Shown here: in pieces, positions 1 through 64,000 of the stretch
Layout: each line of letters begins with the position of its first letter
Position numbering within the stretch: the stretch's first letter is position 1
Assembly: GCA_905182175.1 (NCBI GenBank)
Contig: CAJJAT010000003.1
Location: 1-64,000, forward strand
Reading direction: 5' to 3'
DNA length: 64,000 nucleotides
Origin: Flavobacteriales bacterium UBA1494
GTDB taxonomy: Bacteria; Bacteroidota; Bacteroidia; Flavobacteriales_E; Vicingaceae
Translations under genes and position numbers: made by a program
Notes under the pieces: model-generated
Databases searched by the model: none
What the model was told of the DNA's origin: nothing
What the model saw: only the letters and a program-made list of their open reading frames with translations

Positions 1-356
1 TTGCACAAACCAAGACATGGATAGAGGCTGGGGAACCTACCATTTACGAAGCAGCATTCCAAGCGAATGGTGTAATGGCCGCGTTGGACATTTTAATTCA
101 TAAAAATGGAGAACGAATTGCCCTAGAGGTAAAAAGTAGTACTTCGGTAAAAGAATACCATTTGAACGATGCCGCCCTGCAGTATTGGGTAATGGAGCAG
201 GCAGGCTATCAGCCCGACCGCTTTTTTATCATGCACATCAACAACCAATATGTGCGGGAAGGAAAGATTAAAGTTAGAAAGCTCTTCCATTGGGAAGAGG
301 TGACCGAAGAAGGATATGAACTATACATTGTGTTGTCAATAGTTTTTAACTATTGA
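1..356 (+). CDS. C-terminal piece of a DUF2779-type nuclease-like protein (5' end outside window, 3' end probably truncated)
   Basis: The frame is open from base 3, so the gene starts before the window. The visible 117 residues contain an Asp in ALDIL followed by LEVKSSTS, the D...ExK arrangement of PD-(D/E)XK nucleases, and then HINNQYVR, which I recognise from DUF2779 proteins. Family members normally continue well beyond this point with a cysteine-containing region. Here the frame ends in an unrelated tail (IVFNY and stop) that lies inside an inverted repeat at 330-341. I infer that the 3' end was removed by the insert at 330-794. Activity is unknown. The family call is from memory of the motifs. 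Confidence 0.6.
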   Translation, partial: AQTKTWIEAGEPTIYEAAFQANGVMAALDILIHKNGERIALEVKSSTSVKEYHLNDAALQYWVMEQAGYQPDRFFIMHINNQYVREGKIKVRKLFHWEEVTEEGYELYIVLSIVFNY

Positions 357-794
357 TTTTATCAGTTTGTATACTGTATTTATTTTTAACTGATAAACAA
401 ATATAATTCTATCTTCTGAAACTAGGATCGTTGGGATATTTTTACCTTTCAAATAATCTGTCAACTTAGATCTTCAATATGAATTATAGATTCGCTATAG
501 TTTGTTTTGAAGGTCATTAGCTTGGGTATAAGTTTGAAACCTTAAAATTTATCTGTGATTTTGCTAGTGTTCAATTTTAAATACTTGACTTTGTCGTATT
601 TAAAGTCGAACTTAGCCTAAGTCTTTGGACGATATTACTCGTCTGAAAGTAAACTTTCCACGGTAACACCGCAAGACTTAGAAGTTGATGTTTTAAGACA
701 TCAACTTGAAAAATCGCAGTTAAATTTTAATCCTATCCAAGATAAAGTTCTGACAGATTTTATACAAAAAAATACTCGCAATTATTGACAACAC
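330..794. mobile_element. 465-bp insert bounded by 12-bp inverted repeats, possible degenerate insertion sequence
   Basis: GTGTTGTCAATA at 330-341 is repeated in perfect inverse orientation (TATTGACAACAC) at 783-794. The left end also carries a hairpin, CAATAGTT-ttt-AACTATTG (337-355). A short plus-strand frame of about 55 codons ends at the right repeat with LRHQLEKSQLNFNPIQDK near its C-terminus and its stop at the repeat edge, as is common for transposase genes. No start codon or catalytic motif remains. No clear target-site duplication was found. It could be an IS remnant or a MITE; the family was not identified. Confidence 0.35.
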
Positions 795-1028
795 TTGGAT
801 AAACGGAAAGGTCAGTTTATTCCCCTTATACCTAGATATATTATTTCAATCAAATATAAGTTAATATATTGTTCAAAACCATGGACTTTATTCATTTATC
901 AGCTTTGTAAGAGACTATCAAATGCTTGGAAACGTTTGTTGTCGAAAAAATATAGTGCACTGAGTCTTTTTCATTTTTCTTTGTTGATATTTCCACAGAT
1001 TTCTATTTCCTAAGCTTAGCAATAGTTT
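795..1028. other. Intergenic region before guaA, nothing recognised
   Basis: The A+T-rich sequence contains one 72-codon frame, but its composition is that of non-coding DNA, it has no recognisable motif and nothing resembling the missing end of the DUF2779 gene. I see no hairpin or repeat. Confidence 0.4.
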
Positions 1029-1036
1029 TATCTTTG
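1029..1036 (+). promoter_or_regulatory. TAnnTTTG box of the guaA promoter
   Basis: TATCTTTG lies only 5 bases before the guaA ATG. It fits the Bacteroidota -7 consensus TAnnTTTG. A transcription start a few bases downstream would leave almost no leader. The TTTG expected near -33 is not well preserved (TTTC about 20 bases upstream). Confidence 0.5.
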
Positions 1037-1041
1037 CTTAT

Positions 1042-2574
1042 ATGCAAGAGAAGATTATCATTATTGACTTTGGTTCCCAATACACTCAATTAATTGGCAG
1101 AAGAGTACGAGAACTTAACGTTTATTCGGAAATTCATTCGTACAATAACTTACCAGAAATTGACGAATCTGTGAAAGGTGTTATCCTTTCAGGTAGTCCG
1201 TTTTCTGTATTGGATGAAAATGCGCCGCAATACAATTTTGATCGCATTAAAGGCAAACTTCCTTTACTTGGTGTTTGCTATGGTGCACAGTATATGTCGC
1301 ACACATTTGGGGGTAAAGTAGCCTCTTCCAATACTCGAGAGTATGGCAGAGCTCACCTAAATATGGTTGACGAATCAAACGTTTTAATGAAAGGAGTTCC
1401 AATGAACTCTCAAGTTTGGATGTCTCATGGCGATAGTATTAATTCCGTTCCACCTCATTTTAAATTAATTGCAAGCACAGAAGATGTAAAAGTTGCTGCT
1501 TTTCAAGTAGAACAGGAAGATACCTTTGGAATTCAATTTCATCCTGAGGTTTACCATACAACAGATGGATTGCAATTGCTTAAAAACTTTGTAGTAGAAG
1601 TTTGTAAGTGTGAACAATCTTGGACACCTGCCGCTTTTGCAGATACCACAATTACAGCTTTGAAACAGAAAATTGGCAGCGATAAGGTTGTACTAGGACT
1701 TAGTGGAGGCGTGGATTCTACGGTGGCTGCAATGTTACTTCACAATGCAATCGGTAAAAACCTCTACTGTATTTTTGTAGATAACGGTTTGCTCCGCAAG
1801 AATGAGTTTGAGTCTGTTTTAGAGCGATACAAGCATTTGGGCTTAAACATTAAAGGAGTCGATGCAAAAGATCGTTTTCTAACTGCATTAGTAGGAGAAT
1901 CCGACCCAGAAAAAAAGAGAAAAGCAATTGGTCGAGTATTTATTGAAGTTTTTGACGACGAGGCAAATGCTGTGACAGATGTAAAGTGGTTAGGACAGGG
2001 AACAATTTACCCCGATGTAATTGAGTCTGTTTCTGCAACAGGAGGACCTTCAGCAACTATTAAATCACATCATAACGTAGGTGGTTTGCCTGACTTTATG
2101 AAGCTAGAAGTAGTTGAACCTTTGCGATTATTATTTAAAGATGAAGTTCGCAGAGTGGGAGCATCTATAGGCTTGAGCCAAGATTTATTGGGAAGACATC
2201 CTTTTCCAGGCCCTGGATTAGCCATTCGTATTTTAGGTGATATTACACCGGAAAAAGTGCGGATATTGCAGGAGGTGGATGCTATATTTATAGACGGTTT
2301 GAGGTCAGATGGTCTATACGACGAAGTTTGGCAAGCAGGTGCAATCCTCTTACCCGTGCAAACAGTTGGTGTAATGGGAGACGAACGAACGTATGAGCAA
2401 GCAGTTGCATTGAGGGCGGTAAGTTCTACAGATGGGATGACCGCAGATTGGTGTCATTTACCGTATGAGTTTTTAGCCAAGATGTCGAATCAAATTATTA
2501 ATAAGGTAAAAGGCGTAAATAGAGTGGTGTATGATATTAGTAGCAAGCCACCTGCAACCATAGAATGGGAATAA
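1042..2574 (+). CDS. guaA: GMP synthase (glutamine-hydrolysing)
   Basis: Converts XMP to GMP with glutamine and ATP, the last step of guanine nucleotide synthesis, in the cytoplasm. At 510 residues it has the normal length. The class I glutaminase domain shows the nucleophile Cys79 in GVCYGAQ and the His167/Glu169 pair in QFHPEV. The ATP-pyrophosphatase domain has SGGVDS at 221-226, and the C-terminal dimerisation domain ends in the typical KPPATIEWE. The start is the first ATG after the TATCTTTG box. The next gene begins one base after the stop, so both are probably cotranscribed. Confidence 0.97.
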
Positions 2575-2575
2575 T

Positions 2576-4396
2576 ATGAAGTATTTACTAGGTTTTATTT
2601 TCGTTTTTAGTTCTCTTTTTAGCTTTGCACAAGAAGATAAAAAAGAAGAACTGATTGTGCATACAATTGATGGTAAGGAGTTTTACATTCATGTTGTAGA
2701 TACCGGGAACACCTTATTTGCAATCAGTCGCAAGTACGCTATTCCTAGAGATGAAATTTTGAAGGCTAATCCGCGGTTAACAAATATTTTAACCCTAGGT
2801 GATCGTTTGATGATTCCTTTAAATAAAATAACAAGAAGAGATTTAGATGAAGCACCCGATATTGATGGTAATTTTCTAATTCATGAGGTTCAGAGAAATA
2901 ATACCTTGTATTCGATTGCAAAAGAGTACAATGTTGAAATAAACGACATTATAGTTGCCAACCCAGAAATTGAAGATGGGTTAAAGAAGGGGACAAAAAT
3001 TAAAATTCCTGTAGCAAAAATTAAAAATGCTACCGGAGAAGCAGAATATGTCGTTCCCGCTGCAGCGAGTCCATATGTGACCCATAAAGTGGAACCCAAG
3101 GAAACCATGTATTCTTTAAGTAAATTATATGACGTAACGATTGATTCAATAAGCTTAGTAAACAATGGGTTAGTTGGAGGATTAAAAGAGGGAGATTTAA
3201 TTAATATTCCAATTCTAAGAAGCTATAAAAAAGTGGCTGTGCAGGCAAGCGAAGATCTTGTATTTGATAGCACAGGAGTAAAACGATCGTATAAAGTTTC
3301 AGTTTTATTGCCGTTTTATCTGGAAATGATGGAGCAGTCGAACGAATTAGATTACAAGCAATCTCAAAAACTCAATAAGGAATTATTTAACAAGGCACAG
3401 TATGCAATTGACTTTTATCAAGGTTTTAGGTTAGCAGCCGAAGAGTATGCTACAAAAGGCTTAAACCTTGAGTTGAATGTATTTGATACAGCAAAAGATA
3501 GTGCTACCGTGAAGAGAATTGTTAGAGACGAAGAACTTCAGGGATCTGACTTAATTATAGGACCTTTATTTTTAAGCAATTTCTTGCAAGTGGCCGATTA
3601 TGCAAAGCACAATAAAATAAATATTGTTTCGCCTGTTAAGTTGAGCAATAAGGTATTGTTGGGAAATAGCTTTGTGAGTAAAGTAGCGACAAGCGAATCC
3701 ATTCAAACAAGGTTCTTAGGACAGTACATGTTTGATTCGTTGAGATTTACAAATATGATTGTGGTATATCCAGATAAATTTCAAGATCGAAAAAGAATGG
3801 AATTGGTGAAGAAGCAATATAGCAGAGCAGCGGAAGAGATTCAAGATACAAACCGGATGTCTCCCTTGAGAGAAGTCTTTTTTAATCCAAAAGATTTGTA
3901 CGCCATAAAATCGAAATTAAAGGTAGATGAAGTCAATGTTATTGTTGCACCAAGTAATGATCAGTCCTTTGTTACTCGATTGTTAACCTCGTTAACTATG
4001 CTGGATGATTACAAGTTTAAGGTGATTGGACTTGAGAAATGGCAGAGTTTCGAGAACATTGAAATAAACTATTTACATCAGCTAAATGTGCACTTAATAG
4101 CATCAGAATTTATTGATGATGAAAGGGACGAGAACAGAGGCTTTTTAAGCAATTTCAATGAAGCTTACGAAACAATACCTTCTAAATTTGCCTACTTAGG
4201 TTACGATGTAGCTGATTACTATTTAGGCTTATTGCTTGCAGGGGGAACTAACTTTGAATTAATGCTAGGCGAAAAGCAAGTTCAAGGATTAAGTAGAAAG
4301 TTTCACTACTTTAAAACAGGAATAGAGAGTGGTTTTGAAAATCATTCAAATTACTTGATTCGATATGAGAATTATAAAGTGGTTAAAGTGCTATAA
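2576..4396 (+). CDS. Secreted protein with three LysM repeats and a PBP1-type periplasmic binding domain
   Basis: A signal peptide (ending FSFAQ, residue 19) is followed by three LysM peptidoglycan-binding repeats at about 39-81, 103-145 and 170-213, each with the pattern NTLxxISxxY...IxxxNP...GxxxxIP. Residues about 235-606 resemble the periplasmic-binding-protein type 1 fold (YKVSVLLPFYLEM, LIIGPLFLSNF). The protein should sit in the periplasm bound to peptidoglycan. Bacteroidota often carry such a PBP1-LysM gene behind guaA. Its ligand is not known, and no permease genes are adjacent, so classical ABC uptake is unlikely. Confidence 0.8.
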   Translation: MKYLLGFIFVFSSLFSFAQEDKKEELIVHTIDGKEFYIHVVDTGNTLFAISRKYAIPRDEILKANPRLTNILTLGDRLMIPLNKITRRDLDEAPDIDGNFLIHEVQRNNTLYSIAKEYNVEINDIIVANPEIEDGLKKGTKIKIPVAKIKNATGEAEYVVPAAASPYVTHKVEPKETMYSLSKLYDVTIDSISLVNNGLVGGLKEGDLINIPILRSYKKVAVQASEDLVFDSTGVKRSYKVSVLLPFYLEMMEQSNELDYKQSQKLNKELFNKAQYAIDFYQGFRLAAEEYATKGLNLELNVFDTAKDSATVKRIVRDEELQGSDLIIGPLFLSNFLQVADYAKHNKINIVSPVKLSNKVLLGNSFVSKVATSESIQTRFLGQYMFDSLRFTNMIVVYPDKFQDRKRMELVKKQYSRAAEEIQDTNRMSPLREVFFNPKDLYAIKSKLKVDEVNVIVAPSNDQSFVTRLLTSLTMLDDYKFKVIGLEKWQSFENIEINYLHQLNVHLIASEFIDDERDENRGFLSNFNEAYETIPSKFAYLGYDVADYYLGLLLAGGTNFELMLGEKQVQGLSRKFHYFKTGIESGFENHSNYLIRYENYKVVKVL

Positions 4397-4463
4397 ATAT
4401 TAATTTTCAAAGAGTTACTTAAATGCTAATATCAAGAAAAGATTGTGGGTTTAAAAAGATGCA

Positions 4464-4496
4464 ACGGTATTCTGATTTACCGTAGCGGTTTTTTTT
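4464..4496 (+). terminator. Probable terminator of the guaA-LysM operon
   Basis: ACGGTA and TACCGT form a 6-bp stem with an 8-base loop. After a short spacer a run of eight T follows (4489-4496), about 70 bases beyond the stop codon at 4396. The stem is modest but the T-run is convincing. Confidence 0.5.
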
Positions 4497-4707
4497 GTAA
4501 CAAATATTGCTGCTCAATCATTCTACGTTCAGAGGTCTTAAAAGACTATAGCGTTAACAACTCATCCAAAACTCGAAAAGACTCGTGCATATTAACTTAT
4601 CCATTATTTATGAAGTAAATACTTAATGTTCCTCATTCATTTTACTATGTAATGGTTACTACTGTATGTGTTTATATGTTTGCTGAAACATTGTAAAATT
4701 AATCTTT

Positions 4708-5182
4708 ATGAAAACTACTTTTTGCAACACCGTACTTTTAATTTCTGTTCTGTCAATTTAAAATTTAACTCAATAATAGTCAATAAAATACATTTAATTA
4801 AATAGACGAAAGAGGAGTACACAATAAAAAAATTAGAGCCCGTTATTCGGCATCAATTACTATTGGTTGTACTTAGTTTTTGCAATTATTTATAAACTGG
4901 CAGACCGAAGAAAGTAGAGGGGTTGTACCAAAGTCCTGATGGCCGGTATGTAATTGCGCTTATCAAGAACAACGAGAGAGTCCATGATTACATTGGAGTG
5001 GTTCGCACAGCAGATAATCCTTATTGGAAAAGGTGAGAGGTCAAATTTAATTTCTGTTAAGGAATGATAATAAGTTAGGACGGTATTACTTCAAGACTTC
5101 TGGCAATTACGTGCCGGTAAGCTTTTCAATTAATGGAGACAGTCTGCTAATAAATCGTTTAATAGAGGTAAATCTAGAAAAT
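4708..5182 (+). pseudogene. Decayed secreted protein gene, resembling the C-terminus of Bacteroidota S41-type peptidases
   Basis: A signal-peptide-like start (MKTTFCNTVLLISVLSI) occurs at 4708 and stops at once. From 4896 a coherent protein reads VEGLYQSPDGRYVIALIKNN and GVVRTADNPYWKR, hits an in-frame TGA at 5034-5036, resumes with EVKFN, then needs a one-base shift to continue LRNDNKLGRYYFKTSGNY and SFSINGDSLLINRL. The segment reminds me of the C-terminal region of some secreted S41 peptidases, but no catalytic residues remain. Most of the gene is missing between 4760 and 4896. Decay is certain; the family is tentative. Confidence 0.6.
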
Positions 5183-5213
5183 CATAAAGCCACGGTAGTT
5201 GCGTGGCTTTATG
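5183..5213 (-). terminator. Perfect 12-bp hairpin, terminator of lolA
   Basis: CATAAAGCCACG and CGTGGCTTTATG pair perfectly around a 7-base loop. The hairpin lies 24 bases past the lolA stop. The A/T outer part of the stem makes it possible in both directions, so it may also have ended the decayed gene on the plus strand. Confidence 0.65.
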
Positions 5214-5236
5214 AAATAATATGTTTGGGTTTAAAT

Positions 5237-5896
5237 TTATCTTAGATCAATTACATCATAACTGGGATTAGCTGAAGTAGAAAACACAAATACTGTAGGA
5301 GCAATATTCTCATTTGTTTTAAAGGTTTTGATCTTGTAAACAAAGTCAGTTCCATCCTTTCCTTTAATCTCGATTTGGTCAACTACCAAATTCGCAGTAT
5401 TAATATATAGCTTTATTGTGTGAAAACTTTGATCACTCGTTTCTTCTGGATACAAATTAATGATGTCCACAGCAGACCCGTATAAGGTTGAACTTTTATC
5501 GTACTTGTATTTAAATCCTTTTTCCCATAGTGTTAAAATTTTGGTTGGACTAATGTAGTCTTCGGATTCATCAGCATCAGGAACTTCATTAATTTGAACT
5601 TCTTCCGCTTCATCTAAAACTGTCCAAACTGTCTTGCCGTCTGACATAACATTTGTTCCTGCAATTTCTAAATGGTACTTGTCTCCTTGGGTCACCAAAG
5701 ACCCTGTTTGTGTTTCTTCAATATCTTCTGCAACATTTTTCATGGTATACTCAAACTCAGCTTTCATGCTGGTGTACGTTTTTGTTTTAGCACTTAACTT
5801 ATCAAGTATGCCCTTAGCTTTAGCATCTTGAGCATTTAAATTACCTCCTGCAATAAACAGTAACACTACTGTTCCTATTTTCAATAAAGTTTTCAT
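5237..5896 (-). CDS. lolA: Outer-membrane lipoprotein carrier protein LolA
   Basis: A periplasmic chaperone that shuttles lipoproteins to the outer membrane. A signal peptide (MKTLLKIG... to NLNAQ) is followed by the LolA beta-barrel pattern: ILDKLSAKTKTYTSMKAEFEY, then alternating strands with KYHLEIAGTNVMSDGKTVW and a C-terminal VFVFSTSANPSYDVIDLR. Its 219 residues match the family. It starts 12 bases after the ftsK stop. The ftsK-lolA pair is a widespread conserved arrangement and supports the call. Confidence 0.85.
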   Translation of the reverse strand: MKTLLKIGTVVLLFIAGGNLNAQDAKAKGILDKLSAKTKTYTSMKAEFEYTMKNVAEDIEETQTGSLVTQGDKYHLEIAGTNVMSDGKTVWTVLDEAEEVQINEVPDADESEDYISPTKILTLWEKGFKYKYDKSSTLYGSAVDIINLYPEETSDQSFHTIKLYINTANLVVDQIEIKGKDGTDFVYKIKTFKTNENIAPTVFVFSTSANPSYDVIDLR

Positions 5897-5907
5897 ATCA
5901 CTATTTT

Positions 5908-8508
5908 TTACTCGTTATTCAATAACTGTTCCAAACTCATCTCATCGGTTATAAGCACTTGCCTAGCCTTACTTCCTTCAAACTGTCCAATAATTCCTGC
6001 TGCCTCTAATTGGTCTACTATTCTACCTGCTCTGTTGTATCCTAATTTTAATTTACGTTGCAACAAAGAAGCGGATCCTTGCTGGTGTTGTACAATTAAT
6101 CTTGCAGCATCTTCAAAAAGAACATCTCGATCAGATTTATCAACATCTCCAATCGCCGTGGAATTCTCATCTATGTATTCTGGTAACAAAAACGCGTCGG
6201 GATAAGCTCTCTGACTACCAATAAATTCTGTCAATTTTTCTACTTCAGGTGTGTCTACAAAAGCACACTGCAAACGCACTAAATCACTGCCGGTTGATAA
6301 AAGCATGTCTCCCCGTCCTATCAACTGTTCTGCACCTCCTGAGTCTAGAATCGTTCTAGAGTCAATTCCGGTTGTTACTCTAAACGCAATTCTTGCGGGA
6401 AAGTTTGCTTTAATTGAACCTGTAATGATATTTGTTGAGGGTCTTTGGGTTGCAATAATTAAATGAATACCAATAGCTCTTGCCAGCTGGGCCAAACGTG
6501 CAATGGGCGTTTCTACTTCCTTACCTGCTGTCATTATTAAATCAGCAAATTCATCAATTACCAATACAATGTAAGGCAAGTATTTATGACCGTTTTCTGG
6601 ATTCAACTTTCGAGCAACAAACTTGGCGTTGTATTCTTTAATGTTTCTTACAAAGGCATTCTTTAGCAATTCATAACGTTCATCCATTTCAATACAAAGC
6701 GAATTCAGTGTATGAATTACCTTCTGATTGTCCGTAATAATAGCGTCCTCGGAATCTGGGAGCTTTGCCAAAAAGTGACGCTCAATTTTATTGAATAAAG
6801 TTAATTCTACCTTTTTAGGATCGACTAGCACAAACTTCAATTGTGACGGATGCTTTTTGTATAACAGAGAAGTTAAAACAGCGTTTAACCCAACGGACTT
6901 TCCTTGACCGGTTGCTCCTGCCATTAATAAGTGTGGCATTTTTGCCAAGTCAAATGCAAATACTTCGTTTGAAATGGTCTTCCCCATCACTACCGGTAAG
7001 TCATAATCAGCATTCTGAAATTTCTCAGAAGCAATGACCGTTCGCATAGATACAACATCAGGGTTCTGGTTCGGAACTTCAATACCAATGGTTCCTTTGC
7101 CAGGAATTGGAGCAATAATCCGAATACCTAAAGCGGCCAGACTTAAAGCAATATCATCTTCTAAGTTTTTAATTTTAGAAATACGAACGCCAGGAGCAGG
7201 AACAATTTCATACAACGTAACCGTAGGTCCAATTGTAGCTTTAATCGACTGTATTTTAATGTTGTAATTTTCTAAGGTGTTTACAATCCGATTCTTATTT
7301 GCCTCAAGCTCTTCCTTATTTACTTTAATTCTTCCATCACCGTGATCATCTAGTAAATCAATTCCCGGCATTTTGTACTCCGATAAATCTAGGGTAGGGT
7401 CATATTCACCATAATCCTCTAATTTCTTGTTTACTTCTTTGTCACTTAGTATTTCGTCTTTTTCTTTCCCTTCTTCAATCTCTAATGAAACATCTTCAGG
7501 TATCTCATTCAATTCCTCCGTTACCACTGTAGTTAACTCAACAGCGCCCGTATTTGCTTCTGCAATTGCCGGAGCAGCAACTTCTTCAATCGGAGCAGTA
7601 ACTTCTAATGGGAACTTATCCTCTTCAATTTTCTCTGCCTCTGGTGCTGCTATATCTTCTTCAACTACTAAAGTGTGCTTTTCTTTAGTAGGAATTTCTT
7701 CAATAGTTTCTGATGTCATAAAAGGTTTAGGAATATCTTCTATTGCTATCTCACCTTCTGCCTCGTCATGCAGTTCGTCAATCGTCTTTCCAGTATTAAG
7801 TTCGTAAAGTTTTTCATTTTCTTCATTTTTGATTTGATTTACATCGTTTTTAAAGTTGGCGAAGAATGTTTTAATATCAAAGACGCTAATGATAAATACA
7901 CTGAGTAGAAAGAATACAAATATTCCCGCTCCAATTTTACCTAAAACTGATCCCAAAAATAAATTTAATTCATAGCCAACCGCACCACCCAAGTAAAATA
8001 AATCCTCGTTGAAAAAGTAACTAAAGAATAATGAAAACCAGATCAACCCAAACAAAGAATATTTAATTGTTTTGAAAATGGGGAGAAGGCTTACTTTGAA
8101 AAGAACTCGAAAGCCAACGATGAAAGAGATTACTACAAAAAGAAAGGATGCTATTCCAAACCAATCGTAGATGAATTGATGGGACAATGCAGCACCGATT
8201 TTACCCAGCCAATTTTCAGCTGCTATGCTAGAGTCTGTAAAGTAGTCCCAAAAAGGCAACTCAACTTTGCTTTGATCTGATTTCCATGTAAATAAAAAAG
8301 AAGTAAAGGCTAATAATAAAGCGGCAGCTGAAAGAATTAGACTTATGCCTGCAATTTGCTTGGTTTTTTCAGTTTTTAAAAAGTCCGTGTATGTTGCTAT
8401 CGAAAGCCTTTTTCCAAGTGGTGGATTTTTTGCATTACTCGTCTTTGTATCTTTCTTTTTAGAAGATTTTTCTTCGGGAGTGTCTGATTTAAAACGATTT
8501 TGGGCCAT
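5908..8508 (-). CDS. ftsK: DNA translocase FtsK/SpoIIIE
   Basis: A septal DNA pump that clears chromosome termini during division. There are four membrane segments (about 53-73, 115-135, 148-168, 188-210), an acidic Glu-rich linker (about 225-365), and then the motor with Walker A GATGQGKS at 531-538 and Walker B VLVIDEFADL. The C-terminal gamma winged helix (LLQRKLKLGYNRAGRIVDQL) reads KOPS sites. Its 866 residues are typical of Bacteroidota. The start at MAQNRF follows a TATTTTTG box 22 bases upstream. Confidence 0.95.
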   Translation of the reverse strand: MAQNRFKSDTPEEKSSKKKDTKTSNAKNPPLGKRLSIATYTDFLKTEKTKQIAGISLILSAAALLLAFTSFLFTWKSDQSKVELPFWDYFTDSSIAAENWLGKIGAALSHQFIYDWFGIASFLFVVISFIVGFRVLFKVSLLPIFKTIKYSLFGLIWFSLFFSYFFNEDLFYLGGAVGYELNLFLGSVLGKIGAGIFVFFLLSVFIISVFDIKTFFANFKNDVNQIKNEENEKLYELNTGKTIDELHDEAEGEIAIEDIPKPFMTSETIEEIPTKEKHTLVVEEDIAAPEAEKIEEDKFPLEVTAPIEEVAAPAIAEANTGAVELTTVVTEELNEIPEDVSLEIEEGKEKDEILSDKEVNKKLEDYGEYDPTLDLSEYKMPGIDLLDDHGDGRIKVNKEELEANKNRIVNTLENYNIKIQSIKATIGPTVTLYEIVPAPGVRISKIKNLEDDIALSLAALGIRIIAPIPGKGTIGIEVPNQNPDVVSMRTVIASEKFQNADYDLPVVMGKTISNEVFAFDLAKMPHLLMAGATGQGKSVGLNAVLTSLLYKKHPSQLKFVLVDPKKVELTLFNKIERHFLAKLPDSEDAIITDNQKVIHTLNSLCIEMDERYELLKNAFVRNIKEYNAKFVARKLNPENGHKYLPYIVLVIDEFADLIMTAGKEVETPIARLAQLARAIGIHLIIATQRPSTNIITGSIKANFPARIAFRVTTGIDSRTILDSGGAEQLIGRGDMLLSTGSDLVRLQCAFVDTPEVEKLTEFIGSQRAYPDAFLLPEYIDENSTAIGDVDKSDRDVLFEDAARLIVQHQQGSASLLQRKLKLGYNRAGRIVDQLEAAGIIGQFEGSKARQVLITDEMSLEQLLNNE

Positions 8509-8530
8509 TCAATTGAATCTTGATTATTGA

Positions 8531-8538
8531 CAAAAATA
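8531..8538 (-). promoter_or_regulatory. TAnnTTTG box before ftsK
   Basis: On the minus strand TATTTTTG ends 22 bases before the ftsK ATG, matching the Bacteroidota -7 consensus. The assignment rests on the motif and position only. Confidence 0.35.
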
Positions 8539-8595
8539 AAGCCCTTCCATCACATGTAAAAATGGCTTCCAATAAGTTATGAACAGTAGGTTGTG

Positions 8596-9243
8596 TTACA
8601 TTCCACCAGCTCCCATTTTTTTCAACTCTTCGATCGTCTTAAACGCGTAATCTGAGGGTATTTCCATTTTAATCCTTTTCACTTTTCCCTTCTTAATTGA
8701 AACAACCGTTTGGGTCATTGTAAACATATCTTGGTTTATCACAATTTCCATTGGAAAACCTTTCATGCCTTCTATGGAATTGGAAACTTTTATTTTTAAT
8801 TCTTCAGTATAGTATACTTCAATTTCATTCCCGTTCTTATCCGTAGCGATGGCATTTTTGCAAGTATATCCAAGAATCTGTTTAGACTTTTCAGTGTATT
8901 TTATCTCAGGCTTTTCAACTTCACCTCGTAATTCCTTTTTCTCTCTAGACGTCATTTGTGTTGCAATTTTTGAACCCATCATATTGATTAGTTGCAACGT
9001 TTCGTCTGTTGTTGTGTTTTGAATAATAACAATCTCGCCACCCATGGCATTTGGAGTCACTGTTTTGGTTAAATTATCCTTTACGTGCATAACGGAAGAT
9101 TTTGGTAACATTCCAACTTGTGGTTTAATTTGCGGTGAAAGATTTTCATATACCATCTCATAGGTAATTGTTCCTTCAAATTTTTGCGCAGAAACTGATA
9201 AACCGCTTAAAAGTATCACAACGGCTAAAGTAAAATTCTTCAT
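8596..9243 (-). CDS. Secreted DUF4412/LolA-like protein
   Basis: A signal peptide (to LSVSAQ) is followed by FEGTITYEMVYE, the opening of many Bacteroidota secreted proteins of the DUF4412 type, and ILGYTCKNA, a Gly-Tyr-x-Cys segment shared with the next upstream gene. The C-terminus is Lys-rich. The fold is probably LolA-like and periplasmic. The downstream neighbours are ftsK and lolA, but a promoter box separates them. The role is unknown. It is a paralogue of the gene at 9277-9993. Confidence 0.6.
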   Translation of the reverse strand: MKNFTLAVVILLSGLSVSAQKFEGTITYEMVYENLSPQIKPQVGMLPKSSVMHVKDNLTKTVTPNAMGGEIVIIQNTTTDETLQLINMMGSKIATQMTSREKKELRGEVEKPEIKYTEKSKQILGYTCKNAIATDKNGNEIEVYYTEELKIKVSNSIEGMKGFPMEIVINQDMFTMTQTVVSIKKGKVKRIKMEIPSDYAFKTIEELKKMGAGGM

Positions 9244-9276
9244 GGTTTTAATGGGTTTTAAAAACGGGTAAAAGTA

Positions 9277-9993
9277 TTACATAATGTTGGAGAAAAGCCT
9301 TTCTATTTCTGCTTTTAATTTCATAGGCTCAATCATTTCGTAGCCTTCTTCAAGATTAATGTCAGTTAATTCAACATCTTCTTCAAGCACCTTTATTGCT
9401 GTAAATTGCATTAAAATGTTATTGCTTACCAATTGATATTCCATTAATACTCCTGCTATTTCTTTAAATGGGGTGTGTGAGTTTGCATTATTAATTACAA
9501 TCTCGTTTGTATAAAAAACTTTGAAACTCCAAATGCTGTCGCCCTGAACCGTTACATCAGCTCCTTCACATGAATAACCGGCAATTTCCTTAGTCTCGTC
9601 GTTAAATGAAACTTCTATGGAATTAAATTCAGGGCTAAACTTTAAAAAGTCGTCTTCAGTAAGTTCGCTGGCATACTTGGTGCTCAATATTTTTATTGAG
9701 TGTAACAACTTGTCATTGCCTTCCTTGCAAATTATGGATGTTTTAAAAATCCCCATGCTTGCAATAATATCGCTTCGATAGTTATTGTTAACGAAAGTTA
9801 CACGCATTTTCTTTGGCATCAAGTCCAACATTAGATTATCTTCAGGTAAATTGGGGTACGAAATGTCATATTCAATCTTACCTTCATTAATTCCTTTTTG
9901 AAAAACACGGTTTTCACAAGAATATAAATACAAAATAGATGACAATAAAAACAGGGAACAACTAGATTTCAAGAGAGGCTTTAAATGTTGCAT
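9277..9993 (-). CDS. Lipoprotein, paralogue of the DUF4412-like protein downstream
   Basis: The N-terminus has a hydrophobic segment ending LYLYSC-E, a lipobox, so the protein is likely a lipoprotein. It shares INEGKIEYDISYPN and EIAGYSCEGA with the gene at 8596-9243 (FEGTITYE, ILGYTCKNA), showing a common ancestor. The genes are 33 bases apart and probably cotranscribed. The function is not known. The repeated strand-rich pattern suggests a LolA-type beta structure. Confidence 0.55.
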   Translation of the reverse strand: MQHLKPLLKSSCSLFLLSSILYLYSCENRVFQKGINEGKIEYDISYPNLPEDNLMLDLMPKKMRVTFVNNNYRSDIIASMGIFKTSIICKEGNDKLLHSIKILSTKYASELTEDDFLKFSPEFNSIEVSFNDETKEIAGYSCEGADVTVQGDSIWSFKVFYTNEIVINNANSHTPFKEIAGVLMEYQLVSNNILMQFTAIKVLEEDVELTDINLEEGYEMIEPMKLKAEIERLFSNIM

Positions 9994-10144
9994 TTTCAGA
10001 AAAGTGATTTTTTTCGTTAATGTTTGAAAATTAGAGAGAAAAATCTAGCTAAACAACTATTATCTGCATTAAATAGTAAGATGAATAATTTTAATCTTTA
10101 GATGGATGGTCTGTTTTCCTATTCAAAAGATTCTCAATTTAACA

Positions 10145-10152
10145 TACATTTG
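10145..10152 (+). promoter_or_regulatory. TAnnTTTG box before the arginase-argS operon
   Basis: TACATTTG lies 24 bases before the arginase ATG and fits the Bacteroidota -7 consensus. Confidence 0.45.
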
Positions 10153-10176
10153 CGATTGAACAACTAGAAAACTAAT

Positions 10177-11133
10177 ATGACAATACAGCTAATTGAAAAT
10201 AAATCAGAAATTGGAGCAGGAACGAGAGGGGCAAGCTTAGGTATTGATGCACTTAGGATAGCAGGGTTAAATAAAAAGAACGATTATTTTTCGAAGCACA
10301 AAGTTATTACAATCAAGGATAAAAATAGTTTGTTGTTTGATAACATTAAACTATCGTCTGCCAAAAGAATTAAAGGAATCTCCGAGGTTTTTCAGATCAT
10401 CTGCGATCAAGTTGACGAAACAATATCTAACAACAAATTTCCTTTAATTTTAGCTGCAGACCATTCTTCGGCAGGTGGCACAATTGCAGGAATAAAAAAG
10501 AAATACCCAAACAAGAGGTTAGGAGCAATTTGGATTGATGCTCATGCTGATTTGCATTCTCCTTACACTTCGCCAACTGGCAACGTTCATGGAATGCCAT
10601 TGGCAACTGCTATAGGGCTCGACAATAAAGAATGTAAAGTAAAAGAACCTTCCGCAGAAGCCATAAAATATTGGGAGAAGTTGAAGGAAACCGGTGGGAT
10701 TTCGCCAAAAATATTGAGCAATGATGTTGTATTTTTTGGTGTTCGTGATACGGAATTTCCTGAAGATGAAATTATTCGACGCGAGGGTATAAAAAACTTT
10801 ACTGTAGCTGAAACAAGAGAAAAAGGAATTGACAAGGCATGTTCTGAGGCACTTGAATTACTTTCTGATTGTGATATTATTTACATTTCATTTGATGTAG
10901 ATAGCATGGATTGTGACCTTGTATCTATGGGAACAGGAACGCCTGTGCCAAATGGATATACGCCGACAGAAGCAAATTCGATAATTCAAGGGTTAATTAA
11001 ATCCGAAAAATTGGTTTGTTTTGAAATGGTAGAAATTAACCCCACACTGGACAACAAGCAGAACTTGATGGCAGATACTGCCTTTGAAATATTAGTAAAT
11101 ACAACCAACACCTTAGAAAAGAAAGTTTCTTGA
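10177..11133 (+). CDS. rocF: Arginase (ureohydrolase family)
   Basis: Hydrolyses arginine to ornithine and urea with a two-manganese centre. The metal ligands are visible: His96 in ADHSSAGG, Asp121, His123 and Asp125 in WIDAHADLHS, and the Asp pair in ISFDVDSMD. The substrate segment TSPTGNVHGMPLA is closer to arginases than to agmatinases or formimidoylglutamases. Its length (318) fits. The stop codon TGA shares its last base with the argS ATG, so the two are translationally coupled. A related ureohydrolase specificity cannot be fully excluded. Confidence 0.85.
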   Translation: MTIQLIENKSEIGAGTRGASLGIDALRIAGLNKKNDYFSKHKVITIKDKNSLLFDNIKLSSAKRIKGISEVFQIICDQVDETISNNKFPLILAADHSSAGGTIAGIKKKYPNKRLGAIWIDAHADLHSPYTSPTGNVHGMPLATAIGLDNKECKVKEPSAEAIKYWEKLKETGGISPKILSNDVVFFGVRDTEFPEDEIIRREGIKNFTVAETREKGIDKACSEALELLSDCDIIYISFDVDSMDCDLVSMGTGTPVPNGYTPTEANSIIQGLIKSEKLVCFEMVEINPTLDNKQNLMADTAFEILVNTTNTLEKKVS

Positions 11134-12920
11134 TGGAAAAATTAGAAAACCTATTATCTACAGCGATAAAAGAAGCTTTTGTCGCTGTTTTTGAAACCGG
11201 TATTGACGAAAAGCAGATACAACTTCAAAAAACTAGAAAAGAATTTGAGGGGGATGTAACTTTAGTGGTTTTTCCATTTTTAAGGGTAACTAAAAAAGGA
11301 CCAGAGCAATCAGGTGAAGCAATTGGTGAACATTTAAAGAGCAATTCAGATTTAGTCATTGGCTATAATGTGGTGAAGGGCTTCCTGAATTTAGAAATCA
11401 ACTCAATTTATTGGTCAGGTTTCTTGAATGAAATTGCTGAAATCGAAAACTTTGGTTTTGAAGCTGTAAATTCAAAAGATAGAGTGATGGTGGAGTACTC
11501 TTCGCCAAATACGAATAAGCCACTACACTTAGGTCATTTAAGAAATAACTTTTTGGGTAATTCGGTGGCTAGAATCTTAAAAGCGAATGGTCATGAAGTT
11601 GTTAAAGTCCAAATTATAAACGATCGAGGGATTCACATCTGTAAGTCGATGGTGGCCTGGCAAAAATATGGGAACGGTGAAACTCCAATTAGTACAGGTT
11701 TAAAAGGAGATAAATTAGTTGGTAATTATTATGTGAAGTTTGATCAGGTATACAAAGAGCAAATTGCTGCTTTAGTAGCTGAAGGAAAAACGGAAGAAGA
11801 AGCAAAAAAACAAGCACCGCTTATTATTGAAGCACAGGAAATGCTTCTTAAATGGGAGTCAGGAGATGAAGCTATTAATGAGTTGTGGAGAACAATGAAT
11901 TCTTGGGTGTATAAAGGCTTTGAGAGCACTTACGCTACCATGGGCGTTGATTTTGATAAACTGTATTATGAATCTGATACCTACTTGATTGGGAAAGATA
12001 AAGTACAAGAGCACATGGACACAGATTCTTTTTACGAGAAAGAAGACGGTTCAATCTGGATTAATTTAGAAGCGGACAAACTTGATAACAAATTGTTGTT
12101 ACGTTCTGATGGAACGTCAGTTTACATAACGCAAGATATTGGTACTGCCATTATCAGAGAGGAAGAGTTTGCTTGTAAAAACTATTATTATGTAGTGGGA
12201 AATGAGCAAGACTATCATTTTAATGTCTTGGCGCTTATTCTCCAAAAAATGGGTTTTAATTGGGCAAAAGGCATAGAGCATCTTTCGTATGGTATGGTTG
12301 ATTTGCCATCAGGTAAAATGAAATCTAGAGAGGGTACAGTAGTTGACGCTGATGATTTAATGTTAGAAATGAAAACAACTGCTAAGGAAATTTCTGAGGA
12401 ACTTGGTAAATTGGAAGACATGGAATCCGTGGAAAAAGAAACACTATTTTGGAGCATTGGTTTGGGCGCTCTAAAGTATTTTATTCTAAAAGTAGATCCT
12501 AAGAAGCGAATGCTGTTTGATCCGAAAGAATCTGTTGATTTTAATGGCAATACTGGGCCGTTTATTCAATATACTTATGCTAGAGTGAAGTCAATTCTTC
12601 GAAAGTCAAACTTTAAAGGTGGAGCATTAGACTTTTCAAACGCTGCCGTCGATGTCGAAGATGTTAACGTAATTAAGAAATTATACGATTTCCCGGAAGT
12701 TATCAATGAATCTGCAGCGTTAAAAAGCCCTGCAATAATTGCAAATTATACTTATGAGCTAGTTAAAGTATTCAATCACTTTTACCAAAATACTCCTCCC
12801 ATCATGAAAGAAGAAAATGAGGCAATACGGAACTTAAGATTAACGATTTGTGCTAAAACAGCCCAAGTTATCTCTAACGGAATGTATTTGTTAGGAATAG
12901 ATGTTCCTGAAAGAATGTAA
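11133..12920 (+). CDS. argS: Arginyl-tRNA synthetase
   Basis: Charges tRNA-Arg. The class I signature is HLGH (about residues 132-135) in NKPLHLGHLRNNF, and the KMSKS-like loop is SGKMKSREGT. A DALR-type anticodon-binding domain ends the protein at GIDVPERM. I use the ATG at 11133, which overlaps the arginase stop as TGATG, rather than a TTG three bases earlier, giving 595 residues. Coupling to arginase puts arginine consumption and arginyl-tRNA formation in one transcript. Confidence 0.95.
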   Translation: MEKLENLLSTAIKEAFVAVFETGIDEKQIQLQKTRKEFEGDVTLVVFPFLRVTKKGPEQSGEAIGEHLKSNSDLVIGYNVVKGFLNLEINSIYWSGFLNEIAEIENFGFEAVNSKDRVMVEYSSPNTNKPLHLGHLRNNFLGNSVARILKANGHEVVKVQIINDRGIHICKSMVAWQKYGNGETPISTGLKGDKLVGNYYVKFDQVYKEQIAALVAEGKTEEEAKKQAPLIIEAQEMLLKWESGDEAINELWRTMNSWVYKGFESTYATMGVDFDKLYYESDTYLIGKDKVQEHMDTDSFYEKEDGSIWINLEADKLDNKLLLRSDGTSVYITQDIGTAIIREEEFACKNYYYVVGNEQDYHFNVLALILQKMGFNWAKGIEHLSYGMVDLPSGKMKSREGTVVDADDLMLEMKTTAKEISEELGKLEDMESVEKETLFWSIGLGALKYFILKVDPKKRMLFDPKESVDFNGNTGPFIQYTYARVKSILRKSNFKGGALDFSNAAVDVEDVNVIKKLYDFPEVINESAALKSPAIIANYTYELVKVFNHFYQNTPPIMKEENEAIRNLRLTICAKTAQVISNGMYLLGIDVPERM

Positions 12921-12941
12921 GACAGTTTTAGGTCTTATTTT
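12918..12941 (+). terminator. Weak terminator at the argS stop codon
   Basis: TAAGAC (which includes the stop codon) pairs with GTCTTA across an 8-base loop and runs into TTTTAC. It is short and may be only partly effective. Confidence 0.3.
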
Positions 12942-13035
12942 ACTTGCTAATATTAAGGATGATTATTCCTTTTGATTCTTTTTTTTGAGCTGCCTATAAT
13001 GGCTAACTTTACCTTCTTAAAATTATCCAAGAAAG

Positions 13036-14385
13036 ATGTTTGAGAATTTATCCGATAAGCTCGACCGGGCGTTTAAAGTACTAAAAGGTCAAGGTCAAAT
13101 TACTGAAGTTAACGTAGCAGAAACGACAAAGGAGATACGACGCGCTTTGTTAGATGCGGATGTTAATTACAAAACGGCAAAAACGTTCTCTGATGCGGTT
13201 AAGGAAAAAGCGATTGGTCAAGATGTATTAACTTCTGTTTCACCAAGTCAACTTTTTACAAAGATTACCCATTCAGAGCTTGCCAAATTAATGGGTGGTG
13301 AGCAAGTTGAAATTAATTTGTCAGGAGATCCTGCAGTTGTTTTAATTGCAGGCTTGCAGGGTTCAGGAAAAACTACCTTTTCAGGAAAGCTTTCGAATCT
13401 ATTAAAAACAAAAAAGAAAAAAAATCCACTTTTAGTCGCTTGTGATGTTTACCGTCCGGCTGCAATTGATCAGTTGCATGTTTTAGGTGAGCAAATTGGA
13501 GTAGAAGTATATTCTGATAAAGACAACAAAGATCCTGTCTCAATTGCAAAAGCAGCTATTGTTTATGCAAAATCCAAAGGGTTTGATACGGTTATTGTGG
13601 ATACTGCTGGCCGTTTGGCCGTGGACGCACAAATGATGGATGAAATTGCTGCAGTTAAAAAGGCAATCTCTCCCTCAGAAACACTGTTTGTTGTAGATTC
13701 CATGACAGGGCAAGATGCCGTAAATACAGCAAAAGCCTTCAACGAAAGAATAAATTTTGACGGTGTTGTCCTTACAAAATTAGATGGGGACACTAGAGGT
13801 GGAGCCGCATTGTCAATTCGGTCAGTTGTAGACAAGCCTATCAAATTTGTAGGAACAGGTGAGAAAATGGAAGCCTTAGATATGTTCTATCCATCTAGAA
13901 TGGCAGATCGTATTTTGGGAATGGGAGATGTTGTTTCTTTGGTAGAAAGAGCGCAGGAACAGTATGACGAGGAAAATGCAAGAAGACTGCAAAAAAGAAT
14001 TGCTAAAAATCAGTTTGATTTTAATGACTTCATGGATCAAATTAGCCAAATAAAGAAAATGGGGAACATGAAGGATTTGATTGGCATGATACCAGGAGTT
14101 GGCAAGGCAATGAAAGATGTTGACATTGACGATGATGCTTTCAAAGGAATTGAAGCGATGATAAAGTCGATGACCCCAGGAGAGCGAAGTAACCCTAAAA
14201 TTATCAACGGAACGAGAAGAAAGAGGATTGCTAACGGCAGTGGGAACTCTATTCAAGAGTTGAATAAATTGTTAAAACAGTTTGAGCAGACGAGCAAGAT
14301 GATGAAGATGATGGGAAACAAGCAGAATATGGCTAAAATGATGAAAAATATGCCTAAAATGCAAGGCGGAATGGGAGGGAAATAA
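13036..14385 (+). CDS. ffh: Signal recognition particle protein Ffh (SRP54)
   Basis: Binds signal peptides and SRP RNA for co-translational insertion. An N-domain (residues 1-90) precedes the GTPase with [14 protein letters not shown] and [10 protein letters not shown], then a methionine-rich M domain ([18 protein letters not shown]). At 449 residues it is of normal length. The spacing to folD is 2 bases, so both are cotranscribed. TAACTTTA upstream resembles the -7 box. Confidence 0.97.
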
Positions 14386-14387
14386 AT

Positions 14388-15260
14388 ATGCAATTATTAG
14401 ACGGTAAAAAGACTGCTACTGAAATTAAAATTGAAATAGCAGAAGAAATAACAAGGGTAAAGGCAAAAGGAGGAAAGACTCCCCATTTAGTCGCAGTTCT
14501 AGTTGGGAACAGTGGTGCAAGCATTACGTATGTAAATGCGAAAATTGCTGCTTGCGAAAAAGTAGGAATGAATAGCACCATCGTTCGTTTAAATGATACT
14601 ACTACCGAAAAAGAACTATTAGAAGAAGTTGATCGTTTAAATGAGGATGAAGATGTTGACGGTTTTATTGTGCAATTGCCATTGCCCAAGCACATCAGTG
14701 ACAAAAAAGTGACTGAAGCAATCTCTCCGGATAAAGACGTAGACGGATTTCATCCGTGGAACATCGGTAAAATGATGTTAAACCTACCAACATTTTTACC
14801 CGCAACACCATACGGGATATTGCAATTGATAGAACGGTATAATATTGAAACTACCGGCAAGCATTGTGTTGTTGTTGGCAGAAGTTCGATTGTCGGTTCT
14901 CCTATCTCTAATCTAATGTCTCGGAATTCATATCCAGGTAATTGTACAGTTACTTTGACCCACAGTAGAACTGTAAATTTGAAAGAAATTACACTTTCTG
15001 CAGATATTTTAATTGTTGCTTTAGGTAAACCCGAGTTCATTACTGCAGACATGGTAAGCGAAGGAGTTGTTGTTTTTGATGTTGGAATTACTCGAAAGGC
15101 AGATAAAACAAAGAAGTCAGGATATAAATTGTTTGGAGATGTAGAATTTAAGGGAGTTTCAGAAAAAGCATCTTTTATAACACCTGTTCCGGGTGGTGTT
15201 GGTCCAATGACAATTGTTTCTCTGCTTAAAAATACGCTATTAGCTACCAAAGGTAAATAG
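14388..15260 (+). CDS. folD: Bifunctional methylenetetrahydrofolate dehydrogenase/cyclohydrolase
   Basis: Interconverts methylene-, methenyl- and formyl-tetrahydrofolate with NADP. Typical motifs are [14 protein letters not shown] (with the catalytic Lys), [37 protein letters not shown] and [11 protein letters not shown]. At 290 residues it is full length. It follows ffh after two bases. Confidence 0.96.
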
Positions 15261-15344
15261 TATTGCCTAGATGAAGTCTCTATTATGACCTGTTGTTTTT
15301 TTAGGTTTAACCTTTGAATTAATTAGTATAATTTATTCCTCAAA

Positions 15345-16028
15345 ATGGCAGCACAGAATTCAAAATTGTGGCACCTTGAACAAATAAACTTGCTCAAAAA
15401 TTTATCTGACACAGAGTTGGAAGAATTAGATGATTTAACGGTTATGAAAACCGCCGATAAAAATCAATTTATCTATTTTCCAAAAGAGCCAAGTAAAATC
15501 TTATTTTTTCTTAAGGCTGGCCGTATAAAAATAGGAAGCTATTCGCACGACGGTAAGGAGGTTATAAAATCAATTCTGTATCCTGGAGAAGTTTTTGGTG
15601 AAATGGGAATCGTAGGCGAAGAAAGTCGCAAAGATTTCGCTGTTGCGATGGATGCCGATACTAGAATGTGCACACTCCATGTGGATCAGTTTGTGAAAAT
15701 GATGCGCGAAAATTCTCAATTGAGTTTAGCGGTAACAAAAAACATTGGGGAAAAGCTTCGAAACATTGAAAGAAGGTTAGAATCTTTAATCTTTAAAGTT
15801 GCAAGAGAAAGAATCATCGATTTCATGAAGGAGATGGCAATTAAATATGGTAAAAAAATTGGTGTGGAGGTTCTGGTAAAGCATGATTTAACTCATCAAG
15901 ACATTGCCAACCTTACTGCAACTTCCAGACAAACTGTAACAACAGTTTTAAATGATTTGAAAGAGAAAGACTTAATTTATATGGAGCGTAAGCATTTCTT
16001 AATAAGAGAATTAGATAAATTAGTGTAA
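15345..16028 (+). CDS. Crp/Fnr-family transcriptional regulator
   Basis: A cyclic-nucleotide-binding-like domain (residues about 20-135; GRIKIGSYSHDGKE, YPGEVFGEMG) is followed by a Crp-type winged helix with DIANLTATSRQTVTTVLNDL. There is no cysteine cluster like that of Fnr. The effector is unknown. The stop codon overlaps the start of the next gene (TAATG), so a small thioredoxin-fold protein is made with it, which suggests a redox link, though that is inference. Confidence 0.85.
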   Translation: MAAQNSKLWHLEQINLLKNLSDTELEELDDLTVMKTADKNQFIYFPKEPSKILFFLKAGRIKIGSYSHDGKEVIKSILYPGEVFGEMGIVGEESRKDFAVAMDADTRMCTLHVDQFVKMMRENSQLSLAVTKNIGEKLRNIERRLESLIFKVARERIIDFMKEMAIKYGKKIGVEVLVKHDLTHQDIANLTATSRQTVTTVLNDLKEKDLIYMERKHFLIRELDKLV

Positions 16029-16249
16029 TGTATACATTATTTACTGCCGACAATTTCAAACAATGTGCTCAAGTGGAGACATTCCTAAATAAGAGTAATT
16101 TAACGTTCAGAATAGTGAATGTTGACACTTCAGATGACCGCCCACCCATTCAAATATTTGCTTTTCCGGTACTTTTTAGTGGAGACCAATTGCTTGGTTA
16201 TGGAACAGACATAAAAGATTACATCAAAAAAAAATCTCCAACTAGTTAG
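16028..16249 (+). CDS. Small glutaredoxin-like protein without a CxxC pair
   Basis: The 73 residues follow the glutaredoxin pattern: a first strand YTLFT, a helix with one cysteine, then FAFPVLF with the cis-proline, and a last strand QLLGYGTDI. At the active-site position the sequence is FKQC, so the first cysteine is replaced by Phe10 and only Cys13 remains. It cannot do a dithiol reaction but could bind glutathione, use a monothiol mechanism or serve as a binding module. It overlaps the Crp-type gene by one base. Confidence 0.6.
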   Translation: MYTLFTADNFKQCAQVETFLNKSNLTFRIVNVDTSDDRPPIQIFAFPVLFSGDQLLGYGTDIKDYIKKKSPTS

Positions 16250-16274
16250 TCAAAGATTTTTTTGGTACCGCGAT

Positions 16275-16303
16275 TTAGGTGTAACCTAATCCTCTTTTTT
16301 TTC
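16275..16303 (+). terminator. Terminator between convergent genes
   Basis: TTAGGT-gta-ACCTAA forms a 6-bp hairpin followed by a T-rich stretch with eight T in a row. It lies 26 bases past the glutaredoxin-like gene and overlaps the end of the opposite RRM gene. Confidence 0.5.
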
Positions 16304-16552
16304 TTCTTCCTCTTCTCTCGGCTTAGCTGCGCTAACTCTTAAATTTCTTCCAAGATGATCAAAACCATCTAATGATTCAATTGCCTTAGTTCCTGGTTCC
16401 TCACTCATTTCAATAAATCCAAAACCCTTTGAGCGCCCTGTAAATTTGTCTTGAATAATTTTCACTGAAGTTACATCACCAAATTCAGCAAATAAATTTC
16501 CCAAATCGTCCTCTGTCGATTTGTAAGAAATGTTTCCTACATAAATGTTCAT
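16286..16552 (-). CDS. Single-RRM RNA-binding protein
   Basis: An 88-residue RNA-recognition-motif protein. RNP2 is IYVGNI at residues 3-8 and RNP1 is KGFGFIEM; the C-terminus is acidic (EEEEEKKED). Small RRM proteins of this kind in bacteria are thought to be RNA chaperones or post-transcriptional regulators. I start at the ATG of MNIYVGN (16552), because RRM proteins begin directly with RNP2. The frame can be extended upstream by 11 codons from a TTG, but that is unlikely. Confidence 0.88.
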   Translation of the reverse strand: MNIYVGNISYKSTEDDLGNLFAEFGDVTSVKIIQDKFTGRSKGFGFIEMSEEPGTKAIESLDGFDHLGRNLRVSAAKPREEEEEKKED

Positions 16553-16659
16553 TGTTTTTAATTTAGTCAAAGACAAAGAAAGCAATTTTTTTTGTCAATT
16601 TTTGGGTTTGGTTAAAATATACTAAGTGGAGCGCGGTCTTATACAGAAACTATTGGCTC

Positions 16660-17196
16660 TTATTTATCAGATATTTCGCTTTTGAACTCCTTTTGGTATT
16701 TATCCCAAGGCACAGATTGATACGCTTCTTCTCCAAAATATTTTATAATTTGTTCTAAACTCTTAGGATCTTGGTATCCAGCAATCGCAGGGTGCATTAA
16801 TTCAATGTTCTTGTCGAGATACACAATAGAAGGATAGGTCATTTTTCCATTCAATAATGCAACTGCTAATTGATGCGGCGCTCGCCGTTCACCACTATTT
16901 TCATTTATAAACATTTGTTCGCCCAATAAAATGGTATCTTTTCGTTCGGCATTTAGTTTAACAGCCCAGTAATTTTCTTGTATATACTTTATTATTGTTG
17001 GGTTTGTAAATGTGTTTGCGTCCATTCTTTTACACCATCCGCACCAGTCCGTATAAATGTCTACAATTATTTTTTTTGGATTACTTTCGTTCCGCTTTAA
17101 CGCTTCTTCAAAGCTTAACCACTCAATTTTATTTGTTTGTGCTTGGCCACTAAATACAAGCACAACTAGAAAACATAACAGTATAAGTTTGTTCAT
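16660..17196 (-). CDS. Secreted thioredoxin-family protein (CGWC)
   Basis: A signal peptide (ending SGQAQ) precedes a thioredoxin fold with YTDWCGWCKRMDANTF. This CxxC context is typical of thioredoxin_7/DUF255-type periplasmic proteins. TYPSIVYLD carries the cis-proline. It probably reduces or isomerises disulphides in the periplasm; the partner is unknown. It is divergent from the porin gene. Confidence 0.8.
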   Translation of the reverse strand: MNKLILLCFLVVLVFSGQAQTNKIEWLSFEEALKRNESNPKKIIVDIYTDWCGWCKRMDANTFTNPTIIKYIQENYWAVKLNAERKDTILLGEQMFINENSGERRAPHQLAVALLNGKMTYPSIVYLDKNIELMHPAIAGYQDPKSLEQIIKYFGEEAYQSVPWDKYQKEFKSEISDK

Positions 17197-17299
17197 AAAA
17201 TAAAATTCAGATTTTTTTTTAGTTTGTAAGGTGAATTTTTGTTAAAGCTTTGCTAGCGTAAAATGGATGACAAAATAGCGTTGTTTTGAATCAGAACTC

Positions 17300-17307
17300 T
17301 ATCTTTG
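17300..17307 (+). promoter_or_regulatory. TAnnTTTG box that fixes the start of the porin gene
   Basis: TATCTTTG sits 5 bases before the ATG at 17313, the same box and spacing as at guaA. It lies inside the longer frame that opens at a TTG (17286), so that upstream start is improbable. Confidence 0.5.
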
Positions 17308-17312
17308 CTTTA

Positions 17313-19124
17313 ATGAGGATTTGCACATTACTCTTCTCTTTTTTTTTATCACTTACTGCTGTGTTCGGACAAGCCCGAGTGCTTGTTGATGACAGCCTTC
17401 AGTTGGGCTATAGAAATATTGGAAGGTATTCAGAACAACTGTCCGAGGATTATTTTGATTTGAATACGTTTCGAAGGTTTAAACCGATTCAAAATCAGTA
17501 TTTACCATTTGCTCGATCAGGAAATAATGGTTTGGCAGGTCATTCTTATACAATAGGAGCTCAAGATTGGAATGCGAATTCTTTACTTCAAGGTTCTCAG
17601 CCTTTACTTTTTACTAAGGATTCCCTGCGGTTTTATAACACCAACCGGCCTTTCACTCAATTGAGCTATTTTAACGGTGCTGAAAGTGAGCAGCAGTTTT
17701 CTATTTTTCACACCCAAAACTTAAGTGAAGGATTGAATTTAACATTCAATTATAGAAGAATTAATTCAGAAGGATTTTATATTGGGCAATTAGCGACGCA
17801 TACTCAATTCAATGGAAGTATAAATCTAAAAAGTAGAGATCAACGTTTTAGCACTGACTTATATTATTTGATTAATGGTATAGAAAACCAAGAGAATGGG
17901 GGAGTTATAATTTCAGAAAACGATGTGGATACGGATAACGCCATCACGTTAGCTGTAAATTTATCTGAAGCTCAAAATCAATCTCGCACTCAAAATTGGG
18001 GAGCAAAGTCGGAATACAATTTACTTAATGTAGACACTACTACCAGTGCATTGTTTTCTATTTCACATGAGTTTAATTGGCACAAAGCCTTCCGTAACTA
18101 TTCGGACGACCTTAGCAATTCCCTTGACTTTTATAACACTGCTATTTTTGATACTTTATTTACAAACGATAGCAGCTTTGCCCAAACTGTTTCGAATGAA
18201 ATAATGGGAAATTTTGGGGGAAATAAATTCCAAGTAGGGGTAAGAAATGAGCAACTGAGTTGGTTTCAAAATTTTTTGATAAACGAAGAAGCAAGTTCAA
18301 ACTATATTGTAGCAAACGCTAACTTTATTTTGTCGGGCATCGGTTTTTCTTCTTCTTTTGAGAAGGGAATTTCCGGTTTTCATGAAAACGAATTGGATTG
18401 GAAACTTAACGTTCGTTTCAAGGAAATGAAATCTTTGCAAACTACTGTATATTCTAGAATTTCACAAAAGCAACCTGATTTTCTTTTTGGAAACCAAAGA
18501 GCAAACCACAATTACTTTAGTACAAATCTTACGACATCAAATCAAGTAAAGATAGGGGCTAAAATAGTGCATCAGAAGCGGAAGGTAATGATTGATGCAA
18601 ACTATCAAGTGTTGACAGATTTTGTGTTTTTAGATAGCTTACAAATTCCTCAACAGAACGCAGATGCGATATCAGTAATTCAGGTGAACTTTCGTAAGAA
18701 TTTTGTTTTTCTAAAGAACTTTAGATTAAATAATAACATTCAATTTCAAGCCATATCAAACACGGATGTACTTCCGCTGCCTGTCATAACCTCTTTACAT
18801 TCTTTATATTACACCAATGAATTTTTTGAGAATTCATTAAGATTTGAAATCGGAGCTGATTTAGCGTACATCGGAGAATACAACGGCTATGCTTATTCGC
18901 CAAGTTTATCCCAGTTTCACCTAAGAGGGACTGGAGAACAATTAGGTGACATTATGCAGTTAGATTTATTTATGAATTTGAGAATTCATAAATCTGTGAG
19001 AGTATTTGCTAAAATGGAAAATATATTAGCTCCTTCCTTTTCTAACGAATCCGCTCGAATTCAAGATTATTCTGTTCCTGGAAGAGTTCTAAAATTTGGA
19101 TTGAGTTGGAGAATGCTTAATTAA
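17313..19124 (+). CDS. Putative outer-membrane porin (Porin_10 type)
   Basis: A signal peptide (MRICTLLFSFFLSLTAVFGQ) is followed by about 580 residues of alternating amphipathic strands, with the SYTIGAQDWNANSLLQG segment and a C-terminus ending LKFGLSWRMLN, as in Bacteroidota putative porins. The predicted location is the outer membrane. I start at the ATG at 17313 because the signal peptide and promoter box agree. The substrate is unknown. Confidence 0.75.
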   Translation: MRICTLLFSFFLSLTAVFGQARVLVDDSLQLGYRNIGRYSEQLSEDYFDLNTFRRFKPIQNQYLPFARSGNNGLAGHSYTIGAQDWNANSLLQGSQPLLFTKDSLRFYNTNRPFTQLSYFNGAESEQQFSIFHTQNLSEGLNLTFNYRRINSEGFYIGQLATHTQFNGSINLKSRDQRFSTDLYYLINGIENQENGGVIISENDVDTDNAITLAVNLSEAQNQSRTQNWGAKSEYNLLNVDTTTSALFSISHEFNWHKAFRNYSDDLSNSLDFYNTAIFDTLFTNDSSFAQTVSNEIMGNFGGNKFQVGVRNEQLSWFQNFLINEEASSNYIVANANFILSGIGFSSSFEKGISGFHENELDWKLNVRFKEMKSLQTTVYSRISQKQPDFLFGNQRANHNYFSTNLTTSNQVKIGAKIVHQKRKVMIDANYQVLTDFVFLDSLQIPQQNADAISVIQVNFRKNFVFLKNFRLNNNIQFQAISNTDVLPLPVITSLHSLYYTNEFFENSLRFEIGADLAYIGEYNGYAYSPSLSQFHLRGTGEQLGDIMQLDLFMNLRIHKSVRVFAKMENILAPSFSNESARIQDYSVPGRVLKFGLSWRMLN

Positions 19125-19194
19125 GAATCTAGGATGGATTTTTTTCTGTTGTTTAACCTTCCTTTTTCTCTTTCTTTCTAGGTGTTTATTACAA

Positions 19195-19320
19195 ATGGGT
19201 TTGCCATTTAAATTGTCGGTAAATAGCATGAATACCCTCCAATTTTGTGGGGTAACACTTACTTCTAAAAAGGAACAAGAGACTGAAATTTGTCAACGAG
19301 TTACAAATCAAGTAGAGTAA
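19195..19320 (+). CDS. Possible 41-residue ORF, doubtful
   Basis: An ATG-started frame of 41 codons (MGLPFKLSVNS... to RVTNQVE) fills part of the gap between the porin and SOUL genes. It contains two cysteines and no known motif. It could be a small protein or the tail of a lost gene. There is no promoter box. Confidence 0.15.
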   Translation: MGLPFKLSVNSMNTLQFCGVTLTSKKEQETEICQRVTNQVE

Positions 19321-19356
19321 TAAAAGTTAGAAAGTTATGATTTTTTATCTCCTTTT

Positions 19357-19956
19357 TTATTCGAACATCACACTTTCTAATTCAACAATAACTTCATTCT
19401 TGCGGTTAAAAATTTCATACGGGGGATTGTATTCTAAAAAGTAAAATCGGTTTGTATAGGTTATGTTTTCAGCATCTAAAGCTAATTTTAGTTTCTGTTT
19501 GTAGTGTTCTATCTTTTCGTCATTGGCCCAGCCTCCAAAGGTGATGGCAGCAATCGTTTTTGCCGGTTCCTCCCGAAATTTGATTCGTGATTGGTTTGGC
19601 TCCGGGAGCGTTTCCTTTTTAAACTTCTTCGGAACCATAAACATCATTGTCATGGAGTCTTCTAAAGACATGGATACTGGTGAAGTCATTGCTATTTTTT
19701 CATTCGTTTTATTTCCACCAAAAATATAACCTGCTAAAATGGAAAACCCTTTACCTGATGCATCTTTGTACTTATTATCGCTGAGTTTAACGGAAGTAAA
19801 CAAACTTGCTTCATAGTCGCGGATTTCAAATACATCATATTTTTTACTAACTAAATAGGGGTAGGTTTCAATGTCTTTTTGGCCGTTCACAGCGAAAAGT
19901 TGAATTGCAACAAATGCAATTAAAATTACTCCCAATACGATGAATACTATTTTCAT
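19357..19956 (-). CDS. SOUL-type heme-binding protein
   Basis: An N-terminal membrane anchor or signal (residues 1-22) precedes a SOUL domain: YPYLVSKKYDVFEIRDYEAS, the GYIFGGNKTNEKIAMTSPVS segment, and MTMMFMVPKKFKKETLPEP. These are the characteristic motifs of SOUL/HEBP proteins. It may bind heme or related tetrapyrroles at the cell envelope. It is monocistronic. Confidence 0.88.
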   Translation of the reverse strand: MKIVFIVLGVILIAFVAIQLFAVNGQKDIETYPYLVSKKYDVFEIRDYEASLFTSVKLSDNKYKDASGKGFSILAGYIFGGNKTNEKIAMTSPVSMSLEDSMTMMFMVPKKFKKETLPEPNQSRIKFREEPAKTIAAITFGGWANDEKIEHYKQKLKLALDAENITYTNRFYFLEYNPPYEIFNRKNEVIVELESVMFE

Positions 19957-20277
19957 GGTGCAAATTTTAAGTTATTTCAAGTAAGTTTTTAATTGCTGTA
20001 TCCTATTATAAAATATTCAATTCCAAATACTTAAATAAATAGCAAGTGAGGAACGGAGTGTTCGACATTAGATGATTGTATTGGTGTTCAATCACTTTCT
20101 CTTTTAAGAACTAGTTTTATATTCTCAAATGTGCGAGGAATATAACAGGCGACAGAGTATTTGGTCTCGGATGTATAGTTGTTTTATTCTAGGCATATAG
20201 TTCAAGTCAAAGAAGGCATCGTTATGTTGTGAACAACATGTTTATTTTTAAGTGCCGATTGCTATGCTTAGTAATTT
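19957..20277. other. 321-base intergenic gap with one short palindrome
   Basis: No frame or repeat stands out. ATGTTGT-GA-ACAACAT at 20224-20239 is a perfect 7-bp dyad. Its 2-base centre is too tight for an RNA loop, so a protein-binding site is more likely than a terminator, but no partner is evident. Confidence 0.3.
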
Positions 20278-20820
20278 TTAAATCAATTCAATCTTGGCAT
20301 TTTGATTCTCAATTTTTTGAATGTGTTCTTCTAATTGGAACGACGATTTACTAAAGTTTTCATTTCTTTGACTGGCTTGCTTCTGTCTGCTAATACTTCT
20401 CGCAAAACGTCTAATACTTTCTTCTGTATTTAGGATTAGACCTGGTACGGGAACACTTTTACCAGCATCATCTTTGGCTACCATGGTGAAATAAGAAGAA
20501 TTGCAATGTTTGATGATGCCAGACTTAATATTTTCAGATTCTATTTTCAGACCAACTACCATAGAAGTTCGTCCTGTATAATTGATAGAAGCTTTTAACG
20601 TCAGCAGCTCGCCTACTTCGATTGGATTCAAAAAATCCACCTTATTTACGGAAGCGGTAACGCAATAATGCCCTGAATGCTTAGAGGCACATGCGAATGC
20701 GACTTGATCCATAAGACTAAGCACAAACCCACCGTGAATAAAACCACTAAAATTAGAATGGGAAGGCAGCATAAGCTGACTCATTGTTAGTTGAGAGGAT
20801 TCAATTTTTTTATATTCCAT
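20278..20820 (-). CDS. Acyl-CoA thioesterase (hotdog fold)
   Basis: Hydrolyses acyl-CoA to free acid and CoA. The hotdog motif is visible as FIHGGFVLSLMDQVAFACAS, followed by CVTASVNKVDFLNPIEVGE and TGRTSMVVGLKIESE, as in the YciA/BACH group. The C-terminal 45 residues are charged and extend beyond the hotdog core. The natural substrate cannot be read from sequence. Confidence 0.85.
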   Translation of the reverse strand: MEYKKIESSQLTMSQLMLPSHSNFSGFIHGGFVLSLMDQVAFACASKHSGHYCVTASVNKVDFLNPIEVGELLTLKASINYTGRTSMVVGLKIESENIKSGIIKHCNSSYFTMVAKDDAGKSVPVPGLILNTEESIRRFARSISRQKQASQRNENFSKSSFQLEEHIQKIENQNAKIELI

Positions 20821-21023
20821 AGTATATAAATTATTGTTTGATTGATCAAGTTTTAGGGCAATTTTTTGTTGTAAAACTGAACTGCCAATTTTTAGTTAAA
20901 AATACGGATTATTCAATTTTTAAAGAGGGAGAGTAGTATCTATTCCTACACGCTAAATTATTGAAGTGCTTTCTTGAAGAACTTGGAGATCATCGATAAG
21001 TTTCTGGAATGCTGTCTTTTTGA

Positions 21024-21765
21024 TTAAATCCGAAGTCCAACTCCAATTCGAACCATGACGTTGCGAGGAAGAGCCTCGAAACTTACCAGAGTAGTTTTCC
21101 TTTGGGATATAGGAAGTATTGGATTCTCTCTCGTATTAACGGCAACATGTGTTTCAAAAAGCTGAATTGGAACATTTAAATCCAAGTACCAATTTCCTTT
21201 TAGAGTGTAATTAATTCGAGGCACTATAGCGAATAACGCTCCAAAATCAGTGTTTCTTTCGGGAAACTGACTGCTAATGGAAGGCATTGTTATTGAATTC
21301 TCAAAAAAGGGGTTAATTGATAGACCTAGATAAGGGGTAAGTTTTGTTTTCTCAGTTGTTTTGCGCAGTACAATGTTGTATTCATAACTCAATGCAAAGA
21401 AAACCCGTGTGTTCTTTTCACCTGCAACCAACTCTTTTCTACCCGGACTGTCATTTGAAATAATAGTCTCATTTTGGTTGAAATTTATTAAAAGCCGTGC
21501 TAATTCAAATTCATGAAAATTGCCATTTTCTCGCTCAATGGTAAAAGCAGGGGAGAAGTATCCTAACTGGTACTTTTTGTTTTTTCAGTTGTTCTGTTCT
21601 TCGTAATTGAGTCAAAGGTGGAAATGTCATTGTTTGTCACAAAACTAAAGTTTGTATAAAGTTTTATTGATTTAGTAGTGCTATTTTGTCCGTAGCTTTT
21701 TACGCTCACGAAGAGAAGAACAAAAAGAAAGATAGCAGACGGTAGGTGAAAAAGTAATTTTTCAT
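21024..21765 (-). pseudogene. Outer-membrane beta-barrel gene with two frameshifts
   Basis: An ATG at 21765 opens a signal peptide (MKNYFFTYRLLSFFLFFSS) that runs into TGA. A one-base shift gives VSVKSYGQNSTTKSIK through FDSITKNRTTEKTKS. A second shift near 21584 gives YQLGYFSPAFTIEREN and joins without interruption the open frame at 21431-21024 (FFALSYEYNIVL ... MVRIGVGLRI). The C-terminal strands are of outer-membrane barrel type. The complete protein would be about 245 residues. The open 3' part alone (135 codons) is not a gene. Confidence 0.8.
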
Positions 21766-21910
21766 TTGTATGGAAATTTTAGATTTTCAACTAAACGCTG
21801 AAGCTAGTGGTTTAGTATGAAGTGCTACAACTAGTTTCTTGATGCCACAATCTGCTTCAGTTTTTTGAGGAGTATAAATTTGCGGAACAGCCTTGTTGCA
21901 TGCGCTACTC

Positions 21911-22584
21911 TCAGCTTTCCGATAACGGTGAAATCATAATGTGCGCCCTATGCGTTCCAGGATTCATGATCCAAGGATGATTGGAAGCAAAAGGAACTTC
22001 CGGCAAGCCTGTAGATTCTGAAGTGGACCACGGCATATAGATTACATAGCGGAGGTTTGCTCCCTCAACAATAGAGGTAGTGCTGTCATACATCGTTTCT
22101 GACCCGTAGTAAATGTGTAATGTGGACCCAGCAGTAATTTCAAGTTCTCCTGAGTTCATTTCTGCTTCACGAATATCAAAGATTTCTTGTCCCGACTTTC
22201 CTTCAGCTTTTAAAGCCCTTCCTCTCGCCATAAAAGGTTCAAGGCTGTTGTGGTAGCATGCTGCGTTAAATCCACCTTGGTTTGGATTGTCTGCAATAAC
22301 AATAAATTCATTGTTACCTTCTTTTAGGGTCACAAACTCACCTGCCATATTATATCCAATAACTTTACATCCAGCTCTGCTTTTTTCAGGCGCAGTCATT
22401 AATGCTGTTGAAACTTAGGCTTCATCTGTATCAATCGGTTTTAACAGTTTATTGACCTTAATCGATGGTTGCATTATTGTATTTTCAATTGTTGAGGATT
22501 CCTGTATTGTGGTTTTTGTAGGGTCTGGAGAAGTACAAGAAATTAATATTCCTGTAAAATGAAGGGAATAAGAATACGTTTCAT
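21911..22584 (-). pseudogene. Decayed lipoprotein gene
   Basis: An ATG at 22584 gives MKRILIPFI; one extra base in the following T-run would continue FTGILISC, a clean lipobox. The frame then reads SPDPTKTTIQESS to a TAA at 22417-22415 and continues in the same frame with VSTALMTAPEKSRAG to the end at 21911. The C-terminal part (VIGYN.AGEFVTL, NEFIVIADNPNQGGFN, NHPWIMNPGTHRAHIMI) belongs to a conserved secreted Bacteroidota family of unknown function that I recognise but cannot name. One frameshift and one nonsense codon inactivate it. Confidence 0.65.
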
Positions 22585-22747
22585 ATGTTTTCTGAGTATT
22601 GGGCATGTTTACTGAAATTGAGCGAGTGGTATCATCCGCAATAAAGGAATCGTTATATTCAAATTGAAAGCCTTCCTCATTTACCCAAAGTTCGCCTGCG
22701 GTATCATTTCCTTTGTAAATGACCTGCAATTTATTCTCAATCTTCAT
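22585..22747 (-). pseudogene. hipA: Truncated hipA toxin gene (N-terminal fragment)
   Basis: The first 55 residues match the N-terminal subdomain of HipA kinases: YKGNDTAGELWVNEEGFQFEY, DSFIADDTTRSISVNMP. The kinase core is entirely missing. The frame continues by chance into the neighbouring lipoprotein wreck (open to 22415). The ATG overlaps the hipB stop, the usual hipBA coupling. A deletion apparently joined hipA codon 55 to the lipoprotein start. Confidence 0.7.
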
Positions 22748-22962
22748 AGCTTACTATCAACGTTTTTTATTTCCACTTTCATTTCCAAATTGAGATATTC
22801 AAAAATATCGTGCAATATCTCGAATGTTGGATTGGTCACTCCTCGTTCAATTTTTGAAATTGTCGTCTTCGACATCGTAGTAAGCTCTGCTAAGTCTAGA
22901 ATAGTTAGACCCAATGTCGTTCTTCTCTGTTTTATAAGTTTTCCTAGGTCTTCTAATTCCAT
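22744..22962 (-). CDS. hipB: HipB-like antitoxin/XRE-family repressor
   Basis: A 72-residue helix-turn-helix protein: LGKLIKQRRTTLGLTILDLA, then MSKTTISKIERG, the classic XRE recognition helix, and TFEILHDIFEYLNLEM. It is intact, although its toxin partner hipA is cut to a fragment. A palindrome of hip-operator form lies 8 bases upstream. It may still repress its own promoter and possibly others. Confidence 0.8.
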   Translation of the reverse strand: MELEDLGKLIKQRRTTLGLTILDLAELTTMSKTTISKIERGVTNPTFEILHDIFEYLNLEMKVEIKNVDSKL

Positions 22963-22969
22963 AATATTG

Positions 22970-22985
22970 TACCATTATAGTGGTA
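22970..22985. promoter_or_regulatory. Probable HipB operator, TACC-N8-GGTA
   Basis: TACC-ATTATAGT-GGTA is a palindrome with an 8-base spacer just before the hipB ATG. The E. coli hip operators have the form TATCC-N8-GGATA, so the architecture matches. Similar half-sites occur at about 23031-23040 (TACCACTAC) and 23097-23107 (ATAGTGGTATA). The second is in the same context as the first: GTGGTAT followed by an ATTTG/AATTTG stretch. Confidence 0.5.
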
Positions 22986-23202
22986 TTATATTTGCAAATA
23001 TTCAGATTTATGGACAAGTTGTATCCGTTTGTACCACTACGCTGTCATTTTTTTGCCATAAATTAGGATAGTTAGGCTAAAATTTAGATTGTATCAACAT
23101 AGTGGTATAATTTGTAAATGATCTTAAATAATCGTTCAATCAGCTGCAATTCTGAACGCATCAATTTCCTCCTATTTCAATACCTTTGAAATAAATGAAA
23201 AC
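22986..23202. other. Regulatory gap between hipB and the pfkA remnant
   Basis: It contains two further HipB-like half-sites and, facing right, TACCTTTG at 23181-23188, a TAnnTTTG box 14 bases before the dead pfkA ATG. No coding frame is seen. Confidence 0.35.
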
Positions 23203-23634
23203 ATGAAACGAATTGTTGTTTTTACTTCAGGTGGAGATGCTAGGGATTGGATGTCTGTGTCCGATTAGTGTTAAAAATACCTTGCAACACAACATCGAAT
23301 TTTTTGGAATTGTAAATGCACACGTACAGATGATTTTTAATCGATTTTATTTCCTTAGAATTTAATTCGGCAAGTAACATTGTTTAACTAGGTGGAACTA
23401 TTTTAAAGAGTGCCCGTTGCGATGACTTTAGAGTGGCAGAGGGAAGATAAAAGGCCGCAGCACAATTGAAAAATAGCAGGAAAGGTTGCTGTTGACGGAG
23501 TGTTGGAAGGTCGAAAAAATGAAATGGTTGGAGTATTAAATCGAGAAGTTGCTTTCACTAATTTTGAGAAAGAAATAAAGCACAATAACAAAACAAACAA
23601 AGAGTTACTGCTTTTAGCAGAATCGTTGGCTTAA
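23203..23634 (+). pseudogene. pfkA: 6-phosphofructokinase gene with internal deletion
   Basis: The start MKRIVVFTSGGDA is the N-terminus of PfkA with its ATP-binding Gly pair. A one-base shift then yields LQHNIEFFGIVNA (family: HxxEVxGI). Next come GGTILKSARCDDFRVAEGR with an in-frame TAA, KAAAQLKNS, and after another shift the C-terminus VAVDGVLEGRKNEMVGVLNR ... NFEKEIKHNN ... LLLLAESLA. About 200 central residues, including the fructose-6-phosphate site, are deleted. It ends one base before priA. The match to both ends of PfkA makes the identity secure. Confidence 0.85.
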
Positions 23635-23635
23635 T

Positions 23636-26122
23636 ATGAGTGTAAGAGAAACAAAATTTGCAGAGGTAATCCTGCCGTTGGCCTTGCCACAAACCTTCAC
23701 CTATCGTGTTCCGCACGAATGGAATGAAGACATTGCAATGGGGCAGCGGGTAATTGTGCAATTTGGAAAAGGCAAGAAGCAATATTCTGCCATTGTTGCC
23801 CATGTTCATAATATACCGCCTTCCAGCTATCAGGCAAAGTACCTAGAGGCAATCTTGGACGAAAAGCCAATCATTCATCCCGTACAACTTAACTTCTGGA
23901 ATTGGATTGCAGATTATTACATGGCCAATATTGGCGAAGTAATGGTCACCGCTTTGCCTGGCGGGTTGCGCCTAGCTAGTGAAACAAAGGTGCTGCTGCA
24001 TCCCGAGTATCAAAATAGCATAGACAACTTAACAGACGACGAATACTTGGTGGTGGAGGCCCTAGAAGTTCGAAATGTATTAGAATTAAGTGAAATCTCT
24101 CAAATTCTAAACATTAAATATGTTCAGTCAAAAATTAAATCGCTGATAGAGAAAAAGGCGGTGATGGTGGAAGAGGAGTTAAAGCAGCGCTATAAACCAA
24201 AAATGGTGGACTACGTTCGGTTGACTTTTGAGGCCAACAAAGAAGCACGACTCAAAGTAATATTTGATGAGTTGGGAAATGCTCCCCGGCAATTAGAGTT
24301 ATTAATGACCTTTATTCAATTAAATGGACGATACACTGCTCAACCCAAAGAAGTAAAGAAATTAGAAATTCAAAAACTAATTGGCGCAACTTCCTCCTTG
24401 GTGAACCAGTTGGTTCAAAAAGAGATTTTTGAAGTATACAAAGTGGAAGCAGGTCGATTAACTTCAACTGAGGCGACCTCTAAAGAAAAGCTGTTGAATG
24501 AATACCAGCAAGTCGCTTACCAAGAGATTCAAACTCATTTCAAAGATAAGTCGACCGTTTTATTGCACGGCATAACATCTTCAGGTAAAACAGAGATTTA
24601 CATCAAACTAATACAAGAAGCAATAGATGCTAACAAGCAAATATTGTACTTACTACCGGAAATAGCTCTTACGACTCAAATTGTAACTCGGTTACAAGCT
24701 ATTTTTGGAGAAAAAGTCGGTGTGTATCATTCTCGATTCAATGAAAATGAAAGAGTAGAAGTCTGGAATAATGTTTTGAAATTTAATCCGGGACATTATG
24801 AGGATTTTCAAATTATTTTAGGGGCTCGCTCTTCATTGTTTCTACCTTTCTCTAAATTGGGTTTAATTATAGTAGATGAAGAGCATGAAAATACTTTCAA
24901 GCAATACGATCCGTCGCCGCGTTACCAAGCCAGAGATGCATCTTTAGTATTGGCGCAGATGCAAGGGTCAAAAGTGCTTCTGGGTTCTGCTACACCTTCT
25001 ATTGAGAGTTACACCAACGCCAAAGAAGGGAAGTATGGTTTGGTTACGCTCTCTAAACGCCATGGTAACGTTACGTTGCCTGAAATTACTTGTGCGGATG
25101 TAAAAGAGGCAACGAGAAAGAAAAAGATGAATTCTCATTTTACGCCCGAGTTGTTGAAAATGATGGAGGAAAACTTAGAAGCTGGAAAGCAAATTATTCT
25201 TTTTCAAAACAGACGGGGTTACTCTCCAGTTATGATGTGTGACACTTGCGGAAACGCTCCGCAATGCTTGAACTGTGATGTAAGTTTGACGTACCATAAA
25301 TTTAAACGAGAGTTAAATTGCCATTACTGCGGATACCATACTAATTTACCTACAGCTTGCCCATCTTGCGGCGATACGAACTTGCAAGTAAAAGGTTTTG
25401 GAACGGAGAAGATAGAGGAGGAGTTAGCGATTTTTTTGCCCAAAGCAAAAATTGGACGGATGGATTTGGACACCACGAGAGCAAAGCAGGCCTACCATCA
25501 AATTATTACAGCCTTCGAAGAAAAGGAAATAGATGTGTTAGTCGGAACTCAAATGGTAACAAAAGGCCTGGACTTTGAAAACGTTGGAATGGTGGGAGTA
25601 TTAAATGCAGATAACATGCTCAATTTTCCTGATTTTAGAGCTTTTGAGCGTTCGTATCAATTAATGTCACAAGTTGCAGGTAGAGCAGGTAGAAAGAAGG
25701 ACAGGGGGCAGGTATTGATCCAAACCTTTAACCCGGAACATCAAATTATTCGGCAAGTAATTGACAGTGATTATTTGGGAATGTATCGAAATGAGTTAGT
25801 GGATAGAAGGAACTTTCAGTACCCTCCTTTTTACCGTTTAATTCAGCTTACTTTAAAACATAGAGACGAACGTAAAATTGAGGAAGCAGCTCAGCACTTA
25901 GCTGGTCGATTAAAGCAAAAGTTTGGCAAACGAATTCTAGGTCCTGAACCTCCGGGTATTGCCAGAATTAGAAACTTTTACCATCAAAATATTCTCTTTA
26001 AAATAGAAAGTAAAGCTTCTATTAAAAAAGCCAAAGAATTGCTGCGAGAAGAATTACAACTGTTTGCTGTTCACGATTTGTACAAATCTGTGAGAGTAGT
26101 GGTGGATGTTGATCCAGTCTAG
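23636..26122 (+). CDS. priA: Primosomal helicase PriA
   Basis: Restarts stalled replication forks. The N-terminal 3'-DNA-binding domain (FAEVILPLALPQTFTYRVP) and winged helix precede the superfamily 2 helicase with Walker A GITSSGKTEIY, the DEEH box IIVDEEHENTFKQYDPSPRY and TPSIES. Paired zinc sites (CDTCGNAPQCLNC, CHYCGYHTNLPTACPSCG) sit between the helicase lobes. At 828 residues it is normal. It starts one base after the remnant pfkA stop, so it may once have shared, or may still use, the pfkA promoter. Confidence 0.96.
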   Translation: MSVRETKFAEVILPLALPQTFTYRVPHEWNEDIAMGQRVIVQFGKGKKQYSAIVAHVHNIPPSSYQAKYLEAILDEKPIIHPVQLNFWNWIADYYMANIGEVMVTALPGGLRLASETKVLLHPEYQNSIDNLTDDEYLVVEALEVRNVLELSEISQILNIKYVQSKIKSLIEKKAVMVEEELKQRYKPKMVDYVRLTFEANKEARLKVIFDELGNAPRQLELLMTFIQLNGRYTAQPKEVKKLEIQKLIGATSSLVNQLVQKEIFEVYKVEAGRLTSTEATSKEKLLNEYQQVAYQEIQTHFKDKSTVLLHGITSSGKTEIYIKLIQEAIDANKQILYLLPEIALTTQIVTRLQAIFGEKVGVYHSRFNENERVEVWNNVLKFNPGHYEDFQIILGARSSLFLPFSKLGLIIVDEEHENTFKQYDPSPRYQARDASLVLAQMQGSKVLLGSATPSIESYTNAKEGKYGLVTLSKRHGNVTLPEITCADVKEATRKKKMNSHFTPELLKMMEENLEAGKQIILFQNRRGYSPVMMCDTCGNAPQCLNCDVSLTYHKFKRELNCHYCGYHTNLPTACPSCGDTNLQVKGFGTEKIEEELAIFLPKAKIGRMDLDTTRAKQAYHQIITAFEEKEIDVLVGTQMVTKGLDFENVGMVGVLNADNMLNFPDFRAFERSYQLMSQVAGRAGRKKDRGQVLIQTFNPEHQIIRQVIDSDYLGMYRNELVDRRNFQYPPFYRLIQLTLKHRDERKIEEAAQHLAGRLKQKFGKRILGPEPPGIARIRNFYHQNILFKIESKASIKKAKELLREELQLFAVHDLYKSVRVVVDVDPV

Positions 26123-26570
26123 GGAACAAGAAAGTAAAATGATTCACTTAAATCGGGATCAATAGAGTAAAGTATTTCAATGGCAATAAAAACCTCTAAA
26201 TCGGTTTGATGTAATTTCCTACAGCTAAATACTTCGTGGCACTTGTGCCATTCCACAAGAAAAATTCATCAGTTGGCGGTTAGACCAGCCTCAATGTTAA
26301 ACAGTTTAGTTTTCGTTCAAGAAATAATTCAATGGCTTGCTTCGTTAATGCTGCAAAGGCGTTATGAAAGATACAAACATTAAACCTTTTCACATAAAAG
26401 GGAAGGAGAGTAGCCAAGTAATTTGGTTCTATTTTTTTGACTGTCATATTGCAAGATGTTAAGAAATCAAACCTCCATCCTTCGTCCTTTAACTTTTAAT
26501 CTGACCATTAATGTAGATAGTGAACTCTGCTGCAGAAAGCACGGTTGAGCTCATATTGCAAAGTGTCATT
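26123..26570. other. 448-base gap, possibly degraded coding sequence
   Basis: On the minus strand short protein-like stretches occur in different frames (KKIEPNYLATLLPFYVKRF; WHKCHEVFSCRKLHQTDLEV), all interrupted. I cannot assign them. There is no repeat or hairpin of note. Confidence 0.3.
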
Positions 26571-28623
26571 CTATTTAAGAATTACTTTAAAAGTTGAAGT
26601 AGCTTCGTTGATTCCCGTTAGTCTTAAAAGATAAACATCTTTAGAAGCATTCAATGAAACTAAAATTTTACCACTGTTTACAAACACTTTACGGTAAACA
26701 GATTGTCCTATGTTGTTGTAAATCTCTAACGCCCAATTGAAGCTATTTGATAATCGAACATTAAATTGACCATTTGAAGGATTTGGATATATTAATATAC
26801 CGTCTTTCAAAAAATCATTCATCTCTATTCCAACTCCAAGAATAAGGACACAAGTAGAAGTGTCTTTACAGCCATTCTGTGTTAACTCAATAGCATCGTC
26901 TTCGTTTTGAGTGGCAGTTTAAGAGGCATATGTTTCTCCCACAATAGGAGCGTTGGCATTGTTACAATCTAGCCATTGGTAGGTAGAGTTTGAAGCATTA
27001 CTTGATATGGTAAATCCGTTCTGTGATATACCCTTGTTTTGATTGGTAATAAATAGATTAAGGGTTAAAATACTGTCACAGTCATTTTGATTAATCAACG
27101 TGTCAGGATAGGTCCTAGCAGTAGTCCAACGGTAGGTTCCACTTGGAGAATGGTAAAAGGTACATGCAATCACAAATAAGGAAGAGTCTGACGGCAAGCA
27201 ATCAGATAGCGTAGTAATGAATGCATCTGTTAAACCATAAAAAAGAATTCCCTGTACATTGCCCGAAGGATCAAAGTCTACAGGGGAAGAAGCATTATCT
27301 ACAAGGTAAATTTTTTGGTTTTCACCTATGATGTTAGCACCAATATCTGTATTACTTCCAGAGTAGGTCGTTACCCAATTAAACAAACCATTCTTATCTA
27401 GTTTAAGCAAGTAAGTATCGCTCGAGCCTTCATTCGACTTAATAAGCGAGGCGTTTGTACTTGGATCAAAATCCATGTTTAGAAAATAGAAACCCATACA
27501 AAATATATTATCGTTTACATTTAACTCAATTTTTGAAATTACATCTGCAGAGGCTGTGCCTAATGTTTTAACAAACATAAAATTTGCATTAGAGTCTAAG
27601 TTTTAGAGAAAAATATCTTTACTGCCATTTGATTTTTCAAATGCTGTTGTACTGTTGGTTGGGTCAAAGTCAACAGTATTGTAAAAATGGCCTCCTGTTA
27701 CAATTTCGTTTTGCTCAGAAATTTTAATTGAGTTGACGACAAGCTCCGAGTTACTTGTCAGACTTTTGTTTGCACTAAATTTCCTTGATTGACAAGTTTC
27801 GAAATGAAGCTATCTTCCTGATAACTTTTATATAAGTTAAACACTGCAGCAGAAGGGGCAAAATCTATCGTTCCACCATAGGTTCCAGTAAAAACAATGT
27901 TATCATTCTTGTTATCGCTAACTTCTCTCCCAACATCTAGGTTACTTGAAGACCCAAATGTTTTATTCCAAATGAAAGTTCCATTAGAATCTAATTTTGT
28001 TAAAAAGACATCAGTTGAATTATTGTTTGAACGAACGTTTTGATTTGTGACACTAGGATCAAAATTAACTGTTCCTCTGAAAAATCTTGTAATTATTACT
28101 TCATTCATAGCGTTCGTTGAAACTCAAAGAGCTTCGACGTTTAAAGTTCCACCGAAGGTATTTACCCACACTAAAATTCCATTTGCATTAAATTTTTCTA
28201 TAAATGCATCCAAACCTCCGTTTGAAGTTTTAGAAAAAAGTCCCGTTGTTGATCGATTAAAGTTAACTGTATTAGAAAATGCTCCGGCAACATAAATAGT
28301 ACCTGATCTGTATATAGCTATGGTTCTTGATATATCTGTACCTGTTCCTTCAATTGCCTTACTTACCAACAATTGGCTTGAAGTGCGATATAAGTTTAGT
28401 AAAATGTCGACTCATCCATTATTGGTAACGCTTGGGAGTGTAGTACTTGGATTAAACGTTAAGGCACTTTCAAATGATCCAATGGTTGCAATTTGATTAC
28501 CGTAAACCTCTGCATCCCATATTCTGTCATAGTTTGTTGAACCATAAGAGCGTACCCATTCAAGTGCTTGACCTGTTGAAATTAGAGCAGTTGCTACAAA
28601 AAAGTGAATGTTAATTTTTTCAT
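26571..28623 (-). pseudogene. Repeat-rich secreted protein with type IX sorting domain, broken by several stops and frameshifts
   Basis: The ATG at 28623 gives MKKLTFTFL, then a shift to VATALISTGQALEWVRSYG. Repeats of about 90 residues follow, marked by FDPS/FNPS and DAFIEKF/DVFLTKL plus a Trp-x-x-TFGG strand: seven FxPS-like copies are visible. In-frame stops occur near 28373, 28109, 27579 and 26919, and a frameshift near 27775. After each stop the same protein continues. The C-terminus (26822-26571) is a type A T9SS domain: ILIYPNPSNGQFNVRLSN, DVYLLRLTG. A complete protein would be about 680 residues, exported and released or attached at the surface. Confidence 0.85.
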
Positions 28624-28680
28624 GATAACCCAGAAATACAGAAATTTAATTATCATGTACTTGGTATTGTGATAAGTAGG

Positions 28681-28741
28681 CGAGGTTCTTTACGGATGAG
28701 GCTAAATACTTTATGGATGTGGTTAAATACTTCACGGACAT
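28681..28741. repeat. Three tandem 21-bp units
   Basis: Consecutive imperfect copies read GxxxxTTCTTTACGGATGAG, GCTAAATACTTTATGGATGTG and GTTAAATACTTCACGGACATT. The unit is a multiple of three, and on the minus strand it reads without stops (VREVFNHIHKVFSLIRKE), but no start or gene could be attached to it. Confidence 0.5.
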
Positions 28742-28765
28742 TACCGAGCCGCTAATAAAATAGTG

Positions 28766-29077
28766 TTAGTTAGAATAAATAGTTACCAAAGAAACCATCT
28801 GCCCCAACAAAATTAGGACTGGTAAAATAATAAGAAAAGAAGGAAAAAGAAGTTGCGTCAATGGCGCTTTGGCTTTCTTGTTTTCTTTGGCAATGGTTAC
28901 AAAACTGCTAATGGCCATAATAGAGAACAGGAGGTAGAGTATTCTCATAAAAATGTCTTTGCCAACAGAACTTCCCCCTTCGGTTTTAGCCCAGTACAAG
29001 TTCAATACCATGGCAATGATGAAAATGAAATAGGAGAAGATTAAAATTACAAAGGCTTTTTTTTGTGCTTCATTCAT
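28766..29077 (-). CDS. Small membrane protein of unknown function
   Basis: The 103 residues hold three hydrophobic segments (about 8-28, 45-62, 76-99) separated by charged loops with a Lys-rich stretch (AKENKKAKAP). The frame starts with ATG (MNEAQKK) and is intact. I do not recognise a family. The cytoplasmic side should carry the Lys-rich loop by the positive-inside rule. Confidence 0.55.
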   Translation of the reverse strand: MNEAQKKAFVILIFSYFIFIIAMVLNLYWAKTEGGSSVGKDIFMRILYLLFSIMAISSFVTIAKENKKAKAPLTQLLFPSFLIILPVLILLGQMVSLVTIYSN

Positions 29078-29121
29078 GCGTTCAAAACTAATCTTAAAAT
29101 AAATCCAATTGCTAATTAGCG

Positions 29122-29490
29122 CTTTCTAGTTGTAATAAATATTTCTGTGCTGATAATCCTCCTGCCTAAGCAATAAATTTTATCAAGGTATGGAAAGAAG
29201 ATTGGTATGAATAGCGTTTGCGCCTTTGGCAGCTGTACTGCTTTAATCGCTTTGGCATTTCCTGGTGGTTTAGATGATCTTAAGTAGCTCCTCGTTTTTC
29301 CAAATGGGGTTTTCTGTACTTCAGGCCAAACAAATTTTTAAACTTCTGTGCCGATGAATCGAATGGGTGAGCCCAACTTCATTTCTTTTTTGTTGCTGTA
29401 TTTGTCTAATTGAGAATACTTCTCCAATTCCTGAGGAACTGTTAAGAAAGTCCGTTGTTTGCAATTTGGATTGATTTTTCGAATAAAAAG
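29122..29490 (-). pseudogene. Unidentified decayed coding sequence
   Basis: One minus-strand frame reads almost through the region: TLFIRKINPNCKQRTFLTV, PQELEKYSQLDKYSNKKEMK, LGSPIRFIGTEV, a TAA, then KFVWPEVQKTPFGKTRSY and PPGNAKAIKAVQLPKAQ. The amino-acid composition looks like real protein. Start and upstream part are missing. No family is recognised, so this is an inference from the open frame and composition. Confidence 0.35.
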
Positions 29491-29614
29491 CGTTGGTTAC
29501 GTTAGGGTATTTTCAAGCACATGAAACAAGTCTATTTTTAGATGTCTCAATACCTAATCCTTTAATTGGCGAGTTACTTTATAGGCCGTGTAGAAGCATT
29601 ATCGTCACTGTCCT

Positions 29615-30326
29615 TTATTCGCCTGCGTTTTGCACTGTAATCTGCTCTCTAATATTGGCTTTAATGAATTTTACATAGTTGTACCCTTGTTCATATATGG
29701 TGATCATGCTGCTCTTGTAAACTCTCCCAGATTTCAAGTAATTCATAAACTCATCCTTCTTCCGCAACTCATAAAACACCTTGCCATCGAAAGAGTAATT
29801 AACAGGTGAGGGGTAGATGTAGGGAGCATTTTGATCCATATAAGAAAGTCCTGTTTTTAAAACAAATTCCTTTTCCACATAAAACCATTCTTTAATGCCC
29901 GGATAGACAGTATTGTGTAAATTTAAGTAATACCAGATTAAACTATCTTTTCGTTGAATGGTCATCTCTGGGTCTGAGTTAATTCGCTTGTCGCTTGTAC
30001 GTATTGGCAGTTGCATTAAACGGTATGTAAGAGGTAAAATGGTCTAAATAGATGTTGAGGCTATCTTCGTCTACAGTTCCTCTTTGGTATTTTAGCAGAG
30101 AGTCATGGGATCGAGCCATGGTTTTATAAAGGGTAATTATTTTATCCAAAACCAAGGAGTCAGCATATAAATCCTTGCTGATGTCTTGTAACAATTGTTC
30201 TTTTTTGGTTTCTAATTTCTTGCCTTCTCGCCATTCATTTACAATAAAGGAGACAGTAATGCCAGCAATAATAATAATAAAATCAAAAAAATAAGATGAT
30301 TTAGACTTTCGTAGAGTTCTTGACAT
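29615..30326 (-). pseudogene. Membrane-anchored protein gene split by a frameshift
   Basis: The ATG at 30326 opens MSRTLRKSKSS, a membrane segment (FFDFIIIIAGITVSFIVNEW), then a helical region (KLETKKEQLLQDISKDLYADS). The first frame stops just after FNATANTYKRQAN at 29979. The second (from about 30010) continues RTSDKRINSDPEMTIQRKD to ITVQNAGE. The overlap shows one gene of about 235 codons broken once. The N-terminus resembles Bacteroidota proteins of the DUF6090 kind with a single anchor and an external helical domain; the match is tentative. Confidence 0.6.
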
Positions 30327-30379
30327 ACAAAATAAGTTTAATCAAGACGAAGCTAAACTATTTAGATTTAAAAAACGAA

Positions 30380-31126
30380 CTAGTCTAATTTGCTTAAGAA
30401 CAATTGCATGGCCTTTTTTTTCTTATCGTCAAAATCAAAATTGATGTAAGTTGTGAGGTATTCCTTTAAGCTTGCTTCACTAATAATGCGTTGCGTTGAG
30501 GTTTTAATGCATTGGTCTAACTGACTTAATCCTTCTTGCATTACCTGGTTGAATTGTGTGATAAATTCATCAGATAACTTTTTGTTGCTTACCCATGCAG
30601 CAAAAACAAAAGGCAAGCCTGTTAATGTTTGCCATTCCTCAGCCAAGTCAAATTGGTACGCATAGTTTTTTTCGAAATTGAAGGTTCTGTCACCAATAAT
30701 GACGCCCGCTGTTGTTGCAGAAACTTTACTTTCAAATCCTGGTTCTCCAGCAATAAATTCAGGTTCTATTTTCCAAAGTTCTCGGCACAGCACCCTGCAT
30801 AAGTTCACAGACGTTCTTGAATGATAATCCAGATAGATGGTCTTTATGTCATTTAGTGGAACATCGCTTACTAGTAACACAGACTTTACTTTACCAACAG
30901 CACCGATGCAATAGTTGGAGATGACGTGGGCCTCTTTTAATTTTGGAATTGCTGCTACGGGAATTAAGCCTAAATCAACCTCTCCGTCAATTAGTTTTCT
31001 AGCACATTCAGATGGAATGTCTTTGTGCAATATAATCTGCTCTAAAAATGAGAAATTGTTCTCAATACCAAACACTAAAGGTGTTGTGTTGAGGTACGAA
31101 ACAATAGAGATTTTTACTTTTTCCAA
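30380..31126 (-). CDS. mqnA: Chorismate dehydratase (futalosine menaquinone pathway)
   Basis: Converts chorismate to 3-enolpyruvylbenzoate, the first step of the futalosine pathway. The signature is VKISIVSYLNTTPLVFGIE near the N-terminus, with VDLGLIPVAAIPKL and GEPGFESKVSATTAGVIIGD. No ATG precedes the conserved VSYLNT. Candidate starts are TTG at 31126 (MEKVKIS, chosen), 31132 or 31147; the last lies inside a TAACTTTG promoter-like box (31145-31152) and is improbable. Partners mqnB and mqnD are at 40185-41657. Confidence 0.88.
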   Translation of the reverse strand: MEKVKISIVSYLNTTPLVFGIENNFSFLEQIILHKDIPSECARKLIDGEVDLGLIPVAAIPKLKEAHVISNYCIGAVGKVKSVLLVSDVPLNDIKTIYLDYHSRTSVNLCRVLCRELWKIEPEFIAGEPGFESKVSATTAGVIIGDRTFNFEKNYAYQFDLAEEWQTLTGLPFVFAAWVSNKKLSDEFITQFNQVMQEGLSQLDQCIKTSTQRIISEASLKEYLTTYINFDFDDKKKKAMQLFLSKLD

Positions 31127-31149
31127 CTTCAAAAATTCAAAGAACAAAG

Positions 31150-31950
31150 TTAAGCAGTCAAACTTGAATTTACTCGCTCTTTCTGGTTCTTTTTGTGCAA
31201 CGTAATGGTCGCTGCAACCGCCGAAATAATGGCGACAAATGAGGACAAGGCTATTCCAATGAACGGGATGGCTAGAATGAGTGTAAATAAAAGACCATTA
31301 CCAATCACAATTTCTCTGTTTTTCTTCATGTAATTGACACTTTCTGAAACGCTAAATTTCTTGCGTTCTAAGTTGTAATCAATAAAAGAGAAGCCGTAGT
31401 AATAGGCAGAAACGATGATAAGAATAGGGGAGGCTCCAAAGCCTAAAAGAGGAACGAAACTCAATCCAAAAAGTAAAACGATAAACAACAATTCGAAGGC
31501 GAAATTTCGAATGCTTATTCTAATTCCTCTTGCAATATCGATTAACAATTGTTTGAAAGTAAAAGGGTAGTCGCTTCCCTCTAAAATCCGTTCGGTGCGT
31601 TCAGAAACAATTGCTAAGACTGGTGACATTAAAATTAGAACAACATGACCACCTAGAAACGCAAGGACTAGAAAAATCAATATTTTTAAGACAATCCAAA
31701 GAAAGATGCGCACCATTGAAGCAAGAAAATCTGAGCCCCAAAACTCCCAACTTTCGAAATTTATCAAAGCCTCCATCCAAATCAATACATCATCAGAGAG
31801 TTCGCCTAAAAAATGAAAACCAGTGGTGAAAAACAAAATGTTCAACACAACTGGCCATAAGAAGTAGCGTTTCATGTTGTTTTTAAAAACGAACTCAATG
31901 GCGCTGCCGTAAGAGGAAAGAGCGATGATGAGGTTTGAGAATAGGTTCAT
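31150..31950 (-). CDS. EI24/CysZ-like membrane protein
   Basis: The 266 residues have about four strong membrane segments and the motifs WPVVLNILFF, LGGHVVLILMSPVLA and SFVPLLGFGASP, followed by YYYGFSFIDYNLERKKFS, all typical of the EI24 domain family that includes sulphate transporter CysZ. Whether this one carries sulphate is not known; sulphate genes are absent nearby. Its start overlaps the restriction gene stop by four bases (ATGA). Confidence 0.7.
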   Translation of the reverse strand: MNLFSNLIIALSSYGSAIEFVFKNNMKRYFLWPVVLNILFFTTGFHFLGELSDDVLIWMEALINFESWEFWGSDFLASMVRIFLWIVLKILIFLVLAFLGGHVVLILMSPVLAIVSERTERILEGSDYPFTFKQLLIDIARGIRISIRNFAFELLFIVLLFGLSFVPLLGFGASPILIIVSAYYYGFSFIDYNLERKKFSVSESVNYMKKNREIVIGNGLLFTLILAIPFIGIALSSFVAIISAVAATITLHKKNQKERVNSSLTA

Positions 31951-32690
31951 GGATTTGTTTTCAAATACTCTATCAAAGTTAATGGCTTTTTAGCATCATC
32001 CCTCAGATTACAACACCAAAACTCCCGCATGCCGTATTTCCATTTTTGTAAATGTTGAGGTTTTTCGTGGATTTGTTTTACCAAAGATGGTTTGTCAATC
32101 CAACCCATTAAAAAAGTATCTGTTTTGTACCGATATGCAGCCAATTGCTTGTAAACCTTTTCCAAGTTTATTTTTCGGTCTTCGAGTTTTTCGACAAGCT
32201 CAGCAGAGTTCGTACCCGAGAAGCTAGAGAGATCAATGGCTTGCTTTCTTAACCAGTCGTCTTTTCGCATTCGTAATTGTTTGAAAACGAGTTGTACATG
32301 AAGATCTGCATCCAGTTGTTCAATCGTTTTTTCTTGTCTTCGAATCAGTTTAATATCCCTTCGCCTTAACATTTCCTGCAAGTCTTGGTCAACATCGGGA
32401 ATGAGGGAGGTTTTAAGTTCAATGTCTACTTTTTTGAAACTTGTTTCGAAAACAAAATCAATGTCCATTCCCGAGGAGTGGTCTTTTATGTTAGACTGTT
32501 TAAATTCAATTTCGTGAAACTTTGCCCATTTTTTAAATGCCAATTCACCCACATATCCTCTCAGCTTACTATCCAAAGCCACATTGGGGTGTCTGTTTCT
32601 CAGGTTATCAATAAAGTTTTGTTGCAATGCTTTTTCTAGAGCAGGTAGAATTTCTTCTTTTGTTAGCGGTATGTGAACGATTGAGCTCAC
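31947..32690 (-). CDS. Predicted restriction endonuclease (PD-(D/E)XK fold) of a compact R-M pair
   Basis: A 247-residue protein whose start overlaps the methylase stop (ATGA). Residues 70-95 show a nuclease-like core: an upstream GELAFKKW helix with Glu49, Asp76/Asp78 in GMDIDFVFE, and IELKTS with Glu91-x-Lys93. This is the E...D...ExK layout of PD-(D/E)XK enzymes. The remainder is helical and charged. It is far shorter than type III Res subunits and has no helicase motifs, so a type II enzyme is the best interpretation. The cleavage site is unknown. Confidence 0.65.
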   Translation of the reverse strand: MSSIVHIPLTKEEILPALEKALQQNFIDNLRNRHPNVALDSKLRGYVGELAFKKWAKFHEIEFKQSNIKDHSSGMDIDFVFETSFKKVDIELKTSLIPDVDQDLQEMLRRRDIKLIRRQEKTIEQLDADLHVQLVFKQLRMRKDDWLRKQAIDLSSFSGTNSAELVEKLEDRKINLEKVYKQLAAYRYKTDTFLMGWIDKPSLVKQIHEKPQHLQKWKYGMREFWCCNLRDDAKKPLTLIEYLKTNP

Positions 32691-33964
32691 TTTTTAATCT
32701 GAACTTTAAGGTATTGTAGTTGATTATCCTCCAACCCTTCTACTTTTTTTCCTCTTCTGTTTTCGAAGCCCTCAATAGCTGCTTTGTTTCTAGCATAGGT
32801 TACATCTTCGCAAATCCTGTTTTCATTGTTGGTGATCAAGGTGCAACTTCTTTTTCCACCGTCCTTTTTATTTTGCAACATGGTTGCATGCAGCGTAGTA
32901 CCGCTGCCAGCAAAAAAGTCTAAAATGTTGGTGTTTTTTTGCGGAATTAAATTGATTACAAATTGCAGTAGATCAGTTGGTTTTGGATAGCTGAAAATGT
33001 CTTGTTTCAAGATGTCTTTCAGCTCATTGCTCCCTTTTGCATTGTTAAAATCAATCAATGCTCGGTATGGAAGTTGACGAACTCTTTTTTGGTCCTTGTT
33101 GTCAACAAACTGATATTGTTTGATGTATACTTTCCACCCTTTTGGCGTTTCTTTAAAAACGATGTAATCGTTGGTTAAACCCCATTCAAATTTATCTTTT
33201 CCCCAGCGCCATGTATTTGGTTTTCCAAAAAGTCCACCAGAAAGCATCTTGGTTCCATTGGGTGCAGTAATTTCATAATCTAAGGTCTTACTATAACTGC
33301 CTTTGTAATCTAGATCACGGAGATAGTATTTCCCCCTGCGTGTAATAAATTTGTCTTCAAATTTGTATTTAATGTCGTTTTCAACATCAACTGTTTCCTG
33401 ACTAAAAACCAACGTATTAATGTTGCTAGCGTAACACAACATATAGTCAAATTCTACCGCTACCTGCTTGCTATCGTGACCACTGCCTGCTTTATTTTTT
33501 CGAATAAAATTAGCGACAAAATTCTGTTCACCAAAAATACCATCGCAAATCAATTTCAATCGAGCTTGTTCTGCATCATCTATTGCTAAAAAGATTGCCC
33601 CATTTTTAGAAAGTAAGGTTTGGGCAATTACAAGTCGCTTGTACATAAAAGAAGACCAAGTTGAATGCCTAATTTCATCTTCGGTATTAAAGTAAGCATC
33701 GGTGTATTTAAAATCTTTGTTACCGGTGTTGTACGGTGGGTCAATGTAAATTAAATCAAAATTTTCCCCATTTTTTTGAAGCAGGTGAAGTCCAGCTAAA
33801 TTGTCCCCTTCAATTAATTGATGCAATGGGCCTTCATTTCCTACTTTTCGAGTTTTTACCTCTTGTAACGAAAGCTTGTTTTTAAAAATAGATTGCTCAA
33901 TTTCTTCTACCTTATTTTCCCAATAAAGTCCGTTATGATATATGAAGTTGGTTTTGTTTTTCAA
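32687..33964 (-). CDS. Beta-class DNA methyltransferase (N6-adenine or N4-cytosine)
   Basis: The catalytic motif DPPYNTG (75-78) is N-terminal and the AdoMet motif DFFAGSGTT is C-terminal (about 350), the permuted order of beta-class enzymes such as type III Mod and several type II methylases. The middle 200 residues form the target-recognition region. The downstream gene overlaps it by four bases and should be the cognate endonuclease. The pair lies between housekeeping genes, which suggests insertion by transfer, but base composition does not differ visibly. Confidence 0.85.
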   Translation of the reverse strand: MKNKTNFIYHNGLYWENKVEEIEQSIFKNKLSLQEVKTRKVGNEGPLHQLIEGDNLAGLHLLQKNGENFDLIYIDPPYNTGNKDFKYTDAYFNTEDEIRHSTWSSFMYKRLVIAQTLLSKNGAIFLAIDDAEQARLKLICDGIFGEQNFVANFIRKNKAGSGHDSKQVAVEFDYMLCYASNINTLVFSQETVDVENDIKYKFEDKFITRRGKYYLRDLDYKGSYSKTLDYEITAPNGTKMLSGGLFGKPNTWRWGKDKFEWGLTNDYIVFKETPKGWKVYIKQYQFVDNKDQKRVRQLPYRALIDFNNAKGSNELKDILKQDIFSYPKPTDLLQFVINLIPQKNTNILDFFAGSGTTLHATMLQNKKDGGKRSCTLITNNENRICEDVTYARNKAAIEGFENRRGKKVEGLEDNQLQYLKVQIKK

Positions 33965-34214
33965 ATTTATTCTTTTGAGAAGAAAATCTAAGCGTCAAAA
34001 ATGATAATAAAAGTTGAACGGTAAAAGACTAAGGCGGTCTTAGAACGAATTTAACTGTAATGGATGTTTTTTTAACTTATGTGTTGAATTATTAGTCTTT
34101 CATCTATTCTATTTAGCCTTTTCTCGTAACTAAACTCTCTTCTCTTCCACCTCTTTAAACTAACTCTTAACTTCTAGCCTCTTTCTTCTAACCTTAAAAT
34201 CAACCAAATGAATT

Positions 34215-35378
34215 CTACAAACTTCTCCTGTCTAATTCTTTGCGGATTAAATTCAACTCCCTTCCGGTTTGTCCTGCGACAGAAGTATTTTCATCTGCTC
34301 TTCGAATCAAATACGGCATTACCTCCTTTACAGGGCCATAGGGTACATATTTAGCTACATTAAAGTTAACTTTAGAAAGGTTAAAACTGATGTGGTCGCT
34401 CATGCCTAGTAATTGAGAAAAATAGATCCTACTGTCGTCCTCTAGGACTTGATGATCTTTCATGATTTCTGTTAATAGCAAAGAACTTTTTTCATTGTGT
34501 GTTCCTGCACAAATAGAAATTCGTCCGAGGTTTTCAACGCAAAATTGAATAGCTCTGTCGTAGTCAACATCTGTTGCAGACTTTGATGGTTGGATAGGTG
34601 AGAGGTAGCCCATTTTGGTTGCCCTATTTCTTTCCTTTTCCATATAAGCACCTCTAACAATCTTTAAACCAATGTAAAAGTTTCCCTCCTCCGCTTTTTG
34701 GTAAAGATTCTTAATGTAAAAGAATCTATCGTGCCGATACATTTGAGCTGTGTTATATACGATAGCCCTTTTAAGGTTATATCGTGTCATCAGCAAATGC
34801 GCTATTTCATCAATCGCATTTTGAATCCAACTTTCCTCGGCGTCAATCATTAAAGGAATGTTTGCATTGAAGGCATTCTGAGCAATTATATCAACCCTAT
34901 TTCGTCCTTTTAAAAACTCGATGTTTTCTTGTTCAGACAAAACTGTTCCTGCGCTTATTTTTTCCAACAGGTCAAACTCAATTAACCCTGTCAATTTAAT
35001 GACGCAAAAAGGCACGTTTCCATCTAGTTTTGCTCTTTCAATAGAAGATACAGCTTTACCCAAACAATGGTCAAAATCCGCTTCGTTTTGCTTTCCTTCA
35101 ACGGAATAATCTAAAATGGTTTTGACATTATAATTAGCTAGACCTTGAATGGTGTTTTCGCAGTCTAAAATATCTTCGCCTCCACAAAAGTGGTCAAACA
35201 CCGTCCATTTAATAAGACCCTTTACCGGCAAACCAAGGTTTAAAGCTAGCATGGTTAACTTTGTTCCAATATTGTTTAGCCAAGATATTGCTAAAACTTT
35301 AAAAACAAAATGAGCTTTTTTTAATTCTCTGTCGCTTCTGTTAGCAAAAGCAATCTTTGTATTTTCAAATGACAACAT
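34215..35378 (-). CDS. Proline dehydrogenase
   Basis: An FAD enzyme that oxidises proline to pyrroline-5-carboxylate. The barrel motifs are visible: ILDYSVEG, VIKLTGL, IPLMIDAEESW, YNTAQMYR, GLKIVRGAYMEKER, ICAGTHNE, and the C-terminal signature YGPVKEVMPYLIRRADENTS with the substrate-binding Arg pair. The 387 residues correspond to a monofunctional enzyme, so a separate P5C dehydrogenase must exist elsewhere. It overlaps the fabD stop by one base (TAATG). Confidence 0.93.
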   Translation of the reverse strand: MLSFENTKIAFANRSDRELKKAHFVFKVLAISWLNNIGTKLTMLALNLGLPVKGLIKWTVFDHFCGGEDILDCENTIQGLANYNVKTILDYSVEGKQNEADFDHCLGKAVSSIERAKLDGNVPFCVIKLTGLIEFDLLEKISAGTVLSEQENIEFLKGRNRVDIIAQNAFNANIPLMIDAEESWIQNAIDEIAHLLMTRYNLKRAIVYNTAQMYRHDRFFYIKNLYQKAEEGNFYIGLKIVRGAYMEKERNRATKMGYLSPIQPSKSATDVDYDRAIQFCVENLGRISICAGTHNEKSSLLLTEIMKDHQVLEDDSRIYFSQLLGMSDHISFNLSKVNFNVAKYVPYGPVKEVMPYLIRRADENTSVAGQTGRELNLIRKELDRRSL

Positions 35379-36262
35379 TAAATAACGGCGCTTTCAGTTG
35401 GAAACTTACGATCTACTTTTTTTATTAGACCCTGTAATACTTTTCCCGGACCAACCTCTACTAAATGTTCCGCACCATCTGCAATCATTTGTTGCATAGT
35501 TTGTGTCCATTTAACTGCTCCAGTAAGTTGTGCAATTAAATTCTCTTTAATTTCATCTGGAGAAGTAACCCCTTTTGCGACAACATTTTGATAAATTGGA
35601 CAGATCGGAGATTTAATTTCAGTTTCCTTTATCGCCGCTTCTAATTCTGCTCTAGCCGGCTCCATTAAAGGAGAATGGAATGCTCCACCCACAGGCAGTT
35701 TAATGGCTCGTTTCGCTCCTGCTTCAGTTAATCTTTCGCAAGCTTCGTCTATGCCTGCTATACTTCCTGAAATAACCAATTGTCCGGGACAGTTGTAATT
35801 TGCCGCGACAACAACTTCATTTATTTCAGAACAAATTCGTTCCACAACAGCATCCTCTAGACCTAAAACTGCAGCCATAGTTGAAGGCTCAGCTTCGCAA
35901 GCTTTTTGCATTGCATTCGCTCTTTTTGCCACTAAACTTAAGCCATCTTTAAAGCTCATTGCTCCACAAGCAACTAATGCGGAAAATTCGCCCAAAGAAT
36001 GACCTGCTGCCATACTTGGTTGAAAACTGTCTCCTAATTCCTTCGCTAAAATAACGGAATGCAAAAATATAGCAGGTTGCGTAACATTGGTTTGTTTCAA
36101 GGCTTGATCTGTTCCAGAAAACATTATTTCTGTTATGTTGAAACCTAAGATCTCATTTGCTTTTTCAAATAACGCATTGGCGTCTTCTGATGAATCGTAA
36201 AGATCTTGACCCATTCCCACAAATTGGGCTCCTTGACCTGGAAAAACGTATGCTTTTTTCAT
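35378..36262 (-). CDS. fabD: Malonyl-CoA:ACP transacylase
   Basis: Loads malonate onto acyl carrier protein for fatty acid synthesis. The N-terminal FPGQGAQFVGMG, active-site Ser in AGHSLGEFSAL, and His in VGGAFHSPLMEPA are all in place. It has 294 residues. Cotranscribed with proline dehydrogenase through a one-base overlap, an odd pairing of pathways. Confidence 0.95.
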   Translation of the reverse strand: MKKAYVFPGQGAQFVGMGQDLYDSSEDANALFEKANEILGFNITEIMFSGTDQALKQTNVTQPAIFLHSVILAKELGDSFQPSMAAGHSLGEFSALVACGAMSFKDGLSLVAKRANAMQKACEAEPSTMAAVLGLEDAVVERICSEINEVVVAANYNCPGQLVISGSIAGIDEACERLTEAGAKRAIKLPVGGAFHSPLMEPARAELEAAIKETEIKSPICPIYQNVVAKGVTSPDEIKENLIAQLTGAVKWTQTMQQMIADGAEHLVEVGPGKVLQGLIKKVDRKFPTESAVI

Positions 36263-36278
36263 AATATATTTGATGTAA

Positions 36279-36312
36279 TAATGCCTGACTTTTTAAAAAA
36301 GGTCAGGCATTA
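36279..36312 (-). terminator. Strong hairpin after the Bax-inhibitor gene
   Basis: TAATGCCTGAC and GTCAGGCATTA pair perfectly over 11 bp, and the inner TTTTT/AAAAAA can extend the stem. It lies in the 73 bases between the BI-1 stop and the fabD start, both on the minus strand, so it probably separates the two transcripts. Confidence 0.55.
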
Positions 36313-36335
36313 AAATTAGGTTGTTTTATTCTCAT

Positions 36336-37070
36336 TTATCTTCTATCGCCGAATAATCTCAACAACATCATGAACAAGTTTACAAAATCTAAATACAAAT
36401 TTAATGCTCCCATAATTGCCAGCTTGTTCGCTGATTCAGAACCATATTCAACACCTGCACCAATTCTTTTCAACTTTTGAACATCGTAAGCAGTTAGCCC
36501 TGTGAATACCAAAACTCCAGCACAGCTGATAATTAAATCTAACATGCTACTGCCGATGAACATATTTACAACTGAAGCTATAATAACTCCAATTAATGCC
36601 ATAATTAAGATAGATCCAAACTTTGTAAGGTCTTGTTTTGTTGTATAACCCAAGACAGCCATTACTCCAAAGGTTGCAGCTGTAATAAAAAAGGTAGAGG
36701 CAATACTTGAGGTTGTATATGCTAAAAATATAAAACTCATACTAACTCCCATTACCGATGAATACAGAACAAATAAACCGAGCAGAGCAACCGACGACAA
36801 TTTAGAGAATGCGAAAGACATCACTAAAATAAATGCCAATGGAGCAAACATAACTACATATCCTAAAAAAGTAGCACCTCCCATTGGGTCTACCAAATTG
36901 GCCATTAGCTCTGGTGAATTTCCAAACCAGTAAGCTAAAAAACCTGTAATTGCCAATGCACATGACATGTATGTAAATACATTTGCTAAGAAACTTTTTG
37001 TGGTATCTTGAGCCTGAACATGATCCGCGCTATATTCGGGATTGCTGTTGTTATTTGAATAATCTATCAT
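36336..37070 (-). CDS. Bax inhibitor-1/YccA family membrane protein
   Basis: There are seven hydrophobic segments across 244 residues, with the family features LANVFTYMSCALAITGFLAYW near the N-terminus and GLTAYDVQKLKRIG plus LNLYLDFVNLFMMLLRLFGD at the C-terminus. In bacteria YccA interacts with the FtsH protease and related proteins act as calcium leak channels. Which applies here is unknown. Confidence 0.9.
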   Translation of the reverse strand: MIDYSNNNSNPEYSADHVQAQDTTKSFLANVFTYMSCALAITGFLAYWFGNSPELMANLVDPMGGATFLGYVVMFAPLAFILVMSFAFSKLSSVALLGLFVLYSSVMGVSMSFIFLAYTTSSIASTFFITAATFGVMAVLGYTTKQDLTKFGSILIMALIGVIIASVVNMFIGSSMLDLIISCAGVLVFTGLTAYDVQKLKRIGAGVEYGSESANKLAIMGALNLYLDFVNLFMMLLRLFGDRR

Positions 37071-37136
37071 AATCTGGGTTTACTTTTTTCTTATCAAAAA
37101 GTGTACCTTCAACTAAAGGCTGAAATTTTGGCAGAA

Positions 37137-37751
37137 TTAAGAAAGTCTTGCTGACAATAAATGAATGAACTCTCTTCTTGTGGAATCTTTTTCAAACGCC
37201 CCAGTAAAAGCAGAAGTGGTCGTAACGGAATTTTGTTTTTGGATTCCCCTCATTTGCATGCACATGTGTTTTGCTTCAATTACTACAGCAACTCCCAAAG
37301 GATTCATTGTTTCTTGAATACAAGTCTTAATTTGATCCGTTAGACGTTCCTGTACTTGTAATCTTCTAGCGAAAGCATCGACAACTCTAGGCAGTTTACT
37401 TAACCCAACAATTTTTCCATTTGGAATGTACGCAATGTGAGCTTTTCCCATAAATGGGAGCATGTGATGCTCGCACATACTGTAGACTTCAATGTCTTTC
37501 ACGATTACCATTTGGTTGTGGTCTTCAGTAAACATTGCACCACGCAATATTTCCGCAGGATCTAAATCATATCCATGAGTTAAGTACTGCATCGCTTTCG
37601 CAACCCTCTCAGGAGTTTTCAATAAACCCTCACGCTCTATATCTTCTCCTAATTCCGAGATAATACTGCTATACATAGTAGCGATTTTCTCAATTTTCTT
37701 ATCGTTATAATCATCGGATCTAACGTAGCCCTCTATAAATTCTTCAGCCAT
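37137..37751 (-). CDS. folE: GTP cyclohydrolase I
   Basis: Forms dihydroneopterin triphosphate from GTP. The zinc ligands and active site are in [20 protein letters not shown], followed by [20 protein letters not shown] and the C-terminal zinc Cys in [10 protein letters not shown]. At 204 residues it is full length. It directly follows the PTPS-family gene with a 27-base gap, so both enzymes of the pterin branch are likely cotranscribed. Confidence 0.96.
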
Positions 37752-37778
37752 TCTTAAAATTCTTCCTTCGGTTTATTA

Positions 37779-38198
37779 CTAACCGTAATATTCTACATAA
37801 TTATTTTCAGTCTCAGAAATCTTAACGCAATGCAGGACAGCGCCAAGCTCTTTTACAGGAATTTCTAATTGCTCCCATATCGCCGTAGCTATATTTTCAG
37901 TAGAAGTCATTAAGTCTTTCGTGAATTCGCAGTCCACATTTAAGTTTTTGTGGTCAACATGTTGTATCACTTTGTCTTTAATAATATCACCCAAAGATGA
38001 TAAATCAACAACATAACCGGTCAATGGTTCAGGAGTCCCTTTTACAGTAACCCAAAGCACATAATTATGGCCATGCCAATTGGGGTTGGAACATTTACCA
38101 AACGTTGCAAGATTTTTTTCTTCACTCCAATCTGGTCTAGCTAATTTGTGAGCTGCGCTAAAGCGTTCTCTTCTTGTAATGTGTACTATTTTAGGCAT
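37779..38198 (-). CDS. 6-pyruvoyltetrahydropterin synthase/6-carboxytetrahydropterin synthase family protein
   Basis: The zinc site is in RFSAAHKLA and NWHGHNYVLWVTVKG, preceded by the catalytic-type Cys in GKCSNP, and there is DHKNLN further on. It uses the FolE product. It could serve queuosine synthesis (QueD) or pterin synthesis; no queC, queE or sepiapterin reductase is nearby to decide, so I give no symbol. Confidence 0.85.
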   Translation of the reverse strand: MPKIVHITRRERFSAAHKLARPDWSEEKNLATFGKCSNPNWHGHNYVLWVTVKGTPEPLTGYVVDLSSLGDIIKDKVIQHVDHKNLNVDCEFTKDLMTSTENIATAIWEQLEIPVKELGAVLHCVKISETENNYVEYYG

Positions 38199-38348
38199 GC
38201 TTCTTTAATTTTTTACAAATATAATTGGTTGACTTCATTAATCAACTCAATTTTTAAACAATAAATCTTGCATTCCTGTTCTTAAATTAATTAATTTAAT
38301 GCTAATTATTTCTTCCTTTGTTTACTTTCTGTTTCAAGCATTAGGGCT

Positions 38349-38356
38349 TACCTTTG
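38349..38356 (+). promoter_or_regulatory. TAnnTTTG box before the dipeptidase gene
   Basis: TACCTTTG lies 23 bases before the ATG at 38380 and inside the longer frame that starts at 38299, so it supports the shorter protein. Confidence 0.4.
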
Positions 38357-38379
38357 AAGGACTCAAAAACTATATCATT

Positions 38380-39846
38380 ATGTCAAAAAATGTAGCGGCC
38401 CTAGAGCCTCAATTAATGTGGAAAAATTTCTGTGACTTAAATGCCGTTCCTCGTCCTTCCAAAAAAGAAGAAAGAGTTATACAGTTTATGCAAGACTTTG
38501 GAAAGCGATTGGGATTGCCAACGAAAACGGATGAATGTGGTAACATACTTATTACAAAGCCTGCAACTTCCGGAATGGAGAATAGAAAGAAGGTAACTCT
38601 TCAGTCGCACTTGGACATGGTTCATCAAAAGAACAACGAAACTGTTTTTGATTTTGACAAGGAAGGCATCAAAATGTACGTTGATGGTGATTGGGTAAAA
38701 GCAGAAGGAACAACACTAGGTTCCGATAATGGAATAGGAGTTGCTTCTATTATGGCATTACTAGAATCTACTGACATAGAGCACCCTGAGATCGAAGGTT
38801 TCTTCACCATAGATGAGGAAACTGGGATGACCGGTGCTTTTGAGTTAAAAGCAGGGTTTTTAGAAGGAGAGATTTTATTGAACCTCGATACAGAAGACGA
38901 TAATGAGTTAACCATTGGTTGCGCAGGAGGTGTAAATGTAACGGCAGAGGCGTATTACGATGAAATTGAGATGAATCAAAATTTTGAAACAATTCGACTA
39001 ACATTAAGAGGGTTGTCTGGCGGTCATTCTGGAATGGATATTATCAAAGGTTTAGGTAACGCTAATAAATTGATGAACCGTTTTATGCACGGCTTAATGC
39101 AGGAAACTATATTTTCAATTATTGAAATAAATGGCGGTGGTTTACGAAATGCAATTCCAAGAGAGTCGAATGCAGTCATTGGTGTAGCAAAAAAAGATCT
39201 CGAAACTTTTGTGAAAGCAAAAGAGATATTTTCGGCTGAAGTGATCGCTGAACATAAAGACACAGATCCTAACTTGGTTTTCGAGACGGAAGCAATCGAG
39301 CACAGAGGCAAAGGAGCGTCTGTTGAATCTTCAAGAAGATTTATTACTTCTGTTTATGCAGTACCGAACGGTATTTACAGAATGAGTCCAACGATCCCTG
39401 GTTTGGTGCAGACGTCAAATAATTTATCGCAGCTGAATATGAGGGATGGCAAAGCACAAGTGCTTTGCTTGTGCAGAAGCTCAGTAGATTCTGAAAAGCA
39501 TGACGAGGTGAGAACCATTTCAGCAGCACTATCAATTATTGATGCGAAAATAACGCTGGACGCAGATTACCCAGGTTGGACACCAGAGCCTTCGTCTAAA
39601 ATTGTTTCAATCATGAGCGATTTATACGAAGAAATGTTCAAGGAGAAGGCTCACGTAATGGCTTGTCATGCAGGATTAGAATGTGGAATTATCGGAACAA
39701 ATTATCCAAATTTAGACATGGTTTCCTTTGGACCCAACATCAGAGGGGCTCACTCCCCAGATGAAAAAGTTCAAATTAGTTCAGTTCATAAGTATTGGAG
39801 CTTTTTGTTAGAGGCGTTGAAAAGAATACCTTTGAAAGGATCTTAA
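38380..39846 (+). CDS. pepD: Aminoacyl-histidine dipeptidase (M20 family)
   Basis: A cytoplasmic zinc dipeptidase that cleaves Xaa-His and other dipeptides. Visible M20 residues: QSHLDMVHQ, LGSDNGIGVA, FTIDEETGMTGA and HAGLECGII. At 488 residues it has the PepD length. The frame is open to an ATG at 38299, but the added residues are hydrophobic and a promoter box follows, so MSKNVAALEPQLMW is the likely start. Confidence 0.9.
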   Translation: MSKNVAALEPQLMWKNFCDLNAVPRPSKKEERVIQFMQDFGKRLGLPTKTDECGNILITKPATSGMENRKKVTLQSHLDMVHQKNNETVFDFDKEGIKMYVDGDWVKAEGTTLGSDNGIGVASIMALLESTDIEHPEIEGFFTIDEETGMTGAFELKAGFLEGEILLNLDTEDDNELTIGCAGGVNVTAEAYYDEIEMNQNFETIRLTLRGLSGGHSGMDIIKGLGNANKLMNRFMHGLMQETIFSIIEINGGGLRNAIPRESNAVIGVAKKDLETFVKAKEIFSAEVIAEHKDTDPNLVFETEAIEHRGKGASVESSRRFITSVYAVPNGIYRMSPTIPGLVQTSNNLSQLNMRDGKAQVLCLCRSSVDSEKHDEVRTISAALSIIDAKITLDADYPGWTPEPSSKIVSIMSDLYEEMFKEKAHVMACHAGLECGIIGTNYPNLDMVSFGPNIRGAHSPDEKVQISSVHKYWSFLLEALKRIPLKGS

Positions 39847-39849
39847 AAT

Positions 39850-39990
39850 TTGGGAGGAAGAGTTTTTAGTTATTAATTTTTAATTATTTGTTTTTAGTTT
39901 TTAATTGTGAATGAAGAGTCTTTAATTTTTGATTGTGAATGAAGCGCTTTTTTGTTTTTGAATTGTGAGTGAAAATTTTTTAATTTTTAT
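39850..39990. repeat. T-rich degenerate tandem repeats
   Basis: Three imperfect units of about 30 bases are built from ATTGTGAATGAAG followed by a T-rich stretch (near 39905, 39934 and 39961), preceded by TTTTTAGTTATTAATTTTTA-like copies. There is no coding potential. The rest of the 338-base gap up to mqnB holds nothing I can name. Confidence 0.5.
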
Positions 39991-40184
39991 TTATGAGATT
40001 GTTTTTAACTTTAATCCTGTTATTAAATTGTAATAGAATCCCGACTAAACTTGAGTTAAGAAGCTAGATGTAAATTCATAAAAATTTGAAATTTATATAC
40101 TCGAAATAATTTGTAATATGTTAAATTCAAAATTCTTCATCACGTATTTGGCACTTCCGCAAGCTCAATGCAACGCATTTTAAC

Positions 40185-40826
40185 ATGAGAATTCTCATTG
40201 TTTCAGCAACATCGTTTGAATTAGCCGCCGTAAATGAGGCTTTTTCTTCTTGTAATAACCACGAAATAGAAGCCTTAGTAACTGGTGTAGGAATGGTCGC
40301 TACTTCTTTTTCTATAACCCAAAAATTAGCAACTGAAAAGTTTGATTTAGCGATAAACATTGGCATTGCAGGTGCATTTGATAAAACATTAGAATTAGGA
40401 GAAGTAGTGGACGTTGTTCGAGATCAATTCTCTGAAGAGTTAGTGGAAGACGGAGAGGAGTTGAAAACATATCAAGAGATTGGATTGCAGAAGGGCAGTT
40501 CAATTTATAATTCCACCTTTGAAATTCCTCAGCTCGGCAAGTTCAGTGCAACAAGTGCTTCATTCAAAAAAGTCGAAGGAGTAACGGTAAATACGGTTCA
40601 TGGTAATGAAAATTCAATAAAGGCAGTTGTAAAACGATTAAACCCTCAGATAGAAAGCATGGAAGGTGCGGCATTTTTTTATGTTTGCAATCAAATGAAA
40701 ATTCCCGCATTGCAGATTAGAGCAATTTCCAATTATGTGGAAAAGAGAAACCTGGATGCATGGAAAATTAAACTTGCTTTAAATAACTTAGCTGAGGCTT
40801 CAAAAATAATTTTAAGTAAACTGTAA
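40185..40826 (+). CDS. mqnB: Futalosine hydrolase
   Basis: Splits futalosine into hypoxanthine and dehypoxanthine futalosine. The nucleosidase-family features are ILIVSATSFELAAV, LVTGVGMVATSF, AINIGIAGAFD and the catalytic region IESMEGAAFFYVC, followed by QIRAISNYVEKR. The next gene, mqnD, starts immediately at the stop, which supports assignment to the futalosine pathway rather than to MTA/SAH nucleosidase. Confidence 0.88.
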   Translation: MRILIVSATSFELAAVNEAFSSCNNHEIEALVTGVGMVATSFSITQKLATEKFDLAINIGIAGAFDKTLELGEVVDVVRDQFSEELVEDGEELKTYQEIGLQKGSSIYNSTFEIPQLGKFSATSASFKKVEGVTVNTVHGNENSIKAVVKRLNPQIESMEGAAFFYVCNQMKIPALQIRAISNYVEKRNLDAWKIKLALNNLAEASKIILSKL

Positions 40827-41657
40827 ATGCAAAAACTAACGCTAGGCTTCTCTCCTTGTCCGAATGATACTTTTATCTTCGACGCGATGGTGCACAATAA
40901 AATTGACACGGAGGGATTAGAATTTGAAGTAGTCCTTGGGGATGTTGAAGCGTTAAACGACAAAGCTTTCAAGCAAGAGTTAGACATCACTAAATTGAGT
41001 TATCATGCGATGGCTTTTTGTTTGGATCAGTATCAGCTGTTGCATTCAGGCAGCGCACTGGGCAGCGGAGTAGGACCTTTGCTGATTGCAAAAAGACAGT
41101 TGAGTTCAGAAGAAGTAAACCAGTCTAAAATCGTCATTCCAGGTAAATACACCACTGCTAATTTTTTGTTATCGCTCGCTTATCCCAATGCCCAAAATAA
41201 GGAGGAAGTACTTTTTTCTAAAATTGAAAAAATGGTATTGGACGGTAGCGCTGATGCGGGTTTAATTATACACGAAAATCGGTTCACCTATGCCCAAAAA
41301 GGACTCAAAAAAATAATTGACCTTGGTGATTTTTGGGAAAAAGAATCAGGTGGTTTAGTTCCTCTTGGTGGAATTGTTACCCGAAGAATTTTTGATAAAG
41401 AGCTACAGCAGAAGGTGGAAAGAGTATTGCGTAGAAGCATCGAATTTGCCGCAGCTAATCCTAGTGAATCCAGAGAATACGTTAAGCAGCATGCTCAAGA
41501 AATGGACGAAGGAGTAACGAAGCAACACATTAGTTTGTATGTCAATAAATACTCAATTGATCTTGGATTAGAAGGTAGGAAAGCAGTGGAAACCTTGTTT
41601 TCAAAAGCAGTGGAAAAAGAAATAGTTTCAAAAATAGAACACCCTATATTTATTTAA
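40827..41657 (+). CDS. mqnD: 1,4-dihydroxy-6-naphthoate synthase
   Basis: Acts on cyclic dehypoxanthine futalosine. LTLGFSPCPNDTFIFDAMVH at the N-terminus and SYHAMAF, GLIIHENRFTY, GGLVPLGGIVTRR are family hallmarks. It adjoins mqnB without a gap. It shares the periplasmic-binding-protein-like fold with MqnA. Confidence 0.93.
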   Translation: MQKLTLGFSPCPNDTFIFDAMVHNKIDTEGLEFEVVLGDVEALNDKAFKQELDITKLSYHAMAFCLDQYQLLHSGSALGSGVGPLLIAKRQLSSEEVNQSKIVIPGKYTTANFLLSLAYPNAQNKEEVLFSKIEKMVLDGSADAGLIIHENRFTYAQKGLKKIIDLGDFWEKESGGLVPLGGIVTRRIFDKELQQKVERVLRRSIEFAAANPSESREYVKQHAQEMDEGVTKQHISLYVNKYSIDLGLEGRKAVETLFSKAVEKEIVSKIEHPIFI

Positions 41658-41660
41658 AAA

Positions 41661-42626
41661 ATGATTGTAGTAACAGGAGCAGCAGGATTTATCGGAAGTT
41701 ATTTAGTGAGTTTTCTAAATAAAAAAGACCGTGAAAATATAATTGTAGTAGATGATTTTAGTTTTCCGGAAAAGAATAAAAACTTAAATGGCAAGCGAAT
41801 TGTAAAGCAAATTGAACGGGAAGAGTTTATTGCGTGGTTTGCAGAAAATGCAGAAAAAGTAACCTTCGTTTTTCACCTAGGTGCCAGAACCAATACTGCA
41901 GAGTTTGATGAAGACATTCTTCAAAAACTAAATGTAGAATATTCAAAATCAATTTGGAACATATGTGCGGATCATAACATTGGTTTAGTATACGCTTCTT
42001 CTGCTGCTACTTATGGTCTAGGGGAGCATGGGTATAAAGATTCTGAAGAAACCATGAACAAGCTTGCACCACTAAACCCTTATGGTCGGTCAAAAAATGA
42101 ATTTGACAAATGGGCGTTTGCTCAAGAGGCTCAGCCTCCATTTTGGGCTGGGCTGAAATTCTTTAATGTGTATGGTCCAAATGAATTCCATAAAGGCAGA
42201 ATGGCCTCAGTTATTTTTCACGCTCACAAGCAAATTCAAGAAACTGGAGCTATGAAATTGTTTCAATCACACAACTCTGATTATAAAGATGGGGAGCAGA
42301 TGCGAGACTTTGTTTACGTTGAGGATTTGGCCAATGTAATGTTCTGGTTGCGAATTAATTTACCTGCCAACGGTTTGTACAATATGGGTTCCGGAGAGGC
42401 GCGAACTTTCTTGGATTTGGTAAAAGCTACTTTTAAAGCAATGGACAAAGAACCGGAAATAAGCTTTATTCCAACGCCTGAAGATATTCGAGACAAGTAT
42501 CAGTATTTCACTGAGGCTGATATGGACAAATTGAAAGAAGCCGGATATCCTCAACCATTTCATTCCTTAGAGCAAGGTGTAGATGACTACGTGAAAAAAT
42601 ACCTCTCTACAGGAACTTATTACTAG
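41661..42626 (+). CDS. hldD: ADP-L-glycero-D-manno-heptose 6-epimerase
   Basis: Makes the ADP-heptose donor for lipopolysaccharide inner core. It is an extended short-chain dehydrogenase with the NADP motif TGAAGFIGSY, HLGARTNT, SSAATYG and the Tyr-x3-Lys pair in YGRSKNEFD, plus FNVYGPNEFHKGRMAS and DGEQMRDFVYVEDLA. The length of 321 is normal. The last base of its TAG is the first base of a GTG start for the next gene, linking it to the membrane proteins that follow. Confidence 0.92.
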   Translation: MIVVTGAAGFIGSYLVSFLNKKDRENIIVVDDFSFPEKNKNLNGKRIVKQIEREEFIAWFAENAEKVTFVFHLGARTNTAEFDEDILQKLNVEYSKSIWNICADHNIGLVYASSAATYGLGEHGYKDSEETMNKLAPLNPYGRSKNEFDKWAFAQEAQPPFWAGLKFFNVYGPNEFHKGRMASVIFHAHKQIQETGAMKLFQSHNSDYKDGEQMRDFVYVEDLANVMFWLRINLPANGLYNMGSGEARTFLDLVKATFKAMDKEPEISFIPTPEDIRDKYQYFTEADMDKLKEAGYPQPFHSLEQGVDDYVKKYLSTGTYY

Positions 42627-44383
42627 TGAGGTTCTTCGATAGTATTTCCAATAAAATAATGCACGGAATATTTTTCGTGCTTCTGGTAATGTCTGTCGTC
42701 TTCTACAAAGAAAGGTTATTTGCAGATGGGGTCTATTACTTCTTTCATGTTGTAAATAGCGGTTGGTTTCATGTCGAACATGGGAGAATTGTATTGGGTA
42801 TTGGCCAAATATTACCGGTAATTGCGTCTCAACTGCAAATTCCAATTCAATTCATTGCTATAATTTCTAGTTTTGGTCATGAGTTATTTTATTACCTGCT
42901 ATTTCTATTCATTACAATTAAGCTAAAAAATCGAAATTTAGGAATCGCTTTTTTACTTGCTCACCTCATTGGCCAGCTGTGGTTGTATTTCACACCCATG
43001 TACGAGATATGTTACGGGGGAGCCCTAGCGTTGGTTTTTTACGGATTGCTGACTTCACCTAAAATCGAGGATGACAAATGGAAGTTAGCCATGGTTTTTT
43101 GTTTATGGTTTGCATTAACAAGTCATCTAGAAAATACGGTCGTTCTTTTCTATTTAATTCTATTTGATATATTAGAGAGAAAATTTATTCGACCATTACA
43201 TTTGCCAGTTTTGATACTTCTATTTATAGGAATTGGCATTGAATTATTAACACTAAGTAGTTACGAGCTTAGTAATTTAGAAAACCCATTTGATGAGGAT
43301 GCCTCTTTTTTAAATCTCTTTAAACCCGATTACCTGTTGGCTCTTTTCAAGTTATTTTTAAATTATTATCCCGAAATTTTAATTTTCAACGTTTTTTCTA
43401 TTCTATTTCTAGCAGTTAAATCAAAATGGAAGACTCTTGTCGTTTTTATAGGTGCAAATGCTTCGTTGATACTAGCCATTAACAATAAGGCCAATGCAAT
43501 AGATTTTATTCGGTATTTCGAATCCATGTATTACCCTTTAGTTGTCCTTTGTGTATTCACCTTTTTATTTAGCGTTTATAAACTTCTTTCCAAACAGGTT
43601 ATGCTACTAACAGGAACGCTTTTATTGCTTTGTATGGGAGTGCGCTTGGTCTGGATTTCGAGTTATGGAATTGCATTAAAAGAAAGAAGTCTTCAAATAA
43701 TTGGTCTTGTTGACCAGCTTCAACTCATTCCTGAAAGGGATAAGGCGGTTATAAACAAAGCTAATATTGTAAAATCCATTGATCTAATTAATTGGGCTCT
43801 ACCTATTGAAGCAATGGTCTTTTCTAGTTTTGACGGTCCAAATGAAAGCATTTCTTTAGTTACTTACGATCAGATTACCTATAACAAGAAAGATAAGGGA
43901 TTAGACACCTCCAATTTCTTGTTTAGAGAAGATGAGATAATGCCGTTAAGGGATTTAAATGGAAGGTACTTTAGCTTATCTAAAAATCTTTACAAACCGG
44001 TAAACACAGCAAAAAACATAGCTAATTTAGACGTGATAGGAAACAATTTAAAGGTCCAATTTTTAGCGAGTAATTTAGAAGTCACCAAAGGAGACTCTTC
44101 TTATTTTAGAGTTCGGATAGAAAATAAATCAGAGTTAAGCTTGCCTTCTAGTTTAGACGAAAAAATCTTTCTTTCTTATCACATATACGATTCCGCCAAT
44201 GACGTGATTGTTTGGGATGGCAAAAGAACTCCGATACAAATAGATATTTCAGATGAATTCCACCAAAATATAGTAGTGAAGAGCCCGGACAAGGCAGGAG
44301 CGTTTAAAATTGTACCTGACCTTGTTGTTGAAGGTAAAAAATGGATGAACTTAAAAGAACTTAGCAATTTAAATGTTAGGTAA
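42626..44383 (+). CDS. Polytopic membrane protein, GT-C-like, with C-terminal beta-domain (copy A)
   Basis: The N-terminal 390 residues hold about nine to ten membrane segments. The first outer loop has YKERLFADGVYYFFH and WFHVEHGR (Asp34, Glu51, Arg54), like the acidic loop of GT-C glycosyltransferases; EICYGG follows later. Residues about 470-585 form a beta-rich domain with FLSYHIYD, VIVWDGKRTPIQIDI and PDLVVEGKKWMN, a module I know from the ends of some glycosyltransferases. I infer a lipid-linked-sugar transferase for surface glycan. The start is GTG at the hldD stop; an ATG at 42659 is an alternative. It is a paralogue of 44523-46256. Confidence 0.65.
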   Translation: MRFFDSISNKIMHGIFFVLLVMSVVFYKERLFADGVYYFFHVVNSGWFHVEHGRIVLGIGQILPVIASQLQIPIQFIAIISSFGHELFYYLLFLFITIKLKNRNLGIAFLLAHLIGQLWLYFTPMYEICYGGALALVFYGLLTSPKIEDDKWKLAMVFCLWFALTSHLENTVVLFYLILFDILERKFIRPLHLPVLILLFIGIGIELLTLSSYELSNLENPFDEDASFLNLFKPDYLLALFKLFLNYYPEILIFNVFSILFLAVKSKWKTLVVFIGANASLILAINNKANAIDFIRYFESMYYPLVVLCVFTFLFSVYKLLSKQVMLLTGTLLLLCMGVRLVWISSYGIALKERSLQIIGLVDQLQLIPERDKAVINKANIVKSIDLINWALPIEAMVFSSFDGPNESISLVTYDQITYNKKDKGLDTSNFLFREDEIMPLRDLNGRYFSLSKNLYKPVNTAKNIANLDVIGNNLKVQFLASNLEVTKGDSSYFRVRIENKSELSLPSSLDEKIFLSYHIYDSANDVIVWDGKRTPIQIDISDEFHQNIVVKSPDKAGAFKIVPDLVVEGKKWMNLKELSNLNVR

Positions 44384-44522
44384 AATTTAAGCTGAGTGTT
44401 ACTTAGTTGGTATGAGTAGTAAAGCAATAATTAAAGGCGAGTCAATTGATTTAATTTTTAAGTAATTCTGCTTTTAGGAAAATGTAAATTCGCAGGTAAA
44501 TGGTACGAGTAAATTATTTAGG

Positions 44523-46256
44523 TTGAATAGAATAGTAGAAATAGCGGCTCATTTTATATTTTGTCTGTTAATGATTATGGCCATTGTGTTGTACAAAGAG
44601 AGAACGTTCATGGACGCCTCGTACTATCTTTTTCATGCGATCAACAGTCAGTGGTTTCATGTGGAGCACGGTCGCACGGTTTTAGCATTGTCTCAGGTTT
44701 TACCAATTATAGGCACGTGGCTTCATTTGCCATTACAGGTAGTGTTAGTCTTAGGCTCTTTAGGTCACGAATTCTTTTATTACAGCGTTTTTCTTGTTTG
44801 TTTTTATTCGTTGAAAGACAAGCGGGCAGCATATGCCGTTTTGGCCGTTCATGTCATAGGTCAATTATCTTTATATTGGTCTCCTATGTTAGAGATATGC
44901 TATGGAGCTGTCCTTTCAGTGCTGTTTTACTCCATACTTCAATCAAACAAATGGAAAGATGACAAGTGGTTAATTTTTATGCTGGTGGCTCAATGGTTTG
45001 CCATGATGAGCCATCCTGAAAATTTTATATTAATTGGTGTAGGGATAGCGTATCACTACTTGCAAAACGGATTTCAGAAACGAATTCATTTAGGCTTGGG
45101 AGTCTTTACGTTAATTGGCTTTTTTACTGAAATAGCAACCTTTTCAGATTATGAAAAAGGACATTCCAACCTCGTTGGCTATGAAAGACCTGCAACAGCC
45201 TTAAACCTATTAAATTTAGACTACTTACAAAATGTGCTAGGCATTTTTACAAATTGGTATTTTGATTTGGTGTTGCTTTTGCTTCTTGCTGTAATTTTTA
45301 TGGTTGTTCGGAAAAGGTGGAAAGAACTGTCTGTTTGCATAGGAAGTATTCTTTTTCTTTTGGTACTCGTGAATCAGGCTAAAATAGCAGATGAATTTTC
45401 GAGATACAATGAATCAATGTACAATCCTTTGGTTTTTCTTGTTGTCTTCTTTTTTGTTTATGAAGTGATTGGATTTGGAAAAAAGCAGCTTAACTCTTTT
45501 GCCATTTTATTGTTGCTAGTGATTTGTTTATTTCGAGTCGGTTGGATCTATAACCATGGAGAACCATTGAGGGTAAGAACGGCTAATTTAGAACGAATGG
45601 TAGACTATGTTCAGCAAATGGAAGGAACAAAATTTGTTGTGGATGCAAGAAATGCGCATGCTCCTACTTGGGCAAATCCTATTGAAAGTCTCTTGTATTC
45701 CGCCATAGATGGTAAAGAAGAAACGCTAAGTTTGGTGACAACTGATGATCTAAAATACAAGACAAATGAACGAGTTCTAACTCCAAGTAACTTTATTTTT
45801 AGAAGGTTTGAAATAGAGACATTTAGCTTTTTAAACAGTCAATATTTTCAGCTGAATGAAGAAAACTACGTCGCTTTAAATACTGCTAAGTTGCTAAAAC
45901 CAGTAGAGGAATATGCAACCAACATTCAAATTGAATTGTTGCGTCAAGGATCATTAAAGTCGAAGGACTCTACTCAGTTTTTAATTAAAATAATCAATCG
46001 AAATAAAGAGCCAATACCTTCTCATATAGACGCGCAAGTTTTTATTTCCTATCACTGGTTTGACGAAGGTGGAGGGCAAAAAGTATGGGACGGTAAACGA
46101 ACTAAGATTGAGGTGGATGTTCACGATTCATACCTTCAAGAAATGACCGTTCTATTGCCGGAGCACGAAGGGAACTTTATATTTTTGCCTGACTTAGTAA
46201 TAGAAGGTAAAGAGTGGTTTAACCTTCAAGACAAATACAACTTAAGAGTGGACTAA
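44523..46256 (+). CDS. Polytopic membrane protein, GT-C-like, with C-terminal beta-domain (copy B)
   Basis: The same architecture as copy A: YKERTFMDASYYLFH and WFHVEHGR (Asp31, Glu48, Arg51) in the first loop, EICYGAVL, SHPENF, and a C-terminal domain with FISYHWFDEG, VWDGKRTKIEVDV and PDLVIEGKEWFN. Only a TTG start (44523) allows the full first membrane segment. The 139 bases between the copies contain no gene. Its stop overlaps the stop of the opposite GT2 gene by three bases. The function is inferred only. Confidence 0.65.
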   Translation: MNRIVEIAAHFIFCLLMIMAIVLYKERTFMDASYYLFHAINSQWFHVEHGRTVLALSQVLPIIGTWLHLPLQVVLVLGSLGHEFFYYSVFLVCFYSLKDKRAAYAVLAVHVIGQLSLYWSPMLEICYGAVLSVLFYSILQSNKWKDDKWLIFMLVAQWFAMMSHPENFILIGVGIAYHYLQNGFQKRIHLGLGVFTLIGFFTEIATFSDYEKGHSNLVGYERPATALNLLNLDYLQNVLGIFTNWYFDLVLLLLLAVIFMVVRKRWKELSVCIGSILFLLVLVNQAKIADEFSRYNESMYNPLVFLVVFFFVYEVIGFGKKQLNSFAILLLLVICLFRVGWIYNHGEPLRVRTANLERMVDYVQQMEGTKFVVDARNAHAPTWANPIESLLYSAIDGKEETLSLVTTDDLKYKTNERVLTPSNFIFRRFEIETFSFLNSQYFQLNEENYVALNTAKLLKPVEEYATNIQIELLRQGSLKSKDSTQFLIKIINRNKEPIPSHIDAQVFISYHWFDEGGGQKVWDGKRTKIEVDVHDSYLQEMTVLLPEHEGNFIFLPDLVIEGKEWFNLQDKYNLRVD

Positions 46257-46957
46257 AAGCTATATTTCAAAATAGCAAAAATTGCTTTTACTCCATCTTG
46301 CCAACCAATTTTTTTACCTTCTTCGTAGGTTCTAAATTCATAAGCAACGGGCACTTCTCCATAGGTTATGCCTTTTATTCGTGCTAGTTTAGCGGTAATT
46401 TCAGGTTCAAATCCAAATCGTTTTTCTTTCAACGTTAGGGACTGTGCTATTTCTGTGTGAATTAACTTGTAGCAAGTTTCCATATCTGTTATTTTCCAAC
46501 CGCTGCAAAAGTTTGAAAGTTTTGTTAGAAACTGATTTGCGTAATACGAAGCGTTTTTGTTTGGATTTTCAGCATTTAGAAAGCGAGAGCCATAAACGAC
46601 TTTTAAGTTGTTGTCTATTGCCTTTTGCAATAACGTATTAATGTCGTTTGGGTCAAGTTCTAAATCTGCATCTTGTGGGATTAAGAAATCGCCACTTGCC
46701 TTTTGAATGCCATAATGCAGCGCAGCTCCTTTTCCTTGATTAACAGGATGGTTGTGCAGTTTAATCTTCGCAAAGGGATTTGCTGCTATAAATCTTTCTG
46801 TTAAGGATTTTGTTTGGTCGGTAGAGTAGTCGTTAATGACCAAAATTTCTTTCTGAATGTTATGAATCAGTTTGAGTTTGGAAACGATCTCTAATACTTC
46901 AACAATTGTTTTTTCTTCGTTAAATGCAGGAATAATGATGGAAAGCTTTTGAATCAC
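46253..46957 (-). CDS. Family 2 glycosyltransferase, DPM1/dolichol-phosphate mannose synthase-like
   Basis: A GT-A fold: SIIIPAFNEEKTIVEVLE, VINDYSTDQT, NQGKGAALHYGI, the metal motif in PQDADLELDP, and the lower-lid segment KITDMETCYKL with RFGFEPEITAKLA. The 234 residues have no membrane segment. This subgroup transfers sugars to polyprenyl phosphate, the donor used by GT-C enzymes, which fits the two GT-C-like neighbours it converges on. Confidence 0.8.
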   Translation of the reverse strand: MIQKLSIIIPAFNEEKTIVEVLEIVSKLKLIHNIQKEILVINDYSTDQTKSLTERFIAANPFAKIKLHNHPVNQGKGAALHYGIQKASGDFLIPQDADLELDPNDINTLLQKAIDNNLKVVYGSRFLNAENPNKNASYYANQFLTKLSNFCSGWKITDMETCYKLIHTEIAQSLTLKEKRFGFEPEITAKLARIKGITYGEVPVAYEFRTYEEGKKIGWQDGVKAIFAILKYSF

Positions 46958-46966
46958 AGGTTGAAA

Positions 46967-47293
46967 TTAAAGCTCTTCTTTTAAATCCAAAAGAAATGAT
47001 CTTACTTTTTTCAAAGATTTCAGCATTTCAACGTCATTCAATGAATCATCCTTATTCTCTTTCATCTTCTTTTTTGCCCCATCTAATGTAAAACCTCTCT
47101 CTTTTACTAAGTTAAAAATTACATGAAGATTATCTACATCCTTTTGAGTGAAAAGGCGGTTCCCTTTGGCATTTTTCTTAGGCTTTAGTATGCTAAACTC
47201 TTTTTCCCAAAATCTGATGAGAGAAGTGTTGACGTTAAATATTTTACTTACCTCACCAATAGAGTAATACATTTTGGTGCTTTTACCTTCCAT
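46967..47293 (-). CDS. MerR-family transcriptional regulator
   Basis: The winged-helix start YYSIGEVSKIFNVNTSLIRFWEKEF is followed by NRLFTQKDVDNLHVIFNLVKERGFTLDGAKKKM, typical of the short MerR regulators of Bacteroidota. There is no effector domain. I start at ATG 47293, one base after the peptidase stop; the frame extends further only through the peptidase gene. Its targets are unknown. Confidence 0.85.
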   Translation of the reverse strand: MEGKSTKMYYSIGEVSKIFNVNTSLIRFWEKEFSILKPKKNAKGNRLFTQKDVDNLHVIFNLVKERGFTLDGAKKKMKENKDDSLNDVEMLKSLKKVRSFLLDLKEEL

Positions 47294-47294
47294 A

Positions 47295-48266
47295 TTAATC
47301 AAATGACTGCGTTTGTTGAGAAGAGAATTCAATCATCTGTTCGTATTCCTCAGGAGTTAAATCGTTGAAATAAAAGTTTACAGGATTTATTTTTGATCCA
47401 TCTTTCCACACTTCATAATGCAAGTGTGGTGCAACAGATGTTCCTGTATTACCTACAAAACCAATTGTTTGACCTCTCGTAATTTCTTGACCAAGTCTAA
47501 CATCAAAGCTGCTCATGTGGGCGTAAAGTGTTTTGTAACCATACCCGTGGTCAATTACAATGTTATTTCCGTATCCTCTTCTACTCGTTTCTGCTTTAAT
47601 AACTTTTCCAGCACCAGTTGCATATATTTCAGTTCCTCTTTCTGCTGAAAAATCCATCCCGGTGTGCAATTTCATTCGTTTATAAATGGGATGCATTCTC
47701 ATGCCAAAACCAGAAGCCATTCTTCTTAAATCTTTATTCGCAACAGGCTGAATTGCCGGAATAGCAGCAATCATTTTCTCCTTAGCAAGTGCCATGTTAA
47801 TTACATCATCGTATGACTTCGATTGAATGTACAATTGCTTTGTGATTTGATCTAGTTTTTTTGAGCTTTCTATTATAAGTGCTGAATTTTTAAGTCCTTG
47901 TAAATTCTTGTATCGATTAACTCCACCAAAGCCTGCAGTTCTAATTTCTTTTGGAATCGGTTCTGCTTCTAAAATAACGCGGTAAATATCATCATCTCTT
48001 CTTTGCACATCTGCCAATACTTCTTCCGTAAGGCTCATTCTTTTATTCAGAATATCGTACTGTGTTTTTAATTGGCTGTTTTCCTGTTTTAGTAGTTTTT
48101 CTTTCGGCGAATCGAAATATTTAGCGCCCAGAAAAAAGAAGATTAAACCTGCAAAGATACTCGCCACCATGAATGTAGAAACCTTTAACGAACGCTGTTT
48201 CCAATCCGCTTCGATCTTTTCGTAGCTGAGCGTTTTATTGTTAAATCTATACTTTATTCTAGCCAA
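47295..48266 (-). CDS. M23 family metallopeptidase (cell-wall hydrolase)
   Basis: One membrane segment (about 29-47), a coiled-coil stretch (55-95), then a LytM/M23 domain with zinc ligands in HTGMDFS and HLHYEVW and the YGYKTLYAHMSS loop. It should cut peptidoglycan cross-bridges in the periplasm. The arrangement M23-MerR divergent from alaS is common in Bacteroidota. All metal ligands are present, so it is probably active rather than a regulator. Confidence 0.9.
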   Translation of the reverse strand: MARIKYRFNNKTLSYEKIEADWKQRSLKVSTFMVASIFAGLIFFFLGAKYFDSPKEKLLKQENSQLKTQYDILNKRMSLTEEVLADVQRRDDDIYRVILEAEPIPKEIRTAGFGGVNRYKNLQGLKNSALIIESSKKLDQITKQLYIQSKSYDDVINMALAKEKMIAAIPAIQPVANKDLRRMASGFGMRMHPIYKRMKLHTGMDFSAERGTEIYATGAGKVIKAETSRRGYGNNIVIDHGYGYKTLYAHMSSFDVRLGQEITRGQTIGFVGNTGTSVAPHLHYEVWKDGSKINPVNFYFNDLTPEEYEQMIEFSSQQTQSFD

Positions 48267-48402
48267 TTTAATTTGTTATTTGGTTAAGTTTGCACCGCCA
48301 AGCCGATTTACGAAACTACTGTTTTTACAGCATTTACACAATAACAAAGGTGGTTTGCAAATGTTAATATAACTTACAGATTGTTAAAAGTTTTCAACAG
48401 CT

Positions 48403-51009
48403 ATGACTTCAAAAGCAATACGAGAATCATTTTTTAAATTTTTCGAAGCAAAAGGACATCAATTGGTAAATTCAGCGCCAATTGTTATTAAAAACGACCC
48501 TACTTTACTGTTTACCAATGCAGGAATGAATCAGTTTAAGGATAACTTCTTGGGCAATGCTATTCCTAAAAATAAGAGAGTAGTGGACACTCAAAAGTGT
48601 TTAAGAGTATCCGGCAAGCACAATGACTTGGAGGAAGTAGGAGTAGACACCTACCATCACACCATGTTTGAAATGCTCGGGAATTGGTCGTTCGGAGATT
48701 TTTTTAAGGAAGAAATGATTCCTTGGGCTTGGGAGTTTTTAACAGAAGAATTGAAGTTAGAAAAAGACAGGTTGTATGTGACCATTTTTGAAGGTGACAA
48801 AGAAGATGGGACTGGGGAAGACAAAACCTCTTTTGACGCTTGGGCAAAAATTATTGAAAACGATAGAATTCTAAAAGCCAATAAAAAAGATAATTTTTGG
48901 GAAATGGGTGAGATGGGCCCCTGTGGTCCGTGCTCCGAAATTCACATTGATTTAAGAAGTGATGCGGAACGTAAAACGGTTGATGCAAAAATGCTAGTAA
49001 ATGAAGATCATCCGCAAGTGGTTGAGATTTGGAATCTAGTGTTCATGGAGTTTAACCGTCTAAAAGACAAAAGTCTTCAAAAGTTACCTGCACAGCATGT
49101 TGACACAGGAATGGGATTTGAGCGTTTGTGTATGGCAGTGCAAGGTAAAACTTCGAATTACGATACAGATGTTTTTATGCCTTCAATTAAGGCAATGGAA
49201 GGGATTTCAAAGAAAGTTTATACCGCTACAGAGGATAAAAAAGATGTAGCGTTTAGAGTAATTGTAGATCATATCAGAGCAATTTCCTTTTCTATTGCTG
49301 ATGGACAATTGCCATCAAACACAGGCGCAGGCTATGTAATTCGTAGAATTCTGAGAAGGGCAGTTCGTTACGGATATAGTTTTCTTGATTTGAAAGAGCC
49401 ATTTATGTATCAATTGGTGGAGCCATTGATTGCAACCTTAGGATTAACTTTTAATGAATTAGAAGCTCAAAAAACATTGATTTCGAAAGTTATAAGAGAA
49501 GAGGAAGCATCCTTCTTGAATACTTTGGATAAAGGAATTCAACTTTTTGAAAACAAAGTAGCAACAAAGCCTTCTGCTATCGACTGTGATTTTGCTTTTG
49601 AATTGTATGATACGTTCGGTTTTCCAATTGATTTAACACAATTGTTAGCTCAAGAAAGTAATTTGACTGTTGATATGAAAGGTTTTGAAGAAAATTTAAA
49701 AACTCAAAAGGAACGTTCAAGAGCTGCAACGAAGGTTGATACAGGAGATTGGATAGAAGTTTTTAAAGACGATAAGGAAGAGTTTGTTGGATACGATTGC
49801 ACAGAAACGACTGTAAAAATATCTCGTTATCGAAAAGTCAACAAGAAAGGAGAGGATGCGTATCACTTGGTTTTTAACATTACTCCGTTTTATCCTGAAG
49901 GTGGAGGACAAGTAGGAGACGTTGGTTACATAAAAGCTCAAGGGAAACAAGTATCAATTATCGATACAAAAAAGGAAAATAATCTAATCATTCATTCGGT
50001 AGATGAATTACCAGAAAATTTAGAACTAGAATTTTTGGCGGTTGTGGATTCTGGCATACGAGAGTTAACAAAAGCGAACCATACCGCAACTCACTTATTA
50101 CATCAAGGGTTAAGAGAAATTCTAGGAACCCATGTGGAGCAGAAAGGATCGTTGGTAAATGATGTGTATTTGAGATTTGACTTCTCTTATTTTCAAAAAG
50201 TTGAGACAGAAGATATTCGAAAAATTGAAGATTTTGTAAATCAAAAAATTAGGGAAAATTTAAGTTTACAAGAAGAACGAGACTTAGCCATCGAAGAAGC
50301 TAAGGAAAGAGGAGCAATGGCTCTTTTTGGCGAAAAATATGGCGATACTGTGCGCATGATTCAATTCGGAAAATCTGTTGAATTGTGCGGGGGGACGCAT
50401 GTGAATGCTACAGGAGAAATCGGACTGTTTAAGATTGCTCATGAAAGTGCAGTTGCTGCCGGTATTAGAAGAATAGAGGCAGTAAGTTCTAAAAACGCAC
50501 TAGAGCAGTTTTATGCTCAAAACGATTTGTTAAATGAACTCAAAACAAGCTTAAAGAATCCGAAAAACATCAAGCAGTCAATTGATTCATTGTTAACTGA
50601 GAATACGAAGTTGCAAAAGGAAATAGAAAGTTACAAAGCGAAAGCTGCTGTTAATTTGAAAGGGGAATTACGGGACAAAATTCAATCAATTAATGGTGTA
50701 AATGTTCTAATTGAGGAAGTTGAAGTAGATGCAGGCTCTGCAAAAAATATTGCCTTCCAATTGAAAGCCGAAGTAGAGCGGTTGTTTTTGGTTTTAGCAT
50801 CAAAAGAAGGAGGGAAGCCAACTATTACTATTTTAATTAGTGAAGAATTGGTAGCTGAAAAAGATTGGAATGCCGGGAAACTAGTACGTGATTTAGGCAA
50901 ACATATTCAAGGCGGCGGCGGCGGACAGGCCTTCTTTGCGACAGCAGGGGGGAAGAGTATTGTAGGAATTGAAGCAGCCTTAGAAGCGGCTAAAGTTTTA
51001 GTAGGGTAA
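48403..51009 (+). CDS. alaS: Alanyl-tRNA synthetase
   Basis: Class II catalytic core with [15 protein letters not shown] and [18 protein letters not shown], an editing domain with the zinc ligands in [10 protein letters not shown] and ELCGGTHV, and the C-terminal DHHA1 domain with [16 protein letters not shown]. The 868 residues are complete. Divergent from the M23 gene. A degenerate copy of its 3' end lies at 52397-52576. Confidence 0.97.
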
Positions 51010-51064
51010 TTCGTACGTTTCTTGTTGAAGAATTCAAGTTTTATAATGGCATTTTTATACCATT

Positions 51065-52087
51065 TCAACCAACATTTATAGACGAATGAATCAATAGTTT
51101 CATTTGCGCACCATGGTTGTTCGTTAAGTCAATCTTTCCATTAATTTGTTGTGCCATAGAGTCCATTAAAACAAGTCCCGACGAATTTAATTTACTATTG
51201 CCTTTTAGTAAGTAGTAGGGGTAGCCTTGTCCATTGTCGTTGTATGTGATGCTAACTTGATGGTCAAACCTTTTTATATAAATGGAGACTTTTTTATTTG
51301 TTGTAGAAGCTGAAAATCCATGTTTTATGCTGTTGTTTACACATTCTGTTACAATCAAACCAATTTGAATTAGGAAATCTATTTCCTTTTCGATGACATC
51401 TGAATTTATTTCAAATTGAATCTTCTGCACTTCTAATATTGGCTGTATAACTCTTAATAGATATTTTTTTAAGTCTATTTTATCAAATCTATCTGTCTTA
51501 TATAGTGCTTCATGAGCAGAGGAAATTGCACTGATAGAGTCTTCTATTTCATTCAGGTCCAATTTATTGTCCTTTTGTTTTAATCGAGCTAAGCTTTGAA
51601 TGAGTTGAAGGTTGTTTTTAACTCTATGGTGCACCTCACTCAGTAATACATCTTTTTCTGCAATTACTTTTTTTAACTTATTTTCTAATTCTTTTTCTTC
51701 CGTAATATCTATGTGACAGCCAACAGCTCGTATTGGTGAGCCATCCTTTGCCCATTCAACTATTTTACCATTGCACTTTACCCAAATTGTTCTTCCATTT
51801 TTATGGTGATACCTAATTACCGATCGGAAAGGAATTTCACCTTTTGATTCAATGTGTTTATTAAAATCATCTAATACAACAGGTAAGTCTTCCTTAAATA
51901 TAATTCTTTGCCAAGACTCAGGCTTGTTTTCCATTTCATGGTCCAAGTATCCAAACATTTCTTTAAATCGTGGACTAAGGTATTCGTCATTACTCAACAT
52001 ATCCAAATCCCAGTACCCTGCGAGTGATACTTCAAGTGCATTTTCACTTAACAGCTCTATGTCCTCTAATTTTGGATGACCTTTCAT
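51065..52087 (-). CDS. PAS-domain sensor histidine kinase (HisKA_2/HWE-like)
   Basis: A soluble protein with no membrane segment. A PAS_3 fold occupies about 15-130 (LAGYWDLDM, IRYHHKNGRTIWVKCNGKIV, AVGCHIDITEEKE), then the H-box LLSEVHHRVKNNLQLIQSL with His153/154, and an ATPase domain with ECVNNSIKHGF. No response regulator follows directly; the nearest is the sigma54 regulator at 52949, on the same strand but 860 bases upstream. The signal is unknown. Confidence 0.88.
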   Translation of the reverse strand: MKGHPKLEDIELLSENALEVSLAGYWDLDMLSNDEYLSPRFKEMFGYLDHEMENKPESWQRIIFKEDLPVVLDDFNKHIESKGEIPFRSVIRYHHKNGRTIWVKCNGKIVEWAKDGSPIRAVGCHIDITEEKELENKLKKVIAEKDVLLSEVHHRVKNNLQLIQSLARLKQKDNKLDLNEIEDSISAISSAHEALYKTDRFDKIDLKKYLLRVIQPILEVQKIQFEINSDVIEKEIDFLIQIGLIVTECVNNSIKHGFSASTTNKKVSIYIKRFDHQVSITYNDNGQGYPYYLLKGNSKLNSSGLVLMDSMAQQINGKIDLTNNHGAQMKLLIHSSINVG

Positions 52088-52396
52088 ACGGAATTAATAA
52101 AAATTATAATTGATCTAAAATAAATATTTACAACTAGTTATAGTGAATGAAGGTAACGTATTATATTAAATAGTACGACTATTTTGTGAAATTTTAATTT
52201 AATAGTTTATTTTTTGGCAATTATTTGATACAACAGGAGCCTTTTTCCAAATCATAAATTCTACTTCGAATTGAGGTTATTGCATTATTATGACTTGCAC
52301 GCTGAGTACCCTTAATTTATTGAAAGAGCCTACTATTTGGGCAACTAAATTAGTTAGCATCCTGAAACTATTAAAGACATTATTAGTCCACATAAA

Positions 52397-52576
52397 GTAG
52401 GGCGTTTACTTTTGGTTTTGGCATCAAAAGCAGCCATAAGCCGATTATTCCCATTTTAATTAGGGTTGAATTGGTTGCTAGGTAAGGTTGGAATGTCTGG
52501 AAACTAGTTTTAGATTTAGGAGAGAATAACGAAGGCTGCTATCAAATTTTTTTACAACAGTAGGGGGTAAAATATT
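52397..52576 (+). pseudogene. Fossil copy of the alaS 3' end
   Basis: This stretch aligns with alaS 50773-50961: TTTTGGTTTTGGCATCAAAA against TTTTGGTTTTAGCATCAAAA, then ATTTTAATTAG, GAATTGGT, GATTTAGG and ACAGTAGGGGG in the same order and spacing. The translated frame is full of stops. It corresponds to the last part of the DHHA1 domain. An old local duplication or a lost second alaS would explain it. Confidence 0.75.
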
Positions 52577-52948
52577 ACGATTATTTGAGCGAAATACCGA
52601 GACGATCTGATAGAAACGCTGCAATGAATTGATAGAAATGTTGCATTCTAGGTCTCTGTTAAATAAAATCGGCACACGCATTTATACCTAAATTATGAAG
52701 CCTTAGACATCTATTTAGGGTTGGTGTATCACACTCTATTTCTTTCTATCATTCCTTGGCTCTTGTATACAAAGAGTCAAGGAATGATATCCCATAGGCG
52801 CCTTTATAAACTTACCCACCTTTAGATTTATTAATCGGTTTAAGTATTTACTAGAAGTAAGCAGCTATTATAAAAATTAGCAGTGCAGAAATATTGTCCA
52901 TCAACTATCGTTTCATAAATTTCAATTCTAAAACTTGCTCCTTGCCAA
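52577..52948. other. Non-coding gap with a long hairpin at 52750-52790
   Basis: ATCATTCCTTG pairs with CAAGGAATGAT (11 bp), then a G-T wobble, then CTCTT with AAGAG, leaving a 7-base loop: a stem of 17 pairs in total. No T-run follows on either strand, so an ordinary terminator is unlikely, though it lies 160 bases past the sigma54 regulator. The rest, and 52088-52396 on the other side of the alaS fossil, shows no gene. Confidence 0.5.
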
Positions 52949-54115
52949 TTAATTTACTCTTACATACTTCTCAACATCAGCTTTAGAAATTTCTGTTTCT
53001 CCCAATATAATTAAGCGTTCTACAACGTTTCTCAATTCTCTAATGTTTCCTGTCCAATCGCAGTCTTGCAGAGCCCTTACAGCTTCCAAGGTAATTTTTT
53101 TATAAGGCATACTTTGTTCAGCACAAACTTTAGATAAAAAGAAATCGACCAATAAAGGAACGTCATCTCGTCGGTCGTTTAAGGAAGGAACGTGAATTAA
53201 TATCACACTCAAACGGTGATATAAATCTTCTCTAAAATTACCTTCAGTAATTTCCTTTTTTAAGTCTTTGTTGGTTGCCGCTAAAATTCTAACATTGACC
53301 TTAATGTCTTTTTCTCCACCGACTCTTCTAATTCTATTTTCTTGCAATGCTCGCAATACCTTAGCTTGTGCAGAAGCTGACATGTCTCCAATTTCATCTA
53401 AAAAAAGAGTACCTCCTTCAGCCTGTTCAAAGTTTCCTTTCTTCTGCTTAATAGCTGAAGTAAAAGCCCCCTTTTCATGACCAAATAATTCACTTTCAAT
53501 TAATTCTGAAGGAATAGCTGCACAATTTACCTCAATAAATGGCGCTTTTTTTCGACTAGAATTTTGATGTAGGTTTCTAGCAACTAACTCTTTGCCAGTT
53601 CCATTATTTCCCGTAATTAATACTCTAGCGTCAGTAGGCGCAACTTTCTCAATCATCGCTTTAACCGCCATAATTGGTTCGCTTTCGCCAATAATATCGT
53701 TGAGTTTACTTTTGTATACTTTTTTGCGTAACTGTTTTGTTTCTTCCACCAATTCGGTGCGATCCAACGCATTTCTAACTGTAACTAAAAGGCGGTTTAA
53801 GTCAAGTGGCTTGGCTATAAAATCAAATGCTCCTAACTTTATTGCGCCAACTGCGGTTTCAATATCTCCGTGACCAGAAATCATGACCACTGGCATTTCA
53901 GGTTTCAATTCTTGTATTTTATGCAAAACTTCAATGCCGTCCATTTTTGGCATCTTAATATCGCAAAGCACCAAGTCATAGTTTTTCTTTTCAATCTTCA
54001 AAATAGCCGCTAACCCATCTTCCGCATCGTCTACTTTAAATTTTTCAAACTCAAGAATTTCCTTTAACGTGTTTCTTATGGGACGATCGTCATCTATTAC
54101 TAATATTGTTGCCAT
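52949..54115 (-). CDS. Sigma54-dependent response regulator without DNA-binding domain
   Basis: The receiver domain has the phosphoryl-acceptor Asp52 in LVLCDIKMPKMDG. The AAA+ domain has ITGNNGTGKELVA, an SELFGHEKGAFTSA loop (the sigma54-contact motif is GAFTSA, not GAFTGA) and TLFLDEIGDM. The protein ends shortly after the AAA+ lid (KADVEKYVRVN), so the Fis helix-turn-helix of NtrC-type proteins is missing. It starts one base after the ABC permease stop; the frame can be extended by 10 codons inside that gene. It may act from solution on sigma54 holoenzyme. Confidence 0.88.
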   Translation of the reverse strand: MATILVIDDDRPIRNTLKEILEFEKFKVDDAEDGLAAILKIEKKNYDLVLCDIKMPKMDGIEVLHKIQELKPEMPVVMISGHGDIETAVGAIKLGAFDFIAKPLDLNRLLVTVRNALDRTELVEETKQLRKKVYKSKLNDIIGESEPIMAVKAMIEKVAPTDARVLITGNNGTGKELVARNLHQNSSRKKAPFIEVNCAAIPSELIESELFGHEKGAFTSAIKQKKGNFEQAEGGTLFLDEIGDMSASAQAKVLRALQENRIRRVGGEKDIKVNVRILAATNKDLKKEITEGNFREDLYHRLSVILIHVPSLNDRRDDVPLLVDFFLSKVCAEQSMPYKKITLEAVRALQDCDWTGNIRELRNVVERLIILGETEISKADVEKYVRVN

Positions 54116-54116
54116 T

Positions 54117-55457
54117 TTATGTTTTTGTAATAATCCACTTTCCAATTTCTTTGAAACTTGGTTTTTTGCCGTACATTAAGATTCCAATTCGGTATATCTT
54201 TCCTGCCATCCAAGTTGAACCAATAAAGGTAATAATTAACAAAACCATAGATAAAACTACTTGCCACGTATCAACGCCGAAAGGAATACGAACCATCATA
54301 ATAATAGGAGAGGTAAATGGAAACAAAGAACCCCAGAAAGCCAATTGACCGTCAGGATTGTCCATGACCAACTGGGCTACAACGATAGATAGTATTAATG
54401 GGATCGTAATGGGCAGCATAAATTGCTGCGTATCTGTTTCGTTATCCACAGCAGCGCCAACCGCTGCAAAAAGGGAACCGTATAATAAATAACCTCCTAA
54501 GAAGAAAAAAATAAAACAGCCTATAACCAACGGAAAGTTGATGGTTTCCATCTTTGATTTGATCTCGGTAACAAAACCTCCTGTGTCGGTAGCAGCCAAA
54601 ACTTCTGCGTTAATAGTTGGATTTGAATTTTCTAGCTGCTCAATTTGGTTTTTTTGGTTGGCAGCTAATTCATCTCCAAAAATCGAGCCAACACCCGTGT
54701 AAATTACTGAACTTAAAACAACCCACAAACCAACTTGTGTTAGTGCTACAAGTGCAACTCCCACTATTTTGCCCATCATTAACTCAAAAGGCTTCACAGA
54801 TGAGATAATTACTTCAATAATTCTACTGGTTTTTTCTTCAATTACGCCGCGCATAACCTGCATGCCAAACAAAAAAATAAAAAAGTAAATAATAAAAGCC
54901 AAAATCAAGCCTAGCGCCTTTGCCAAACCGTCTGATTTCTCTTGAGTGTTGCCTGTTTCATCAACCTTATTTGCTACAATTGAAACTTTTGGTCGCAATC
55001 CTGAAACTTGATCGTAACTTAAGTTGTACAAGTCTTGCAGTTTTTTATCTTCAATTACCTTGGCAATTTGGTTCTCCATGTAATCAATTGAACTGCCTTT
55101 AGGTTTGTCGTGGTAAAAAATTTGAACCGTCTTTGGGTGTGTAACAACTACTTTAGGAATGTGTAAAACAGCGGTGTACTTTCCATCCTTGTTGAACAAA
55201 TCTTCTTGTGCATCCTTTAAGCTTCTGAACTCATAGTTAAAGTTGATTTCATCGTTGTTGTTTAGCTGATTAATAAAGATTCCTGTTTCATCAATTACCT
55301 CAATGTTTTGGTTGTCTTCATCTTCGACTGCTAACCAAGCAGGTACTATCATTAAAGCAGCAAATAATAAAGGTCCAACGAAACTCATTATAATGAATGA
55401 CTTTTTCTTTACTCGCGTCAAATATTCTCTCTGAATTATTAGGTTAATCTTATTCAT
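54117..55457 (-). CDS. ABC-2 type (NatB-like) transporter permease
   Basis: An N-terminal membrane segment, a large outer domain (residues about 45-180), then five or six more segments (ALGLILAFIIYFFIFLFGM, VALTQVGLWVVLSSVI, others). VMRGVIEEKTSRIIEVIISSVKPFELMMGKI is characteristic of NatB/ABC-2 exporters. It overlaps the ATPase gene by 8 bases. The substrate is unknown; sodium export in the NatAB pair is only one precedent. Confidence 0.85.
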   Translation of the reverse strand: MNKINLIIQREYLTRVKKKSFIIMSFVGPLLFAALMIVPAWLAVEDEDNQNIEVIDETGIFINQLNNNDEINFNYEFRSLKDAQEDLFNKDGKYTAVLHIPKVVVTHPKTVQIFYHDKPKGSSIDYMENQIAKVIEDKKLQDLYNLSYDQVSGLRPKVSIVANKVDETGNTQEKSDGLAKALGLILAFIIYFFIFLFGMQVMRGVIEEKTSRIIEVIISSVKPFELMMGKIVGVALVALTQVGLWVVLSSVIYTGVGSIFGDELAANQKNQIEQLENSNPTINAEVLAATDTGGFVTEIKSKMETINFPLVIGCFIFFFLGGYLLYGSLFAAVGAAVDNETDTQQFMLPITIPLILSIVVAQLVMDNPDGQLAFWGSLFPFTSPIIMMVRIPFGVDTWQVVLSMVLLIITFIGSTWMAGKIYRIGILMYGKKPSFKEIGKWIITKT

Positions 55458-56394
55458 GGTTGGCCTCCTTTATAATTGAATTTTCTCCTACTTTCTTAAT
55501 AAAAATATCATTCATGCTTGGAACCACTTCTTGCAAACCAAATACCTCGACATGATTGACTAAAGCTTTTAATAAATCATTTGTTCCAATGTTTTGGGCC
55601 AATTTAACTTTTGCCGATATACGACCGTCATTGTCGGAAGAATTCAACAGTTCGCAAGCAGTTCCCAATGCATTGGTAAATGAAATCATATTCCCTTTAA
55701 AATCAACATTAAAAATGCCTTCTTTAAAATCTTGTTTTACTTGCTTTACTGTTCCGTCCAAAATCTTTTTTGAATTGTTAATCAGCGCAATTTGATCGCA
55801 GATTTCTTCTACAGAAGCCATGTTGTGGGTCGAGAGAATAATGGAGGTGCCCTCTTCCTTCAAACGAAAAATTTCACTTTTTACGATGTTGGTATTAATG
55901 GGATCAAAACCGCTAAAGGGTTCATCTAAAATAAGCAACTTAGGTTCGTGCAATACCGTTACAATAAACTGTATCTTCTGCGCCATACCCTTAGAAAGTT
56001 CTTCTACTTTTTTGTTCCACCACGGTGAAATGTCAAAGCGTTTAAACCACATAGAAAGTTTAGCTTTTGCTTCCTTCTTACTCATGCCTTTTAATTGTGC
56101 AAGGTACATGGCTTGTTCACCAACTTCCATTTTCTTGTAAAGTCCTCTTTCTTCGGGTAAATAGCCTATTTGGCTAATGTCATCCGGAGCCAGCGGAGAG
56201 CCATTAAACAATACTTGCCCTTCGTCTGGTCGTGTAATTTGATTAATAATTCTAATAAGTGAAGTTTTACCTGCGCCGTTTGGACCTAAAAGACCGTAAA
56301 TACAGCCTTTCGGAACTTCAATGCTTACATCGTCAAGTGCCCGGTGTGAAGCGTATTGCTTGACAATATTATCTGCTTTTAAGATTGAACTCAT
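55450..56394 (-). CDS. ABC transporter ATP-binding protein (NatA-like)
   Basis: Walker A GPNGAGKTSL, the signature KVEELSKGMAQKIQF, Walker B LLILDEPFSGFDP and the switch His in ILSTHNM are complete. IGYLPEERGLYKKMEV is typical of the NatA subgroup, and the C-terminal 80 residues form a DUF4162-like extension. It drives the permease encoded by the overlapping downstream gene. Confidence 0.92.
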   Translation of the reverse strand: MSSILKADNIVKQYASHRALDDVSIEVPKGCIYGLLGPNGAGKTSLIRIINQITRPDEGQVLFNGSPLAPDDISQIGYLPEERGLYKKMEVGEQAMYLAQLKGMSKKEAKAKLSMWFKRFDISPWWNKKVEELSKGMAQKIQFIVTVLHEPKLLILDEPFSGFDPINTNIVKSEIFRLKEEGTSIILSTHNMASVEEICDQIALINNSKKILDGTVKQVKQDFKEGIFNVDFKGNMISFTNALGTACELLNSSDNDGRISAKVKLAQNIGTNDLLKALVNHVEVFGLQEVVPSMNDIFIKKVGENSIIKEANHE

Positions 56395-56547
56395 GGAATA
56401 GAATTTTCAACAAATATAATAGGACCATTTGATGAAACGCCGCTTTTAGTAGGAAATGTTATAAAGAGGGGATGAGTGGTTTCTTGTGGCACGAAGTTTG
56501 GCAATGAGTGTGAAATTAGATTAATTTTCAAACTTAAATTGAGAGAT

Positions 56548-57045
56548 ATGAGAGGCATAAAATTTACACTGAGAATTGCAGCTTCATTGATCGTTGCAAT
56601 ACTCCTTTTTTCTTGCGCACAAGATGGCAGAGATGGATTTGATGGTAGAGACGGGTTTGATGGTTTCGACGGAAGGGACGGAGTCGCAAATATTCAAACG
56701 AGCACTTATTTTGTTGGAATAACAGATTGGAATATAACTTCTTTTGGAGCAGAGGTAAATGTTACTAACGCAGACATTACTGCAAACGTCGTCTCTACGG
56801 GATTAGTGCAAGCGTATTTTTCTTTAGATTCAAATCCAGCTGCAAGACGTTGGATTGCATTGCCATACTTCGATTTTGGTTACTCTTACTATGAGGGATT
56901 TACCACTTTTGAGTCGTACGATAATTTAGGTTCGCCTGACGACTTATGGTATAAAGTTGTCGTAATTCCGCAATCTGCAAAAATTGAAGGTTTGAATTTA
57001 AACGACTATGAAGCTGTTCAAGCAGTTTATGGAATTGATGACTAA
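56548..57045 (+). CDS. Lipoprotein with short collagen-like GxD repeats
   Basis: The signal ends in ILLFSC, a lipobox, followed by DGRDGFDGRDGFDGFDGRDG: six Asp-Gly-anchored triplets of collagen form. The globular rest (NIQTSTYFVGITDW ... YKVVVIPQSAKIEGL) has no family I know. I use the ATG at 56548, since the 24 residues before it would put the signal peptide inside the protein. It is probably anchored on the outer membrane. It is monocistronic. Confidence 0.7.
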   Translation: MRGIKFTLRIAASLIVAILLFSCAQDGRDGFDGRDGFDGFDGRDGVANIQTSTYFVGITDWNITSFGAEVNVTNADITANVVSTGLVQAYFSLDSNPAARRWIALPYFDFGYSYYEGFTTFESYDNLGSPDDLWYKVVVIPQSAKIEGLNLNDYEAVQAVYGIDD

Positions 57046-57166
57046 AGGCGCTAGTTGATTTATGATTTAAATAAATATTAAAAACTTCTCAGCTTGTATT
57101 TCTCTCAATTTATTTAGAGGAATTAACCATTGTTCCTGTTATCACTACTTAAAGGTTGTACAACTC

Positions 57167-57655
57167 CTATTTCTTTTTTTCAAAATCTAAACTAACTGAA
57201 TTAATGCAATAACGCAATCCTGTCGGTTCTGGACCGTCATTAAAAACATGCCCAAGGTGCGAGCCGCATTTGCCGCATTCTACTTCAACTCTGCTCCAGC
57301 CATATTGAGTATCGCTTTGCTCTAAAACATTTCCTTTTATGTAATCGTAAAAACTTGGCCACCCCGTTCCTGATTTAAATTTGGTACTAGATTCAAAAAC
57401 TGGAGCTTTACAAGCGTTGCAGGTAAAAGTTCCCGCTTTTTTCCAATCGACAAATTTTCCGGAAAAGGCTCTTTCAGTTCCCTCGTTTCTTAAAACTTCA
57501 TACTCTAATGCAGATAATTGACCTTTCCATTCCTCTTCGGTTTTAACGATCTCAAACTTGTTGTCTGTTTTGCCTTTCTTCGGTCTTTCTGCTTGGCCGC
57601 AAGCAACTAAGGAAACAATTACATTGAGCAGTACAAATAGGCTGATATTTTTCAT
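57167..57655 (-). CDS. msrB: Peptide methionine-R-sulfoxide reductase, lipoprotein form
   Basis: Reduces methionine-R-sulfoxide in proteins. A lipobox (SLVAC) indicates anchoring in the envelope. Zinc ligands are in CNACKAPVF and CGKCGSHLGHVF, with SGTGWPSFYD and the catalytic Cys in GLRYCINSVSL. At 162 residues it is complete. Divergent from tex. Confidence 0.93.
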   Translation of the reverse strand: MKNISLFVLLNVIVSLVACGQAERPKKGKTDNKFEIVKTEEEWKGQLSALEYEVLRNEGTERAFSGKFVDWKKAGTFTCNACKAPVFESSTKFKSGTGWPSFYDYIKGNVLEQSDTQYGWSRVEVECGKCGSHLGHVFNDGPEPTGLRYCINSVSLDFEKKK

Positions 57656-57722
57656 GTTTTAAGCTTTAATTTCTAAAGATACTAACGAATATTGTAGAGC
57701 TTCGTTCAGTAGGAATGAAAAG

Positions 57723-57730
57723 TATTTTTG
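57723..57730 (+). promoter_or_regulatory. TAnnTTTG box before tex
   Basis: TATTTTTG lies 8 bases before the ATG at 57739 and inside the longer frame from 57715, so it supports the shorter start. Confidence 0.4.
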
Positions 57731-57738
57731 TACATCTT

Positions 57739-59880
57739 ATGACAAATCAGACGACACTTTTAAATTGGCTTCACCGCTCGTTAAACTTACCGGTAAATTC
57801 AGTAAAGTCGACCTTAGAGTTGATGGATTCTGGAGCTACTATTCCCTTTATTTCTCGTTACCGAAAAGAGGCAACCGGAAATTTAGATGAAGTACAAATT
57901 GAAAATATTTTTAAGGAGGCGGAACGTTTTAAGGAGTTAGAAAAACGAAAAGAAAGTATTTTAAAAAGCATAACCGAGCAAGGGAAATTAACAGCGGTGT
58001 TAAAAGATCAAATTTTAGGTACCTATGATTCCATGATTTTAGAGGACTTATACTTGCCCTTTAAGCAAAAGCGGGAAACAAAAGCCGACAAGGCTATTAA
58101 AAAAGGGCTAGAACCTTTGGCTAAAATTATAATGGTGCAAGAAATAAAAGGATTGAAAAGTGCCGGCGCAAGATTTGTAAATAAACAAGTTGCCGATGTT
58201 GATGAGGCTTTGGAAGGTGCACGCCACATTATTGCTGAATGGATGAATGAGCGCCAAGTCCTGCGAGATATTCTAAGAAAAGAGATTCAGCAAAAAGCAA
58301 TGTTAGAAACAAAGCTGGTGAAGGGAAAAGAGGCCGAAGCTGAAAAGTTTAAAGATTATTTCGATTGGTCGGAGGAGTTAAAGAGAGTTCCTGCGCATCG
58401 ATTTTTAGCCATGACTAGAGGTGAAAAGTTAGGCTACTTGAGGTTGAAGGTATCTTTGCCAAAAACAGAAATTGAAGAACGAATTGCCAATTATTTCATT
58501 CGAAAAAATAATTACGAAACAGCGGAACAGATCAAGCTAGCAGCAGTTGATGCTTGGAAAAGATTACTGCTCCCAGCTTTGGAAAACGAGTTTAAAAAGA
58601 AACACAAAGAAGCTGCGGATGCTTCATCTATTCAAGTATTCTCCGAAAATTTAAGACAGTTACTGTTAGCAGCACCATTGGGTCAAAAACGCACTATGGC
58701 GATTGATCCAGGATTTAGAAGCGGCTGTAAAGTGGTCTGTTTAGATGAGACGGGTAAACTGTTGCACAATGAAACCATTTATCCGCATCCGCCTAAAAAT
58801 GATGCAAAAATGGCCGCAAAGAAAATAGAGACAATGGTTAGTGTCTATAAAATTGAGGCAATTGCCATTGGAAACGGAACCGCAGGTAGAGAAACAGAGC
58901 AGTTTATTCAAAGTTTAAGTTTCGTCCAAAAGGTATTTTCTTATATGGTGAATGAGAATGGAGCATCCATTTATTCTGCATCTAAAATTGCTCGAGAAGA
59001 ATTTCCCGATTACGATGTAACCGTTCGAGGTTCTGTTTCCATTGGCAGAAGGTTGATGGATCCATTGGCAGAATTGGTAAAAATTGACGCAAAATCTATC
59101 GGAGTAGGGCAGTACCAGCATGATGTTGACCAAAAGTTGTTACAAGGCAGTTTAGACAGGGTTGTAGAATCTGCAGTGAATAAAGTAGGAGTAAATGTAA
59201 ATACCGCAAGCAAACATTTACTGGCTTATGTTTCTGGACTTGGGCCTAAGTTGGCAGAAAACATTGTGGCCTACAGAGAAATGAACGGTGCTTTTGCGGA
59301 CCGAAAACAACTCAAAGAAATAAAAGGAATGGGTGCTGTTGCATTTCAACAAGCTGCAGGGTTTTTGAGAATAAGAAATGGAAAAAATCCTCTAGACGAA
59401 ACAGGTATTCACCCGGAGAGTTATAAGGTGCTAAAGAAAATTTTAGTAGACAATAAAATCAAGTTAACAAACTTGAAAGCTGAAAAGGATAAGATTGAAG
59501 CGATTCAAATGAAACAGTACATTTCTCAAGAGATTGGAGAGTTAACACTAAATGACATTAAAAGTGACTTGCTGAAACCTGGAAGAGACCCTAGAGAAAA
59601 AATGAAAGCTTTTCAGTTTGACAGCACCGTTAAAAGTATTGAAGATTTAAGAGTTGGAATGGAACTTCCTGCTTTAGTAACCAACATAACTAGTTTTGGT
59701 GCTTTTGTTGATGTTGGGGTAAAACAAGATGGGTTGGTTCATATTTCTAACTTAGCAAACAAGTTTGTGAGCGATCCGAATGAAGTGGTAAGCCTGGGTC
59801 AAGCTATACGAGTTAAAGTTATTGAAGTGGATGCGCAACGGAAGAGAATTCAGTTGTCGTTAAAGGATGTAAATGGATAG
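57739..59880 (+). CDS. tex: RNA-binding transcription accessory protein Tex
   Basis: An N-terminal Tex helical region (ATIPFISRYRKEATGNLDEVQ), a YqgF-like RNase H fold (TMAIDPGFRSGCKVVCLDETG), helix-hairpin-helix motifs (SGLGPKLAENIVAYRE, LKEIKGMGAVAFQQAAGF) and a C-terminal S1 domain (VTNITSFGAFVDVGVKQDG). At 713 residues from the chosen ATG it is of normal length. It binds RNA and the transcription machinery in the species where it was studied. Confidence 0.94.
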   Translation: MTNQTTLLNWLHRSLNLPVNSVKSTLELMDSGATIPFISRYRKEATGNLDEVQIENIFKEAERFKELEKRKESILKSITEQGKLTAVLKDQILGTYDSMILEDLYLPFKQKRETKADKAIKKGLEPLAKIIMVQEIKGLKSAGARFVNKQVADVDEALEGARHIIAEWMNERQVLRDILRKEIQQKAMLETKLVKGKEAEAEKFKDYFDWSEELKRVPAHRFLAMTRGEKLGYLRLKVSLPKTEIEERIANYFIRKNNYETAEQIKLAAVDAWKRLLLPALENEFKKKHKEAADASSIQVFSENLRQLLLAAPLGQKRTMAIDPGFRSGCKVVCLDETGKLLHNETIYPHPPKNDAKMAAKKIETMVSVYKIEAIAIGNGTAGRETEQFIQSLSFVQKVFSYMVNENGASIYSASKIAREEFPDYDVTVRGSVSIGRRLMDPLAELVKIDAKSIGVGQYQHDVDQKLLQGSLDRVVESAVNKVGVNVNTASKHLLAYVSGLGPKLAENIVAYREMNGAFADRKQLKEIKGMGAVAFQQAAGFLRIRNGKNPLDETGIHPESYKVLKKILVDNKIKLTNLKAEKDKIEAIQMKQYISQEIGELTLNDIKSDLLKPGRDPREKMKAFQFDSTVKSIEDLRVGMELPALVTNITSFGAFVDVGVKQDGLVHISNLANKFVSDPNEVVSLGQAIRVKVIEVDAQRKRIQLSLKDVNG

Positions 59881-59883
59881 AAT

Positions 59884-60491
59884 ATGATTTTTTTTTAAAT
59901 TAATTATTATAATTCGCTCTCTGACATTGAATTCACAGCGGCAGCTTAGAAAAGGTCACTATTACGATTTAGATGGCAATAAAACTGAAGGAAACTTTAA
60001 GATAAAAGGTAATTTTTCTGAGGCTGGTTCGAAGCTTACCTTCTATACCAATTCAAATGAAAAGTTAAAGCTAAATACTTCCAACGTATTAAGTATTATT
60101 ATTGGATATGATAGTCTTTCAGTTATTCGAAATTTTAGTGCAGGTGGACTATCGTATTATGAAGCCGCTTTTGCTTTAGTTTATTATACCGGTGCAATAA
60201 ATATTTACAAGCATGAAAGAAAATTGCTACAATTTAATCGTTATTTATCAAGTAGTTATCCAATTATTGAAATTTAAGGAGCATTCGTTATAAATGTGCA
60301 AGGCTCCGATAAATATAATGGATAACTACAAACACGCAGTTCAAATAAAGATATTACCGCTAATTGTTGATGATAAATTTACAAGCGAGAAAATTTTAAA
60401 TATGAAGCAAAAGTTTTGGTTAGAAAATCTACCCACTTTTGTGAATGAATACAACGTAAATAAGAGGTTGAACAATGAAGTTAAACGATAG
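59884..60491 (+). pseudogene. Decayed secreted protein gene with T9 tract in the signal peptide
   Basis: ATG at 59884 is followed by nine T (59888-59896) and an immediate stop. With eight T the frame would read MIFFKLIIIIRSLTLNSQRQ, a plausible signal peptide, and join the open frame KGHYYDLDGNKTEGNFKIKG. After NRYLSSSYPIIEI there is a TAA, the frame resumes GAFVINVQGSDKYNG, then a shift leads to DNYKHAVQIK and KFWLENLPTFVNEYN. At least three lesions. It belongs to a common Bacteroidota secreted family I cannot name. Confidence 0.65.
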
Positions 60492-60499
60492 GGATATTT

Positions 60500-61187
60500 A
60501 TGTTTTGGTTTTTTTTGCTTGCGAGTTGCACAAAATTAAATGCACAAGAAGCTTTAATTGAAAAGTCAATTTCTACATATCAAGTTGACGTGAATGTAGG
60601 GTACCGTCATTTTATTCTTTTTGGGGGTTTCATCAGGGCATACAATAAAAGTTTAATTTGTACTCCATTCAATGTCTCGTTGATTTCGCAAAAAAAAATA
60701 TTCGCAAAAATTGTGCTATTACAATTGGTATTTATGGAATAAAAGCCAAAGAAGAGAAAAGGGTCACTAATTATTTAAAATATGAAGAGGGCGATTACTG
60801 TAGTGATGCGGTAGTGTTTGGGTTTAAATATTTTGTCGAGGACAATGTGACGTTTTTTGTTCATCCTCAATTGGTTTCTCAATATATCAGTATCCAAAAC
60901 TTGAAGCGTTATCTACCGAATATTTGCCATTTGAAATAAGAACGGCTTCCTCACCTTTTGATTTGTCACTTAGTATTAGGCTTGGAATAGAATTCAAGGT
61001 GGTTGACAAATGGTATTTTCAGACTACTATTGCAATAAACGATCTAAACACCGTTTTTGAAGGAGATGATACTTATTCAAAAACGTATCAAAATGATTCG
61101 AAAGTAATCGAGCAAATGGGTTCAACTGATAAATACTTGTTGTTAAATTTTTCGGTTGGTATTAATCGATATTTTGGAAAAAGATAA
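60500..61187 (+). pseudogene. Outer-membrane barrel gene with two frameshifts, one at an A9 tract
   Basis: The signal peptide (FWFFLLASCTKLNAQ) and VDVNVGYRHFILFGGF lead to a run of nine A at 60690-60698, where one more A would move into NIRKNCAITIGIYGIKAKE. A second shift near 60900 leads into PKLEALSTEYLPFEIRTASS and the final strands WYFQTTIAINDLN, LLLNFSVGINRYFGKR. The complete product would be about 228 residues. The three open pieces are one gene. Confidence 0.75.
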
Positions 61188-61191
61188 AATT

Positions 61192-61815
61192 ATGACTTCA
61201 CTTTTTAAATTTTCTTTTGTTTACCTGTTTTTGTTTGTCTCACAAGATTTATCAGCTCAAGAAGGGTGGGAGGATGTTGAAGATCAACAAAACCAGTTTT
61301 ACTTCTCTGTATTGGAACTGAAAGATGGGATTTACAGAACGTTTGATGAGTTTAAAACCAATTGCCCATCCATTACAACGGACTTTGAATTAAGAAGGAA
61401 GCATTTGCATTTAAGAGATACAGACACAACTTGGTTAGAAGTAAATGAAGAAAAAATTTGGGGATGCTACAAGGACGGTAAAATTTATGTTGCACAAGAT
61501 GGTGGAATTTGGAAATGTGTCAGTATTGGGAGACTACTGCAATTCGGAACTGTTCAGATAAGGCAGATTGTAAACACAAATCAACTGTATGGCGTTTCTG
61601 CTCAAGAAGTAGAAATCGTGAAGCAATATTTTATTGATACTGAAACAGGTAAAATTCAAGAACTCAACAGCCGAAACCTTGCTCCTTATGTGGACCAGGA
61701 GATTGAATTAAAACATTACAAAGCTAAAAACAAAGCAAATAAATTAGCACAAACTATTTTGTTGTTAAAAGCTTACAATGAGTTGAATCCATTAAAAATA
61801 ATACAAAATGAATAA
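61192..61815 (+). CDS. Secreted protein of unknown function
   Basis: A signal peptide (MTSLFKFSFVYLFLFVSQ to LSAQ) precedes LELKDGIYRTFDEFKTNCPS, a segment seen in many Bacteroidota hypothetical proteins that sit beside barrel genes like the wreck upstream. KIYVAQDGGIWKCVSIG follows. I start at ATG 61192, 5 bases after the pseudogene stop. The next gene overlaps it by 8 bases. The role is unknown; the intact state contrasts with the two genes upstream. Confidence 0.65.
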   Translation: MTSLFKFSFVYLFLFVSQDLSAQEGWEDVEDQQNQFYFSVLELKDGIYRTFDEFKTNCPSITTDFELRRKHLHLRDTDTTWLEVNEEKIWGCYKDGKIYVAQDGGIWKCVSIGRLLQFGTVQIRQIVNTNQLYGVSAQEVEIVKQYFIDTETGKIQELNSRNLAPYVDQEIELKHYKAKNKANKLAQTILLLKAYNELNPLKIIQNE

Positions 61816-62242
61816 AATAATTTTTTCGGTCTTTCTATTAGTAGCGAGTTTTACAACGCAAGCTCAACTCACAAAAACGTTGGCAGAAGAGCAAATAAAA
61901 TTGGTCATGAAATTTCAAGAAAGCAATTGGAACCGTGGAAATATTCCTGGATATATGAAAGGATATTGGAACTCTGACTCACTTTTGTTCATCGGCACTA
62001 AGGGACCAACGTACGGATACAATCAAACCTTAATTAATTATTTAAAAAGTTACCCTACTCCTGAGAAAATGGGTCAACTAAAATTTGACTTTTTAAAAAT
62101 TGAAATACTATCAGATACGCAAGCATTTGTGGCAGGCAAATGGCATGTAAAAAGAAATGTAGACGACTTAGGTGGACATTTCACCTTACTGTGGAAGAAA
62201 ATTGATGGAGAGTGGAAAATTGTTGTAGACCATTCCTCTTAA
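61808..62242 (+). CDS. Secreted SnoaL/DUF4440-like (NTF2-fold) protein
   Basis: A signal peptide (ending TTQAQ) and a 120-residue NTF2-like domain: KLVMKFQESNWNRGNIPGYM, WNSDSLLFIGTKGPTYG, AFVAGKWHVKR, and HFTLLWKKIDGEWKIVVDHS, the standard DUF4440 ending. It is probably periplasmic; such domains may bind small molecules or act as enzymes. It overlaps the preceding gene, so it is cotranscribed. Confidence 0.8.
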   Translation: MNKIIFSVFLLVASFTTQAQLTKTLAEEQIKLVMKFQESNWNRGNIPGYMKGYWNSDSLLFIGTKGPTYGYNQTLINYLKSYPTPEKMGQLKFDFLKIEILSDTQAFVAGKWHVKRNVDDLGGHFTLLWKKIDGEWKIVVDHSS

Positions 62243-62267
62243 GCCTAGAATTATCTAACCAAAGCGT

Positions 62268-62275
62268 TATATTTG
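62268..62275 (+). promoter_or_regulatory. TAnnTTTG box before pyrR-pyrB
   Basis: TATATTTG ends 8 bases before the pyrR ATG. It lies just after the preceding stop and within the longer frame from 62212, supporting the start at 62284. Confidence 0.5.
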
Positions 62276-62283
62276 TAAATTCA

Positions 62284-62832
62284 ATGAAGAACGATAGGAT
62301 TATTCTTGACCAAACACAACTAGAATTAACCATTCAGCGTATTTGTTATCAATTGATTGAAAATCACAATGATTTCTTGGATTCGGTAATTATTGGTCTC
62401 CAACCTCGTGGAGTAATTTTGGCCAATAGAATTCATACCGAACTAACTAAAATTACAGGAAACTCGACTATTCCTTTGGGTAAGTTGGATGCTACCTTTT
62501 TCAGAGATGACTTTAGAAGAAGAGAAAGTCCGTTAATTGCAAATAAAACGGAAATTGATTTCATTATAGAGAACAAGAAAGTTATTTTAATTGATGATGT
62601 ATTGTATACTGGAAGAACTATCCGCGCAGGTTTAGATGCAATGTTAGCGTATGGCAGACCTGACTTGGTAGAATTATTGGTTTTAGTAGACCGCCGTTAC
62701 GGCAGACACTTGCCAATAGAACCTAATTATGTAGGAACAACCATTGATTCTGTTGCCAGTGAAAGAGTAGAAGCGAAGTGGCAAGAAACGGATGGTATTG
62801 ATGAAATAGTACTTAAAGAAAATCGTAAATAG
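62284..62832 (+). CDS. pyrR: PyrR-type uracil phosphoribosyltransferase/pyrimidine regulator
   Basis: Phosphoribosyltransferase fold with the PRPP loop VILIDDVLYTGRTIRAG and the PyrR hallmarks VIIGLQPRGVILANRI, LDATFFRDDFRRR and LVDRRYGRHLPIEPNYVG. In other bacteria PyrR binds pyr mRNA in response to UMP. I see no obvious PyrR-type leader here, because the promoter box is almost at the ATG. pyrB begins on the base after the stop. Confidence 0.93.
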   Translation: MKNDRIILDQTQLELTIQRICYQLIENHNDFLDSVIIGLQPRGVILANRIHTELTKITGNSTIPLGKLDATFFRDDFRRRESPLIANKTEIDFIIENKKVILIDDVLYTGRTIRAGLDAMLAYGRPDLVELLVLVDRRYGRHLPIEPNYVGTTIDSVASERVEAKWQETDGIDEIVLKENRK

Positions 62833-63777
62833 ATGGAAAAATTATCTACTCAGCATTTATTGGGAATTAAGGAGCTCAGCAAATCAGATATTGAGTTAAT
62901 TTTTTCGACTACCGATAATTTTAAGGAAGTTATAAATCGTCCGATCAAAAAGGTTCCTTCGCTAAGAGACATTACCATTGCAAATTTATTTTTTGAAAAT
63001 TCGACTCGTACAAAACTTTCATTTGAATTGGCTGAAAAAAGACTTTCAGCTGATGTAATTAATTTTTCTGCTTCAGCATCTTCTGTTACGAAAGGTGAAA
63101 CATTAATTGATACGGTGAATAACATATTGGCCATGAAGGTAGATATGGTTGTAATGAGGCATCCGAACCCTGGAGCTCACGCTTTTTTAAGTAAACACAT
63201 TGATGCAACGATTATAAATGCAGGTGACGGAGCTCATGAGCACCCAACGCAGGCATTGCTTGATGCATTTAGTATGCGTCAAGAATTGGGAGATCTTAAA
63301 GATAAGAAAGTGGTAATTGTCGGAGATATTTTACATTCTCGAGTTGCACTGTCTAACATCAATTGCTTGCAAAAATTAGGAGCTAAAGTAATGGTTTGCG
63401 GTCCTCCTACTTTATTGCCAAAGTACATTTCTTCTTTAGGAGTAGAAGTAAGTTACAGCTTAAATGAAGCTTTAGAGTGGTGTGATGTTGCAATGATGTT
63501 ACGTATTCAGTTAGAGCGGCAAGGAGGAGATAGAAAGACAGAAGTTAAGTTTTTCCCCTCATTACGAGAGTATCACAACATGTATGGATTGACGATGGAC
63601 CGATTGTCTAAGCTAAAGAAGATTCCGATTATTTTGCATCCTGGGCCAATTAATCGAGGTGTTGAAATATCCTCTGAAGTGGCCGATTCTGAGCATTCTA
63701 TTATTTTAAACCAGGTGGAAAATGGGGTGGCTATTCGCATGGCCGTTCTTTATTTATTAGCTCCTGGCAGTAATTAA
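62833..63777 (+). CDS. pyrB: Aspartate carbamoyltransferase catalytic subunit
   Basis: First committed step of pyrimidine synthesis. Carbamoyl-phosphate motif FENSTRTKLSFELAEKRL, SVTKGETLIDT with the mobile-loop Lys, VMRHPNPGAH, GDGAHEHPTQALLD and HPGPINRGVE are all present. 314 residues. Cotranscribed with pyrR. Confidence 0.97.
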   Translation: MEKLSTQHLLGIKELSKSDIELIFSTTDNFKEVINRPIKKVPSLRDITIANLFFENSTRTKLSFELAEKRLSADVINFSASASSVTKGETLIDTVNNILAMKVDMVVMRHPNPGAHAFLSKHIDATIINAGDGAHEHPTQALLDAFSMRQELGDLKDKKVVIVGDILHSRVALSNINCLQKLGAKVMVCGPPTLLPKYISSLGVEVSYSLNEALEWCDVAMMLRIQLERQGGDRKTEVKFFPSLREYHNMYGLTMDRLSKLKKIPIILHPGPINRGVEISSEVADSEHSIILNQVENGVAIRMAVLYLLAPGSN

Positions 63778-63792
63778 GCGGTCTAAATTTTA

Positions 63793-63800
63793 TATATTTG
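63793..63800 (+). promoter_or_regulatory. TAnnTTTG box before the STAS gene
   Basis: TATATTTG lies 18 bases before the ATG at 63819. Confidence 0.4.
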
Positions 63801-63818
63801 TTTAAAAGCTATTTTAAC

Positions 63819-64000
63819 ATGTTTTCAACATCATACAAGATTAACGTTCAAGATAAGTACACTCAAATATCTGTATTAGAAGATAAATTTACTGCTAAGG
63901 TAGCGCCTGATTTAAAAGCTGAATTGGTTTATTTAAAGTCAAGTGGCACTAAAAACATTATTTTTGATCTTGAAAAAACTAATTATTGTGATTCCTCCGG
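63819..64000 (+). CDS. STAS-domain protein (anti-sigma-factor-antagonist type), cut by window end
   Basis: The first 60 residues show the STAS start: YTQISVLEDKFTAKVAPDLK, then NIIFDLEKTNYCDSSG, in which the second Ser is the residue phosphorylated in SpoIIAA-like proteins. The 3' end is outside the window, so the partner genes cannot be seen. Confidence 0.8.
   Translation, partial: MFSTSYKINVQDKYTQISVLEDKFTAKVAPDLKAELVYLKSSGTKNIIFDLEKTNYCDSS

What the first reader, a model, noticed from the sequence alone, without database searches (positions are those of the whole stretch)
31947..33964. Compact R-M pair: beta-class methylase with a 247-residue PD-(D/E)XK partner
The methylase has the DPPY-first, FxGxG-last order usual for type III Mod, yet the overlapping partner has no helicase motifs and is only 247 residues, with Glu49, Asp76/78 and ELK. 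This combination indicates a type II system with an unusual endonuclease that I cannot match to a named family.
Basis: partly seen in the sequence, partly recalled or inferred. Interest (0 to 1): 0.6.

Follow-up and report, generated by a model that had tools for sequence, protein, structure and literature searches.

The report
Type III-derived methylase with standalone nuclease
Two overlapping genes in an uncultured (probably Flavobacteriales) genome encode a DNA methylase descended from type III restriction systems, minus its motor-docking end, and a small putative DNA-cutting enzyme from no catalogued family; the pair has stayed at one chromosomal spot across at least six genera and probably works as a simple restriction-modification system.

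Summary
M (32687-33964, minus strand, 425 aa) is a beta-class DNA methylase. R (31947-32690, minus, 247 aa) overlaps it by 4 nt and has E49, D76/D78 and E91-L-K93 but no helicase motifs. R matches no Pfam, NCBIfam, PADLOC or PDB sequence family, but its model (pLDDT 85) has the PD-(D/E)XK arrangement, and most of its best structural matches are nucleases of that superfamily. New here: (1) M's nearest relatives are type III Mods followed by Res helicases. M ends exactly where they continue into a 110-155 aa C-terminal domain, which in EcoP15I docks Res. So this looks like a Mod that lost Res and its docking domain and gained a small nuclease. (2) M and R co-occur almost perfectly, including in one distant genome where they are unlinked. 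(3) The pair sits at one site (ProDH-M-R-EI24) in six genera, under purifying selection, with an empty site in one relative and a decayed pair in another, so it is largely vertically inherited. Best reading: a type II-like R-M system derived from type III. Recognition site, cleavage and protection of freshly replicated DNA are unknown. REBASE could not be searched. New variant of a known kind.

The parts
32687..33964 (-). M: beta-class DNA amino-methyltransferase, 425 aa, TTG start; type III Mod core without the C-terminal domain
   Evidence: Pfam N6_N4_Mtase 4.6e-33; PADLOC MTase_III 8e-84; PDB Mod 6k0w, Mbo45V, EcoP15I Mod; alignment and tree with type III Mods
33731..33742 (-). motif IV DPPY (M residues 75-78)
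   Evidence: translation; invariant in alignment A2
32900..32914 (-). motif I FAGSG (M residues 351-355)
   Evidence: translation; invariant in alignment A2
31947..32690 (-). R: putative PD-(D/E)XK restriction endonuclease, 247 aa, GTG start
   Evidence: AlphaFold model pLDDT 85; structural matches mostly PD-(D/E)XK nucleases; no family match
32412..32546 (-). R predicted catalytic core: E49 in the first core helix, D76/D78 at the start of strand 77-82, E91-L-K93 in strand 87-97
   Evidence: alignment A3 and model secondary structure
32687..32690 (-). 4-nt overlap GTGA: M stop / R start
   Evidence: same 4-nt overlap in 7 of 8 intact pairs measured, 8 nt in the eighth
31947..31950 (-). 4-nt overlap ATGA: R stop / EI24 (CysZ-like) start
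   Evidence: also in G035
34215..35378 (-). flank: proline dehydrogenase, upstream boundary of the conserved insertion site
   Evidence: Pfam Pro_dh; next to M in all complete pairs of the family
31150..31950 (-). flank: EI24/CysZ-like membrane protein, downstream boundary of the site
   Evidence: Pfam EI24; downstream of R in 8 of 9 other family pairs, twice with an extra gene between

Best explanation
A two-gene restriction-modification system built from a type III modification subunit that has lost the C-terminal domain used to dock the Res motor, and a separate small PD-(D/E)XK endonuclease. Inferred mechanism: M, probably a dimer as Mod is, recognises a short sequence and methylates a base in it (N6-adenine is inferred from its Mod relatives). 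R, made just after M by translational coupling, cuts the same sequence when it is unmethylated, without ATP or translocation, so incoming phage or plasmid DNA is cut and the chromosome is spared. Shown here: the gene pair, its co-occurrence, its conservation, the likely fold of R and the descent of M. Inferred: methylation, cleavage, a shared target and defence.
For: M. R fold and active-site layout. M clusters with type III Mods that sit next to Res-type helicases but lacks 110-155 C-terminal residues present in all intact Mods compared; in EcoP15I that domain (aa 539-644) makes extensive contacts with Res (PMC4490356). A search with the Res beside the related Mod of G193 found only a ~20-bit generic match in the window genome. 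Co-occurrence: R in 10 of 46 family genomes, all with M; of 394 other genomes in the phylum sample only G068 has a true R, and it alone has an M above 240 bits. Purifying selection. Both genes decayed together in G032.
Against: No activity data. No motif avoidance specific to genomes with the pair. If M kept type III-like one-strand methylation, an R without the two-site rule should cut one daughter after each replication, so either specificity changed or the mechanism is more complex than plain type II. E49 is Gly in G030. One related M (G031) is present without R.
Confidence: 0.65

Rival explanations
1. M and R work as one complex: M supplies all DNA recognition and R is a nuclease subunit that docks on M in place of Res. 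Cutting would need M, and might still need two sites.
For: M retains the Mod core and a conserved middle region; R has a conserved N-terminal loop (26-33) and a helical arm that could be an interaction surface; M and R divergences are tightly correlated (r=0.93), though this also follows from shared descent.
Against: The Res-docking domain of Mod is gone rather than replaced; in G068 the two genes are unlinked, which fits independent enzymes better; R's size is that of self-sufficient type II enzymes (general knowledge).
Confidence: 0.2
2. The pair was domesticated: M has a housekeeping methylation role and R is a weak or repair-type nuclease, explaining long vertical retention at one locus.
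For: Inheritance at one site across six genera; an M without R in G031.
Against: R is under purifying selection with conserved predicted active-site residues; genus g13 lacks the pair and in G032 both genes are broken, so it is dispensable; inheritance across genera is already documented for the PabI restriction system (PMC4615327).
Confidence: 0.12
3. An ordinary type III system whose Res lies elsewhere in the genome; R is an unrelated neighbour.
For: M scores best against type III Mod models.
Against: No Mod C-terminal domain, no comparable Res found with one Res query, and R co-occurs with M even where the two are unlinked.
Confidence: 0.03

Closest known systems
Type III restriction-modification, Mod subunit (EcoP15I Mod; Bacteroidota relatives with a Res helicase next door)
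   Same: Beta-class motif order, DPPY, FAGSG and TNNEN region; M clusters with Bacteroidota Mods
   Different: Lacks the C-terminal Res-docking domain and the Res helicase-nuclease; the partner is a 229-247 aa stand-alone putative nuclease
Type II restriction-modification systems with a beta-class methylase and a separate PD-(D/E)XK endonuclease
   Same: Two genes, M then R, overlapping; R of typical type II size with the PD-(D/E)XK arrangement; no motor
   Different: M is derived from Mod; R matches no family in the libraries searched; site symmetry and cleavage position unknown
PabI restriction-modification family (PMC4615327)
   Same: An R-M kind with documented inheritance at orthologous loci across genera
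   Different: R.PabI is a DNA glycosylase, not a PD-(D/E)XK enzyme; a precedent for the inheritance only
Mbo45V methyltransferase (PDB 7dsu)
   Same: Strong local similarity to M, including the FAGSG and TNNEN region
   Different: 567 residues, with a longer C-terminus; its partner was not examined

Membership tests
Beta-class DNA amino-methyltransferase | Motif IV (DPPY) before the target recognition region and motif I (FxGxG) after it | tested here: met
   Sequence and alignment A2; Pfam PF01555 4.6e-33
Type III restriction-modification system | Mod with the C-terminal Res-docking domain | tested here: not met
   110-155 residues present in all intact Mods compared are absent from M; role of the domain from EcoP15I
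Type III restriction-modification system | Adjacent Res subunit with SF2 helicase and nuclease | tested here: not met
   Neighbour R is 247 aa without helicase motifs; other neighbours are ProDH and EI24
Type III restriction-modification system | A Res anywhere in the genome | tested here: inconclusive
   One Res query gave only a ~20-bit generic match in G000; other Res subfamilies were not queried
Type II restriction-modification system | Separate methylase and endonuclease genes, no motor subunit | tested here: met
   Gene arrangement; that R is an endonuclease is a prediction
Type II restriction-modification system | Endonuclease cuts at or near the methylase's site, ATP-independent | not testable with these tools
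   Needs purified protein
PD-(D/E)XK nuclease superfamily | Helix-strand-strand core with E, D and (D/E)xK in order | tested here: met
   Model: E49 in helix 35-58, D78 in strand 77-82, E91/K93 in strand 87-97; residues conserved
PD-(D/E)XK nuclease superfamily | Structural similarity to solved members | tested here: met
   VIA-align best rows are nearly all nucleases of this superfamily: D212 Z 8.2, rmsd 3.4, 134 aligned; I-Ssp6803I Z 7.0, rmsd 3.3, 125 aligned; SPARDA nuclease Z 6.7, rmsd 3.9, 130 aligned; NhoI/Eco15I; EcoRV. Z is middling and no Foldseek match passes 1e-3 in PDB
Named restriction endonuclease families in Pfam, NCBIfam, PADLOC | Profile match | tested here: not met
   Ten R sequences scanned; no meaningful match shared by members
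REBASE-characterised homologue pair | Close characterised relative | not testable with these tools
   REBASE not available

The most novel reading that the evidence does not exclude
A distinct R-M architecture: a type III Mod core stripped of its Res-docking domain that still methylates one strand of an asymmetric site, paired with an unrelated small nuclease that solves the replication problem without ATP or the head-to-head two-site rule, and kept as a vertically inherited chromosomal locus for family-level time.
Probability: 0.25. Interest if true: 0.7.

Novelty: new variant of a known kind. Interest (0 to 1): 0.5.

Why it matters
It looks like a captured transition from a motor-driven type III system to a simple two-enzyme system, the lost domain being the one that contacts the motor. 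It raises a testable question: how does the host survive replication if the methylase kept one-strand methylation while the two-site safety rule went with Res? It also adds an uncatalogued putative endonuclease family and a clear case of an R-M locus inherited across genera.

Tried and rejected
Relatives of R in viral contigs, phages and plasmids: none found. Recognition-motif prediction by avoidance of 4-6-mers and degenerate motifs in about 0.96 Mb from genomes with the pair versus 0.34 Mb without: CCAG, GATC and others are avoided in both sets, nothing specific. The G381 hit to R was rejected: it is a methylated-DNA cysteine methyltransferase by its sequence. The G608 hit is a lone 228-aa protein with a GE...D...ExK pattern and no methylase beside it, at best a remote superfamily relative. 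The apparent M frameshift in G040 was rejected: it is a run of N in the scaffold. The model of M was too poor to use (pLDDT 60). Foldseek on PDB gave no significant match; this is not taken as evidence of a new fold. Literature searches for a Mod core with a small nuclease gave nothing direct.

Full report
Observation. M (32687-33964, 425 aa) has DPPY at residues 75-78 and FAGSG at 351-355. R (31947-32690, 247 aa) has E49, D76, D78 and E91-L-K93 and no helicase motif. M and R share a GTGA overlap, and R shares an ATGA overlap with the next gene, a CysZ/EI24-like protein. Seven of eight intact pairs measured keep the 4-nt M/R overlap and the eighth has 8 nt.

What M is. Pfam places M in N6_N4_Mtase. 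The best PADLOC models are type III methyltransferases (8e-84) and the best PDB chains are Mod proteins and Mbo45V. In a sample of 395 phylum genomes and another of 395 class genomes, the nearest relatives outside the subfamily score 304-388 bits, against about 800-840 for complete family members and 565-590 for G068 and G031. All five loci of those nearest relatives are type III: a Mod of 587-625 residues with a Res-type DExH helicase downstream (the Res ORF of G646 is still open near its contig end). The Res of the G193 locus matches Pfam ResIII.

M is a truncated Mod. In alignment, M ends at a conserved GL..N.L.YY motif where the Mods continue for another 110-155 residues or so. Only G416, whose Mod is split into two ORFs, seems to lack it. 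In EcoP15I the C-terminal domain (aa 539-644) of one Mod makes extensive contacts with Res (PMC4490356). A tree on the shared part only puts the seven M proteins used into one group (support 85/96) beside Mods that keep the domain, so one loss suffices. A search with the G193 Res found only ~20-bit generic matches in genomes with the pair; other Res subfamilies were not tried.

What R is. None of ten R sequences gives a meaningful match in Pfam, NCBIfam, PADLOC or PHROGs, and their profile finds nothing in PDB. AlphaFold gave a good model (pLDDT 85, pTM 0.84). E49 lies in the first core helix (35-58), D78 in strand 77-82 and E91/K93 in strand 87-97, the PD-(D/E)XK layout. VIA-align ranks D212, I-Ssp6803I, SPARDA nuclease chains, Eco15I/NhoI, EcoRV, RecU and BglI near the top (Z 8.2 to 4.4). 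The Z values are middling and Foldseek on PDB was not significant, but the consistency of the list plus the conserved residues makes the assignment likely. D76, D78, E91 and K93 are invariant down to 37% identity; E49 is Gly in G030. Other conserved stretches, F26-x-D-N-L-R-x-R33 and W217-x-Y-G-x-R-x-F-W-x-C227, are candidates for DNA contact (inference).

Co-occurrence. Ten of 46 family genomes have R, and every one has M. Of 394 other genomes in the phylum sample only G068 has a true R, and G068 is also the only one there with a close M. In G068 the genes are unlinked: R follows MutS2 on one contig and M lies between a Sir2-like and an MscS-like gene on another, at least about 25 kb apart by contig ends. 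As one independent case, chance agreement is about 1 in 394. G031 has M beside a serine recombinase and no R; G036 has M cut by a contig end.

Inheritance. Every complete pair in the family lies directly downstream of proline dehydrogenase, and in all but G004 it precedes EI24, in six genera. G039 has an empty site, with about 165 bp between ProDH and EI24. M and R distances track FabD distances (Mantel r 0.91, p 0.0065 and r 0.89, p 0.002). ProDH is noisier because G035 appears to carry a replaced copy. R and M are under purifying selection (dN/dS about 0.09 and 0.05; synonymous sites are near saturation). G032 has a stop in M and a frameshift and stop in R. The simplest account is one insertion in an ancestor within the family, vertical descent and some losses; exchange through homologous flanks is not excluded. 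A published precedent exists for PabI (PMC4615327).

Mechanism. The commitment is to a type II-like pair: M protects, R cuts the same unprotected site. A difficulty remains. Known type III enzymes methylate one strand of asymmetric sites and avoid suicide after replication by requiring two opposed sites (PMC3874151). R has no motor to enforce that. Either M's specificity became symmetric, or R needs two sites or M by another route. Avoidance statistics could not settle the site.

Verdict. New variant of a known kind; activity and target are untested.

Noticed in passing
L039:8656-12489 (genome G068): Near the unlinked R homologue lies a D12/Dam-like methylase directly followed by a DpnI homologue (Pfam DpnI and DpnI_C), then a RhuM-like gene and another methylase. 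A Dam-like methylase beside a DpnI-like nuclease is odd, since DpnI cuts methylated GATC.
   Followed up: partly
L013:808-1968 (genome G035): Proline dehydrogenase is only 66% identical to the window's although FabD is 93% and M 83%; it looks like a gene replacement right beside the R-M pair.
   Followed up: partly
window and L150-L189: CCAG/CTGG is strongly under-represented (observed/expected about 0.58) in family genomes with the pair and also in those without it (0.68); GATC and GTAC likewise.
   Followed up: partly
L198:12483-14549 and L200:12046-14052: Two type III Mod-Res loci are followed by a large SMC/DndD-like ATPase gene; L200 also has a DUF262-like gene before Mod (by eye).
   Followed up: no
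L193:6563-7249 (genome G608): Lone 228-aa protein with a GE...D...ExK pattern, weakly similar to R's first 94 residues, with no methylase nearby and no Pfam match.
   Followed up: partly
L098:5608-8820 (genome G031): A close M relative without R sits next to a serine recombinase, suggesting a mobile orphan methylase.
   Followed up: partly
window 32166-32228: The window's R has an extra insert of about 18 residues absent from most relatives and modelled with low confidence.
   Followed up: no
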